Below, piece by piece: positions 1-55,136 of a DNA stretch of 55,136 nt. The translations under genes were made by a program, and so were the position numbers. This stretch comes from Planctomycetota bacterium (GTDB lineage Bacteria > Planctomycetota > Planctomycetia > Pirellulales > Lacipirellulaceae), in contig QEVI01000010.1 in the NCBI GenBank assembly GCA_003576855.1, positions 1 through 55,136 of the forward strand, read 5' to 3'. The stretch's first letter is position 1. Each line of letters begins with the position of its first letter. The notes beneath the pieces are model-generated. The model was given only the letters and a program-made list of their open reading frames with translations, was not told where the DNA came from and searched no databases.

Positions 1-1938
1 GCCGAACGCCGAGGGCTTGCCCCACGCCTCCATGAAGACGGCGACCCACCGCTGGCGATAGCCGTTCCACGCGATGGAGCCGCTGTGGGGCGTCACGCGG
101 CCGCCGTCCGCTGCGGCAACCAGGTGCTCCGGCGGCGAAAGCTGCTCCCAGGCAGCGGGGTTTCGCCACGATTCAGACGTCGCCCGGCAGCGAAGCGTCG
201 GCAGCGGGTTGCCGAACAGCGCCCACTTCTCGCCGGAGTCGTCCTGATAGATGACCGGGTGTCCCTGGGGCGCCGGCGGCGGAGTCGGCGCCGCGTCCGA
301 CTTTCGCCAGAGCGTCGCCACATGGTCGAACTTCGCGGCCTCATCGTTCCAGGCGCACAGCCCCAGTTCGTAGGGCTCCAACGGCGGACGGATCTTGTGG
401 TACGTCGCCACCAACCGCTCCCCGCCCGATTCGTCCGGTAGGGCGATGTAACCGGTGAGCCAAGTAGGGCCTTCGCCTGGCATTTCGGCGACGGAGCGAG
501 GCCGGCCCTCGTCGTCGGCAAAGTATTCATACTGCAGCCGCAACGGCGGCTCGAGAGATTTCAGCGGTTCGCACGGCGTGGTCGCGCTGGTCATGTGGAA
601 CAGCCCGAGCGGGTAATGGGGGACCGACGTATCGCCCCACGCCCAGAACAGCCGGCCCCGGTAGACGGCCGTTTGCACGCTATCGCAGCCGAATACGCCG
701 GACTCGCGAACGTCGCGCTCCAGACCGAGCTTCTGGCTCTCGGCGAATAATCCGGCCCCGGTGAGTCGCCCGAGCCGCTTGGCGATGTTCGTGCGGCTGA
801 CTTCAATTCGCGTCGCGTCGCCGGGTTGGGGCGTGAGGCGGACGCCGCGCTGACCGAATCCGTCGGCGGGGAATTCGTACCCGTGGCCCTCGACGTGAAA
901 CCACGACTGGCGGCCCATCAGTTCCGGCGCGTCAACGGCGACGCGACCGGCGTTGTCCGTCACCCACCGCACGCCGTGGGTGGTCCGCAACTCGATCAGC
1001 GGAACGGGCCAACCATTCTGCTTGTCGAGCACTTGGATCTCAAACGGCGTTGCCGCCGGGTCCGAGTCGCCCAGTTTCGCGACGAGCGAATCGAGCCCGG
1101 CGAGATTGGTCCTCAGCGTGTGCTCGGCGTCGTCGTTGGTGTGGCCCAAAACGCCGATCGGGCCGTCGTATCCGCTACCGGCGATTGTCTTGATTACCTG
1201 GAGGTCCAGTTCGCCTTGCCCTAGCGGAAGTATCTTTCGGCCACGCCGTTCGCCGTCGCGATCCATGCCGTTGAGGTTGACGGCGTAGAGATGATCCTTG
1301 AGGCGTGCCAAGACGTCGCCCAGTCGCTGGACGTGATCGTGCCCGTGGTGCAGGTTGTAGACGATGCCGACGTTCGGCTCGTTGAGAGCCTCGAGAATGG
1401 CGAGTTGGTTTTCCGGTTCGCCGCACCAGCCGCCGTGGTTGTAGAGGCCGACCGAACAGCGCTGCGCGGCCGCCGCCTCGACGACTGGTCGCAATTGCCG
1501 GGCGGCCCACTGCGCTCTTTCGGAGTCGGAGGCCGCCTCTGCGGGCGGATCGCCCATCATCACCCATAGCTGCGCCTGCACCTCGTGCCGCTTGAGGGCA
1601 TCGAGAATCGTCTTGGCGTCGTCGTTCAGCCCAGCCGGAAACCACACGCCGACCAGTTCTATACTCTGCTTCTTGAGCGATGCGAGTTCCTGATCGAAGC
1701 TCGGCAGATGCTCGCTGCGCCAGTCGTAGGCGAACTTCTTAAAACCCAACGCCCGCAGCATCTGGGCGCGTTCTTCCGGCCTGCGTCGCCGCGCGTCGAA
1801 CGGCACGATGCACCAGGCGATGAGATTGTCGCGATCATACAGATCGACGTTGAAAGTCTGCTGGCCGAGCGTAGCGACCGGAGAAACGAGCGCGGCCGAA
1901 GCAGCGGCACAAGCAACGAAAGCACGGCAGAGCATCAT
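1..1938 (-). CDS. Secreted sugar-isomerase-like TIM-barrel protein, 3' end off the window
   Basis: Open frame of 646 codons from an ATG (tandem ATG-ATG) at 1938 to the window edge, so the C-terminus is missing. A GGAGAG motif lies about 11 nt upstream. The N-terminus is a Sec-type signal (Ala-rich, cleavage near residue 24). Residues about 30-310 resemble a xylose-isomerase/sugar-phosphate-isomerase TIM barrel, with LYNHGGWCGEPEN, IVYNLHHGHDH and VNLNGMDRDGE, which carry the acidic and His residues expected of a divalent metal site. The following 330 or more residues form a second, unrecognised region with several aromatic, beta-looking stretches (VYRGRLFWAWGD, GYIALPDE). The substrate is unknown; export suggests an envelope sugar or polyol. 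The next gene is divergent. The barrel assignment is good, any enzymatic activity is inference. Confidence 0.75.
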   Translation of the reverse strand, partial: MMLCRAFVACAAASAALVSPVATLGQQTFNVDLYDRDNLIAWCIVPFDARRRRPEERAQMLRALGFKKFAYDWRSEHLPSFDQELASLKKQSIELVGVWFPAGLNDDAKTILDALKRHEVQAQLWVMMGDPPAEAASDSERAQWAARQLRPVVEAAAAQRCSVGLYNHGGWCGEPENQLAILEALNEPNVGIVYNLHHGHDHVQRLGDVLARLKDHLYAVNLNGMDRDGERRGRKILPLGQGELDLQVIKTIAGSGYDGPIGVLGHTNDDAEHTLRTNLAGLDSLVAKLGDSDPAATPFEIQVLDKQNGWPVPLIELRTTHGVRWVTDNAGRVAVDAPELMGRQSWFHVEGHGYEFPADGFGQRGVRLTPQPGDATRIEVSRTNIAKRLGRLTGAGLFAESQKLGLERDVRESGVFGCDSVQTAVYRGRLFWAWGDTSVPHYPLGLFHMTSATTPCEPLKSLEPPLRLQYEYFADDEGRPRSVAEMPGEGPTWLTGYIALPDESGGERLVATYHKIRPPLEPYELGLCAWNDEAAKFDHVATLWRKSDAAPTPPPAPQGHPVIYQDDSGEKWALFGNPLPTLRCRATSESWRNPAAWEQLSPPEHLVAAADGGRVTPHSGSIAWNGYRQRWVAVFMEAWGKPSAFG

Positions 1939-2113
1939 GGCTGCAACGACTCTCCGGAATCCAGGAAGCCGCCTCCGACGCCAGGCGATTTGACAAGCCG
2001 TTAGCATGGACCTATGCTGGCCCGCTGACAAGTGAATTCATTTCCCCAGGGCCTGTCTTAAGCAACGTGTCCTCGCGATCGTCGTTCGACCAGCAACCGA
2101 GGGCGGTTACGCG

Positions 2114-2140
2114 GCCGTGCCGGCCGATTGCCGGCACGGC
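2114..2140. repeat. Perfect 11-bp inverted repeat in the divergent spacer
   Basis: Arms GCCGTGCCGGC and GCCGGCACGGC around a 5-nt loop, 59 bases before the GTG start at 2199. It could be a leader hairpin or an operator for the divergent pair. There is no T-run, so it is not a classical terminator. Confidence 0.6.
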
Positions 2141-2198
2141 GACGCGGCTACGTGGTGAACTCAAAGAAGGCTCCGGGCCGCAAGCGGAGGCGCATAGC

Positions 2199-3467
2199 GT
2201 GGCAGTTTTCAGTCGTCGCACGTTCTTGGCCAGTGCAACGTCCGTCGCGGCCGTATCAGCGGCTCGGCTGCGGGCAAGCGAAGCCAACAACACTGTTGTG
2301 CTGGCGCTCATGGGCGCCAACGGCCGCGGCTCGGACCTGGCTCAACGGTTTGTACGGCAGCCGGGCGTTCGGTTCGCCTACGTATGCGATCCGGATGAGC
2401 GGGCGATCCAGAAGGGGGTTGCAGCGGCAGCGGTCGAGGGCGCGCCCCCGCCGCAGGGCATCCGGGATTTCCGTAAGGCCCTCGACGACCCGGCGGTGGA
2501 CGCGCTGGTGTGCGCCGCGCCGAATCACTGGCACGCGCCAGCCACGATCCTGGCCTGCGCCGCCGGCAAGCACGTATACGTCGAGAAGCCCTGCAGCTAT
2601 TGCCCTGAGGAAGGGGAATTGATGGTCGCCGCCGCGCGGCGAGCCAATCGCGTCGTGCAGGTGGGCACGCAACGGCGGAGCGGCTCGCTCTACCAGGCCG
2701 CCATCGAGAAGGTCCGCGGCGGCGCTGTCGGCGACGCCCTCCATGCGAAGACCTGGTACCACACGCCGCGAGGTTCGATTGGCCGCGGCCATGAAACCAG
2801 CCCGCCGACGTGGCTGGATTACGCCCTCTGGCAGGGTCCCGCGCCCGAGCGCCCGTTTCGCGACAACCTGATTCATTACAACTGGCACTTCTTCTGGCAT
2901 TGGGGCAACGCGGAACTGGGTAACAATGGCGTCCACCTGCTCGATATCTGCCGCTGGGCGCTGGACGTTGACTTCCCGACCCGCGTCACCGCCGCTGGCG
3001 GAAAGATCCGTTACGACGACGATCAGCAGACGCCCGACACCAGCACCGTCGTCTTCGAGTGCGGCGAAAAAATGATCACTTGGGAGCACATCAGTTGGGC
3101 GCGACCGATTCAATCAGCGAGCATCCTGGGAGTGGAAATCCGCGGCACTGGCGGCACGATGTATCTCGATGACGACGGCTACGTGATCTACGACCCCGCG
3201 CGGAAGGTCGTCGAAAAACAACAAGGCTCGCGGGGCGACGACGAACACATCGCCGACTTTCTCGCGGCTGTGCGAGACGGCAGCCGCCCGAATGCCGACA
3301 TCGAGGAAGGCCACAAGAGCGCGCTGTTCTGCCATATCGGCAACATCGCGTACCGGCTCGGCCATTCGATCGACTTGGACCCGACTAATGGCCGCATACG
3401 CGACAACCCGGAGGCGCAACAGCTCTGGGGCCGCGAGTACCGCAAGGGCTGGGAACCGGTGGCGTAG
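2199..3467 (+). CDS. Gfo/Idh/MocA family oxidoreductase, Tat-exported
   Basis: NAD(P)-dependent sugar or polyol dehydrogenase family, 422 aa. I chose the GTG at 2199 over in-frame codons upstream because GCGGAGG sits 8 nt before it and because the twin-arginine signal (FSRRTFLASATSV) then starts at residue 4. The Rossmann fold follows (MGANGRGSDLAQRF, then CDPDE), and the family EKP motif is in HVYVEKPCSY. The C-terminal half has the family's beta-sheet domain, with NNGVHLLDICRWALDVDFP and the terminal YRKGWEP found in planctomycete paralogues. The nucleotide loop is GANGRG. It is divergent from the TIM-barrel gene and convergent with a second family member, suggesting a shared sugar-derivative pathway. 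Substrate unknown. Confidence 0.88.
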   Translation: MAVFSRRTFLASATSVAAVSAARLRASEANNTVVLALMGANGRGSDLAQRFVRQPGVRFAYVCDPDERAIQKGVAAAAVEGAPPPQGIRDFRKALDDPAVDALVCAAPNHWHAPATILACAAGKHVYVEKPCSYCPEEGELMVAAARRANRVVQVGTQRRSGSLYQAAIEKVRGGAVGDALHAKTWYHTPRGSIGRGHETSPPTWLDYALWQGPAPERPFRDNLIHYNWHFFWHWGNAELGNNGVHLLDICRWALDVDFPTRVTAAGGKIRYDDDQQTPDTSTVVFECGEKMITWEHISWARPIQSASILGVEIRGTGGTMYLDDDGYVIYDPARKVVEKQQGSRGDDEHIADFLAAVRDGSRPNADIEEGHKSALFCHIGNIAYRLGHSIDLDPTNGRIRDNPEAQQLWGREYRKGWEPVA

Positions 3468-3479
3468 CAGCGGCGGACA

Positions 3480-3542
3480 GTGATCGGTGATCGGTGATCA
3501 GAGGCTGCAAGCAGACCCTGCCTACTGCCTACTGCCTACTGC
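3480..3542. repeat. Two heptamer tandem repeats between convergent genes
   Basis: GTGATCG, GTGATCG, GTGATCA occupy 3480-3500. Three copies of CTGCCTA, followed by CTGC, occupy 3518-3542. Both sit in the 78-bp spacer between two convergent stop codons. They are low-complexity 7-mers that could vary in copy number. No function is visible. Confidence 0.8.
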
Positions 3543-3545
3543 CCC

Positions 3546-4892
3546 TCACACCCCGCTTGGCCGCCAGCCCTCGCGATAGCGGCGCTTGACCAGCGCATTG
3601 GCCTCCGAAGAATCGAACCGCAGGTTCGCCGAGTCCCATGCCAGCCGCTGCGGCGGCAGCCCGCCGGCCACCACGCCTACGAGCACGGCTTCAGTCACCT
3701 TCGCCGCGTACGAGAACGGGGTGGAGGTCTGGCCTTCGCCACGGCAGGCGTCGGCCCATTGAACGTAATGATCGACGCTGCCGGCGGACGTCAGGTCGAC
3801 CTCCAGCGGGGCGCCGTCGCGATAGAAGCTCGGCATGGCCCAGTGCGGCAGGACCATGACGCCGCGCTCGCCGACGACGAACGATCCGCCATCCGGCAGC
3901 GAAGCGCCCGGCGGCAACTGGGCCAACTCGGCCCGCGGCTTGGCGGTTCCATGCGTCCAGCGGAGCGTCAACTCCCCGCTCGTGTAAGGGGTGCTGGCAA
4001 ACGTAAGCGTAACGTCGCCGTCGGGCGCAAAGGTGTCGTGCGGATGCACCGGGCCGGCTGACTCGACCGAAAGCGGCGGGCCGAGCTGCAATGCCGAAAA
4101 GATCGGATCGAAGATGTGGCATCCCATGTCTCCCAGGATGCCGCCGCCGTAGTCGCGCCACATCCGCCAGTGAAACGGGTGGTATAGGCCATCGACGTAC
4201 GGGCGCTGGGGGGCGACCCCCTGCCACAAGTCCCAGTCGAGGGACGCCGGTACGGGATCGGCCTTGTCCGGCCGCGACGCCGCCAGCAGCGGCAGGCGGC
4301 TGCCGACCCAAGCGTGCGCCTCGCGCACCTTGCCGATGGTTCCCTGACGGATCATCTCGACAGCCGTGCGGTAGGTCTCATGGCTGTGAATCTGCGTGCC
4401 CATCTGGGTCGTCAGGCGATTGTCTTCGGCTAGCGTGGCCATCCGTCGCAGTTCGGCCAGGTTGTGCGCTAGCGGCTTTTCAACGTAGACGTGCTTGCCC
4501 AGCGACATGGCGGCGATGGCAATGGAACCGTGCATATGATCGGGCGTACCGACGATCACCGCGTCGAACTCCTGCGACGCCTGGTCGAGCATCTTGCGAT
4601 AGTCGGCGAACTTACGCGCCGCCGGATACTGCTGGGCGGCGCGATCGAGAAACGTGGAGTCGACGTCGCACAGGGCGACGACGCGGACATTCGGCGAGGC
4701 GGCGACGTGATGCAAGTCGTCGCCCCCCTTGTTGGCCACGCCGACCGCCGCCACGCGAAGCTTCTCCCCAAGCTGGCGAGCGGTTGTAGGCCTCAGCCGA
4801 AAAACGGGCGCCGCGCCAAGGGCAGCAGCGCCTGCCTTGAGAATCTGGCGGCGATGGATGCGGGACACAGTCGGCCTGGTAAGCAATGCCAT
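3546..4892 (-). CDS. Gfo/Idh/MocA family oxidoreductase, Tat-exported
   Basis: A 448-aa oxidoreductase. The start at 4892 is chosen because AGGAAA lies 8-9 nt upstream and the Tat motif (IHRRQILKAGAAALG) then falls near residue 12; the frame stays open further upstream but without signal character. The Rossmann region includes VAAVGVANKGGDDLHHVA and ALCDVD, and the EKP motif is in HVYVEKPLAHN. GGGILGDMGCHIFDPIF is the usual metal- or substrate-side segment. The C-terminus ends KRRYREGW, like the neighbour at 2199-3467. The two are clearly paralogous types but diverge across the sequence. A periplasmic sugar or inositol-like substrate is likely by family habit; none is shown here. Confidence 0.88.
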   Translation of the reverse strand: MALLTRPTVSRIHRRQILKAGAAALGAAPVFRLRPTTARQLGEKLRVAAVGVANKGGDDLHHVAASPNVRVVALCDVDSTFLDRAAQQYPAARKFADYRKMLDQASQEFDAVIVGTPDHMHGSIAIAAMSLGKHVYVEKPLAHNLAELRRMATLAEDNRLTTQMGTQIHSHETYRTAVEMIRQGTIGKVREAHAWVGSRLPLLAASRPDKADPVPASLDWDLWQGVAPQRPYVDGLYHPFHWRMWRDYGGGILGDMGCHIFDPIFSALQLGPPLSVESAGPVHPHDTFAPDGDVTLTFASTPYTSGELTLRWTHGTAKPRAELAQLPPGASLPDGGSFVVGERGVMVLPHWAMPSFYRDGAPLEVDLTSAGSVDHYVQWADACRGEGQTSTPFSYAAKVTEAVLVGVVAGGLPPQRLAWDSANLRFDSSEANALVKRRYREGWRPSGV

Positions 4893-5096
4893 AGCATGAG
4901 TTTCCTGCCAAGGGGAAAAGCAACTGCGCAAAAGAGCCGGACCCGACCAGTATAGGGCGGTTGCACCCTCGAAGGCGACCCTTGGCAATGCTGCTCGATT
5001 CTCGACGCCATGCTGCCGGCGCCAAAAAACAGGTTGCAGGGGCCAAGAATCTGCTTGGCTTCAGCCGGCGGGCCCCCTTGGCCGCCTCGGCGGTCG

Positions 5097-5102
5097 TATA
5101 AT
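5097..5102 (+). promoter_or_regulatory. Candidate -10 box for phaR
   Basis: Perfect TATAAT in a GC-rich spacer, 59 bases before the chosen phaR start. The only -35-like element (TTGGCC at 5078) is too close at 13 bp, so the promoter is supported by the -10 alone. Confidence 0.4.
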
Positions 5103-5160
5103 TAACAAGTAGCGTCGCGTGGCGATACAATCGGCTCTACAAGCGTCAAAAGCTCTCATC

Positions 5161-5682
5161 GTGTCCGATCCCATTCGCATCAAACGATATCCCAATCGCC
5201 GGTTCTACGCGGGTCATACGAAAAGCTACGTCTCGATGGCCGACATCGAAGCGCTCATTCGCAATGGGGCAAACGTGGAAATCGTCGATAGCCAGACCGG
5301 CGAGGATCTGACGCGCCAACTCCTCGTGCAAATCATCGCGGAACGGCATCCCGAAAAGATGGCCATGTTCCCGACCGCAATGCTCCATGCCATGCTTCGG
5401 GCGAATGACGCCGTCGCCTCCTTTCTGCAGGATTACTTCCGCAATTCGCTGGCGTACCTCGACTATCTTCACCAGCACGGGGCGGCCGGTACGCTCACGC
5501 AGCCGGTACATTGGATGAAGGCCTGGCTCGACCGGTGGTCGCAGCCGGCTGACAAGGGCGATAGCGATTCACGTGAGCCGCGCGATGCCGCAGGCGACGC
5601 CGGACCTGCGCTGCTGGAGCGAATCAGCCAACTGGAAGACCGCATCGCCGAGTTGGAGCGGGATCGGGACCGCTCCGCGTAG
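5161..5682 (+). CDS. phaR: Polyhydroxyalkanoate synthesis regulator PhaR
   Basis: The N-terminal 60 residues match the PHB-accumulation regulatory DNA-binding domain: IRIKRYPNRRFY, then SYVSMADIEALI, GANVEIVDSQTGEDLT and QIIAE. The middle (MAMFPTAMLHAMLR to YFRNSLAYLDYL) fits the PHB-binding domain. The C-terminus is an acidic tail ending in a short coiled coil (LLERISQLEDRIAELERDRD). In the family, PhaR represses phasin and pha genes and leaves DNA when it binds nascent polymer. The start is GTG 5161, just before SDPIRIKRYPN; another in-frame GTG at 5119 would add 14 residues, and neither has a good ribosome binding site. A candidate target operator is at 8013-8038. Confidence 0.9.
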   Translation: MSDPIRIKRYPNRRFYAGHTKSYVSMADIEALIRNGANVEIVDSQTGEDLTRQLLVQIIAERHPEKMAMFPTAMLHAMLRANDAVASFLQDYFRNSLAYLDYLHQHGAAGTLTQPVHWMKAWLDRWSQPADKGDSDSREPRDAAGDAGPALLERISQLEDRIAELERDRDRSA

Positions 5683-5779
5683 TACGGCTGCCTGGGAGCG
5701 GCCGACGCGCAGCGTACAACAGCCGGCGACGCAACGCCCTAGGCGCCGGCGGGGCTTCACCGAGAAAGGTGCGAGCGCT

Positions 5780-6268
5780 TCAGTCGGACTCCAGCGGGAT
5801 TTCCGGCAGATGGACGCCGCTCAGTTCCAGAAGCTGCTGCCGCGTGGCGCTTAATCGCTGCCCCAGCACCGAGGCGGCGCGCCGCATGAACTCGAAGCCG
5901 AAATCGGTGTGCTGCTGGCAATACTTCAGCAAATCCTCGGCCCGAAAGACGACGGTCTTCAGCGGCGTCTCGGTGCGAGCGGTGTCAAATAGCCTGCTTC
6001 GCCCGATCAGCGGCGACCAGCCCAGCAGTTCGCCTTTGCTCACCATCGTGATCTGGCGGCAACTCGAGGCGTCGCAGATAGCCAGCGACACGCTTCCCTC
6101 GACGATGAAGTAAACGTCCTGGGCGCGGTCGAATTCTTCAAAGATCTTCGTGCGCGCCGGAAAGTCCACGAGGCGACACATCTTGGCCAAGGCGGCGAGA
6201 TGCTCATCGCCGACGCCGGTGAAGAAGTTGATGTTTCGCAGTAGTTCGATGGGCTCGTTATCCTGCAT
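5780..6268 (-). CDS. Stand-alone cyclic-nucleotide-binding-domain protein
   Basis: A 162-aa protein made almost entirely of one Crp-type cNMP-binding beta-barrel (residues about 8-125: LLRNINFFTGVGDEHLAALAK, ARTKIFEEFDRAQDVYFIVEGSVSL). The phosphate-binding cassette area reads SKGELLGWSPLIGRSRLFDTARTETP, which keeps the GE-x-x-G start and an R-x-T-A-like segment. About 35 helical residues follow, and there is no helix-turn-helix, so this is not a DNA-binding Crp on its own. It may sense a nucleotide or redox ligand and act through a partner. It is convergent with phaR and downstream of an SDR gene on the same strand. Confidence 0.85.
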   Translation of the reverse strand: MQDNEPIELLRNINFFTGVGDEHLAALAKMCRLVDFPARTKIFEEFDRAQDVYFIVEGSVSLAICDASSCRQITMVSKGELLGWSPLIGRSRLFDTARTETPLKTVVFRAEDLLKYCQQHTDFGFEFMRRAASVLGQRLSATRQQLLELSGVHLPEIPLESD

Positions 6269-6384
6269 GGCTCGGCTCGAGGCAGTCCTGCTGGCGCTCG
6301 TGGCGATGGCGAAGCCGCAACTGCGGCGCTCGCTCGCGCACAGCGCGCAATATACTGGCCTCCGCCGAAGGTCACAAGTTCTGA

Positions 6385-6414
6385 GACGCCAGGCGCACCG
6401 TGCGCCTTGGCGTC
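6385..6414. terminator. GC-rich hairpin downstream of the SDR gene
   Basis: GACGCC-A-GGCGCA pairs with TGCGCC-T-TGGCGTC, with one bulged base and a 3-nt loop, 40 bases past the stop of the minus-strand SDR gene. There is no T-run on either strand, so any termination would be weak or Rho-assisted. Confidence 0.35.
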
Positions 6415-6454
6415 GCGCTGCTACGGATACCCGCGGTCGATCAGAGCGGACGTC

Positions 6455-7204
6455 CTACGCTTGCGGGTGCCAACCGGCGTCCGCCCACAATTGGCCGCTG
6501 ACCGCAGGATTGGTCACCATGAAGCAAATAGCGTCGGCGATCTCTTCGGGGCGAATCAGTCGGCGAAGCTGCGTGAATGGCAAGATGTTCTTCTCGATGT
6601 AATCCTCGCCGAGGCCCCGCACCATCGGCGTATCGGTGAACCCCGGATGGATGATGCCGCAGCGGACGCCGTGGAACATGGCCTCCTTGGTGAGCGTGGC
6701 GGTCGCTCCCTCCAGCCCCGCCTTGCTGACGGCGTAGGAAATCTGCCCCTTGTTGCCGAGCGATGACACCGAGCCGATGAACACGACCGCCCCTTGCACC
6801 TCTTCGTCGGGGTGCCACTGCTTGAGCCCCCGTTTGAAGCGATCCTCGGCGATGCGCGTTACCATTTCGATGGCCCAGTAGGTCGGCGCGACCAGGTTGA
6901 CCTCGATGACCTCGCGAAAGTTGTTGATGGGATAGGGCTGCGCTTTTCCGGTCGTCTTGTCGAGCCGCACCGCGAGCGCATCGCGGGTAATGCCGGCCGA
7001 GTCGTTCGTGGCGTCGCCGACCTTGACTTCCGCGACCTGTCGGCCTGCCGACGCGTTGATCTCATCGGCCAGGTTGTAGACCGTGTCGCGTCGGTCCACG
7101 AGTATGACGACCTTGGCGCCGCGCTTGGCGAACTCGCGAGCCGCAGCGCCGCCGATGCCGCTTCCTGCGCCGGTGACCAGCACCACCTGATCCTTGATAT
7201 TCAT
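6455..7204 (-). CDS. Short-chain dehydrogenase/reductase
   Basis: A 249-aa classical SDR. It has TGAGSGIGG at residues 11-19 for dinucleotide binding, and FIGSVSSLGNKGQISYAVSKAG carrying the catalytic Ser, Tyr and Lys. PGFTDTPMVRG and a C-terminus typical of the family follow. Compared with FabG types it has an insertion of about 20 residues near position 75 (ITRDALAVRLDKTTGKAQ). The start at 7204 is where the Rossmann fold begins; the upstream frame is open for 77 more codons but lacks coding character, and the ribosome binding site is poor. Its place between the CNBD protein and the phasin gene suggests acyl-CoA or hydroxyacyl metabolism, which is inference. Confidence 0.85.
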   Translation of the reverse strand: MNIKDQVVLVTGAGSGIGGAAAREFAKRGAKVVILVDRRDTVYNLADEINASAGRQVAEVKVGDATNDSAGITRDALAVRLDKTTGKAQPYPINNFREVIEVNLVAPTYWAIEMVTRIAEDRFKRGLKQWHPDEEVQGAVVFIGSVSSLGNKGQISYAVSKAGLEGATATLTKEAMFHGVRCGIIHPGFTDTPMVRGLGEDYIEKNILPFTQLRRLIRPEEIADAICFMVTNPAVSGQLWADAGWHPQA

Positions 7205-7456
7205 GTCAGCACCAGTTGAAATTGGGCGAGGCTTCGACCAAGCCGAGGCGTGCTTGCACGGGGGCTCGGAACGAGCCGCGCCAGTCACGTATTGACCAGA
7301 GGCCTGTGCTACGCACAACAAGGCGAACAACGCCAACAAGAGCCGGCTGAGAAACCGCCGCAACCGTACAAAGACGAGGTTCAGGCAGAGCTGAGCCAGG
7401 GCCTGCTCCGCCCGAACCTCTGGAACGGCCGGCATCGGGAGCCTGCCAGCCGCTCC

Positions 7457-7900
7457 TTATGGACCGACCTTCGCCACCAGATCGGTCCACTTCGACACAG
7501 CGTTCTGCAGCTCTTGGACTTGCGTTTCGGCGACTTCGCGTACGCAATCCAGGGTCTTGCGGCAGAACTGCTCCGAACGACGCCGCAGTTCTTCAGGCGT
7601 CCCCGCATCGCTCACCGCCAGCGCTGCATCGAGCGATTCCAAGGCGGCGTCGTATTGGCGGTCGATGACTTCGCGGTGTTTGCGAGCCAGGCCGGAGACG
7701 GTTTCAATCCACTTCGACCGCAGTTGTTGCATGCGGCTCACGACCGCCGATTGCGGCGTCGGAACCGCCGGCCACAGGCTCGAGAACTGCGCCAGTATTT
7801 CTTGCTGCAGCTTCAAGCTGGTTTCGGCGGCTTTGCGGACGTTTTGGAAGACCTCCTCCAGGACCTCGCTGCCGGTGGCTTTGGGTTTCGCTTCTGACAT
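7457..7900 (-). CDS. Phasin-like PHA granule protein
   Basis: A 147-aa all-helical, amphipathic protein: [28 protein letters not shown], then long heptad stretches to [17 protein letters not shown]. Size, the [11 protein letters not shown]-type start and the pha context fit phasins, which coat PHA granules and limit their size; similarity is to the general pattern rather than a diagnostic motif. The start at 7900 has AGGAGA about 9 nt upstream. A good sigma70-type promoter (7980-8008) and a perfect palindrome (8013-8038) lie directly upstream, as expected of a PhaR-controlled phasin gene. Confidence 0.75.
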
Positions 7901-7979
7901 GGCTTTGGTCTCCTTGCAATGGTTGCCGGAGTCTCCAGACGCCTTGTCCGACGTTGAGCACTCCCGCTTGTTTGGGGTC

Positions 7980-8008
7980 ATTGTCACGCGCGTTGTAGTG
8001 CATGTCAA
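7980..8008 (-). promoter_or_regulatory. Sigma70-type promoter for the phasin gene
   Basis: Read on the minus strand: TTGACA (8008-8003), 17 bp, GACAAT (7985-7980). The -35 is perfect, the -10 matches four of six, and the spacing is optimal. Transcription would start near 7973, giving a leader of about 72 nt. Confidence 0.7.
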
Positions 8009-8012
8009 GCAT

Positions 8013-8038
8013 AAAAATGCTGCATTTGCAGCATTTTT
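8013..8038. promoter_or_regulatory. Candidate PhaR operator (perfect palindrome)
   Basis: Twelve-bp arms AAAAATGCTGCA and TGCAGCATTTTT with a TT centre. The core CTGC-ATTT-GCAG (8020-8031) fits the CTGC-N(3-4)-GCAG pattern described for a Paracoccus PhaR. The site ends 5 bp upstream of the phasin -35 box and about 60 bp from the carboxylase -10. With its flanking A and T runs it could also fold as a terminator, but it lies upstream of both neighbouring genes. Confidence 0.65.
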
Positions 8039-8096
8039 CCGCATGACTCCAAAATATGTGGCATTTAAGCAGTTCCGCGCCGCCGGCGATCGGGCT

Positions 8097-8102
8097 TATA
8101 AT
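8097..8102 (+). promoter_or_regulatory. Candidate -10 box for the carboxylase operon
   Basis: Perfect TATAAT 103 bases before the ATG at 8205. The best -35 is a weak TTCCGC, 18 bp upstream. Confidence 0.4.
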
Positions 8103-8204
8103 GCCGATCGACAGTGTTTTAATGCTGTAGATGCGCCTACAGGTTTCCCCACGGCGACTGAACGCCGCCAGGTCCTCCCACGATCGTTGCCTACCGAGGA
8201 GACC

Positions 8205-9737
8205 ATGCAACACATCGTTCGCCGGCTAGCCGAGAAACGTGCCGCCGCGGAACTTGGGGGCGGCCCGGAACGGATACGCGCCCAACACGCTAAGGGCAAG
8301 CTCACCGCTCGCGAGCGGATTGAACTGCTGCTCGATCCCGGCTCCTTCGAAGAGTGGGATATGTTCGTCGAGCACCGATGCGCAGACTTCGGCATGCACG
8401 AGCAAACGATCCCCGGCGATGGCGTGGTCACCGGTTACGGCACGGTCAATGGTCGCGTCGTGTTCGTCTTCAGCCAGGACTTCACCGTCTTTGGCGGGTC
8501 GCTGTCCGAGGCTCACGCCGAGAAGATCTGCAAGATTATGGACCACGCGATGAAGGTCGGCGCGCCGATCATCGGCCTGAACGATTCAGGCGGCGCGCGG
8601 ATACAGGAGGGCGTGGCGTCGCTGGCCGGTTACGCCAACGTGTTCCAGCGCAACGTGCTCGCGTCGGGGGTGGTTCCGCAAATCTCGCTCATTATGGGAC
8701 CGTGCGCCGGCGGCGCTGTGTACTCGCCGGCCATCACCGATTTCATTTTCATGGTCAAAGACAGCTCGTACATGTACGTCACGGGTCCCGACGTGGTGAA
8801 GACGGTGACGCACGAAACCGTCACCCACGAAGAACTGGGGGGCGCCGTGACCCACTCCACCAAATCCGGCGTCGCCGACCGCGCGTTCGACAACGACGTC
8901 GAGGCGCTGCTGATGCTGCGCCGGTTCATCAATTATCTGCCGGCGAACAATCGCGCGGCGCCCCCCCACCGGCCGACGCCGGACAGCGCGGATCGATCCG
9001 AGCCGTCGCTCGACACATTAGTCCCTGACAATCCCAACAAGCCTTACGACGTCAAAGAGGCGATACACAAGATCGTGGACGACGGGGACTTTTTCGAGCT
9101 TCAGCCGGACTTCGCGCGGAACATCGTCGTGGGGTTCGCCCGCATGGAAGGGCATCCCGTCGGCATTGTGGCGAACCAGCCGCTGGTGCTGGCCGGCTGT
9201 TTGGACATCAAGTCGGCGATCAAGGCGGCGCGGTTCGTCCGCTTCTGCGACGCGTTCAGCATTCCCATCATCACGCTGGTGGACGTCCCTGGATTCATGC
9301 CAGGCACGGCCCAGGAATACGGCGGCATCATTAAACACGGCGCCAAGCTGCTTTACGCCTACGCCGAGGCGACCGTTCCGAAGATCACCGTCATCACTCG
9401 CAAGGCGTATGGCGGCGCCTACGACGTGATGGCGTCGAAGCACCTGCGCGGCGACGTGAACCTGGCCTGGCCGAGCGCTGAAATCGCCGTGATGGGCCCC
9501 AAGGGCGCCGTCGAGATCATCTTTCGCAAGCATCGCGACGATCCCCAGCGCATCGCCGAGCTGACCGACGAGTACCGCGAAAAGTTCGCCAACCCGTTCG
9601 TGGCCCAACGGCGAGGGTATATCGACGACGTCATCATGCCGCGGTTCACCCGCCAGCGCGTTTGCCGCTCGCTGGCCATGCTCCGCGGGAAGAAGCTCGA
9701 AAACCCATGGCGAAAGCACGGCAATATTCCGCTGTAA
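8205..9737 (+). CDS. pccB: Acyl-CoA (propionyl-CoA) carboxylase, carboxyltransferase subunit
   Basis: A 510-aa carboxyltransferase that moves CO2 from carboxybiotin to an acyl-CoA. It has the two crotonase-like halves of the family. The N half carries [33 protein letters not shown] and [12 protein letters not shown] for acyl-CoA and oxyanion binding. The C half carries [40 protein letters not shown] and [15 protein letters not shown]. The C-terminus RKHGNIPL is typical of PccB-type rather than AccD-type proteins. The start has GAGGAG only 3 nt before the ATG. The biotin-carrying partner follows after 55 bp. Propionyl-CoA is the likely substrate; acetyl-CoA and other acyl groups remain possible. 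Confidence 0.92.
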
Positions 9738-9792
9738 ACCGGCAATCGCGCCAGGTCCGGCTTCGCCGTCTCGTCTTCGCGAGGATTGGCAC

Positions 9793-11778
9793 GTGTTCCA
9801 GAAAATCTTGATTGCGAATCGCGGCGAGATCGCCTGCCGGGTGATCCGCACGGCGCACCGCATGGGCATCCGCACGGTCGCAGTCTACTCGGCGGCCGAC
9901 CGCGACGCCTTGCACGTAGCGATGGCGGACGAAGCCGTGTGCATCGGCCCGCCGCCTTCCGCCCAAAGCTACCTGGCGATCGACAACATCGTCCGCGCAT
10001 GCCGCGAGACGGGTGCGGAAGCCGTACATCCGGGGTACGGCTTCTTATCGGAAAACCCCGCGCTGGTCGAGCGATTGGAGGAGGCCGGCGTGGCCTTCAT
10101 CGGCCCCAGCCGCCGGTCGATCGCCGCGATGGGAGACAAAATCGCCTCGAAGAACCTGGCGCGCGACAGCGGCGTGAACACGATTCCCGGCTTTTCGGGC
10201 GTCATCCGCGACGGCGAACACGCGGTTCATGTGGCTCGCGAAATCGGCTACCCGGTGATGCTCAAGGCCAGCGCCGGCGGCGGCGGCAAAGGGATGCGCG
10301 TGGCCCGCAACGACGACGAGTGCCGCGAGGGCTTTGCAAGGGCCGCCGGCGAAGCGCGGACCAGTTTCGGCGACGATCGGTTGCTGATCGAACGTTACGT
10401 CGAGCAGCCCCGGCACATTGAGATCCAGGTGCTCGGCGATCGTCACGGCAACATCATTCACCTGGGCGAGCGCGAGTGCTCGCTCCAGCGGCGGCATCAG
10501 AAGGTCATCGAGGAGGCTCCCTCGCCGGCCCTCGATGCCTCGGTCCGACAGGCCATGGGCGCGCAGGCCGTCGCGCTGGCCAGGGCCGTGGATTACCTTT
10601 CGGCGGGAACGGTGGAGTTCATCGTCGACGCCGATCGTCGCTTCTATTTCCTGGAGATGAACACTCGGCTGCAAGTCGAGCATCCGGTCACGGAGTTCGT
10701 GACGGGGCTCGACCTGGTGGAGTTGATGATCCGCGTCGCGGCCGGCGAGCGGCTGCCGCTCGCGCAGCAAGACGTAAAGATCAGCGGTTGGGCGATGGAG
10801 GCCCGCGTTTACGCTGAAGACCCGTTTCGCAATTTCCTGCCGTCGGTGGGGCGGTTGGTTCGCTACCTGGCGCCGCCGGAAAGCCCGCACGTCCGCGTCG
10901 ACGCCGGCGTTTACGAAGGCGGCGAGGTCTCGATTTATTACGATCCCATGATCGCCAAGCTCATCACCTGCGGCGAGACCCGCGAACAGGCGCGGAGTCG
11001 GCTTCGCGACGCGCTCAATGAGTTCTATATCCGGGGCGTGTCGCACAACATCAGTTTCCTAGGGGCGCTGGTGGAGCATCCGCGGTTCGTCGCCGGCGAC
11101 ATCAGTACGACGCTCATCGCCGAGCAGTACCCCGATGGGTTTCACGCCTGCGACGCGGTTCACGACGATCCGCCGCTGCTGATCAGCGTGGCGGCGACGA
11201 TTCATCGGCGATATCGCGAGCGGGCGGCGAAAATCTCCGGCCAGCTTCCGGGGTATGAACCGCAAGTCGAGACGGATTGGGTCGTCATGGTCGGCGGCGA
11301 AAAGCACCATGTGAGCGTGACGCCGGCGCCAGTTGGGCACGACGTGACGTACCTAGGCGTTACGCGCCGCGTCGTCAGCGATTGGCAGTTCGGCAATCCG
11401 ATCTTCCGCGGAAAGGTCGACGGCCGTGAAATATGCATGCAGGTCGAGCGGCTTAATCTCGGTTATCGCCTCCTTCACTGGGGCGTCGTCGCCCATGTAA
11501 CGGTGCTGTCGTCGCGCGCGGCGGAGCTGCTGGCACGCATGCCGGAGAAGCGGCCGCCCGATATGTCGAAGTTCCTGCTGTCGCCCATGCCCGGGCTATT
11601 GGTACGCATCGCCGTCAATCCCGGCGACGAGGTGAAGGCGGGCCAGGAACTGGCGATCGTCGAGGCGATGAAGATGGAAAACCGGCTTTGTGCGGAACGC
11701 GACGGCAAGGTGAAGGAGATCCTCGCCGCGATGGGCGAAACGCTTTCGCTGGATCAGCCGATACTGGCCTTCGAGTGA
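9793..11778 (+). CDS. pccA: Acyl-CoA carboxylase alpha subunit: biotin carboxylase plus biotin carrier
   Basis: A 661-aa fusion. Residues 1-450 are biotin carboxylase: KILIANRGEIACRVIRTAHRMGI, the ATP-grasp glycine loop in KASAGGGGKGMRV, ERECSLQRRHQKVIEEAPS, EMNTRLQVEHPVTE. A linker domain follows. The C-terminus is a biotinyl domain with VEAMKMENR, where Lys near residue 627 takes biotin. GTG start at 9793 with GAGGA 7-8 nt upstream. It forms an operon with pccB and completes a two-gene propionyl/acetyl-CoA carboxylase. In the PHA context it may drain or supply C3 units (methylmalonyl-CoA route), but no mutase or epimerase gene is in view. Confidence 0.92.
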   Translation: MFQKILIANRGEIACRVIRTAHRMGIRTVAVYSAADRDALHVAMADEAVCIGPPPSAQSYLAIDNIVRACRETGAEAVHPGYGFLSENPALVERLEEAGVAFIGPSRRSIAAMGDKIASKNLARDSGVNTIPGFSGVIRDGEHAVHVAREIGYPVMLKASAGGGGKGMRVARNDDECREGFARAAGEARTSFGDDRLLIERYVEQPRHIEIQVLGDRHGNIIHLGERECSLQRRHQKVIEEAPSPALDASVRQAMGAQAVALARAVDYLSAGTVEFIVDADRRFYFLEMNTRLQVEHPVTEFVTGLDLVELMIRVAAGERLPLAQQDVKISGWAMEARVYAEDPFRNFLPSVGRLVRYLAPPESPHVRVDAGVYEGGEVSIYYDPMIAKLITCGETREQARSRLRDALNEFYIRGVSHNISFLGALVEHPRFVAGDISTTLIAEQYPDGFHACDAVHDDPPLLISVAATIHRRYRERAAKISGQLPGYEPQVETDWVVMVGGEKHHVSVTPAPVGHDVTYLGVTRRVVSDWQFGNPIFRGKVDGREICMQVERLNLGYRLLHWGVVAHVTVLSSRAAELLARMPEKRPPDMSKFLLSPMPGLLVRIAVNPGDEVKAGQELAIVEAMKMENRLCAERDGKVKEILAAMGETLSLDQPILAFE

Positions 11779-11847
11779 CGGCTCGCGCTGGGCCTGCCAG
11801 CAGCCGAAGAGCACTGTAATTCGTGAAATGCGTTCGAGCGCCGATTG

Positions 11848-11856
11848 TGCTAGAAT
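11848..11856 (+). promoter_or_regulatory. Extended -10 promoter giving a leaderless transcript
   Basis: TGC-TAGAAT, an extended -10 element ending 7 bp before the ATG at 11864. Transcription would begin at or next to the start codon. No Shine-Dalgarno sequence lies between them. Confidence 0.5.
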
Positions 11857-11863
11857 TGACGTG

Positions 11864-12091
11864 ATGGAACCTCTGCTCGACTCCAACTCAGTTCATGCCG
11901 AAATCGACAAGCTGCTCCTCAGCGGCCAGGCGGAGACAGCGCACGAAGCCGAGGAAATCTGGCTCGACTCCCACCTGCCCGACCTGACCCGCTTGGCCAT
12001 GGAACTGGACGAGGATTCGTTCAGGAAACACGAGGCGGTCAAACTGCTTTTATCCCACGGAAGTCGCCCGTTCGAGGACGGTCTTCCATGA
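11864..12091 (+). CDS. Small antitoxin-like partner of a nucleotidyltransferase
   Basis: A 75-aa acidic, helical protein (HAEIDKLLLSGQAETAHEAEEIWLDSHL, then DSFRKHEAVKLLLSHG). I do not recognise a named family. Its stop overlaps the next gene's start (ATGA), and it is the short upstream member of a two-gene unit, the arrangement of many toxin-antitoxin pairs. The start is ATG 11864, preceded by GTG and a -10 box rather than a ribosome binding site; longer in-frame starts back to 11828 are possible. Coupling to the nucleotidyltransferase is seen, the antitoxin role is inference. Confidence 0.6.
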   Translation: MEPLLDSNSVHAEIDKLLLSGQAETAHEAEEIWLDSHLPDLTRLAMELDEDSFRKHEAVKLLLSHGSRPFEDGLP

Positions 12092-12939
12092 GCCCGGACG
12101 AGCGGCTGGCCCGCATCGTTCGCGGAATCAAGGAAGCCGGCGTCGATGTGTTGGTCATGGGCGGTCATGCCGTCCGCTACTACGGCATTGACCGCAATAC
12201 GTCCGATTTTGACATGGTGACGTCCGTGGCGTCGCCCGCCGAGCTTCTGGCAAAACTGCCCGCGAGCCCGCTCTTCGGCGCGATCAGGGCGGTCCACGCG
12301 TGGCGAAGCGATGATTTCGCTCGCTTTGAGATCGGCACGCTGCCGGACGGTCGGCAGGAGTTTCTTGAGTTTTGGATTCGTAACCATCTGCTCGCTGATT
12401 TTGTCACGCTGAAAGAACGCGCTGAGATCGGTCGCTACGGCGAGGACGATGTGGCCTTTCTCTCGCTCGACGACCTGATTCGCAGCAAGGAAACGGAGCG
12501 CGAGACCGATTGGTTGGATATTGCGCTGCTTGAGGAGATCCGCGATGCCCGCTTGCTCGCCCGGGCAACGGATCAGGACGGCGTGGTGGAGGCGGTGGCG
12601 AACGTCCGTAGTCGCCGAGGCTTGGAGCGTCTTGAATCGTCGGGACTCTTGCACGACGAGGAAACCGTAAGCCGTGCGATCGAGCAATGCACGCATCCAG
12701 TGACATTCGCAATGCTGTACCCCCTCACGCGCTCTTCACCGAGTCGGCAGCTCCCCGCGTCTTTCGAATCCAACATCATCGACGTACTCGCAAAAGAGAC
12801 GTTCAATTCGTCGCGACACAGGGGCATCGTCGAAGTTGTTCGCCGAAGTTACCGGCGACAAGCCATGGAGAAAGACCGGATGGATAAGGAAGCGAAGGTA
12901 AGAGCGTTGCGAGGCCTACGGGGCTATCCCAAGAAATAA
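12088..12939 (+). CDS. Nucleotidyltransferase-fold protein, AbiEii-like toxin candidate
   Basis: A 283-aa protein. It opens with a minimal nucleotidyltransferase motif: VMGGHAVRYYGIDRNTSDFDMVTSV, with GG at residues 25-26 and the metal-binding D-x-D at 40 and 42. A further segment reads DVAFLSLDDLIRSKETERETDWLDIALLEEI, which matches the later helix (SKxxxRxxDxxDI) seen in AbiEii/DUF6036-type proteins. The C-terminal 80 residues are basic and unassigned. GAGGACGG lies a few bases before the start, and the ATG overlaps the upstream stop. Such enzymes can add nucleotides to tRNA or proteins as toxins. Here the target is unknown, and a housekeeping role cannot be excluded. Confidence 0.75.
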   Translation: MSPDERLARIVRGIKEAGVDVLVMGGHAVRYYGIDRNTSDFDMVTSVASPAELLAKLPASPLFGAIRAVHAWRSDDFARFEIGTLPDGRQEFLEFWIRNHLLADFVTLKERAEIGRYGEDDVAFLSLDDLIRSKETERETDWLDIALLEEIRDARLLARATDQDGVVEAVANVRSRRGLERLESSGLLHDEETVSRAIEQCTHPVTFAMLYPLTRSSPSRQLPASFESNIIDVLAKETFNSSRHRGIVEVVRRSYRRQAMEKDRMDKEAKVRALRGLRGYPKK

Positions 12940-13031
12940 CTCCCCAGGTGACGCGCTACCGCGTGGAGCCGTACCCGCACGCCGGGCAGTTGAGCGGGAA
13001 TCGCGACCTGTGAATGGCATCGGCTGCCGCG

Positions 13032-14501
13032 CTACGAGGCCGCGTCGGCGGCCGCTTTCCACTCCGCGAGCCAAAACCGGGCCGCGGCCAACGGGCTGCT
13101 GAGCATCGCTTCAACAAGATCGGCGTTGGAAATCCGCGTCGGCAGCGAACGGGCGCCAAACGGTTGCAGCCATCGCCGCGGCGCCTCGGCGACAAAGCAA
13201 CGGATGAAGCAGCGGAATAACGCCGCATCGGGATCAAACTGGCGATCGACGTCGCCCACCGTGCCGTCGAGCGTGAGCAGCGACTTGCGAAACAGCATCA
13301 TTTCCGACGAGGGCCGAAGACGCGCTTGTTGCGTGGCGTCGTCCAGCAGCGAAACGAGCCAGGCGAAGCCGGGCAGCCGGCCGCGCCGGATCTCGCCAAA
13401 TCTCGTTTCAATGACCGACCTCAACCGGCCGCCGACCGGTCGGCCGCGATGACTCAGCCGGCGCAGCAGCCAGTTCGCCTTTTCACCGTCGAGCAGCAGG
13501 GCAGCCAGGAGGATCTGCACAATCGCCGCTCGCTCCTCTTCTTCGAGCCAGGCGGCGAGGCTCCAGTCCAGCAAGGCGATCCGCCCGTCCTCGGTGAGCA
13601 GCACGTTTCCCGGATGCGGGTCGCAATGGAAGATCGCCGCCTCGCCGCGGGCGACCAGCGGCCGCACCAGCACCGTGCGGAACACCAGTTCCGCGAGTTT
13701 GCGACGGTCAGCCTCCGTATCCGGACAGTGATCGCTTACCTTGACGCCGTCGATCCGCTCCATGGCGGTGATGCGGGGCGTGCAAAACTCCAGCAGCCAC
13801 GGAACGTGTACATCGGGGTCGTCCGCATAAAGCCGGTCCGCCAACGAAAGATTCCGCTGCTCCTGCTCCAAGCGGATTTCCTGGAGGAGTTTGCTGCTGA
13901 CTTGCTCGAAGGCGTCGCGATAGTCTAGCTCGGGAATGCCGAGCTGATGGCATCGCTCGTCCAGATAATGGCCCACGTCCTGCAGTAGCCGCAGTTCCTG
14001 TGCGAGTCGTTCTTCAATTCCCGGCTTGAGTATCTTGAAAACGCCGCGTAACCGCCGGCCGGGGCCATACGTAAACGGAACGACGACGGCCACGCTCGCT
14101 TCGGCCAAGGGCTGCGACGCCAGGTACACGCCCAGCGATTCGAGCGGCCCCAGTTGATCGACGAGTTGCTGCGCCAGCACCGACAGCGGCGTGCCCGGAG
14201 GGAGCGATTCCAACGGCCGCAGGTGCTGGCGCAGCTCGGCCGCCAGGCGGTGATCTCGCGCTAGCGTCTGGCCGAGCTTGTGCAGCACGGGACAACTGCG
14301 GGCCAGGGCGCCGAGTCGTTCGGCAGTGGTCGCCCTCGCACCAAGCTGCGCCTGATCGTGTAAAACGGCAAGCTGTTGCTGCGGCCGCAGACCGCGGAGG
14401 AAGTGGATCAATCCCTCCCGCACCGGACGAGCGAAGCGGGCGTATTCGCCCGGCAAGAGCGATGCAACGCCCGGCTCGTCAATGAGCGATTCCCAGTCCA
14501 C
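13032..14501 (-). CDS. UbiB/ABC1 (AarF) family atypical kinase, variant motifs
   Basis: About 489 aa. Family marks in order: the KxGQ motif (VLHKLGQTLARDHRLAAEL, residues 75-78), an Ala-rich nucleotide loop replaced by PLAEASVAVVVPF, the Lys in VFKILKPG, and the catalytic loop FHCDPHPGNVLL (292-299). The metal-binding Asp is in LLDWSLAAW, where most members have DFG. The usual E-x-D motif reads E-I-R. Canonical members act in ubiquinone/isoprenoid lipid handling as ATPases. The gene begins 8 bases after the phaC stop, so it is probably translationally coupled; the start is a GTG without ribosome binding site, and CTG 14513 is an alternative. A role in PHA granule lipids is speculation. Confidence 0.78.
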   Translation of the reverse strand: MDWESLIDEPGVASLLPGEYARFARPVREGLIHFLRGLRPQQQLAVLHDQAQLGARATTAERLGALARSCPVLHKLGQTLARDHRLAAELRQHLRPLESLPPGTPLSVLAQQLVDQLGPLESLGVYLASQPLAEASVAVVVPFTYGPGRRLRGVFKILKPGIEERLAQELRLLQDVGHYLDERCHQLGIPELDYRDAFEQVSSKLLQEIRLEQEQRNLSLADRLYADDPDVHVPWLLEFCTPRITAMERIDGVKVSDHCPDTEADRRKLAELVFRTVLVRPLVARGEAAIFHCDPHPGNVLLTEDGRIALLDWSLAAWLEEEERAAIVQILLAALLLDGEKANWLLRRLSHRGRPVGGRLRSVIETRFGEIRRGRLPGFAWLVSLLDDATQQARLRPSSEMMLFRKSLLTLDGTVGDVDRQFDPDAALFRCFIRCFVAEAPRRWLQPFGARSLPTRISNADLVEAMLSSPLAAARFWLAEWKAAADAAS

Positions 14502-14509
14502 GTCGATGG

Positions 14510-15607
14510 TCAGTCTGAGCGGTCGGCCAGCCACTGGTCGATGTGCGGCCAAGTCGTCTGCTCGGCGCCGCGGCCAGCCATGATGCCAATATGACCGCCG
14601 CGCACCCGGTGTACCGTCTTGTCCTCCGTGCCGACCAGCGACATGATCCGCTCGGACTGGCACGGCGGAGTGATATGGTCGGCCTCGGCGATGACATTCA
14701 GCAGACTAGCCCGCAGGTTGCTCAGCCGCACGGGTTCGCCGCGCAACCGCAGCGAGTTTTCAATGAGCGCGTTGCGTTTGTAAAAGTCGTTGATTAACTG
14801 CCTGTAGGCGGCGCCCGACATCGGGATGATGTCTCTCACCCAGGTGTTCATGGCATGCCAGGCGTCTACCTTGCTTTCGTCATCGAGGTTATCCCAAAGA
14901 TTAACGTAGGCGCCGACGAAATTCTCGACCGGCTTCAGCATCTTGGCGCCGGCGTCGATCAGTTCGCCGGGGACGTTGCCGAACGCTTCGACGATGGAAT
15001 CCGCGTTGAACGCCGGATCGCTCGTCCACCGGGCGAATCCACCGGCCGTTTTGTCGGAGAAATCGAGCGGTGCCGTCAGCAGAATTAAATTCTTTAGCCC
15101 CTCGTTCGGCCGCAGCGCCGCGTACAGCGTGGCGATAAGCGCCCCCAAACACCAGCCGAGCATGCTGAACTCCTCGACGCCGGCAAACGACTTGACCTTA
15201 CGCACGACGCGCGGCAGGTAGTCGAGCGTGTACTCGTCGAACGAAATGCTTTGGTCTTCAGGGCCGGGCACGCCCCAGTCGAGCAGGTAGACGTCGTAGC
15301 CCCGTTTGAGCATGTACTCGACGAAGCTGTGCCCCGGTCGCAGGTCGAGCACGTGCGGGCGATTCATAATGGCGAAGACCAGCAGCAGCGGCGTTTTATG
15401 TCGCTCGGCCTGCGGCCTAACGGGCGTATAGCGAAACAGCTTGGCCTTGTTCAGCGTCCAAATAAGTTGCTTAGGGGTCTGCGCGATTTTGGCGTCGGTG
15501 GTCAGCAGGCGGTTGAACTTCCGCACGTTTTCCGCCGCCTTATGCCAACTGGCGCAGACTTGATGGAACTGTTCCAAGCCATCGATGGTTTCGGGGGTCG
15601 TGGCCAT
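14510..15607 (-). CDS. phaC: Class III polyhydroxyalkanoate synthase, PhaC subunit
   Basis: A 365-aa alpha/beta hydrolase-fold enzyme that polymerises (R)-3-hydroxyacyl-CoA at the granule surface. The short length is that of class III enzymes. The lipase-like box reads GWCLGA with nucleophile Cys153. The Asp of the triad is in AEADHITPP (D310) and the His in RVRGGHIGIMAG (H339). NRPHVLDLRPGHSFVEYMLKRGYDVYLLDWG is the conserved early segment. CGGAG lies about 10 nt before the ATG. The PhaE-like partner gene ends 14 bp upstream, and PhaA/PhaB genes lie further upstream in the same direction. Confidence 0.95.
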   Translation of the reverse strand: MATTPETIDGLEQFHQVCASWHKAAENVRKFNRLLTTDAKIAQTPKQLIWTLNKAKLFRYTPVRPQAERHKTPLLLVFAIMNRPHVLDLRPGHSFVEYMLKRGYDVYLLDWGVPGPEDQSISFDEYTLDYLPRVVRKVKSFAGVEEFSMLGWCLGALIATLYAALRPNEGLKNLILLTAPLDFSDKTAGGFARWTSDPAFNADSIVEAFGNVPGELIDAGAKMLKPVENFVGAYVNLWDNLDDESKVDAWHAMNTWVRDIIPMSGAAYRQLINDFYKRNALIENSLRLRGEPVRLSNLRASLLNVIAEADHITPPCQSERIMSLVGTEDKTVHRVRGGHIGIMAGRGAEQTTWPHIDQWLADRSD

Positions 15608-15621
15608 GCCAGATAGCTCCG

Positions 15622-15984
15622 TTACTGAGATTCGCTGCGCTTGCGCCGCCCGGCGGTCGAGCGGGCCAGGGCGTCGAGCTTCGCTTCCATATCGTCGAGA
15701 CGCATTTCAATGTGGGTCAGTTGCTCGGCCAGGCGAACGATGTCGTCCCGGCTGGGCATGTTGCACGATGCCAAGGATTGCGTCATGGACGTCTCCATGA
15801 GCTTTCGAAGCGGCGCTGATGCGTTGAGGCTAGCGTCGAGCATCGCGCCGGTGGCGCCGGCGTACGCGTCCGTGTTCACGACGCCGGTCATCAATTTCGC
15901 CCAGTTCTCCAGCGTGGCGTCGCGCATGCCCTTAAGCATGCCGGTGGGGTCGAACGGATCGAATTGGTTGCCATTCTCGCTCAT
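15622..15984 (-). CDS. Small PhaE-like PHA synthase subunit
   Basis: A 120-aa helical protein directly before phaC. The C-terminal segment NMPSRDDIVRLAEQLTHIEMRLDDMEAKLDAL matches the end of class III PhaE subunits (PSR-x-D-I-x-x-L, then a coiled coil). Typical PhaE proteins are about 350 aa, so this one holds essentially a short N-terminal amphipathic part plus the conserved C-terminal helix. It could alternatively be called a phasin-family protein. An AAAGGA motif lies about 12 nt before the ATG. Pairing with PhaC is inferred from gene order and the motif. Confidence 0.72.
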   Translation of the reverse strand: MSENGNQFDPFDPTGMLKGMRDATLENWAKLMTGVVNTDAYAGATGAMLDASLNASAPLRKLMETSMTQSLASCNMPSRDDIVRLAEQLTHIEMRLDDMEAKLDALARSTAGRRKRSESQ

Positions 15985-16066
15985 ACAGGCGTTGGTCCTT
16001 TCTCAGATTTACGTGTGTGAGCGCAGGTGCGGCTGCCAGCCGAATTGGCTCGCGCCGCGAGGGAGC

Positions 16067-16810
16067 TCACATATACGCGCCGCCGTTGACGTTAATCTGC
16101 TGGCCAGTGATGTAGTCGCCATCGGCCGCCAGAAAGACGACGGCCTTGGCGATTTCCTCCGGGGACCCGAAGCGCCCCATGGGGATGCGTTGCTTGATTT
16201 GCTCCTGAATTTTCTCCGGAATGCCGCTGAACATGTCGGTTTCGGTGAAGCCGGGGGCCACCGTATTGACCGTGATGTTCGACTTCGCCAGTTCCAGCGC
16301 GGCGGTTTTGGTGAAAGCGATGACGCCCCCCTTGCTGGCGCTGTAGTTGGCCTGGCCGTAAGCGGCGATCTGGCCGTTCATGGAGCTGATATTGATGATC
16401 CGGCCGAAATTACGTTCAACCATCCCTGGAATCGCGGCGGACGTGACGAAGAAGCAACCGTTGAGATTCGTTTGAATCACCTGCAGCCAGCTCTCGTCAT
16501 CCAGCTTGCGCAGGGACTTGTCGCGCGTGATGCCCGCGTTGTTGACCAGGACGTCCAGCTTTCCCCAGGCGTCGATCACCTTCTTGACCATTGCGCGGGC
16601 TTCGTCGGCGACGCCGATGTCCGCCCGCACGAGCAAAACGTCTACGCCCAGCGCCGTAATTTCATCGGCGACCTCTTTGGCTCGCTGTTCGTTGGACTGA
16701 TAATTGACTGCGACGGTGGCGCCCTCGCGCGCCAACGCCAAGGCGCAGGCCCGACCAATGCCGCGAGATGCGCCGGTTACCAAGGCCGTCTTTCCGTTGA
16801 GCCGAGACAT
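16067..16810 (-). CDS. phaB: Acetoacetyl-CoA reductase (PhaB/FabG-type SDR)
   Basis: A 247-aa SDR that reduces acetoacetyl-CoA to (R)-3-hydroxybutyryl-CoA with NADPH or NADH. It has TGASRGIGRA (12-21), NNAGITRDKSLRKLDDESW, and the catalytic Ser143, Tyr156 and Lys160. The segment NISSMNGQIAAYGQANYSASKGG carries the NGQ that separates PhaB-like enzymes from ordinary FabG. GGAGGAAAG precedes the ATG at ideal distance. Its position between phaA and phaE/phaC supports the PHA role; a FabG-like function in fatty-acid synthesis is less likely. Confidence 0.92.
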   Translation of the reverse strand: MSRLNGKTALVTGASRGIGRACALALAREGATVAVNYQSNEQRAKEVADEITALGVDVLLVRADIGVADEARAMVKKVIDAWGKLDVLVNNAGITRDKSLRKLDDESWLQVIQTNLNGCFFVTSAAIPGMVERNFGRIINISSMNGQIAAYGQANYSASKGGVIAFTKTAALELAKSNITVNTVAPGFTETDMFSGIPEKIQEQIKQRIPMGRFGSPEEIAKAVVFLAADGDYITGQQINVNGGAYM

Positions 16811-16884
16811 GACTTTCCTCCCGTGTCGTTGCAGTTAAAGTGGCGAATGCTGGTGTGGATTGCTGGCGATCCGATGCCGCTGGG

Positions 16885-18066
16885 CTAGTCGCGCTCGATC
16901 AAGGCGGCGATCCCCTGCCCGCCGCCGATGCACATCGTCACCAGGGCCCGCTTGCCGCCGGTGCGCTTCAGCTCGTACAAGGCCTTGACCGCTAAAATGC
17001 AGCCAGTGGCGCCGATCGGGTGGCCCAGCGAAATGCCGCTGCCGTTGGGGTTGGTGCGATCCGGCGGCAAATCGAGCTCCCGCGCCACCGCCAGCGCCTG
17101 GGCCGCGAACGCTTCGTTCACCTCGAACAAATCAATGTCCGCCAGTCCCAGGCCGGTCTTTTGCAATAACGACCGAACGGCGGGCACTGGCCCGATGCCC
17201 ATGAACTTCGGATCCACGCCGGCGAAGCTGTACGCCGCCAGGCGGCCCATGGGCCGCAGCCCTTGCCGACGCGCGGCCTCGGCCTCCATGAGCACGACCG
17301 CCGCGGCGGCGTCGTTGATGCTCGACGCGTTGCCGGGCGTTACGACGCCGTCTTTGTCGAAGGCCGGCTTCAGCGCGGCCATTTTTTCCAGCGAGGCCTC
17401 GGCCCGAACGGTCTCATCGGCGTCGAAGACCTTCGTGTCTTTCTTGACCTTGATTTCGATCGGGATGATCTGTTCCTTGAAATAGCCCTTTTCGATGGCC
17501 GCGGCGGCGCGGCGATGGCTTTCCACGGCCAGCTTGTCCTGGCTCTCGCGGCTGATGTCCCACTTCTTGGCCACATTCTCGGCCGTTACGCCCATGTGGC
17601 AGTTGTCGAAGGGGTCGGTGAGCGCGGCGACCATCATGTCAATCATCGGTGAATCGCCCATGCGCGCCCCCCAACGCAATGCGGCGGAGGCGTAGGGGCT
17701 GCGGCTCATGTTTTCGGCGCCGCCGGCGACGGCCACGTCGGCGTCGCCGAGAAGGATCGTTTGAGCCGCCGTGACGATGGCTTGCAGGCCGCTGCCGCAC
17801 AGGCGATTGAGCGTCAGCGCCGGCGTTTCGACCGGCAAGCCGCCGTTCACGCACGCCACGCGGGCGAGGTAATGGTCTTGCGGGTCCGTGTGAATCACGT
17901 TGCCGAAGACGACGTGCCCGACCGATTTTGGATCGACTTGTGCGCGGTGCACCGCCTGGCGCACGCATCGCGCGGCCAGCTCGCTTGGAGGAATATCCTT
18001 GAGACTGCCGCCGAAAGCGCCAATCGCCGTGCGAACGCCGCTGAGAAACACTACTTGACGAGTCAT
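16885..18066 (-). CDS. phaA: Acetyl-CoA C-acetyltransferase (thiolase)
   Basis: A 393-aa thiolase that condenses two acetyl-CoA to acetoacetyl-CoA, the first PHB step. The acyl-accepting Cys90 lies in LNRLCGSGLQAI, His349 in SLGHPIGATGC and Cys379 in TMCIGGGQG. AGGAENMSRSPY and NEAFAAQALAV are the other family landmarks. GGGAGG is 6-7 nt before the ATG at 18066; the open frame further upstream lacks thiolase similarity. It is the first pha gene of the minus-strand run, 74 bp before phaB. Confidence 0.94.
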   Translation of the reverse strand: MTRQVVFLSGVRTAIGAFGGSLKDIPPSELAARCVRQAVHRAQVDPKSVGHVVFGNVIHTDPQDHYLARVACVNGGLPVETPALTLNRLCGSGLQAIVTAAQTILLGDADVAVAGGAENMSRSPYASAALRWGARMGDSPMIDMMVAALTDPFDNCHMGVTAENVAKKWDISRESQDKLAVESHRRAAAAIEKGYFKEQIIPIEIKVKKDTKVFDADETVRAEASLEKMAALKPAFDKDGVVTPGNASSINDAAAAVVLMEAEAARRQGLRPMGRLAAYSFAGVDPKFMGIGPVPAVRSLLQKTGLGLADIDLFEVNEAFAAQALAVARELDLPPDRTNPNGSGISLGHPIGATGCILAVKALYELKRTGGKRALVTMCIGGGQGIAALIERD

Positions 18067-18202
18067 CGAAAGCCTCCCTGGCTTAAAGAAACGGGTATGG
18101 AATCGGTTTCGCAGATCGCCCTGCACGAGACGAGCGTCGACTGCTCGGCGAAGCACGTTGCAGAGCCGTAATCCGTAGTTGGAACGCAGCGCCTCCGGTG
18201 GT

Positions 18203-19255
18203 CTATAGGGACATTTCCTGCCCGGTGGAATAAAGCCGTATCGTCTTTCGCGTGAGATCGTGAAGCGCTTCGATCATCCGCACGGTCCGGTTTCTTGCCC
18301 GCATCAGGACGGAGTGCGTGACGCAGTGGCCGCCGGCGTACTGGATGCCGCGTAGCATGGGCGAATCGCTGATGCCGGTCGCGGAAAAAATCACGTGGTT
18401 GCCGGGGGCCATCATCTCGACGGTCCAGACGCGGCCGATGTCGTGCTCCTGGCAGCCGGCTTCCAAGAGCTGCCGCCGTTCGCTGGCGTCCTTGGGCCAC
18501 ATGCGGCAAAGCTGCTGACCGCCCAGGCACTTGATGGCCGCCGCCGAGATGACCGCCTCGGGACTGCCGCCTACGCCCACATACGCATCAATGCCGGAAT
18601 TAGGCAAGCTGGGGGCGATCGCCGCCGCCACGTCCCCGTCGGAGATCAGTCGGATGCGGCAGCCGATGTTGCGGATGTTCTCGATGATCGTCTCATGCCG
18701 CGGTCGATCGAGCACCACGACCACCAGGTCGCGAACCCGCTTGCGTAATTGCCCCGCGATGATGCTGAGATTGGCCTCCAGCGGCGCATCCAGTTGCACG
18801 CGCACGTCGCTATCGGCGACTTTGGGGCCGACCGCGAACTTCTCCATGTAGTGCGACGGAATCGCGGGAAACAGCGACGTGGGGTCTCCGTCCGGCGCAT
18901 CGCACGTGCTCAGGGCCAATACGGAAATCGCCCCGTTGAGGCCGCGGGCCGTCAGCGTCGTGCCGTCGATCGGGTCAACGGCTATCGCGGCGGGAATCGA
19001 ACCGTCGCGCCACGAGCCCAGCTTTTCGCCGGCGAAGATCCCCGGCGCATCGTCTTTGCGGCCTTCCCCGATGCGGACGACGCCGCGGCAATCGATGAGC
19101 TGAAACATGCCCCGCAGGGCATCGGAGGCGGCGAAATCCGCCAGGTTCTTGTCTCCCTTGCCGAAATGCTTCCAGGCCGCAAGCGCCGCGTTTTCCGTAC
19201 AGCGGACCAGATCGAGGTCGATGACTCGCTCAGGATCGTGTCGGCTGGCGCTCAT
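18203..19255 (-). CDS. glpX: Class II fructose-1,6-bisphosphatase
   Basis: A 350-aa GlpX-family phosphatase hydrolysing fructose-1,6-bisphosphate in gluconeogenesis. Family features include RCTENAALAAWKHFGKGDKNLAD, the lithium-sensitive phosphatase motif AVDPIDGTTLTARG, GVGGSPEAVISAAAIKCLGG and FSATGISDSPMLRG. The first Met of the conserved domain is at 19255; 12 upstream in-frame codons are Arg-rich and unlikely. It lies between a CoA-transferase and phaA on the same strand with gaps of 117 and 136 bp, so co-transcription is possible. It may couple carbon flow between sugar synthesis and polymer storage. Confidence 0.92.
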   Translation of the reverse strand: MSASRHDPERVIDLDLVRCTENAALAAWKHFGKGDKNLADFAASDALRGMFQLIDCRGVVRIGEGRKDDAPGIFAGEKLGSWRDGSIPAAIAVDPIDGTTLTARGLNGAISVLALSTCDAPDGDPTSLFPAIPSHYMEKFAVGPKVADSDVRVQLDAPLEANLSIIAGQLRKRVRDLVVVVLDRPRHETIIENIRNIGCRIRLISDGDVAAAIAPSLPNSGIDAYVGVGGSPEAVISAAAIKCLGGQQLCRMWPKDASERRQLLEAGCQEHDIGRVWTVEMMAPGNHVIFSATGISDSPMLRGIQYAGGHCVTHSVLMRARNRTVRMIEALHDLTRKTIRLYSTGQEMSL

Positions 19256-19372
19256 GCGTAGCTCGCTCGAACGACGACGCCTGCTGAACAACCCGTCCGC
19301 GGGCGGCGGCCCGCAGGGGCGCTCGACTGCATCGTCAGCGGCATGCTCGAGGCGCGGCGCGCGCTTGTGCTT

Positions 19373-20794
19373 TCAGAAGTGCGATCCGGCCGGCAGCATG
19401 CTGCCCGTCTCCACTAAATTGTTATGAAGGTCGAATCGGTGCGGCACATCAGGTGATAGGTGCCCCAATGGCGCCGACCGCAAAAAGCTGTAAAGGTAAT
19501 CCCGATACATCGGGTGGGCGCAATTCTCGATGATCGAGCGGGCTCGCTCTTGCGGGCCCAGGCCGCGCAGGTCCGCCAGCCCTTGCTCGGTGACCAGAAT
19601 CTGGACCGAATGCTCGCTGTGATCCACGTGGCTCACCATGGGGACGACCGTCGAAATGCGGCCTTTGCGCGATATGCTGGGCGCCACCAGGAACGACAGA
19701 TAGGCGTTGCGCGCGAAATCGTCGGACGTCCCCACGGCGCTGTTGGCATGGCGGCCGTAAAGATGCGTGCAGTTCGTGCGGCCCCAGATGTCCATTTCGA
19801 CGATGCCGTTGATGGCGATTACGCCCAAGCGGCGAATCAGCGCCGGGCTGTTGGAGAACTCCTGCGGTCGCAGAACGATGCGCGGCGCAAAAAAGCTCAT
19901 GTGGTCGTAAACGCGGGCCAGCGCGTCGGGACTCAGCGCCAGGCTCGTCGCCGAAGCGCCCCGCAAGCGCTCGGCTTCCATGAGATCGATCATCGAGTCG
20001 TGAATCACGTCGCCGTATACCGTAAATGGCGGAATCTCCTCGCAGCGGCCGAGCCGAGCCATCACGGAGTTCACGATATTGCCCACCCCCGCCTGCACGG
20101 GCAAAAAATCGGCCGGGACCCGATCGGCGCGCATCTCGTTGGCCAGGAAACTCGCGATATGGCCCGCGATGCGCTCGCTGATGCTGTCCACGGCGCGATA
20201 CGGCGGCATTTCGTCCGGTTCGTTGACTTCCACGATGCCGACGATCTTGCCGGGGTCGACCGCGACGAACGGCGTACCGAACCGATCGAGCGGCCTTTCC
20301 AGCGGAATGCTCGCGTGATGCGGCGGCTTCGGCAGTAGTCCGATGTCGTGCATCTCCACCAACCGGCTGGAATGGTAGTGGTTGACCTCGATGATCACTT
20401 TCTCCGCTCGCCTGAGGAAATTGGGGCTGGCGCCGACGGACGTGCTCAGGTACACGCGACCATCCCGGACGACGTCGACCGCTTCGATCACGGCGTAGTC
20501 CAGCTTCCCCAAAAAGCCCGACTCCACCATTCCCGGCAGGTCGGAGAGGTGCATGTCGACGAATTCGAGCCTCTGCTCCACGATCCTCGCGCCGGTGCTG
20601 GCGCTGGTCAGCACGCGGTAGGAGATCGGTTGGCCCGCGCTGGCGTAGCGCCGAGCCTGGGCGGCCAGGGCCCGCGGCACCGCCTTGGCGGCGCCGGCCG
20701 GCGTAAAGCCCGAAAAGGCGACGGTGGCCCCGTCGAACATCATGGCCGCGGCCTCTTCCGCCGAGAGCCGCGGAAATATCGTGGCGCTGTACAT
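19373..20794 (-). CDS. Acetyl-CoA hydrolase/transferase family CoA-transferase
   Basis: A 473-aa class I CoA-transferase related to succinyl-CoA:acetate and 4-hydroxybutyrate CoA-transferases. The predicted acyl-accepting Glu is near residue 333 in INGIVEMDIWGRTNCTHLYG. Other family segments are GVGNIVNSVM, VYGDVIHDSMIDLMEAERL and the closing VTEQGLADLRGLGPQERARSIIENCAHP. GGGAGAG precedes the ATG. It moves CoA between acyl groups such as acetate and succinate or acetoacetate; the substrate pair cannot be read from sequence. At the head of the glpX-phaABEC run it could activate acids for PHA or recycle acetoacetate. Confidence 0.88.
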   Translation of the reverse strand: MYSATIFPRLSAEEAAAMMFDGATVAFSGFTPAGAAKAVPRALAAQARRYASAGQPISYRVLTSASTGARIVEQRLEFVDMHLSDLPGMVESGFLGKLDYAVIEAVDVVRDGRVYLSTSVGASPNFLRRAEKVIIEVNHYHSSRLVEMHDIGLLPKPPHHASIPLERPLDRFGTPFVAVDPGKIVGIVEVNEPDEMPPYRAVDSISERIAGHIASFLANEMRADRVPADFLPVQAGVGNIVNSVMARLGRCEEIPPFTVYGDVIHDSMIDLMEAERLRGASATSLALSPDALARVYDHMSFFAPRIVLRPQEFSNSPALIRRLGVIAINGIVEMDIWGRTNCTHLYGRHANSAVGTSDDFARNAYLSFLVAPSISRKGRISTVVPMVSHVDHSEHSVQILVTEQGLADLRGLGPQERARSIIENCAHPMYRDYLYSFLRSAPLGHLSPDVPHRFDLHNNLVETGSMLPAGSHF

Positions 20795-21499
20795 CGTGCT
20801 CTCCCGTTGTTGATAAGGCGATTCAAGACAAGAGGCCGGCGCCGCCCGGGAGGGTCAATGGCCGCCCCTCTCAGGTTGGCGAGCGACTCTCGCCCGGCGG
20901 CAGCGCTTAGCGTCCGGCGTTCGAAGACGCCTAGCGCTGGTCCGTGGGCAGCGCCTCAGCTCCGTTTCCGAAAAGCGGCGTGGTCCACGCCGTACTGCCG
21001 TTCGTTGAGCAACGGGCGCGCCGGACGAATCGGGCTTGCCAGAAATGAGGGCGTTTTGCTAAGGAGCGCCCGGGTTTCCCGCAGAAAGCGGCCGTTTTTC
21101 CACAAGGTGCAATCGGGGTATATCGGCATAACCGCGCGCCGAACTGCGTCTCAATTTGTCGCGCTAGCGCGCCCGTGGGAGCGCTTGGGCGCCGCAGCCC
21201 GGCCCGCTGCGGACGACGGTCGGCGCTGAGTCGTGACGGCACGTCGCCGCCGGCGAAAGTGTGTCAGAGGTATACGCCGCGCGCCAGACCGCACATTGCG
21301 CTGACCCGCAGACGATGAAAACACGGCTATTTTCCGGCAAACGCCGCCCCCGCGCAAAGGCATTGCAATTGCTACATGCACCGGCAAAGCCTGCGCTCGA
21401 CGTGCAGCAGCTTTCTGCGGCGATCACAGTGAATGGCCCCAGCACTCGCCGCCCCACCTACTGCGGAGACGCCTTCTTAGCCTCAAGGGAGTGCCGAGC
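20795..21499. other. Long divergent spacer, CoA-transferase and PFOR
   Basis: Seven hundred bases with no supported gene. Promoter elements for either direction are not convincing. TGCAGCA (21403-21409) resembles half of the palindrome at 8013-8038 but is expected by chance several times in the window. Confidence 0.5.
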
Positions 21500-25084
<3,585 letters not shown>

Positions 25085-25087
25085 GCC

Positions 25088-26092
25088 ATGCGAGTCGAGC
25101 TTTCGACCACTTACCTCGGAATGGAGTTGCGCCACCCGATCGTCGCCGGAGCCAGCCCGCTCACCGGCAATCTTGATTCGTTGCGGCGCCTGGAGCAGGC
25201 GGGCGTTTCCGCCGTCGTGCTCCCGTCGTTGTTCGAGGAGCAGATTGTTCAAACCGAACTGCAGCTCGATGCGCTGTACGAATACTACGCGGGAACGTTC
25301 GCCGAGTCCCTCACGTATTTCCCGGAACTGCGAGAATACAACACGGGGCCGCGAGACTACCTCAAGCTGCTCAAGCTGGCCAAGCGATCGCTTTCGGTGC
25401 CGGTAATCGCCAGCCTCAATGGGAGCTCGCCGGGCGGCTGGGTCCGGTTCGCCAAGCAATTAGAGGACGCCGGCGCCGACGCCATCGAACTGAACGTCTA
25501 TTTCGTGCCAACCGACCCCCGCATGAGCTCCGAGGAAGTCGAGCGGCGGTACGCCGACCTGGTGGCCTTCGTCAAGAACGCCGTCTCCGTGCCGGTGGCC
25601 GTGAAGATCGGCGCGCAGTTCAGCAGCCTGTGTCACTTCGCCAGGCAACTGGCCGACTCCGGCGCCGACGGTCTGGTAATGTTCAATCGCTACCTGGAAC
25701 CGGACATCAACCTCAACTCGCTGCAAATCACGCCTCACCTCGTGCTCAGCACCCGCAACGAACTGCGGTTGCCGCTGCGGTGGATCGGCATACTCCGCGA
25801 TCAGACCAGCATGTCGTTGGCGGCCAGCAGCGGCATTCACTTTCCCGAAGACGCCGTCAAGCTGATTCTCGTCGGCGCCGACATTTGCATGATGACCTCG
25901 GCTCTTTTCAAGCACGGCGTCGAGTACGTCACCGAGATGGTTCGCGAAGTCGAAAACTGGCTGGAGATCAACGACTACGTGTCGATCGAGCAAGCCAAGG
26001 GGAGCATGAGCTACAGCAACTGTCCCGATTCCGGGCAGCTCGAGCGGGCCAATTACATGAAGGCCATCACCTCGTACACGCCCATGCGGTAG
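25088..26092 (+). CDS. Dihydroorotate-dehydrogenase-like FMN barrel protein
   Basis: A 334-aa TIM-barrel protein of the PyrD-like flavin superfamily, starting 3 bases after the PFOR stop and so certainly in its operon. It shows LSTTYLGMELRHPIVAGASPLTGN, PVIASLNGSSPGGWVRFAKQLEDAGADAIELN, PVAVKIGAQFSS and GADGLVMFNRY. The active-site NxSCPN loop of true dihydroorotate dehydrogenases is replaced by ELNVYFVPTDPR, with no catalytic Cys or Ser in place, and no pyrimidine gene is nearby. It may be a flavoprotein electron partner of PFOR; this is inferred from operon position only. Confidence 0.85.
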   Translation: MRVELSTTYLGMELRHPIVAGASPLTGNLDSLRRLEQAGVSAVVLPSLFEEQIVQTELQLDALYEYYAGTFAESLTYFPELREYNTGPRDYLKLLKLAKRSLSVPVIASLNGSSPGGWVRFAKQLEDAGADAIELNVYFVPTDPRMSSEEVERRYADLVAFVKNAVSVPVAVKIGAQFSSLCHFARQLADSGADGLVMFNRYLEPDINLNSLQITPHLVLSTRNELRLPLRWIGILRDQTSMSLAASSGIHFPEDAVKLILVGADICMMTSALFKHGVEYVTEMVREVENWLEINDYVSIEQAKGSMSYSNCPDSGQLERANYMKAITSYTPMR

Positions 26093-26118
26093 CGGTCGAC
26101 GCCGCCCGCCCGCCGCAG

Positions 26119-26328
26119 CTATTGCGGCCCGTCGGACTCGCTGGAGGCAGCGGCCGGTCCAGCCGCCGAGCGAGGCTCCTTGGCGTCGTACTCGTCCATC
26201 AGCGTCGAAGGACACACTTCCTGTTCGCCGCATTGATTGCAGACGACCCGGATCAGGTCGGAGCTACCCAGTTTGAGGTCGTGCTCCTGGCACAGCTTGT
26301 ATAGCTGCTGAAGATGAACGCAAGGCAT
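26119..26328 (-). CDS. Small Cys-containing conserved-type protein
   Basis: A 69-aa protein with CVHLQQLYKLCQEHDLKLGSSDLIRVVCNQCGEQEVCPS. The cysteines at 30, 33 and 39, with C3 and C13, suggest a small zinc-ribbon-like or metal site. The last 20 residues are a disordered Ala/Ser/Pro tail. AAAGGAC precedes the ATG at 26328. It is convergent with the PFOR operon. No named family is recognised. Confidence 0.7.
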   Translation of the reverse strand: MPCVHLQQLYKLCQEHDLKLGSSDLIRVVCNQCGEQEVCPSTLMDEYDAKEPRSAAGPAAASSESDGPQ

Positions 26329-26557
26329 CGTCGTCCTTTCCGGGGAACCGTCGCCGGGCGACTAACTATGGCGAGAGCGCGCTCGGCGAGACAACGCAGC
26401 CCGCATTTGCAACCGGCGGAACAGTTTGAACACAGCCGTTAACCCGCCGGCAGGCACGCGCAATTATATCTCCCACCCAGGCGCCAAAGGCAGGCCCTGC
26501 GCCCCGATGCGTAGCCGCGTATCGCCGCCATTTGTCGGCGATTGCGAATGCCGGCGG

Positions 26558-27010
26558 TCAATCCGCCGGCCCGATATCGCGGTTGTAGGCCTCCTGGATC
26601 AGGTCGTCCTCCCGCGATTCATGTGCCCGCATCGTCGCAATGAAGGCCTTGAGACGTTCGCGAATCGGCGCGTCGATCGAAGTCGCGGCCGCGCACGCCT
26701 CGGCAAGCCCCTCCAGGGCCAACCGTAGCCGAACATGTTCGTCCACAAGTTCCTGAATTGCCTTCGTTAGCCGAGGATGATCGCGCTTGACATGGTCGAA
26801 CCACCCCCCCTCCTCTTCCGAGGCGAAGTGCTTCAGCGCGTGGGCCTTCACCTCGCCCAGCCGCCGGCGAAGCTTGTCGATCCCCTGCGGTGCGGCCGGG
26901 TTGGCAATTACCTCCAAATCTCGCAAATCGGCGCGCAGCGCCTCATGAGCGGGGCTAGGCGAAAACACGCCGAGGTCGTCGTCGCGCTGGGTAAGCGTCT
27001 CGTGTGCCAT
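26558..27010 (-). CDS. Hemerythrin-like (HHE) domain protein
   Basis: A 150-aa four-helix protein with the His/Glu pattern of a di-iron hemerythrin. His22 is in SPAHEALRADLRDL, His57/His61 with Glu65-66 in HALKHFASEEEGG, His73 and His78 in FDHVKRDHPRL, His92 in DEHVRLR, and His130 with Glu134/Asp135 in MRAHESREDDL. Such proteins bind O2, NO or iron. The start at 27010 has no strong ribosome binding site. A 12-bp inverted repeat lies 39 bp upstream. Its placement beside PFOR and acetyl-CoA synthetase genes suggests oxygen sensing or protection. Confidence 0.85.
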   Translation of the reverse strand: MAHETLTQRDDDLGVFSPSPAHEALRADLRDLEVIANPAAPQGIDKLRRRLGEVKAHALKHFASEEEGGWFDHVKRDHPRLTKAIQELVDEHVRLRLALEGLAEACAAATSIDAPIRERLKAFIATMRAHESREDDLIQEAYNRDIGPAD

Positions 27011-27048
27011 GTTCGGTGCTTTCAAAAGGTTGCCAAGAAGTGGAACGC

Positions 27049-27089
27049 TGCGCTGCGGCAAAACACGGTGCTGTCTCTGCCGCAGCGCA
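27049..27089. repeat. 12-bp perfect inverted repeat upstream of the hemerythrin gene
   Basis: Arms TGCGCTGCGGCA and TGCCGCAGCGCA around 17 nt. It could be an operator or a stem in the 5' leader of the hemerythrin mRNA. No T-run follows. Confidence 0.6.
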
Positions 27090-27343
27090 TCCGAAGTAGC
27101 GCGGAAAAGTCGCGGCCGCGGCCGCCTTGAACGCCGAAAAGTACCAAGCGTTCGGCGCCCTAAAGCGGCGCCCACGCTCGACTCGCCCCTAGCGACGGGC
27201 AAAGCGCATGCCACCCATGGCGTCTCGGCTGCGCGTAATGCGGAAGTCATGGGCGGCGTTCAATATCAGCGGCGCCCGCTCGTTTCTTTCCTCGCTGGAC
27301 GCGGCGTCGATCCCCATGGAGCGCGCGCCCCGTCAACACACCA

Positions 27344-27359
27344 TGTGCTAAATGGCACA
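27344..27359. promoter_or_regulatory. Crp/Fnr-geometry dyad
   Basis: TGTGC-TAAATG-GCACA: 5-bp arms and a 6-bp spacer, the geometry of Crp/Fnr-family sites. It lies about 290-335 bp from both flanking starts, so binding and effect are uncertain. Confidence 0.3.
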
Positions 27360-27650
27360 CCTGGCGAGACGGCCGGTGCTGCCGGCGCCGGCCCGCGGCG
27401 CTGGCGGCGTCGGCGGCCGCGCGGACCGGGCCGCCTGCGCCGATCGGCGAAAAGCCCGCAAAAAACGGCCGCTTCGCGAGCGACTCGCGCCGCGGCCGGC
27501 GGCGCATTCCGCCCTGCTTGCGGCGAAACGCGCCCGTCCAGCGGCCCTTCGGCTGCTCTCATGCGAGGCAACCGCTCTCGGCATGCTCTTTGCCCGCTGG
27601 GCGCGGCAGACCGGAACGCTTATCGAGACACCCAAGGATTCGATCGCGCT

Positions 27651-28304
27651 ATGACGTCCGATCAAACGCTGCAGCACGACGTGCTTGAAGAGCTAACGTG
27701 GGAGCCCAGCATTGACTCGTCACTGATTACCGTGTCCGCCAGGGACGGATTTGTCACGCTTGCCGGATATGTGCCTCGTTTTGCAGAAAAGATCGAGGCC
27801 GAAGCCATCGCCAAGTCGGTTGTGGGCGTCCGGGCCGTGGCCAATGACATCCAAGTCCGCCTGCCCGAGCACTGCCAGCGGAGCGACGCCGAGATTACCG
27901 CAGCCGCCCGTACCGCGCTGGCCTGGCATACCTCCGTGCCGCACGACAACATCACCGTGACGGTGCGCAACGGCTGGCTGACGCTGGAAGGCGTCGTCGA
28001 CTGGCAATACCAGCGCAAAGCCGCACGCGACGCCGTCGCCTACCTGACCGGCGTCAAGGGAATCATCAACGACGTCACCCTTGCCCAGCGGCCCAAAGCC
28101 CATGACATCAAGGCCGAAATCGAAGCCGCCTTCAGACGGAACGCCGAAGTCAGCGCACGGCGAGTCCAGGTCGAAACGAACAACAGCACGGTGAAACTCG
28201 TGGGCGAAGTGGCGACGTGGGCTGAGCGGGCCGAGGCCGAGCGCGTCGCCTGGGCCGCCGCCGGCGTCACCGAGGTGGAAAACGATCTAACGATAAACGT
28301 CTAG
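27651..28304 (+). CDS. Triple BON-domain protein (OsmY-like)
   Basis: A 217-aa protein made of three tandem BON domains of about 65-70 residues. The first runs from LQHDVLEELTWEP to IQVRL, the second from SDAEITAAARTALAWH to VTLAQRP, and the third from DIKAEIEAAFRRN to LTINV. Each carries the glycine-rich turn (ARDGFVTLAGYVP, VRNGWLTLEGVVDW, NNSTVKLVGEVATW). There is no signal peptide, unlike periplasmic OsmY, so it is probably cytoplasmic. BON domains bind phospholipid and appear in stress proteins. AAGGA lies 12 nt before the ATG. It is divergent from the hemerythrin gene and convergent with the acetyl-CoA synthetase gene. Confidence 0.88.
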   Translation: MTSDQTLQHDVLEELTWEPSIDSSLITVSARDGFVTLAGYVPRFAEKIEAEAIAKSVVGVRAVANDIQVRLPEHCQRSDAEITAAARTALAWHTSVPHDNITVTVRNGWLTLEGVVDWQYQRKAARDAVAYLTGVKGIINDVTLAQRPKAHDIKAEIEAAFRRNAEVSARRVQVETNNSTVKLVGEVATWAERAEAERVAWAAAGVTEVENDLTINV

Positions 28305-28359
28305 CCTGACCGCAACAGCGGCCGTAACGGCCCTCCCTGAGCGGAGGCCAGCACGCACG

Positions 28360-30567
28360 TCAGCGCGTTCTCGAAACCGGCTTCACGGTTCCGGCGGGCG
28401 GCTGCGTCGCGACGCTCGACTGCCTTAGAGCAGGCGGCGTATTCCGCTCCGCCGGCGCGAGGCGCACGCGGGCGTCCAGCGCTATCGCTCCCCGCTCGTC
28501 AACCAGCAGCGGGTTGATATCCAGCTCCGTCACCTCCGGCAGTTCGACCGCCAGTCGCGCGACCTGAACCACCGCGTGAACCACGGCCCCGACGTCGGCT
28601 GGCGGCCGATTCCGGTAACCCGCCAGCAGCTTCGAGACGCGGGTTTCTCCAAGAAGTTCGGCCGCCTGCTGGGAGCTCAGCGGCGGCAATCCAACAGCTC
28701 GATCGGCAATGATCTCAGTTGCCGTGCCGCCTTGGCCGACGACGATCACCGGCCCGAACGTCTGATCGTTGTTGATGCCCACGATGATCTCATGGGCGTG
28801 CGGCCGGCGGACCATCGGCTGGACGGAAAAACCCTCGAGCCGCGCGGCGGGGCGGTCCTCTCGGAGGCGCTGCGCCATGGCGTCGGCCGCCCGTTTGACG
28901 GCGCCTGTGCCTTCCAGGTCGAGCGCCACCCCGCCTACGTCCGATTTATGCGTGACGTCCGGCGATACCACCTTCAGGGCGACGGGAAACCCCACTTGCT
29001 CGGCCACCCGCGCGGCCTCCTCGGCCGTGCGCGCAAACCGCGACTCAACCACGGGAACGCCGTAATACGTCAGCAGTTGTTTCGCGGCCCGTTCGTCGAG
29101 CCAGGCAATGCCCTTCGCCACGGCCTCGCACACCATGCGGCGTGCTGCCTCCGGAGGGACGGATACGCCTTCGGGGAATGTAGCAGACTGACGCACCTCC
29201 GACCGCAGCCGCTCGAAGGCCGAGAGCTGCAGAAACGCTTGCACTGCGTCCTCGGGCGATTCGAAACCCGGAATTCGCTCCGCGGCGAACAGCCGTCGCG
29301 CGGCGGCCACGGCGCTATGGCCGAGCCAGCACGTAAGAATCGGCCGATCAGCCGTCCGAATGAGAGGAATAAGCTGTTCGGCGATTTCGCGACCCTCCAC
29401 CAGCGCCGTGGGGCAGTGAAGCACCAAGACGCCATCGACGGCCGGATCGGCGAGGAGGGCCTTAAGGGCGGCGACATAGCGTTCGCCTGTCGCATCGCCA
29501 ATGATGTCCACGGGATTTCCCCGCGACCAGTTGCTGGGCAGTGCGTCGTCGAGCTGCCGGAGCGTGTGCGGCGAAAGCGTCGCCAGCCGGCCGCCGCCCA
29601 AGATTAGCGCGTCGGTGGCCAACACGCCCGGCCCGCCGCCGTTGGTGAGAATGGCCAACCGATCGCCGCGCGGCGGGTGAGACCGGGCGAGCGTTTCCAC
29701 GGCGTTGAATAGCCCCTCGATGCTGCCGACGCGAACGATGCCGGTCCGGCGAAACGCCGCGTCGTAAACGACGTCGACCCCCGCCAGCGCGCCCGTGTGC
29801 GAGGCGGCCGCCTGCGCGCCCTCGCGAGCTCGCCCCGCCTTGACCGCCACCACGGGCTTCTTGCAGGCCGCGCGCTGCGCCGCGGCCATGAACTGGCGGG
29901 CCTGCGTCACGGCCTCGACGTACAGAAGTATGGCCCGCGTGGCGCGGTCCTCGGCGAGGAAATCCAGCAGGTTTGCAAAACCGAGGTCCGCGCTGTTACC
30001 AAGCGACACGAAATGCGAAAAGCCGACGCCGCGGGGGCTGGCCCAATCGAGCACCGCAGTCGCCAGGGCGCCCGACTGCGTGACGAAACCGATGTCTCCC
30101 GGCAGCGCGCTTCCTGCGGCGAAACTGGCGTTCAGATTCGCGCCGGTCGAAATCAGCCCCAGGCAGTTAGGCCCCATCAGGCGCATCGAATAGGCGCGGG
30201 CCGTCTCGAGCACCGCCGTCTGCAGCGTCTGGCCCCGCCCATTCCGGCCTTGCTCCAGCCCCGCCGTCAGCACGATGGCCGCACGCGTACCAAGCCGACC
30301 GAGGGCGCCGACGACGCCGGGCGTCGCCGCAGGCGGCGTGCAAATCACCGCCAGATCGGGCGCCAGCGGCAACTGATTCACCTCTCGATACGCAAGCACC
30401 CCGCACACCGCTGCATACTTGGGGTTCACGGGCAACACGGGCCCGTTGAAACCGGAATCTAAGATGTTTTTCATCACCGTGCGGCCGACGCTGTGAAGTC
30501 GGCACGAGGCGCCGACGACGGCCACCGATTGCGGGCGAAAGAATCGTTCCCACGGAGGTTTGGTCAC
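28360..30567 (-). CDS. ADP-forming acetyl-CoA synthetase (alpha-beta fusion)
   Basis: A 735-aa fusion of CoA-binding, succinyl-CoA-synthetase-like and ATP-grasp domains. It makes ATP from acetyl-CoA (or another acyl-CoA), ADP and phosphate. The CoA-binding Rossmann start is PQSVAVVGASCRLHSVGRTVMKN, the phospho-His is His257 in AASHTGALAG, and the beta-part His is in VVSPDVTHKSDVGGVALDL. The ATP-grasp tail reads GINNDQTFGPVIVVGQGGTATEI and LDINPLLV. The GTG start at 30567 overlaps the upstream TGA (GTGA), so translation is coupled to the MaoC-phosphotransacylase gene. The enzyme gives substrate-level ATP from acetyl-CoA made by PFOR. Confidence 0.92.
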   Translation of the reverse strand: MTKPPWERFFRPQSVAVVGASCRLHSVGRTVMKNILDSGFNGPVLPVNPKYAAVCGVLAYREVNQLPLAPDLAVICTPPAATPGVVGALGRLGTRAAIVLTAGLEQGRNGRGQTLQTAVLETARAYSMRLMGPNCLGLISTGANLNASFAAGSALPGDIGFVTQSGALATAVLDWASPRGVGFSHFVSLGNSADLGFANLLDFLAEDRATRAILLYVEAVTQARQFMAAAQRAACKKPVVAVKAGRAREGAQAAASHTGALAGVDVVYDAAFRRTGIVRVGSIEGLFNAVETLARSHPPRGDRLAILTNGGGPGVLATDALILGGGRLATLSPHTLRQLDDALPSNWSRGNPVDIIGDATGERYVAALKALLADPAVDGVLVLHCPTALVEGREIAEQLIPLIRTADRPILTCWLGHSAVAAARRLFAAERIPGFESPEDAVQAFLQLSAFERLRSEVRQSATFPEGVSVPPEAARRMVCEAVAKGIAWLDERAAKQLLTYYGVPVVESRFARTAEEAARVAEQVGFPVALKVVSPDVTHKSDVGGVALDLEGTGAVKRAADAMAQRLREDRPAARLEGFSVQPMVRRPHAHEIIVGINNDQTFGPVIVVGQGGTATEIIADRAVGLPPLSSQQAAELLGETRVSKLLAGYRNRPPADVGAVVHAVVQVARLAVELPEVTELDINPLLVDERGAIALDARVRLAPAERNTPPALRQSSVATQPPAGTVKPVSRTR

Positions 30568-32096
30568 TTCGCCGCTCCGGTTTCGATCACGTTGGGCCCG
30601 ACGCTTCGCCGCGTTCCGCTGATGGCCGGCTCGGCGCCGAAATCGACCCGTCGAGTTGCCGCCAGCGCGTCCGCCGATTCGCTCGCCCGGGCCGGCGCCG
30701 CGCCCTCCGCTCGCGCCGGACGCGTGCCAACCAGCAGCGCCGCCAAGGCGCAGGCCGCCTCTCGCGTGCGAAGCGTATCGTCGATTCCCGGGCAAATGAT
30801 CGGCACGCGGCCGCCCAGGATGAGATCTGCCGATTGCGCGTCGACGAGATACTCCAACTGCTGGACCAACATTCGCCCCGCCTCCAGGTCCGGTACGATC
30901 AGAATGTCGGCCTTGCCGGCGACCGCAGACATCACGCCCTTGCGCCCGGCGGCCGCCTCCGACACGGCCGTGTCGAACGACATCGGCCCTTCCAACACCC
31001 CGCCGGTAATCTGCCGCCGCTGCGCCATCTTGCAAAGCGCGGCGGCGTGCATCGTCGATTCGAGCCGCGGCGACACCTGGTCGCTCGCCGCAAGTATCGC
31101 CACCTTCGGCTCGGCGATGCCGATGGCGTGCGCCAGTTCGATCGCGTTCTGCACGATGTCTCGTTTTTCGTCCAGCGTCGGGTACGGATGAAGTTCGGCG
31201 TCGGTCAGCAGCAACGGCCGCGGATACGTGGGCACATCGAGCACGCACACATGGCTCATGCAGCGCGAAGTCTGCAGTCCGCTATGAGGCGCCGCGACGG
31301 CCGCCATGAACTCGGCGCTGGCAAGAGCGCCCTTGATGAGCACGTCCACGTGACCGCCGCGGGCCAACGACACGCCCTTGGCCGCGGCCGCATGACTGTG
31401 TTCGGTCGCGACGATGTTCAGCCGGTCTGCGTCGAACCCGCCTGCCTCGGCCGCCGCTCGAATGCGGGCCCGCGGACCGACGAACGTCGGTATAATCAAC
31501 CCCCGCTTGGCCGCTTCCAAGCATCCTGCCAATGAGTCGATATCGACCGGGTGCACCACGGCCGCTCGCACGGCCGGTACGTTCTCCGCTCGCCTCATTA
31601 ACTCTCGGTATCGGGCGCTGCGGTCAAAGACGCGGACCTCGGGCAGCGCCATGCGAGGGCGACTCACCTTTTCCTTGGGCGCCAGCACGTCGGCGACGCC
31701 TTCGATCACGACGTCCCCGCTTTGGTTAACGCACTGGCAATCGAAGCGGATGCGTTTTTTCGCCGCGTCCTTCTCCGCCGCCCTCACGGTGACCCGAACA
31801 ACGTCGCCCACCGCCACCGGTTTGCGGAAGTGAAGCGACTGGCTCACATAGATCGCTCCCGGTCCCGGCAGTTCCGTCCCCAGTACGGTGGAGATCAGCG
31901 ACGCCCCCCACATGCCGTGGCCGATGACCCGGTGAAACATCTCGCTGCGCGCGAACTCCTCGTCCACGTGCGTGGGATTCACGTCGCCCGACACGGCGGC
32001 AAATAGGACGATGTCTTCCTTCGACAAGGTGCGCAGCAGCGTGGCGGAGTCGCCGACGTTGATCTCGTCAAAGGTCCGGTTTTGGATAAGGTCCAT
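30564..32096 (-). CDS. MaoC hydratase - phosphate acetyl/butyryltransferase fusion
   Basis: A 510-aa bifunctional protein. Residues about 5-145 form a MaoC hot-dog (R)-enoyl-CoA hydratase, with FAAVSGDVNPTHVDEEFA and FHRVIGHGMWGASLIST holding the Asp/His pair. Residues about 160-460 are a phosphotransacylase (GLIIPTFVGPRARIRAAAEAGG, DVLIKGALASAEFM, GGVLEGPMSFDTAVS, DLILGGRVPIICPG). The last 50 residues are disordered. CGGAGGAC precedes the ATG. The hydratase could supply (R)-3-hydroxyacyl-CoA for PHA from enoyl-CoA, and the transacylase makes acyl phosphate. No acetate or butyrate kinase gene is visible in the window. Confidence 0.92.
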   Translation of the reverse strand: MDLIQNRTFDEINVGDSATLLRTLSKEDIVLFAAVSGDVNPTHVDEEFARSEMFHRVIGHGMWGASLISTVLGTELPGPGAIYVSQSLHFRKPVAVGDVVRVTVRAAEKDAAKKRIRFDCQCVNQSGDVVIEGVADVLAPKEKVSRPRMALPEVRVFDRSARYRELMRRAENVPAVRAAVVHPVDIDSLAGCLEAAKRGLIIPTFVGPRARIRAAAEAGGFDADRLNIVATEHSHAAAAKGVSLARGGHVDVLIKGALASAEFMAAVAAPHSGLQTSRCMSHVCVLDVPTYPRPLLLTDAELHPYPTLDEKRDIVQNAIELAHAIGIAEPKVAILAASDQVSPRLESTMHAAALCKMAQRRQITGGVLEGPMSFDTAVSEAAAGRKGVMSAVAGKADILIVPDLEAGRMLVQQLEYLVDAQSADLILGGRVPIICPGIDDTLRTREAACALAALLVGTRPARAEGAAPARASESADALAATRRVDFGAEPAISGTRRSVGPNVIETGAAK

Positions 32097-32893
32097 CGCG
32101 AGGTCCTCCGGCGCCGAACCGCCCCGGCCGAACGCCGCTAACGCAACGCCAGCAATCTGTCTTGGGGGCCGCGGGGCGCTCGCCGTCTGCCGGCACGCGT
32201 ACGGACGGCGAGCGCCCCGCTCACCCTCTTAGCGCAGTTGCAGCAAAGGCTATACCGGACGCTGCCAGTCCCGCGCCCGCCAGGCGCCGCACATTCCACG
32301 GAGCCGACGCAGTAAGTCGTTGCGACGCTTCCACTATGGGCGCGTAAGTCGGTTCTTTTATTCAAACCCAGCGGGCGTGCGGCGGGGCAAGCCTGGTTAG
32401 AACGGGAGACCGGCCGACTCCCCTTCGGGCGCGCCGGAGTGTTCTATTGCGCGCTCGCGTGAGCGAAATGGCACATCCAGCCGCCGTTGCGCTGGGGCCG
32501 CGGCTCGCCCGGCGACGTGGGCGGTGTAACGCCAGTTCGACGCCCGAAGGGTCGGCATTGGCTTCGCCAAAGCACGGAACGTCGACGCATGTCGAAACCT
32601 GAGCGGCGCCTATGGAACTAGCAGAGCAACATGCCGTGCCTCAGCTTCGTCGCCGCACGGTCCGGTTTTCGGCGCTCCTGCGCGGGCGCACCCACACGCC
32701 GATTCGGCACTGCGGTTGCTCTTATAGTCAACGGGCGAGTCACGGCAATGGGCTTAGCCGCGCTTTTTCTTGAACCAGCGGCGATCCACGTAGAGCAACT
32801 GCAACGCCGCTCGTCCGGCTAATCGAACGGTTCTCCAATCCAGCCCTAGCGCGGCAGGGGCAGTCGCCCGCGCGCATCGAAGGGAGCACTGCT
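32097..32893. other. Long divergent spacer with a strong hairpin
   Basis: No supported gene. The hairpin at 32171-32220 lies 75 bases before the MaoC-phosphotransacylase start. The remaining 670 bases show no convincing promoter or frame. Confidence 0.5.
32171..32220. repeat. 17-bp perfect inverted repeat
   Basis: Arms GCGGGGCGCTCGCCGTC and GACGGCGAGCGCCCCGC with a 16-nt loop. Very stable if transcribed. There is no T-run, so it is a leader structure, attenuator or processing element rather than an ordinary terminator. Confidence 0.7.
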
Positions 32894-33298
32894 ATGGCTT
32901 CGACAATCCACACGCAAATGCACAACGATCACTGCCAGTGGCGTTCGGAAAACAGCCTGTGGCGCGAGGAAGTCCGCAAGTGGGAATACGACCTGTTCCA
33001 AGCCCGGCAAGACCTGCCGCGATTGGAGAAGGCCTTTGTGGACCATGAACAGGCGCTGGAGATCCATGCCGCCTCGATTCGGCTCTATGAACAGGCCCTC
33101 CACGAGCACGAACATGCGCTTGCCAAATACGAGAAAGGCGACGTCGACGATCGACTGCTTAAACTGAGCAGCCAGCATCCCGCCGAGGAAACGCAGCAAC
33201 GGACTTGCCGGGATCGGCACGCGCGGATCAAGGCGCATCACCGCCGCGTGATGAAGCAGTGGCGAATGCTGCTAAAGGCGCTGGAGGAACCGGTCTAA
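32894..33298 (+). CDS. His/Trp heptad-repeat coiled-coil protein, unknown function
   Basis: A 134-aa, His-rich (12 His) helical protein without signal peptide or recognised family. One heptad register runs unbroken from residue 16 to 79, with positions 16, 23, 30, 37, 44, 51, 58, 65, 72 and 79 being W, W, W, A, L, H, H, Y, H and Y. The C-terminus is basic (RDRHARIKAHHRRVMKQWRMLLKAL). AGGGAG lies 7 nt before the ATG. It is isolated between the fermentation operon and the P-type ATPase operon. Metal binding, RNA binding or a structural rod are all possible. Confidence 0.75.
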   Translation: MASTIHTQMHNDHCQWRSENSLWREEVRKWEYDLFQARQDLPRLEKAFVDHEQALEIHAASIRLYEQALHEHEHALAKYEKGDVDDRLLKLSSQHPAEETQQRTCRDRHARIKAHHRRVMKQWRMLLKALEEPV

Positions 33299-33329
33299 TG
33301 ACGATGGCGCCGCCATTGGGCCGCTGCAG

Positions 33330-33348
33330 CCTCGGCGTTTGGCCGAGG
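33330..33348. terminator. Weak hairpin after the heptad-repeat gene
   Basis: CCTCGGC-GTTTG-GCCGAGG, 32 bases past the stop of the plus-strand gene. No U-tract, so possibly Rho-assisted. Confidence 0.35.
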
Positions 33349-33409
33349 GTCGCTCTCCATCAGGAAAGACCCAGTCCCGGCGGTAACCGACCCCCGGGCA
33401 GAGCGCGGG

Positions 33410-33448
33410 GCTGCACAGGACGGAACGTCGGCTTATTGGCTGTGCAGC
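33410..33448. repeat. Nested inverted repeat between convergent genes
   Basis: Outer arms GCTGCACAG and CTGTGCAGC enclose an inner GACG-GAA-CGTC hairpin. It lies 45 bases beyond the end of the P-type ATPase gene, and could end or protect transcripts from both sides. Confidence 0.45.
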
Positions 33449-33492
33449 TCTCATGAGACGACGCTGGGCAGTGCGCGCGGCTTCACGAAAGC

Positions 33493-36198
33493 CTAACGCA
33501 GTACACAGTCGCTTGCTCCGATCAATCCTCGTCGCTCACACCATTTCGCCATCTCCAAGATCGGGCAAATGGTGAAGGCCGCCGCCACGACGATGCACCA
33601 ATCGGTAAGCGACAGGCCGTATGTCGCAAACGGCTTCTGCAGCATGGGAACGTAAACGATCAGGCCGAGAAGCAAAACTTCTCCAATAATCGCCCGGTTG
33701 AGCCAGCGGTTCTTAAACGGCTGCCGCAGCACCGATACTCGGTCCGAGCGGAAGTTGTAGGACTTGAAGAACTGGATCAGAACCAGCGATACGAACGTCA
33801 TCGTCATCGCATGCTCAAGCGAACGGCCGGATTGCAGCTCCCACGCAAACAGCCCCAGGTTCACGATCGCCGACCAGACGCCGCCGATCATCATGAGCGT
33901 CACAACGGAGCGAGTGAAAATGCCGCTGTCGCGCGAGCGGGGCCGTCGGCGCATCAGCCCCGGTTCAGGCGGGTCAACCGCCAAGGCCAGCGCCGGCAAG
34001 CCGTCCGTCGCCAGGTTGATGCACAGGATCTGCACCGCAGTCAGCGGCAACGGCAATCCGGCGAGCGAAGCGCCCACCATCAGCAAAATCTCGCCGATGT
34101 TCGAGGAGAGCAAATACATCAAGTACTTCTTGATGTTATCGAAGATCAGTCGGCCCTCCTCGACGGCGGCGACGATCGACGCGAAATTGTCGTCGATCAG
34201 AGTCATCGCGGCGGCTTCCCGACTCACGTCCGTGCCCGTAATCCCCATGGCAATGCCGATGTCCGCCTTCTTGAGGGCCGGCGCATCGTTCACGCCGTCG
34301 CCGGTCATGGCGACGATGTGCCCGTTTTTCTGAAATGCGGTCACCACCCGCAATTTGTGAGCGGGAGAAACCCGCGCATACACGTCGATTTCCGCGACGG
34401 CTCGTTCCAAGTCGGCGTCGCTCATCGCCTCCAGCTCCGCGCCGGTGACCACTCGGCCGCGCTTAAGCACTCCCAGTTCACGGGCGACTTCTTGAGCCGT
34501 GACTGGATGATCTCCGGTGATCATCGCCACCTTGATGCCGGCGGAGTCGCACGTCTCGATCGCGGCCTTTGCCTCCGGCCGCGGCGGGTCGATCATGCCG
34601 ACTAACCCAAGAAACGTCATCCCTTCCTTGCCGTCGCTCAGCTCGGCGCCCGGCTTGTCGGCGACTGCCAATACCCGCAGCGCCTGCCCGGCGAATTGCT
34701 GCGCAAGGCCGAGATATCGCGCGCGGCTAGCCTCATCAAGCAACACGTCGCCGTCGGGCGTCACCTGCCGCGTGCAGGAAGCCAGAATCACCTCCGGCGC
34801 GCCCTTGGAACAGACGAGCGAACCAGCCGGACCGGCATGGATCGTAGTCATCCGCTTGGTTTCCGAGGCGAATGGAATCTCGTGGATGCGTGGATGCTCG
34901 GCGTCGAGTTGCTCTTTGTCGAGCCCGGCTTTGGCGGCGGCGACGATGATCGCCCCCTCGGTCGGATCTCCTTTGACTTGCCAAGGTCCGTCTTGTCCTG
35001 CACGCTCGACATGCGAGTCAGACACCAGGGTCGCGGCCGTCAGCAGTCGAACAAGCGAGGGGGACGTTTCGACCCGGTCACCGTCCAGCTCAAAATGGCC
35101 GACCGGTTCGTAGCCCGCCCCCGATACGTCAAGCACTGCCCCCGCGACGGCAATCCTCCGAACCGTCATCTCGTCCTTCGTCAACGTTCCGGTCTTGTCC
35201 GAGCATATGACCGACGTGCTGCCCAGCGTCTCGACGGCGGGAAGTCGGCGCATCAGCGCGTTGCGCTTGACCATTCGCTGCACGCCGATGGCGAGCGATA
35301 TGGTTACGACGGCTGGCAATGCCTCGGGCGCCACCGCGACGCCCAAAGCAATTCCAAAAATCAACATCTCGATCGGCGGCTGACCGCGCCATATGCCGAG
35401 GGCGATTACCAGCACAACGACGACCAGCCCGGCTTTCGCCAACGAGCGCCCGACTTTGTCGAGGTTGATCTGCAGGGGCGTCTTTCCGGTTTCAACGCCT
35501 TGCAGCATCGACGCGATCTTGCCGAATTCGGTCTCCATCCCGGTAGCGATGACGACCGCCCGTCCTCGGCCATAGGCGACGGCGGTGCCCGCGTACACGA
35601 GGTTCGTGCGATCGCCAAGCGCCGCCTGCGCATCGCCGATGGGCGACGTCTGCTTCTCGACGGCGACCGACTCGCCCGTAAGAGCCGCTTCTTCCGCCTG
35701 GAGGTTTACGGCTTCCAGGATCCTGCCGTCCGCCGGCACTCTGTTGCCGGCGGTCAGCAAGATGACATCGCCAGGAACGAGCTGGCGCGCGGGGATCGAA
35801 GTTTCCCGCCCGTTTCGCAGGACGGTCGCCAGCGGCGCAGCCATTTGGCGTAATGCGTGGACAGCCCGTTCGGCGCGGTATTCCTGCAGGAAGCCAAGCA
35901 GCGCCGCAAACAGCACGATGACGCCGATGGCGACGGCTTCCATGCCGTGTCCGAGGAACGCCGACAGGGCCACCGCTACGAGAAGAATGACGATCAGGAC
36001 GTTCTGGAACTGCTCCAGCAGAATCGCCCACGGCGACGCCCTGCCCGCGGCCTGCAGTTCGTTGGGCCCATAGGAGGCAAGCCGCTCGGCGGCTTCTTCG
36101 TCGCTGAGACCGCTAAGCCGCGTCCGCAACCGCGATAAGACGGCATCGGCCGGCAGCTCATGCCACGCCGGCCCCTTGGTGTCGACCAACTGCATCAT
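33493..36198 (-). CDS. P-type cation ATPase, Ca2+ (P2A) type
   Basis: A 901-aa membrane pump. It has an N-terminal cation-ATPase domain ([21 protein letters not shown]), the actuator TGES loop in [13 protein letters not shown], and the phosphorylated Asp near 331 in [14 protein letters not shown]. The nucleotide domain (KGAPEVIL) and the hinge [20 protein letters not shown] follow, then a ten-helix layout. Ion-site residues match SERCA-like pumps: [10 protein letters not shown] in M4, LSSNIGEI in M5, and [12 protein letters not shown] in M6. It probably exports Ca2+ (Mn2+ possible). It is the last gene of a three-gene run with a two-helix membrane protein and a kinase-like protein. Confidence 0.92.
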
Positions 36199-36287
36199 GG
36201 CGGGTCAACGCGGCTCGGGATCCAACGACGGGAACATCGGCCCGTGCGAGGCCTCGGCTACGGACTGGCAGAATCGCCATCCCACAA

Positions 36288-36569
36288 TCATGGGTGCGAC
36301 GCCGATTCGTGCTTCGCTCGCCGCACTTCCTTCCACGTTAAGATGGCGACCACGACCATCCCGGTCACCATCCCCCAGGTCAGCCCGTTGGTAAGCCCCA
36401 GGCCGATGCCCAGTTCCATGGGCTCGAGCGTCGCGTCGCCGCCCGCCCGCACCGCGTAGCGGAGGAAGCTGGGCGCCATTTTGCCTAGAAACACGCCGAT
36501 GCCGGTCCCTACGACGCCAAAGGCGACCGCGGCGCCCGCGATTGTCGCCAAGGCCTTCGCCACGTTCAT
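36288..36569 (-). CDS. Small two-helix membrane protein
   Basis: A 93-aa protein with two hydrophobic, Gly-rich helices (ALATIAGAAVAFGVVGTGIGVFLG and GLTNGLTWGMVTGMVVVAILTW) joined by a short loop, plus a basic cytoplasmic tail. GGGAGG lies 8 nt before ATG 36569; an in-frame upstream ATG at 36596 would overlap the preceding gene. It lies 23 bp after the kinase-like gene and 89 bp before the P-type ATPase. No family recognised; it may be an accessory subunit of the pump. Confidence 0.75.
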   Translation of the reverse strand: MNVAKALATIAGAAVAFGVVGTGIGVFLGKMAPSFLRYAVRAGGDATLEPMELGIGLGLTNGLTWGMVTGMVVVAILTWKEVRRAKHESASHP

Positions 36570-36592
36570 GCTGGGAACCTCCCGTTGCCGCA

Positions 36593-37330
36593 TCACGCTT
36601 TTGCGGCGATATCCTTGAATCGCAGCCGGCTGGCCTCAATGATTAGCCCGGCGGCTTGCTCGTTGGTGAAGTGCTCGAGGTTTACCACCAGGTCGTACAC
36701 CGACGCGTCGGCAATGTCGCGGTGGAAGTACCGGCGGACGAAGTCCGCGCGGCCGCGGTCGACCTCCTCCAACATCTTCTCGGCCTCGTGTTCGCTGCAG
36801 TTTGCGCACTGCGCGAGGTGCTGCAGGCGCGCCTTTTTCGGCGCGACCAGTCGCACCGTCAACCCCGCGTCGCGGGGCAAGATGAACTGGGCGCCGCGAC
36901 CGACGAACACCACGCTTTCCCGCTGCGCGGCCAAAGCCACGATCCGCCCCAGCCCCCGCACGTACTCCACCTGCGACACCAGCTTCGAATCCAGCCACTT
37001 GCCCAACGTGTCGTGGAACCAGGAGGATTGCCGCTCGTCGACCGATTCGACCGACACCCGCGACCAGTTGTGCTGGTCGGCGATGTAGTCGACCATTTCG
37101 CGGTCGAGCACTTTCCAATGAAGCTCCGTCGCGACGACCTGGGCGATTTCCGCCGCATCGACGCCCGCTTCCCGCGACAACGCGATGTACGGCTTGATCA
37201 AGCTGGCCAGCGGAGTCTTCCCCGACGGCTTGGGCGGCGGGGTCAGCTCCAAGGCCAGCGCCCAAGTTCTCATTTGCTGCTCGGCCTTGCCGGACAGCTC
37301 CCGGCTTCTTGGTATGACGTTCGTTCTCAT
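36593..37330 (-). CDS. Cytidylate-kinase-like protein with degenerate P-loop
   Basis: A 245-aa protein of the cytidylate-kinase-like family. It has IALSREAGVDAAEIAQVVATELHWKVLDREMVDYIA, then VVFVGRGAQFILP, VRLVAPKKARLQHLAQ, and a C-terminal YDLVVNLEHFTNEQAAGLI. In the family the SRE is followed by a Gly-Ser-Gly-Gly phosphate loop; here that stretch is A-G-V-D-A-A-E (55-61), so ordinary NTP binding is doubtful. GGGAGGG precedes the ATG at 37330; earlier in-frame starts lack it. It is the first gene of the run with the membrane protein and P-type ATPase. It may be a regulatory pseudokinase. Confidence 0.82.
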   Translation of the reverse strand: MRTNVIPRSRELSGKAEQQMRTWALALELTPPPKPSGKTPLASLIKPYIALSREAGVDAAEIAQVVATELHWKVLDREMVDYIADQHNWSRVSVESVDERQSSWFHDTLGKWLDSKLVSQVEYVRGLGRIVALAAQRESVVFVGRGAQFILPRDAGLTVRLVAPKKARLQHLAQCANCSEHEAEKMLEEVDRGRADFVRRYFHRDIADASVYDLVVNLEHFTNEQAAGLIIEASRLRFKDIAAKA

Positions 37331-37741
37331 GGATCGCCCTCCCGCTCGCCGGAGCGCGCTCCCATGCGCGCACCTAGCGCGTCGAATAGGCACACTCCCC
37401 GCCAGGCCGACCGCGTGATGTGCCCGAATCGACGCGGTGTCGTGACAAGTGTCCGTATAAGGGGCAAGCGCCGTGCCAGGCGCGATTCGCCGCCGGCAAG
37501 CCGCTTACATTATAATTGACCTGCGCATTCATCCGGTGCAACAATGTGAAATAGCGGAAAACTTCAGGCGGCAATCGCAGCGGCATGCGGGGCGAGCGGC
37601 GAGAGCTTGCTCGCCGCTCCGCTGCAGCGCCGTTTGCCATTTTCAAGCGCAGCTTCCTTTTCATCGTCTTCTCACGGCGAGGCCACTGGCCCTCCGTCGC
37701 ATGGCGACGCACGCTTCTTCTCTCTGGCTCCGAGGACCCTC
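37331..37741. other. Divergent spacer, kinase-like and PilT-like genes
   Basis: No gene supported. An AT-rich patch at 37505-37560 holds the promoter candidate listed next. A second TATAAT (37511-37516) lies just upstream of it without a matching -35. TGTC-GT-GACA at 37439-37448 is a short dyad. Confidence 0.45.
37516..37545 (+). promoter_or_regulatory. Candidate sigma70 promoter for the PilT-like gene
   Basis: TTGACC (37516-37521), 18 bp, AACAAT (37540-37545). Five and four matches to consensus. The leader would be about 190 nt. Confidence 0.4.
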
Positions 37742-38881
37742 ATGCAAGCGCTCGACACCTCTCCCGAAGCGGCCGCCGATGAAATGCGGCGACTGCTCGC
37801 CTTCCTCACCAAGCACGAGGCGTCGGATCTTCATCTGAAGACCGGCTATCCGCCGTATGTTCGCATCGGCGGCCACTTGCGCCGCCTGGAGGTGCCGCCG
37901 ATTCCCGATACGGCCTTCGTCCACGGAATGATGGATCCGCTGGTGCCCAGCGACCGCTGGAAGGAGTTCGAAGCCCACGGCGCCCTGGATTTCTCTTGCG
38001 CCGGCGAGACGGGCGACCGCTACCGCATCAACATGTTTCGGTCCAAGGGCGACATCCACGTCGCCGTCCGCCGGGTGCAGTCGAAGATCAAGGACTTCAA
38101 CGGGCTGAACCTGCCGGACATCTACCGCGAGATGATCGCCCATACCAACGAGGGGCTGATCCTCGTCTGCGGCGTCACCGGCTCGGGCAAAAGCTCCACC
38201 CTCGCCGCGATGGTGGAGTACATCAATCAGACCCGCAGCATGCACATCATCACCATCGAAGATCCGATCGAGTTCAACTTCGTCGGCAAGAAGAGCATCA
38301 TCTCGCAACGGGAAATCGGCCTGGACGTGCCGAACTTCAAGGACGCCCTTCGCGTGGTCGTCCGCGAGGATCCAGACGCCATCCTGATCGGCGAAATGCG
38401 GGACCGCGAAACCATGCTGGCCGCCATCCAGTCGGCCGAAACCGGCCACCTGGTGATGGGTTCGCTCCATTGCGCCGACGCGCAGCTCAGCTTCTCGCGA
38501 ATCTTGGAGTTTTTCGACCGCAGCGAACACAGCTTCATACGCTCGTCGCTGGCCACCAGCCTCAAGGCCATCATGGTGCAGCGGCTGCTGCCCGGCGTGA
38601 AGGAAGGCGACCGCTGGCCGGCCACCGAGGTGCTGCTGGTCAACGCCGTCGTTAAAGACAAGATTCTCCGCGAAGAGGACGAAGATCTGCCGGCGATCCT
38701 CCACCAATGCCGGCACGAAGGCATGCGCGACTACACCCATTCGCTCTGCGAGCTGGTGCGGCAGGATCGCATTCTGCGAACCGTCGCCGCCGATTATGCG
38801 CCCAACCGCGAGGCGCTCGCCTCGGCGCTGAAGGGAATCGACACCGCAGCCGCCAGCATTATGTCCAAGATCAGAAACTGA
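37742..38881 (+). CDS. PilT/PilU-type secretion ATPase
   Basis: A 379-aa GspE/PilT-family hexameric ATPase. The N-terminal PAS-like domain is FLTKHEASDLHLKTGYPPYVRIGGHLRRLEV. Walker A is GVTGSGKSST near 143, followed by the Asp box (IITIEDPIEF), Walker B (AILIGEMRDRETM) and the His box (VMGSLHCADA). GAGGA lies 5-6 nt before the ATG. PilT retracts type IV pili, but no other pilus gene is within the window, so it may work with distant pilus genes or another export system. Its C-terminus lacks a clear AIRNLIRE motif, closer to PilU. Confidence 0.9.
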   Translation: MQALDTSPEAAADEMRRLLAFLTKHEASDLHLKTGYPPYVRIGGHLRRLEVPPIPDTAFVHGMMDPLVPSDRWKEFEAHGALDFSCAGETGDRYRINMFRSKGDIHVAVRRVQSKIKDFNGLNLPDIYREMIAHTNEGLILVCGVTGSGKSSTLAAMVEYINQTRSMHIITIEDPIEFNFVGKKSIISQREIGLDVPNFKDALRVVVREDPDAILIGEMRDRETMLAAIQSAETGHLVMGSLHCADAQLSFSRILEFFDRSEHSFIRSSLATSLKAIMVQRLLPGVKEGDRWPATEVLLVNAVVKDKILREEDEDLPAILHQCRHEGMRDYTHSLCELVRQDRILRTVAADYAPNREALASALKGIDTAAASIMSKIRN

Positions 38882-39111
38882 TTCCCACGAACCGGCGTCC
38901 TGCTAGCCCCGTGGCATGTTCACCTATCGAGGGCGTGGATCTCGTTGCGCCGCAGGCGGTCGTGGCCACGTTATGCTGCGACCCGTTTTCTGCCGACCAG
39001 TGTAATAGCCTTGGGACAGTCGTAGAGGCGAACGTTCATCGTAAGCCGCCGCCGCCCTGCGTGCGGCCAGCCCAAACGCTCTGACGGCGACGACAACTCC
39101 AAGTTCTGGAA

Positions 39112-39133
39112 GGAAACCGCCTGGGCGGATTCC
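39112..39133. repeat. Imperfect dyad before the Cys-rich gene
   Basis: GGAAACCGCC and GGCGGATTCC around TG, with one mismatch in ten pairs, 41 bases before the ATG at 39175. Operator or leader stem. Confidence 0.4.
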
Positions 39134-39174
39134 TCAGTCGCTCTGCCGGCCCGATGCGGGCCAGGAGGAAGGTC

Positions 39175-39519
39175 ATGAGCGCCGTCGCCGAGTGGGAGGA
39201 CTACGCGGAATATCTCGTCGAACTTCGCGACCGGGTCTGCCGGCACTGCATCGTCCGCCGCGAACACGGTCCGCCGTGCGCGGCCGCCGGCTTAGGCTGC
39301 GGGATCGAGCAGCACCTCCCGGATCTGGTTGCGCTTTGCCGCAGTCTCGATAGCCCGTTGATCGATCCCTATGGGGAGAAACTCGATGAGGTTATATGTA
39401 AGCACTGTGAGCTGCGCACTTCGTCGATCTGCCCCTGCCCGCTCCACTACCTGTTGCCCTTGGCGGTAGAGGCGGTCGAGACGGTCGAGGCGCGCCATAG
39501 CCGCGCGGCTCTCGCGTAG
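39175..39519 (+). CDS. Cys-rich small protein, unknown function
   Basis: A 114-aa cytoplasmic protein with AGGAGGAAGG before its ATG. Cysteines occur as C22-x2-C25-x9-C35-x6-C42, a lone C55, then C75-x2-C78-x7-C86-x-C88 followed by His91. This gives two candidate metal or Fe-S sites linked by a helical segment (IEQHLPDLVALCRSL). I recognise no named family. It lies between a PilT-like ATPase and a CoA-disulfide reductase on the same strand. Zinc or redox sensing is plausible but unproven. Confidence 0.75.
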   Translation: MSAVAEWEDYAEYLVELRDRVCRHCIVRREHGPPCAAAGLGCGIEQHLPDLVALCRSLDSPLIDPYGEKLDEVICKHCELRTSSICPCPLHYLLPLAVEAVETVEARHSRAALA

Positions 39520-39629
39520 CACACTTCGGCCAACACGCTGCTGGCGCCAACGCGCGGTTGGTTGCGCGCGGCGGGCGGGCCCGTTGTGTGCACCACTTCA
39601 TCGGCAACCTCCGATCGAGCGTACCTTCC

Positions 39630-41273
39630 ATGAAGCTAATCATCGTTGGCGGCGTCGCCGGCGGCGCTTCCGCCGCGACGCGGGCCCGCCGGCTCGCCGA
39701 GGACGCCCACATCATCGTCGTCGAACGCGGCCCCGATGTTTCTTTCGCCAATTGCGGCCTCCCGTATTACATCGGCGACGCGATCACCGATCGCTCGAAG
39801 CTCGTCGTCGCGACCGCAAAGCGGCTCCGCGAGCGGTTCAATCTCGACGTTCGCACCCGCTCGGAGGTCGAGGCCATTAACCGCACGGCGAAATCGGTCC
39901 GCATTCGCGACCTGGTCACCGGCCAGCAGTACGACGAGTCCTACGACAAACTGCTGCTGGCCCCCGGAGCGGCGCCGATCCGCCCGCCGCTCCCCGGCGT
40001 AGACCTCCCCGGCGTGTTCACCCTCCGCACGCTCCAGGACATGGACCGCATCCGCGCGTACGTCGATCACGGCGTGCAGCGGGCGATCGTCATCGGAGCG
40101 GGCTTCATTGGCCTGGAGCTGGTCGAGAACTTCGTCCGCCGCGGAATTGCCACGACGGTCGTCGAGCTTGCCGACCAGGTGATGCCGCCGTTCGATAAGG
40201 AAATGACTTCGCCGATCGTTGCCGCCCTGACAGCGCAGGGCGTGACGCTGCTGCTGGGCGAAGCCGCCGAGGCCTTCGAGGCGGCCCACGGCGGCGTTAA
40301 CGTCAAGCTCAAGTCGGGCGGCAGCGTGAGCGGCGAGCTGGTCGTCCTGGGCGTCGGCGTGCGACCGGAGAACAAGCTGGCCGTCGACGCCGGACTGGAG
40401 GTCGGCACGCGAGGCGGCATTCGCGTCAACGACCGTCTGCAAACGAGCGATCCCGACGTCTTCGCCGTCGGCGACGCCGTCGAAACCGTCGATTTCGTCC
40501 TTGGCGGCCCGGCCCAGGTCCCGCTGGCCGGCCCCGCCAATCGCCAGGGCCGCATCGCCGCCGATAACATTTTCGGTCGCGCCTCACGCTATCGCGGCAC
40601 GCAGGGCACCGCCGTCGTCGGAGCGTTCGGCGTCACCGCCGCCTGCACGGGCGCCTCGGAAAAAACCCTCCGCCGCGTGCAGCGGGCGTTTCGCACCGTC
40701 TACGTTCACCCGTCGCACCACGCGGGCTACTATCCCGGCGCCGAGCCGATGTCGATCAAGCTCGTCTTTGATCCGGACGACGGCCGCATACTCGGCGCCC
40801 AGGCCGTCGGCGGCGCGGGCGTCGATAAACGCATCGATGTCCTGGCGGTCGCCATTCAGGCCGGCATGACGGTGTTCGACCTGGAAGAAATGGAGCTCGC
40901 CTACGCGCCGCAGTACGGCTCCGCCAAAGACCCCGTGAATATGGCGGGCTTCGTCGCCGCCGGGCTGCTGCGTGGCGACCATCCGCAGATCGACGTCGCC
41001 ACGCTCATGGCGATCGAACCGGCCGATCGGCCGTTGATTCTCGACGTCCGCACGCCGGAAGAGTTCTCGCGCGGCGCCATCGCCGGGGCGGTGAACATAC
41101 CTGTGGACGAGCTGCGCCAGCGGCTCGCCGACCTGCCGACGGACCGCCGCATCGTGGCCTATTGCCAGGTCGGCCAGCGGGGATACCTGGCCACGCGACT
41201 GCTGCGGCAGCGCGGCTTCGACGCCGCGAACCTCGCCGGCGGTTACACGACCTACCGCCTGCACTGCCCGTGA
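39630..41273 (+). CDS. CoA-disulfide reductase/NADH oxidase-like flavoprotein with rhodanese domain
   Basis: A 547-aa protein. Residues 1-445 form a pyridine-nucleotide disulfide oxidoreductase: FAD motif IIVGGVAGGASAATRARR, the single redox Cys42 in SFANCGLPYYIGD, the NAD(P) motif AIVIGAGFIGLELVENF, and VFAVGDAVE. The dimerisation domain includes YAPQYGSAKDPVNMAGF, as in CoA-disulfide reductases. Residues 460-547 are a rhodanese domain with Cys512 in AYCQVGQRGY. Such fusions reduce CoA-disulfides or persulfides with NAD(P)H. The start at 39630 begins the FAD motif; the ribosome binding site is weak. It is likely to guard CoA thiols in a region full of CoA enzymes. Confidence 0.93.
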   Translation: MKLIIVGGVAGGASAATRARRLAEDAHIIVVERGPDVSFANCGLPYYIGDAITDRSKLVVATAKRLRERFNLDVRTRSEVEAINRTAKSVRIRDLVTGQQYDESYDKLLLAPGAAPIRPPLPGVDLPGVFTLRTLQDMDRIRAYVDHGVQRAIVIGAGFIGLELVENFVRRGIATTVVELADQVMPPFDKEMTSPIVAALTAQGVTLLLGEAAEAFEAAHGGVNVKLKSGGSVSGELVVLGVGVRPENKLAVDAGLEVGTRGGIRVNDRLQTSDPDVFAVGDAVETVDFVLGGPAQVPLAGPANRQGRIAADNIFGRASRYRGTQGTAVVGAFGVTAACTGASEKTLRRVQRAFRTVYVHPSHHAGYYPGAEPMSIKLVFDPDDGRILGAQAVGGAGVDKRIDVLAVAIQAGMTVFDLEEMELAYAPQYGSAKDPVNMAGFVAAGLLRGDHPQIDVATLMAIEPADRPLILDVRTPEEFSRGAIAGAVNIPVDELRQRLADLPTDRRIVAYCQVGQRGYLATRLLRQRGFDAANLAGGYTTYRLHCP

Positions 41274-41333
41274 ACTCGTTCGGTGCGCCGGCCAGCGGCG
41301 CCGACGCACCACGACGGGACGCGGCGGCTCGGC

Positions 41334-42932
41334 TTATTCATTGAGCTTGACGATGACTCCCTCGTCGGCCCGCAACTCCACGCGGCAGTCGAAGTCCTCC
41401 TCGTCGCGGTCCAGATGGGTTGATAAGACCAGCTTGCCGCATCCGGTGCGGCCCGTCAGGTCCAGCACGCCCGGTTCAGCGCCGAAGTTCAGCGCAATCA
41501 GGTAGCGGGCCCCCTCGTCGCGCCGCCGATAGGCCAGCACGTCGCCGTGCGCCGCGAGCGGTACGTAATCGCCGATGTGCAATGCCGGCTCGCGGCGCCG
41601 CAGCTCCAACAGCCGGCGGTAGAGCGTCAGTATCGACGTCGGGTCCGCGCGGAGCGATTCGACGTTTCGATGGCCCGACTCCTCGGAGATCGGCAGCCAC
41701 GGCTCGCCGCTGGTGAACCCGGCGCGGGGCTCGGCGTTCCACGGCATCGGCGTTCGTTCGGGATCGCGGCCCAGCCCCATGCCGGGCACGTTCCGCTCGA
41801 ACGGATCTTGCACGCGGTCGGGCGGAATGGGCACGTTGTGCATCCCCAATTCGTCGCCATAGTACAGCGTCGGCGTGCCCCGTAGCGTGAGCAACAGCAT
41901 CGCGGCCACGCGAGCCTGGCACGCGCCGATACGGCTGGCGATCCGCGGGTTGTCGTGGTTGCCCAGCACCCAATTGGGCCAGCCGTGGGGCGGCAGCAGG
42001 CCCTCGTACCGTTCGATCGCGTCGCCCAGCACCCGCGCGTGCCACGGCAGTTCGATGAGCTGGAAATTGAACGGCAAATGCACCCCCGTCCCCTCGCCGC
42101 CGTAGTACGTGACCAGTCGCTCGACCGGCAGGTACACCTCGCCGACCATCATCCGCTCGTCGTACTCGTTCAGCACGCTGCGCATCTTCTCGATCACCTG
42201 ATGTACTTCCGGACGATCGGTGTTGTACGTCGCCAGCAACTGGCGGTGGGGCGCCAGGCCCGGGTGATAATCCGGATCGGGTTCGTTGTTGCGAAACTCG
42301 TCGTCCTTGACGATGTGCCAGATCACGTCCACGCGAAACCCGTCGACGCCCCGGTCCAGCCAGAACCGCAGTACGTCGAGCATGGCCTCGCACAGCTCCG
42401 GATTGCGCCAGTTGAGGTCCGGCTGTTCCTTGAGAAACGCATGGTAGTAGTACTGGCCGGTCCGCTCGTCGAATTCCCAGGCGCTGCCGCCGAACTGGCT
42501 CAGCCAGTTGTTGGGCGGACCGCCGCCGGGGGCCGGGTCGCGCCAGATGTACCAATGCCGCTTCGAGCTATCCCGCGAGCTGCGCGACTCCTGGAACCAC
42601 GGATGCTCGCTGGAACTGTGGTTCGGGACGAAGTCGAGCACCAGTCGCATGTCGCGGCGATGCACTTCCGCCACCAGCTCGTCGAACTCGGCCAGCGTGC
42701 CGAATAGCGGATCGACGTTGCAGTAGTCGCTGATGTCGTAGCCGAAATCGGCCATGGGCGACGGGTACATGGGCGACAGCCAGAGGGCGTCCACGCCGAG
42801 CCATTCCAGGTAGTCCAGCCGCGACAGGATTCCGCGCAGGTCGCCCACCCCGTCGCCGTTGGAGTCCTGGAACGACCGCGGGTAAACCTGGTAAATGACG
42901 CCCTTTTGCCACCATACAAACTCGTCCGACAT
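41334..42932 (-). CDS. GH13 alpha-glucosidase / oligo-1,6-glucosidase
   Basis: A 532-aa alpha-amylase-family hydrolase without signal peptide, so it acts on imported or internal alpha-glucans. The conserved regions are LVLDFVPNHSS, GFRVDVIWH (nucleophile Asp), MMVGEVYLP (acid/base Glu) and WVLGNHDNPR (transition-state Asp). The opening WWQKGVIYQVYPRSFQDSNGDGVGDLRGI and the FGYDISDY loop are those of oligo-1,6-glucosidases, alpha-glucosidases and trehalose-type enzymes. AAGGAG lies 9 nt before ATG 42932. Exact linkage specificity cannot be set. Confidence 0.93.
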   Translation of the reverse strand: MSDEFVWWQKGVIYQVYPRSFQDSNGDGVGDLRGILSRLDYLEWLGVDALWLSPMYPSPMADFGYDISDYCNVDPLFGTLAEFDELVAEVHRRDMRLVLDFVPNHSSSEHPWFQESRSSRDSSKRHWYIWRDPAPGGGPPNNWLSQFGGSAWEFDERTGQYYYHAFLKEQPDLNWRNPELCEAMLDVLRFWLDRGVDGFRVDVIWHIVKDDEFRNNEPDPDYHPGLAPHRQLLATYNTDRPEVHQVIEKMRSVLNEYDERMMVGEVYLPVERLVTYYGGEGTGVHLPFNFQLIELPWHARVLGDAIERYEGLLPPHGWPNWVLGNHDNPRIASRIGACQARVAAMLLLTLRGTPTLYYGDELGMHNVPIPPDRVQDPFERNVPGMGLGRDPERTPMPWNAEPRAGFTSGEPWLPISEESGHRNVESLRADPTSILTLYRRLLELRRREPALHIGDYVPLAAHGDVLAYRRRDEGARYLIALNFGAEPGVLDLTGRTGCGKLVLSTHLDRDEEDFDCRVELRADEGVIVKLNE

Positions 42933-43077
42933 CGCGGGGGCTCCTTGGGCCGCGGTAGGAGCAGCATTCGTGCCAATGCCGAGCAGCCGTGCGGACGCCC
43001 GCGCGGTGGCGGATAGCGCGTCGATCTCGCCGCGCGCAATAGCCGGAGGCACGCCTGCCTCCCAGCAGCCGGGCCAG

Positions 43078-44196
43078 CTACCGTAGCGTCACCTCGAGCA
43101 TCCGCGGAAGATACGTCCCGGAGTTGACGTACGTAATGTAAATCCGGCGCCCGCCGTCCGCCGCCAACTCCGGATGTTCCTTCGCGGCGTACACCAGTTC
43201 CGAATCGTTCGACCGAGCCACCTGGTAGATCACCCGCGGCAAGCTCCACGGCCCGGTTCGCGCCGGCGCGGTCCGCATGACGATCTGGCCGTCCCGGCCC
43301 AGCGCGTGGATCGCCAGGAACGCCCCCAGACGCTCGTTGAACGAGACGGACGTCTCATTGGGAACCGAGTCGAACAGCACGGCCGTCGGCTGAAACTGCT
43401 GCGACCAGCGCGGCGCCGCGTTGGGCGCCGCGGCCGTGGCCGCGGCGATCAGGTATTCATAGGCCGACAGGTCCTCAATGCGTTCGACCGGCACGCGCGC
43501 CAAGAACATGCCCGTCAGCAAACTGCCCCAGAGGTACGCCATGTCGCCGTCGCGTTCCACCCACACGCCAAACGTGGGTTGGTCCCCCTTCCAGAATTCG
43601 CGCGTGCCATCGGCCGCGGTTCGTCGATCGAACGTCAGCCCACCGTCCGGCGCCCACTCAGAACGCGCTAGCCCCATCCCCTCCAGGCGGAAGTTCTCAA
43701 ACACGTCCACGCCTTCCAGCAGGCTGATGCGGTGATAGAACAGGTACACCCGCCGGCCGGCGCACGTGCCGTGAATCGGCCACAGCCGCGTGGTGGCCGG
43801 GTCTTCTTCCGGAGCGAACAGGATGAGTTGCCGCGGACGCCGCCCGTCGTCCGTCGCCAGGAAATGGAACTCGCGAATTCCGTGGGCCGCGTCCTGCTTC
43901 GGCACAACGGCGCCGGTGTTCGACCGCAGCGGGGCGAGGTCGAGCTCGCGAATTGATTGGAACGGACCTTCCACGGTGTCGCCAAACACCCAGAGCGAGC
44001 GGCCGTCCGGCAACACGAGACTGGTCGCACCGTCGCACCCCGTGACGCCGACCGAGTTCTCCGTGAACTGCGGCCCCAAGTCGCGCACCCTCGCCACGGC
44101 CGCGTCGTCGCCTGGCGCCGGGCGAGCTGCATAGGCGGCGAATCCCGCGGCCACCGCGCCTGCCCAGACCGCAACTCGCACCTGGGCGCCAATCAT
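43078..44196 (-). CDS. Exported DUF4185-like beta-propeller protein
   Basis: A 372-aa protein with a Sec-type signal (VRVAVWAGAVAAGFAAYA). SVGVTGCDGATSLVLPDGRSLWVFGDTVEG is the hallmark of DUF4185-type five-bladed glycosidase-like folds, and later blades repeat aromatic-acidic strands (GDMAYLWGSLLTGMFLARV, RRIYITYVNSG). Its ATG shares one base with the TAA of the upstream hibernation-factor gene (TAATG), so translation is coupled. It ends 145 bp before the GH13 start on the same strand. A glycan substrate is possible; none is shown. Confidence 0.75.
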   Translation of the reverse strand: MIGAQVRVAVWAGAVAAGFAAYAARPAPGDDAAVARVRDLGPQFTENSVGVTGCDGATSLVLPDGRSLWVFGDTVEGPFQSIRELDLAPLRSNTGAVVPKQDAAHGIREFHFLATDDGRRPRQLILFAPEEDPATTRLWPIHGTCAGRRVYLFYHRISLLEGVDVFENFRLEGMGLARSEWAPDGGLTFDRRTAADGTREFWKGDQPTFGVWVERDGDMAYLWGSLLTGMFLARVPVERIEDLSAYEYLIAAATAAAPNAAPRWSQQFQPTAVLFDSVPNETSVSFNERLGAFLAIHALGRDGQIVMRTAPARTGPWSLPRVIYQVARSNDSELVYAAKEHPELAADGGRRIYITYVNSGTYLPRMLEVTLR

Positions 44197-44543
44197 TACA
44201 GGCCCTTGTCCCCCGACATCGAGGTTCGCCCCTTGTGGTCGTCCTTCCGGCCAGTCTGCCGGTCGAGCGCCTTGAGCAGCTTGTCGGCGGCGCCGTCGAT
44301 CGCCTGATCCAACGAACCGGCTTGCGCGTTGACCGTTACCGGCGGCATTCCCGCGAGGCGCGCTTCCATCGCGCACCATTTGTCGAGCCCCGACTTATGG
44401 CTGTTCTCGTCGCCCAGATGCACCTCGACCCGCGTGACCCGATTCCCGAATCGACCGAGCGTATCCCTGACTACCGAATCCACATAAGCCGAAAGGCGGT
44501 CGCTCCCCTCCACGTGATTATCAGTCGTAACCTGGACCTGCAT
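44196..44543 (-). CDS. hpf: Ribosome hibernation promoting factor, short form
   Basis: A 115-aa HPF/YfiA-family protein. It has QVQVTTDNHVEGSDRLSAYVDSVVRDTLGRFGNRVTRVEVHLGDEN, then CAMEARLAGMPPVTVNAQAGSLDQAIDGAADKLLKALDRQ, matching the beta-alpha-beta(3)-alpha fold that sits in the 30S decoding channel. It lacks the C-terminal dimerisation domain of long HPF. The last 20 residues are a charged tail (GRKDDHKGRTSMSGDKGL). CGGAGAA lies 8 nt before the ATG. It silences ribosomes in stationary or starved cells. Confidence 0.85.
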   Translation of the reverse strand: MQVQVTTDNHVEGSDRLSAYVDSVVRDTLGRFGNRVTRVEVHLGDENSHKSGLDKWCAMEARLAGMPPVTVNAQAGSLDQAIDGAADKLLKALDRQTGRKDDHKGRTSMSGDKGL

Positions 44544-44899
44544 CTGATGTTCTCCGGAAACGGTTATGCCTCGGCGGCGTGGTTCGCGGCATGGCCACGG
44601 TGCGCCCCGGCACCCGGCCGATCGTGGCGTCGCGGCACCGTGCCTTAAATCCCGCTGTCAGACCTCAGTATAACCTGCCCCCGGGCCGTCGCCCCCCGCC
44701 CCTGGCGATGAACGGCAGGAACGAGCTGAAGGGTCCATCGGCGTAAACCCTGGCGGCACGGCGCCCAAACCGGGGGGGCCCGGCTTCCGCCAGAGACGTC
44801 AACGAAAACGGCGGCGGAGGTCGTAGGCCTTCCGCCGCCGCTCGCGCTAACGGCACTCGAAACTATTCGCTCTGCAAATCCGCGACCGGTCGGGGCTTG
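44544..44899. other. Spacer between hpf and the Gln-rich PDZ gene
   Basis: About 356 bases, very GC-rich with poly-C stretches near 44685-44700. I see no gene, terminator or promoter I can support. Confidence 0.4.
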
Positions 44900-46030
44900 C
44901 TACTGGCGTCCTTCCTCCTGTTGGCGTTGCGCCTGTCGCGCCTGCTCCTGGGCGTCATCGTAGGACTGGTCCGATCGCTCACCCAACTGCTGCTCCAAGC
45001 GCTGGATGGTTTGCGTCAGTTGCTCAAACCGGCCTTCCAGCCGCTCCAGCCGCTGCATCAGGCGGTCGCCGAACTGCCGATCTTGACTTCCCGCATCCTG
45101 CCACCGGCGACCCTGTTGCATGGGCCGCTGCTCGGCGCCGTAGTAGGCTTGCCGATTCGGTTCGCCATATTGCTGGTCGTACTGAGGATCGTATCCGCCG
45201 GCCTGGCGATTCTGGCTCCAACCGCGCTGCCACTGGTCGTATCCCGCCTGCTGGTTGTACTGCGGTTGATCGTATTGGCCGCCGTAGTCTTCTCGCTGGG
45301 CGAACTGACCCTGCTGGCCGTATTGACCCCGCTGGTCACTCGGCGGCTGGTTCTGCTGCCACTGCCCAAACTGCCGATCGCCGAACTGGCCAAAACGACC
45401 CTGCTGCGCTTCTGGCGGCAGCGCTTGCTGGCGGGTTGCGAGCCGCACCTGGATCGATTGTTCGCGCCCGTCGCGGAGTACGGCGAAGTCGGCCGTTTCC
45501 CCAACTTCGCTACGTTGAATGACCGCCACCAGGTCGCGCGGCGTGCTGACCCGTCGCCCATCGACCTCGATAATCGTATCGCCGGGGCGAATACCGGCCT
45601 GGGCGGCCGGGCTTTGCGGGTGGACCCGCGTCACGCGGACGCCCATCCCGCCTCGCTCGACCACGGTGACCCCGATGGCCGGGTCTTGATTCGAACCGCT
45701 TGAGAACCGCTGGTCCTCGTTCTGTCGGCTCTCGCGCCGCTCTTGCCGGGCCTGGCGTCGGGACTGTTCGCCAGTCTGCGAAGATTGCCCATACTGCCCG
45801 GTTTCGTCGCTCTGCTGGGTCGGCGGCGATGTCTGGCCATGACCAGTGGTATTGGCCTGCCTGTTTGATGGCTCGCTGCTGTCGTAGGAACTGGTCGTTT
45901 GCTCGTCCGACTGGCTGTCGCTCGACCGCTGCGAGTCTTCGCCGCTCGATTGGGCCAGTGCGGGCGGCGCTACCGCCAGCACGGCAAGGCTCAATGCGAA
46001 CAAGCCCGTTCTCGTCGCCGTTTTCATCAT
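44900..46030 (-). CDS. Secreted PDZ protein with Gln/Tyr-rich low-complexity region
   Basis: A 376-aa exported protein. The signal peptide (FALSLAVLAVAPPALAQ) is followed by a Ser/Gln/Thr-rich linker. A single PDZ domain (residues about 115-200: IGVTVVERGGMGVRVTRVHPQSPAAQAGIRPGDTIIEVDG) comes next, then about 120 residues rich in Q, Y, G, D and R (YDQPQYNQQAGYDQW type), and last a coiled coil (LMQRLERLEGRFEQLTQTIQRLEQQLGE). No protease domain is present. AAGGAG lies 5-8 nt before tandem ATGs at 46030/46027. It is probably an envelope adaptor; the Q/Y segment looks phase-separating or adhesive, which is inference. Confidence 0.85.
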   Translation of the reverse strand: MMKTATRTGLFALSLAVLAVAPPALAQSSGEDSQRSSDSQSDEQTTSSYDSSEPSNRQANTTGHGQTSPPTQQSDETGQYGQSSQTGEQSRRQARQERRESRQNEDQRFSSGSNQDPAIGVTVVERGGMGVRVTRVHPQSPAAQAGIRPGDTIIEVDGRRVSTPRDLVAVIQRSEVGETADFAVLRDGREQSIQVRLATRQQALPPEAQQGRFGQFGDRQFGQWQQNQPPSDQRGQYGQQGQFAQREDYGGQYDQPQYNQQAGYDQWQRGWSQNRQAGGYDPQYDQQYGEPNRQAYYGAEQRPMQQGRRWQDAGSQDRQFGDRLMQRLERLEGRFEQLTQTIQRLEQQLGERSDQSYDDAQEQARQAQRQQEEGRQ

Positions 46031-46245
46031 CCAACTCCTTTTTTTCGGGACGCATCCTGCATGGGTGAGTGTAACCCTCGCGCGAAAGCGTGCCCCAAGA
46101 CGCGCCCCGACGCCTGAACCTCCACGCCCTCGTGCAACGAGCCATAGCGGCGCGGCAAACCCTGCGCCGACCGCCGCTGAGACCAGCGTCAAACTGCCGC
46201 AGGGCCCCCGCCAGGCCGATCACGGCGCCACGGCAGAGACGACCC

Positions 46246-46288
46246 AAAAAAACACGTGCGCGGCTCAACGGACGAGCCGCGCACGTGT
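46246..46288 (-). terminator. Rho-independent terminator after the double-PDZ gene
   Basis: On the minus strand, a perfect 15-bp stem (ACACGTGCGCGGCTC with its complement, 46252-46288) with a 7-nt loop is followed by seven T residues. It lies 62 bases past the stop at 46351. A canonical terminator. Confidence 0.9.
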
Positions 46289-46350
46289 ACCGAAGCACGC
46301 ACAGGAATGCAGCGGGCGGAAGGCGCCCGCTGCCGGTTCAAACCAACTCT

Positions 46351-47631
46351 TTACCGCCGGCCAGGGTCCACGCCGCGTGCGGCCTCGCGACGGTTGATGC
46401 GTCCGTCGCCGTCCAGCACGCGGCCATCCCGGTCGGCGTCGCCGGGTCGCGCGATGCGGCCCGCCTCGATCTGGCCCTCGGCGCCGACCTCCGCTTGGGC
46501 GTCGATAGTCCCGCCATAGGCCCGCACGTCATTTTCCGGTTCCGGCAACGCAGGCGCGGGGACCGGCTGCGGCCGCAGCGCCGTTTGCGGTTGCGCCGGC
46601 CTGAATCCCAACACCACGGGATGCGCGACCGCGATGTTCACTTGGGTCCCCGGCTGCTGAGCCGCGATAATACCGATGACCTCGTCGTAGCTGGACACCT
46701 GCCGGTCGTTAACCCCGACGATGACGTGCCCCGGGCGAATGCCGGCCCGTTCGGCGGGGCTGCCGGGCGCCACCGCCCGCACGACGGCTCCGGGCGCCAA
46801 CGGATCAAACGTCACGCCCAGGTAGGCCCCGCCCGACTGCGGCGAATAGCCAGCCCGATGCTCGAACGTGCCGGGATGTTGCTGGCGATACGTCACGTAA
46901 ATGGTCTCCCGCCGTCCGTCGCGCAGCACCACCACCGGCACACGCTGCCCCGGTTGGTAGACGACCCAGCGATTAAAATCGGCCTGGCTGCGGATGGGCT
47001 GCCCCGCGTACGAGACGATGACGTCGCCCGGTCGCAACCCGCTATCGAAGAAAAAGCTCTGTGGCGCCACGGAGCTGATGGCCAACCCCGCCGCCGTTGC
47101 TTCGCCGAAATCCAGGCCCGCGGTCAGGTTCTGCTGCGTTGCCATGTTGGCCTCCAACGACGCTTGGCCGGAAGCCGCGGCATCGGCGTCTGCGGCCTGG
47201 GCGTTCGCTCCGATCTCGGTGGATGCGGGGCTGTCGGACTGGCCTGGTTGCGACGTAGCGGGCGGAGTTGCGCGGCTAGCGCCCGCATCGGCGGCGCCTG
47301 TCGTCGCGGCGGACGGCTGGACGTCCTGCGCTGCCGCTCCGGCCGCCTGAGCCGACGCGTTAGCGGTTGACGGAGTATCTCCGGAAGCACTCGGATTCGG
47401 ATCGGAGGCGCTCGCCGTGCTGCTTGCCGATCCGGTCGATGCCGCGTCCTCCTCGCCAGTGTTGGCGGAACTGGATTCAGCGGCCTGTTCGCTGGTCGTG
47501 CTTGCCCTGCCGCTCGTCGCGCTAGTCCCGTCATCCGGGGCCGATTGCGCAAGCGCCTGCGGCGCCGCCGCGCCACCGATGCAAAGCGCCAGCGCCAATG
47601 CCGGCGTTGCCAAGCTGACAATGCGTTTCAT
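46351..47631 (-). CDS. Secreted double-PDZ protein with C-terminal Ca-loop-like motif
   Basis: A 426-aa exported protein: signal peptide (LATPALALALCIGGAAAPQALAQ), about 130 residues of Ala/Ser/Thr-rich linker, then two PDZ domains. The first carries AISSVAPQSFFFDSGLRPGDVIVSYAGQPI and the second VRAVAPGSPAERAGIRPGHVIVGVND. The tail GDADRDGRVLDGDGRINRREA looks like a paired EF-hand/dockerin calcium loop. No protease domain. GGGGAGA lies 9 nt before the ATG, and a strong terminator closes the gene. With the neighbouring PDZ gene it suggests an envelope protein-quality or scaffolding function. Confidence 0.85.
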   Translation of the reverse strand: MKRIVSLATPALALALCIGGAAAPQALAQSAPDDGTSATSGRASTTSEQAAESSSANTGEEDAASTGSASSTASASDPNPSASGDTPSTANASAQAAGAAAQDVQPSAATTGAADAGASRATPPATSQPGQSDSPASTEIGANAQAADADAAASGQASLEANMATQQNLTAGLDFGEATAAGLAISSVAPQSFFFDSGLRPGDVIVSYAGQPIRSQADFNRWVVYQPGQRVPVVVLRDGRRETIYVTYRQQHPGTFEHRAGYSPQSGGAYLGVTFDPLAPGAVVRAVAPGSPAERAGIRPGHVIVGVNDRQVSSYDEVIGIIAAQQPGTQVNIAVAHPVVLGFRPAQPQTALRPQPVPAPALPEPENDVRAYGGTIDAQAEVGAEGQIEAGRIARPGDADRDGRVLDGDGRINRREAARGVDPGRR

Positions 47632-47934
47632 AGCGATGTCTCCCCTTCGGGTCGGCGTCCCTTTTTCCGGCCGGACCGTTCCGGCCGAGACGGGAGAACC
47701 CGGCGTGCACAGCTTGTGCCGGGGAAACGCCGGCCAAGCGGGTAAACTGGAGATGAACGTAAGCTTTTGGGCGATTACGAGCTTGCGTCCGGCGCGGATG
47801 ATCGATTCCGACCCATCCCGGCGGCGAGGCGAGGCGCCAAGCCGCGTTTCGTGGTCGTTTTCCGAACGACGCGCCCGATCAACGACTAGCGTCGCGTCAC
47901 GCGACTGGCCGCCTGCCCGGCGATGCGGCGCGGC
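47632..47934. other. Spacer between protease and double-PDZ genes
   Basis: No gene. CGGCCGGA-CCGT-TCCGGCCG at 47668-47687 is an 8-bp hairpin in the leader of the double-PDZ gene. Confidence 0.4.
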
Positions 47935-49062
47935 TCAACTGGCGTCCAACCCCCGCAGCCGCGGAGGGCGCCCGACGACGCCGGTCTCCAGCGCCGATTG
48001 AATCATCAGGAATTCGCCGACGTTCTCGCTGGTGATCAGGCCCAAAAGCTGACCGTCGTGTACGACCGGCAGCGTTCGGCAGGCGCACTGTTCGAGCCGG
48101 CCGAAGGCGACTTCCAGCATTTCCGTCGGTTCGACCGTCTCGAATTCGCGCTGCATGACGTCGACGACGGGCGTTTGCGGCCCGGAGCGTGCGACCGCCG
48201 CCAGCAAGTCGCTGCGGGTCAAGATGCCTTCCAGCCCCGTAGGGCCGACCACGGGAAAATCGGTCTGCGACCCCGCGAGGATGTATTCCAGCGCCCTCGA
48301 CAGCGAATCCCCTGGCGCCAGCGCGCGGTACTCGGTGATCATCGCCCGCCGGGCAGGAATGCCGCCCAGGGCCGCCTTCATTTGCGTCATGCTCGCTTCC
48401 TGGGCCGCGCCGATCCACACGAACAGGGCAATGAAGATCAACATCGGGTTGTTGAAGACCAACAGCCCGGCCAGCCCGAACAGCAAGGCGATGCCCTGGC
48501 CGATCGAAGCCGCGACTTGCGTCGCGCGGACATACTCCACCCGCATCGCCAGGACGGCTCGTAACATCCGGCCGCCGTCCATCGGGAACGCGGGAATCAG
48601 GTTGAACAGCACCAGGAACACGTTGACCACCAGCAGCCGGGCCAGGAACGCCCCGCGAGCGACGCCCATCTGTTCCAGCGGCGTCCACTGGTTGAGCACG
48701 ACCAACACGACATACAGGCCCGCCGCGATGGCCACGTTGACCAGGGGCCCGGCGGCGGCCACCCACAGTTCCTCCAGTGGGTCGTCGGGCATGCGTTCCA
48801 GCCGCGCGACGCCGCCAATGGGGTACAGCGTGATATCCCGCGTGGGGATGCCGTACCGCCTGGCGGCGGTGGCGTGCCCCAGTTCATGGAGCAGCACGCA
48901 GCCGAAGATGGCCAGGATGAAGGCTACGCCTTCAAACACCGCCGCGCCCGATCGGGCGGCGGCCCAGTGCTCCAGCGCGACCCACGCCAAGAGCAGAAAA
49001 AACGTGGCGTGGATGAAGATGTCCACGCCCCCCAGCCGCCCGATCCGCCATGACCACCGCAT
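47935..49062 (-). CDS. Site-2 protease family (M50) metalloprotease with CBS pair
   Basis: A 375-aa membrane zinc protease. HELGH at 59-63 lies in the first core helix, and NLIPAFPMDGGR supplies the third metal ligand. Six or so membrane helices are followed by two CBS domains (residues about 245-360: ALAPGDSLSRALEYILAGSQTDFPVVG and MQREFETVEPTEMLEVAFGRLEQCACRTLPVV). CBS pairs bind adenine nucleotides and could tune cleavage to energy state. I start at ATG 49062 (MRWSWRIGRLGGV, the usual family start) because GAGG lies 6-9 nt upstream; ATG 49077 is possible. The substrate is probably an anti-sigma factor or membrane regulator, unknown here. Confidence 0.9.
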   Translation of the reverse strand: MRWSWRIGRLGGVDIFIHATFFLLLAWVALEHWAAARSGAAVFEGVAFILAIFGCVLLHELGHATAARRYGIPTRDITLYPIGGVARLERMPDDPLEELWVAAAGPLVNVAIAAGLYVVLVVLNQWTPLEQMGVARGAFLARLLVVNVFLVLFNLIPAFPMDGGRMLRAVLAMRVEYVRATQVAASIGQGIALLFGLAGLLVFNNPMLIFIALFVWIGAAQEASMTQMKAALGGIPARRAMITEYRALAPGDSLSRALEYILAGSQTDFPVVGPTGLEGILTRSDLLAAVARSGPQTPVVDVMQREFETVEPTEMLEVAFGRLEQCACRTLPVVHDGQLLGLITSENVGEFLMIQSALETGVVGRPPRLRGLDAS

Positions 49063-49506
49063 CGTCGACCTCGCCATCTCGCCCGCAGGGCCTGCATTAA
49101 CGGCAACGTAGGCGATCGCCGCCGTGGCAGCAACCCGCCGCCTCGCGACTATCGTAGCGCCTGCCGGAACGACGTGGCAATCGCCAGCGCCGCGCCGCTA
49201 AATCGGATAGCACCATCTTCTTTGTCAGGAATCCGCACCGGCGGCGCCTTCAGCACGGCTGCGGCCCGGCCCGCGACGACCTAGATCGCGCAGCACGACG
49301 TGGAATCAAACTGACGACAAGGCGTCGCACTATCACGGCGCGGACCAAAGCCCCCGCTGGCCTGGCGCCGCCGAAATTCGCTGCAAACCGCGTCTTTTCC
49401 GGCAGCACCGCCGCATCCCCCGCATCGGCACGCGCTTCGCGGTTGAGCCCATGCGCGGCTACAGGGCCGAACGCAAGTTCACCAGCGCAGAGGGGAGAAA
49501 CGAACG
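49063..49506. other. Divergent spacer before the His/Gly-rich gene
   Basis: About 444 bases, no gene or clear promoter supported on either strand. Confidence 0.4.
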
Positions 49507-49842
49507 ATGAAAACGATGATTTTGGCGATCGCCGCGACGGCCCTGCTGGGCGTCGCGGGCTCCACGGCGGAAGCCGGCCACGGCGGCGTCTCCATTAGCG
49601 TCGGCTACCACGGCCATGGCGGCCACGGAGGCTACCCGCACCGAAGGTTTTCGTACTATCCGCGGTATGGACACGCCTACGGCCACGGGTTTGGCTACGG
49701 CGGCCACTGGGGCCATGCCCACTGGCACGACACCAGCCATTTCGACTTCCACCCGGGCGGCTATTATCGCCATCGAAACCACTACCACTACGTGCCCGAT
49801 CACTTCGACTGGCATGAAGACGGCCACTGGGATCACCACTAG
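49507..49842 (+). CDS. Secreted His/Gly/Tyr-rich protein
   Basis: A 111-aa protein: signal peptide (MILAIAATALLGVAGSTAEA), then about 88 residues dominated by His, Gly and Tyr (YHGHGGHGGYPH, AYGHGFGYGGHWGHAHWHD, NHYHYVPDHFDWHEDGHWDHH). No cysteines. A GGGGAGA motif precedes the ATG. The composition suggests surface metal binding (Zn, Cu, Ni) or a disordered envelope coat; similar short proteins are common in planctomycetes. No catalytic domain. Confidence 0.8.
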   Translation: MKTMILAIAATALLGVAGSTAEAGHGGVSISVGYHGHGGHGGYPHRRFSYYPRYGHAYGHGFGYGGHWGHAHWHDTSHFDFHPGGYYRHRNHYHYVPDHFDWHEDGHWDHH

Positions 49843-50077
49843 GGGGATGAACCACGGAGCCGCGGAGGGCACGGAGACCGGAGGCTGGCGGGTCTGTTCG
49901 TTCGCGACTGCGGAATAGGGTCGTCCGAGAAGTGACGCCGGGCAACGACGATTCACAGCGGCGCAACAACGGGCCCCGCTCCGCGTCCCCCGTGGCTCCG
50001 TGGTTTGAACCGAACGCTGAAAAACCAAACGCCGGCACGCCGCGCCCGCCCGGGCTGCTGGCGTTCGTTCGCCGTCG

Positions 50078-50434
50078 TCACTTGAGTGAAACAGTGACGG
50101 CGCGGCCCGAAGTTTCAAACGCCAGCTTCCCTTCCCGCGCCAGCCAGCCTACGGCCATCAAGACCACGTCATCCGACGCATCCACCGATTTCTTCAGGCC
50201 CGCGAGCGTCTGACTGCCGCGTTCGGAGAGCACGCGCCATACGTCTCCCGCGGCATGGCCGATCATCTCGTCCGAGAGCCCGCGCTGCTTCGGCGCTTCC
50301 AGGCTGGTGGTCTGCGTGTTAGCTTCGGTCATACCGCCTCCCGGTGCTTGGGCGTTTTCGCCCTTCGATAGCTTGGCCTTCGCGCGGGGGGCGCTTTTGG
50401 TCTTCTTGTCCGAAAGAACTTGCTTTTTCGCCAC
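50078..50434 (-). CDS. Winged-helix domain protein with Lys-rich N-terminal tail
   Basis: A 118-aa protein. The C-terminal 75 residues (HAAGDVWRVLSERGSQTLAGLKKSVDASDDVVLMAVGWLAREGKLAFE) match the small winged-helix DUF2582-type domain. The N-terminal 35 residues are Lys/Ala-rich and histone H1-like (KKQVLSDKKTKSAPRAKAKLSK). I give GTG 50434 with GGAGG about 12-15 nt upstream. An internal ATG at 50332, with GGGAGG close upstream, would remove the basic tail, so two products are possible. Likely a nucleoid-associated or DNA-binding protein. Confidence 0.72.
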   Translation of the reverse strand: MAKKQVLSDKKTKSAPRAKAKLSKGENAQAPGGGMTEANTQTTSLEAPKQRGLSDEMIGHAAGDVWRVLSERGSQTLAGLKKSVDASDDVVLMAVGWLAREGKLAFETSGRAVTVSLK

Positions 50435-50679
50435 GGCGTGTTCACTCCCCTCCGCATGCCCGGTAGAAACCGCTCGCCGTCGAGCGTGGCCATTGAGTCG
50501 GACCGTCTGCGACAGAAGTATACGCGTAAGAACTTGCTCCACTCAAGCACCGGCCCCAGGCGGTCGCGGCCCCGCAAAAACGCGACAACGATGCCCGAAT
50601 TGGCCGGAAAACTGCATCTCAACCCGCGTGCACCGCCGCTATACCCCGCAAAACGCACGCCAACGGAGGAGCCAGAGCC

Positions 50680-51228
50680 GTGACCCTCGGCGAACAGATA
50701 CTCCACTCAATCGCCAACGAATTCCGCGATCTTGACGACTCCGGCAAGATGGCAGTCGCCTGCTTCCGCCTGGTCCTCGCCGGCATCCTGGGCGGCATTC
50801 TGGGCTACGAGCGGGAAAGCAAAGGCAAGGCCGCGGGGCTGCGGACCCATATGCTCGTCGCGATCGGCTCGGCGGTGTTCGTCCTGGTCTCCCAGATCGA
50901 TCAGAGTCCCGACGCCATGTCCCGCGTCATCCAGGGCATTACGGCCGGCATCGGATTTCTCGGCGCCGGGGCAATCGTCAAGGGTCGGCCAGGCGAAGAA
51001 ATCCACGGCCTCACGACCGCGGCTGGCATTTGGATGACGGCCGCCATCGGCGTCGCCGCTGGCCTGGGCAAGGCGGCCACGGCCATCGTCAGCACGCTGC
51101 TGGCGCTGGTCGTGTTGCGGGTGCTGTGCCATGGCGTCGGCTGGCTGCACAAAGACCCCAACAGCTCGACAGGGCCCCCGCCACCCGGGGCGGATGGCGC
51201 CGGCGCCAGCACGCGTCCGACAGACTGA
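50680..51228 (+). CDS. MgtC/SapB family membrane protein
   Basis: A 182-aa inner-membrane protein with four or five helices and the MgtC hallmark GILGYERESKGKAAGLRTHMLVAIGSAVF, followed by GITAGIGFLGAGAIVKG and GLTTAAGIWMTAAIGVAAGLG. The soluble C-terminal domain of true MgtC is absent; the tail is Pro/Gly-rich. GTG start with GGAGGAG 8 nt upstream. The family is linked to growth at low Mg2+ and control of the F1Fo ATP synthase; this short form has no proven role. Confidence 0.9.
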   Translation: MTLGEQILHSIANEFRDLDDSGKMAVACFRLVLAGILGGILGYERESKGKAAGLRTHMLVAIGSAVFVLVSQIDQSPDAMSRVIQGITAGIGFLGAGAIVKGRPGEEIHGLTTAAGIWMTAAIGVAAGLGKAATAIVSTLLALVVLRVLCHGVGWLHKDPNSSTGPPPPGADGAGASTRPTD

Positions 51229-51262
51229 CGCATCGGCACAGGGCCGCGAACGTCTGGGCCAC

Positions 51263-51297
51263 AAAAAAAGCCGGCCAGCGCCTCAGCGCCGACCGGC
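51263..51297 (-). terminator. Rho-independent terminator for the HU gene
   Basis: On the minus strand a 12-bp GC-rich stem with two mismatches and a 4-nt loop is followed by seven T residues, 78 bases past the HU stop. Confidence 0.7.
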
Positions 51298-51374
51298 AGG
51301 GATGTCCATTGTCTTGGCCGCAGGGATTAAAGCTGCTCGTAGCCGCCTCAGGATTCGGCGCAACGCGTGCCGGT

Positions 51375-51701
51375 TTAAACCATATCCTTCAGTTTCTTCA
51401 GCGCGCGGACTTTAACGACGTTCTTCGCCGGCTTGGCGGCGACATCCATCAGTTCGCCCGGCTTAAACGGGTTGGGAACTCCCTTCTTGGCCGGCTGGGC
51501 CGGCTTGTGCTGCACGACGATCTTGCAGAGCCCCGGGATGGTGAACGCTTGGGCTCCCTTCTTGCTGAGCGACTTGGCCACTTCATCGGACAAGGCGTCG
51601 AAAACGGCGGCGACGTCCTTTTTGGCCACGCCCGTCGCTTCCGAGATGCTGGCGTAGATTTCGGTCTTGGTGGGCGGCTTTTTTGCTGCGGCTTTCGCCA
51701 T
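51375..51701 (-). CDS. HU-family DNA-binding protein
   Basis: A 108-aa bacterial histone-like protein. It has TKTEIYASISEATGVAKKDVAAVFDALSDEVAKSL for the helical body, FTIPGLCKIVVQHKPAQPAKKGVPNPFKPGELMDVAAKPAKNVVKVRALKKLKDMV for the beta-arm and tail. The arm keeps the NPF-x-P-G-E form but lacks the R-x-G-R-N-P of classical HU. AAGGAGGG lies 9 nt before the ATG, an efficient site. The basic N-terminus (AKAAAKKPP) is like the clade's other HU copies. It bends and packages DNA. Confidence 0.9.
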   Translation of the reverse strand: MAKAAAKKPPTKTEIYASISEATGVAKKDVAAVFDALSDEVAKSLSKKGAQAFTIPGLCKIVVQHKPAQPAKKGVPNPFKPGELMDVAAKPAKNVVKVRALKKLKDMV

Positions 51702-52174
51702 GTTAGAAAACCCTCCTTAGTGACTCCAAACGGTAGTGGGAAAACATTATGGGCGCGGGCGATTGAGCGGATACCCGGCTCAGACTCGTACTAGCACTCT
51801 AGCACGCGACGTGCTGATTTAAGGGCCGAAACCGGCAAATTACAAGGTGAAAGCGGCGAAAAACACGGGAAAACCAGCGGTTTTTCGGCATTAACCGCAC
51901 ACATCACCCCAAAAACCCCGGAAAAATGGCTAAAGACGCCGCCCGGAGGGGCCGGGTCGCGAGGGGCGCAATCCTGTAGCGGCACGGCGCGTGCAACAAC
52001 AGCGGGGCCTTACAACCGATTCGATTGCCAAGGACACTTGTCGGTGTAAACTGCGATTAGATAATGCCTTATGCTCGATTGCTCGCCCCTGGCCCGCGGT
52101 TGTGCCCGGTCGCGGCGAGGCGCCCGGCAGTCGACGATGCGCTTGGGGTGCATCAATCGCCACCCGGAGAACGG
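51702..52174. other. Divergent spacer, HU and PQQ/TPR genes
   Basis: No gene. It contains an AT-rich palindrome AAAACC-AGC-GGTTTT (51870-51884), a CATAAT -10-like box for HU at 51746-51751, and the promoter listed next. Confidence 0.5.
52038..52065 (+). promoter_or_regulatory. Candidate sigma70 promoter for the PQQ/TPR gene
   Basis: TTGTCG (52038-52043), 16 bp, GATAAT (52060-52065). Four and five matches to consensus. The leader would be about 100 nt. Confidence 0.45.
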
Positions 52175-55136
52175 AATGTCCCTCGGCAGAATCATGCTCG
52201 TTGCCGTCCTGGCGGGTGGCGCCTGGTTCGGCGGCTGCGGCGCCTCCCTGTGGGCTCAGCAGCAGGCGCTGCTGCAAATCGGCGACTCGCCCGCCCCGCC
52301 CGACGAGTTCTCCAAAGTTCAGCTTGTCACCGACCGAGTCGCCGCGCGCGGCATGAAGCGAGCGCAAGACAGCATCCGCCAGGGCGAATTCTCGCAGGCC
52401 ATTGCCTTCCTCGACGGCGTGCTCGGCCGCCCCGAGGACCTGTTCATCGAATTGGACGACGAAAGCCGCGTCGCCGGGCTCAAGGAAACCGCGCGGGCGC
52501 TGCTTCGCGATCTTCCGCCGGCGGGGCGAGCGGCCTACGAAGCGGCGTTCGGGCCTGTTGCCCAAAGAAGACTCGCCGAAGCGCTCGAGCAGGGCGACGA
52601 GCGGGCCCTCGACGAGGTGGCCGGGCGATACTTCTACACCGCGGCCGGCAGCGAGGCGGCCCTGCTGGCGGCCATTAACGAAGCCGACGCCGGACGCCAT
52701 CTCGCGGCCGCCCTCGGTTTCCAGCAACTGCTCGATGCGCCTGAAGCCGTCCGGCGGTTCGACCCGCAGCTTTCCATTCGCGCCGCAGCCAGTTGGCTGG
52801 CTGTGGGCGACGAACGTCGGGCCGCGGCGATTATTGAACAGCTTGCGGCCCGCGGCGAGCAGTCGATTCAAATTGGCGATCGCCAGCATCGTCTCGACGC
52901 CAGCGCTGAGCCGCTGCAGTGGTTGCGCAATACCGTCGGGCAGCCGAAGGCCATCGCGGCCGCTCAAGAAGCGCAGTGGCTCACCTACCGTGGAAACGCC
53001 GCTCGCAATGGGGAGTCGCCCGGCGGACTGCCGCATATGCGCGTCCGCTGGCAGGTGCGACTGCTGGGGCACCCGGCGCTGGACAAGCTGTTTGAAAACC
53101 TCGCGAGCGACCTGGTGCGGTCCGGCGGCGTGGCGCCGGTGGCCAGCCACGCGCTGGCGGCCGGCGACTACATCCTCACGCGCACGCCGCAGGGGCTGCT
53201 GGCCGTCGATGTGCGCACCGGCAAGCGGGTGTGGAGATCCGAGCCGAAGCAGCAGCCCGAGCTGCTGCAACTCATGCAGTCGGGCGGCGCGCTAGACGAA
53301 ACGGCTAATCCCGAGCCGGCCCGGTCCTTTGCCCGCCGCCTGTGGGAGGATTACCTCTATGGCATCACCAGCAGCGACGGATCGCGGGTGTACATGATCC
53401 GCGACCTGCCGATGCCCGCCGCCCACGAGTACGAAGCCACCCCCTTCATGGCCGCTCCGCAGGCCGAGCCGGCCAGCGAGTCGAATCGGCTCTCCGCGTA
53501 CGACCTTTCGACTCAGGGCAAGCTGGTTTGGGAAGTCGACGGGGCGGCTGCCGGCGAACTAGCCGGGGCGTTTTTCCTGGGGGCGCCGCTGCCGGTCGGT
53601 GAGTCGCTCTATGTGCTGGCGGAGATGAAGGGCGCTATCCACCTGATCGCCCTCGACCGCGCCAGCGGCGAATTCCAGTGGCAGCAGCCGCTCGCCAACC
53701 TGGAAGTGAGCGTCCACGCCGACCCGCAGCGCCGATTGCAGGCGGCCATGCCCTCCTATGAGGCCGGCATGCTGGTCTGCCCGACCAACGCCGGAGTCGT
53801 TCTCGGCGTCGACCTGGCCAAACGATCCCTGGCCTGGGCCTTCAGGTATGAAGTCGCCGGCCAACCGCCGCTGAACTTCCGCGGCCGGGGCGACGAGGCG
53901 CTGGAACGCATTGCGCGACGTTGGCTCGACGGCGCGGCAACCATCGTCGGCCAGCGCGTCTTGCTCACGCCGCCGGACTCGGATTACCTGCACGCCGTCG
54001 AACTCAGCACCGGCAAACTGCTCTGGAAGCAGCAGCGCGGCGAAATGAACCGGCTGGCCGCGGTCGACGAGGATCGCATCCTGCTGACCGGCCCGCGGAA
54101 AGCGCGGGCGCTGCGCCTCGCCGACGGAAAACCGGCCTGGGCCCGCGAACTGGCGCTGCCTGCCGGCGTTTACAGTTCCGGCACGGGGTTCCACAGCGGC
54201 GGCAGGTACTATCTGCCGACGACCTCGGCGGAAGTGGTGGCGATCAACATGGCCGACGGCCAGGTCACCGGCCGCGCCGCCGCACGCGACGGCGTCGCCC
54301 TGGGGAACCTGATCTGTTATCGGGGCGCCGTGATTTCGCAGAACGGCATGTATCTGAACTGCTATGACCAGATCGACGTGTTGCGCCAGGAGTCGGAGCG
54401 ACGGTTGGCCGAGCAATCCGACGACGTGCACGCCCTGCGCACCCTCGGTGAAATCGCCTACAACGAGGGCCGGCTCAGCGATGCCATTGCGCTAATGGAA
54501 CGAGCGTTTCGCAAGTCGCCGGCAGACATCGAAGCCCGCGAAGTGCTGGCCGAATGCCTGGTCGCCGCGCTCGACGAGGATTTCGCCGCGTTTAGCTCGC
54601 GGTTGCCGCTGTTGAAGGAGCTCGAAGGCGACGGCGCGGCGCAGCGTGCGGTGATTCTCCGCATCGAGGCGCAGGGCCGGCTGCTGGCGGGCGATCCGCT
54701 GGCCTCGGCCGAGGCGTGCCTGGAGCTTTATCGCGCGGCGGACGGCCGAGGCGAATTGCTGAAGATCGGCCGCGACCACGAAGTCGCCGTCGCGGATTGG
54801 GTCCGTTCGCAACTGGCCGAGGCCTGGTCCGCGGCCAACCCGCAGCAGCGGTCCCAAATCGAATCGCTCGTCCGGACGGAACTTGACGGCTTAGGCGGCG
54901 CGCCGCAAGGCGAGGACCTCGCACGGGTTCTGGACTACTTCGGCAGCCTGCCGCTCGCCGAGCCCTTCAAGCTGGCCCGCGCCCGCGAACTGCACGCCAG
55001 CGGCGACGTGCTGGGCTCGCAGCAGTTGCTGCTCGACCTGGAAAACTCGGCCGAGGAGGCGGTGCGGGCGGAAGCGGTGGGACGAATCGCCGAGCAACTC
55101 CACTCGGCGGGGCTGCACGGCTTGGCGGCCGACTAC
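52175..55136 (+). CDS. Exported PQQ-propeller / TPR protein, 3' end off the window
   Basis: At least 987 codons from ATG 52175, open to the window edge. The signal sequence (IMLVAVLAGGAWFGG) is followed by a helical, TPR-like region (RAQDSIRQGEFSQAIAFLDGVLG). A BamB/PQQ-type beta-propeller comes next, with repeats such as GLLAVDVRTGKRVWRSE, RLSAYDLSTQGKLVWEV, HLIALDRASGEFQWQQ, HAVELSTGKLLWKQQ and RALRLADGKPAWARE. A further TPR stretch closes the visible part (ALRTLGEIAYNEGRLSDAIALMERAFRKSPAD). GGAGA lies 4-5 nt before the ATG. No PQQ-dependent dehydrogenase ligands are evident, so a scaffolding role in the envelope is more likely than catalysis. Confidence 0.85.

Follow-up and report, generated by a model that had tools for sequence, protein, structure and literature searches.

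The window (i.e. the whole stretch of 55,136 nucleotides that was analysed) carries genes for a phasin, the regulator PhaR, an SDR reductase, a two-subunit acyl-CoA carboxylase and a PHA synthase (Table 1). The reductase gene is probably in the same operon as the phasin. A protein with a cNMP domain is encoded inside the cluster, at 5780-6268. A perfect palindrome is located between the divergent phasin gene (minus strand) and carboxylase operon (8205 onward). The original prediction placed a PhaR gene 2.3 kb from the palindrome, and the PHB_acc_N protein encoded at this distance (5161-5682, plus strand) bears this out. The family of the window phasin is kept in relatives, as judged by the family profile. 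We note that the protein encoded by the small partner gene of phaC (15622-15984, minus strand) resembles the Bacillus-type synthase subunit that is likewise named PhaR; the shared name could mislead annotation.

Table 1. Positions of the genes and regulatory features in the window.
Feature	Position	Strand	Basis and remarks
phaR, regulator with PHB_acc_N domain	5161-5682	+	PF07879, 77.8 bits
SDR reductase (PhaB/FabG-like), 3′ of phasin	6455-7204	-	Domain matches
Phasin gene, proposed target	7457-7900	-	147 aa, ribosome site AAGGAGA; Phasin_2 E=8e-4, under Pfam cut-off
Predicted phasin -10, GACAAT	7980-7985	-	Promoter scan; 4/6 consensus
Predicted phasin -35, TTGACA	8003-8008	-	Promoter scan; perfect hexamer
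Perfect 12+12 palindrome, proposed PhaR operator	8013-8038	none	Repeat search, shuffles, genome profile
Conserved 22-bp operator core AAATGCTGCATTTGCAGCATTT	8015-8036	none	TGCA-TT-TGCA, AT-rich arms
Weak second operator-like site TAATGCTGTAGATGCGCCTACA	8120-8141	none	5.3 bits, p=0.013
Carboxyltransferase subunit of acyl-CoA carboxylase, divergent from phasin	8205-9737	+	PF01039
Biotin carboxylase / biotin carrier subunit of carboxylase	9793-11778	+	Domain matches
PHA synthase phaC (class III-like)	14510-15607	-	TIGR01836, E=7e-100
Small phaC partner gene	15622-15984	-	TIGR02132, E=2e-7, under cut-off

The sequence of the palindrome is AAAAATGCTGCA-TT-TGCAGCATTTTT, in which two 12-base arms form a perfect inverted repeat (12+12) around 2 nt; the core is CTGC-ATTT-GCAG. 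This was confirmed on re-reading the sequence, and no perfect 12+12 repeat was generated in 3000 dinucleotide shuffles of the surrounding region (7900-8204). Equivalent shuffling of the whole window gave a mean of 0.13 perfect 12+12 repeats with a spacer of 0-8. Scanning the window over the same range of spacers revealed one other perfect 12+12 inverted repeat, at 46255, with a 7-base spacer.

On the phasin strand the sequence TTGACA-N17-GACAAT starts 4 nt beyond the palindrome. The latter is therefore directly upstream of a predicted phasin promoter with a perfect -35 (TTGACA, 8008-8003), as had been proposed. The geometry is retained in relatives. In all 13 promoters aligned the operator centre precedes the first base of the -35 by 15-17 bp, i.e. 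adjoining the -35 as in the proteobacterial consensus, and the -35 starts with TTGAC in 11 of these. Measured from the predicted transcription start, the operator centre would lie near -52.

The weak second site is 105 bp from the palindrome. It is the counterpart of a second site that many relatives have 78-80 or 99-102 bp farther upstream, at a divergent phaR or carboxylase gene. The twin operators are 99-102 bp apart in L081, L085, L086, L089, L152 and L153, and 78-80 bp apart in L087 and L093, so that the two classes differ by about two helical turns. Such distances would be compatible with a PhaR tetramer looping the DNA; equally, the two operators may act independently, each on one of the divergent genes.

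A search of 247 genomes from the order Pirellulales (Planctomycetota) found PhaR in 19. The profile of the window phasin family also made strong matches in 19 of the 247. phaR and phasin occur together in 16 genomes (Fisher p = 2e-19, with kinship ignored), and in most of these they are closely clustered with the SDR reductase and the two-subunit carboxylase. The same family group includes a named species, Bythopirellula polymerisocia Pla144. Most of the relatives are metagenome-assembled, and since the genomes are related the counts are not independent.

A 22-bp matrix was built from the sites of ten stand-alone phasins, omitting the genome's own site and that of a same-genus partner when scoring. 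By this leave-one-out matrix the window operator scores ~30 bits, with a runner-up in the window of 14.8. A matching site was found in all 20 PhaR-positive genomes for which a phasin-family promoter was in hand, each with p<=0.001 against shuffles. Ten of these are the genomes of the stand-alone phasins, scored leave-one-out. The other ten had no part in building the matrix: five are represented by phasin-SDR fusion promoters, and the rest are L152, L156, L158 (likewise a fusion), G453 and G599. In G453 and G599 phaR is on a different contig, yet near-perfect palindromes precede the SDR-phasin operon (TTATGCTGCGAATGCAGCATTA and AAATGCTGCGATCGCAGCATTT respectively). L153, a genome outside the matrix, also carries a significant site, and was left out of the 20 because no phaR is visible on the short contig. 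By contrast, there is no site within 300 bases of the phasins of the three genomes in which PhaR was not detected (G492, G520 and G394; each at least 93% complete; PhaR could hide in the gaps). The predicted conservation upstream of phasin in relatives that carry phaR was thus observed. The correlation of the site with PhaR (20/20 with, 0/3 without) is of moderate strength, given the draft genomes and just three cases lacking PhaR.

The conserved 22-bp site has the pattern AAATGCTGCA-NN-TGCAGCATTT, in which G8, C9, G14 and C15 are invariant over 27 sites. YGCR-N2-YGCR occurs in the upstream regions of 11 of 15 stand-alone phasins from PhaR-bearing genomes (18 sites), where 2.3 regions are expected from shuffles. 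Half-site spacers of 4, 6 and 7 were found in one of these regions each, and spacers of 0, 1, 3 and 5 in none of the 15. Perfect palindromy, the feature described in the original prediction, is not what is conserved in the relatives; TGCR-NN-YGCA with AT-rich arms is.

In six genomes the stand-alone phasin has no site and a phasin-SDR fusion carries one. In such a fusion a phasin-like N-terminal domain is joined to an SDR (PhaB/FabG-like) in one open frame (e.g. L066:8312-9520), and further examples were found in L082, L084, L087, L088, L091, L156 and L158. The phasin profile matches the N-termini of the fusions down to E=2e-18. It is the fusion genes that bear the PhaR-type site; in most of the same genomes the phasin encoded separately is without one.

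Further sites were sought in the 5.1-Mb genome. With a sequence profile of the operator, whose training set included the window's own site, the palindrome was the sole match at E<=10. In other genomes the profile gave matches near E=0.3-2, some of them in genomes lacking PhaR, so that weaker members of a regulon cannot be called. A degenerate pattern was also tried on the genome, which is GC-rich, and was dropped because a reversed control pattern gave more matches than the pattern itself. Within the window the matrix scan found no operator-type site at the promoter of the synthase subunit or of phaR. Autoregulation is therefore not seen here, while relatives with a divergent phaR do have sites. 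A second-tier operator-like site of 11-12 bits is present at 32227-32248, ~131 bp upstream of a gene (30564-32096, minus strand) whose product resembles a MaoC hydratase/phosphate acyltransferase. A GC-rich inverted repeat, possibly a terminator, adjoins the site.

The inverted TGCR and YGCA half-sites of the proteobacterial consensus are present in the window (as TGCA-TT-TGCA). The single-base centre of the consensus (TGC-N3-GCA) is not, as there are two bases at the centre in both the window and its relatives. The PhaR operators of Ralstonia eutropha phaP1 are YTKNTGCRNYGCANMAR, with a 'central single nucleotide spacer' (PMC12849132). The site is TGCRNYGCASMA in Bradyrhizobium diazoefficiens (PMC6201568), TGNTGCN3GCAA for PhaR/PhbF of Herbaspirillum seropedicae (PMC3206438) and CTGCN3GCAG in R. 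sphaeroides (as cited in PMC12542648), and the motif of Sinorhizobium meliloti PhaR (AniA) has a one-base centre (PMC12542648). Every proteobacterial site compared, all drawn from open-access papers, thus has a one-base centre (TGCR-N-YGCA). Three bases separate TGC and GCA in B. diazoefficiens and H. seropedicae, whereas there are four in the planctomycete sites.

R. eutropha PhaR occupies one site immediately upstream of the phaP1 -35 and another around the start, and represses phaP1 (PMC12849132). The window is similar in its inverted TGCR/YGCA half-sites, in having one site directly upstream of the phasin -35, and in the phasin as target. It differs in having a two-base rather than a single-base centre, and in that no second site was found at the phasin start. 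The PhaR site of B. diazoefficiens precedes the phaP1 -35 by 6 bp (PMC6201568). The window shares with this organism and H. seropedicae a TGC...GCA core at phasin promoters; in those systems sites are also present at regulator promoters (PMC6201568, PMC3206438). S. meliloti PhaR binds sites with the same half-site as here, ATGCTGCA, and with practically identical AT-rich arms (PMC12542648); an example, AGATGCTGCACTGCAGCATTA, is efficiently bound by the protein (PMC12542648). The S. meliloti regulon comprises tens of genes (PMC12542648), whereas here the genome profile resolves the phasin promoter only.

The window PhaR scores 77.8 bits with PF07879 (cut-off 25), and falls under the equivalog cut-off of NCBIfam TIGR01848 (85 bits vs 109.45). 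By these profile scores it is a divergent member of the family and not a close equivalog. The spacing associated with PhaR was analysed without presetting the spacer, taking the best palindromic site with any spacer of 0-5 within 2.5 kb of phaR. In the PhaR clade that includes the window protein, a spacer of two was best for 19 of 25 members. Elsewhere in the phylum a spacer of one leads (12.8 of 28, ties being shared), with 2.4 of 28 for a spacer of two, and in the sister lineage a spacer of one leads in three of five. In a maximum-likelihood tree of 57 PhaR sequences, the 21 with a two-base site are all contained in a single clade of 25 members (support 99/97). Among the labelled rows one change of spacing suffices. 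The labels were partly assigned by eye; the mechanical count of spacing agrees. The comparison thus adds to the original proposal a two-base operator spacing that probably extends across the PhaR clade.

A site with a one-base centre is found near phaR in other PhaR lineages of the phylum (L045, L046, L049, L052, L055, L057, L070 and L073-L080). These sites resemble TAACGCR-N-YGCGTTA or TGACGCA-G-TGCGTCA.

Searches turned up no PhaR relative of solved structure. The predicted structure of PhaR has an N-terminal beta-beta-alpha-beta-alpha arrangement; with a mean pLDDT of 67 and no match in the PDB at E<=0.001 it does not explain the spacing.

We conclude that the palindrome is very probably the operator at which PhaR, the product of the gene 2.3 kb away, exerts control over the phasin promoter. 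This reading of the site, already put forward in the original prediction, is supported by its occurrence in 20/20 PhaR-positive genomes, its fixed distance from the -35 and the co-occurrence of phasin and PhaR. Recognition of the site by PhaR is strongly supported by these comparisons. Repression of the phasin promoter by PhaR is moderately supported, by the position of the site, and titration of PhaR by polymer is suggested by homology only. Taking the known PhaR-phasin circuit as a model (PMC9049629, PMC12849132), PhaR, as a dimer or as one half of a tetramer, would grip both TGCR half-sites around -52 from the transcription start. With no polymer in the cell, free PhaR would keep RNA polymerase off the phasin promoter. 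On formation of PHA granules PhaR would be drawn onto the polymer, and phasin would be made and coat the granule. Surplus phasin would then displace PhaR from the granule, so that the promoter is shut again. The comparison of genomes further suggests a wider PhaR-controlled module in planctomycetes, comprising the phasin, the phasin-SDR fusion, the SDR and often phaR.

We have considered other explanations of the site. PhaR might bind there and activate the phasin promoter, or also regulate the divergent carboxylase, rather than be a simple repressor of the phasin. A centre near -52, upstream of the -35, is where activators can sit too, and R. eutropha PhaR activates phaP3 (PMC12849132). The weak second site lies in the carboxylase promoter region, and the second sites of relatives are at divergent phaR or carboxylase genes. 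The place directly upstream of the -35 is, however, equal to that of BS1 in the repressed phaP1 of R. eutropha (PMC12849132), and the -35 hexamers are close to consensus, which befits a repressed rather than an activator-dependent promoter; we regard this alternative as unlikely. It is less likely still that the protein recognising the site is a different dimeric regulator, one of storage or acyl-CoA metabolism that accompanies the cluster. The cNMP-domain protein would be a candidate, the centre is one base off that of published PhaR sites, and binding of PhaR is deduced from sequence. Yet the half-site matches that known from characterised PhaR sites, the presence of the site tracks phaR even where the two are on separate contigs, and in other PhaR lineages of the phylum the one-base form occurs near phaR.

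The window copy could also fold as RNA, with a free energy of -13.2 kcal/mol and runs of A and T on both sides. But the site is between divergent promoters, so neither neighbour transcribes into it, and a terminator scan found none there. The sites of three out of four relatives fold no better than shuffles, and the fourth modestly better. A terminator would have a conserved stem-loop 3′ of a gene with a T run, which is not what was found. With the sequence conserved and the fold not, this looks like a protein-bound DNA site, and we reject a terminator or RNA hairpin as highly improbable. The least credible explanation is that the palindrome arose by chance. While the window does have another perfect 12+12 repeat, with its 7-base spacer, the failure of local shuffles to generate one and the conservation of sequence, place and spacing in relatives lead us to dismiss this.

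Returning to PhaR as the protein bound at the palindrome, it seems reasonably probable that its operator spacing changed once on the tree sampled. One clade in the Planctomycetota would use TGCR-NN-YGCA, while its sister and the other PhaRs of the phylum and of proteobacteria would use TGCR-N-YGCA. There would then be two operator codes in one granule-sensing family. In the set of genes under PhaR control, the coat protein would in part be fused to a monomer-supplying reductase.

If these conclusions are correct, the PhaR-phasin feedback loop that has been characterised in proteobacteria reaches the planctomycetes, including Bythopirellula polymerisocia, and the spacing of operator half-sites can change by one base along with the clade of PhaR. 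Related clades with different spacing would then provide a direct handle on the reading of DNA by PhaR, through swaps of PhaR and operator between one- and two-base centres.
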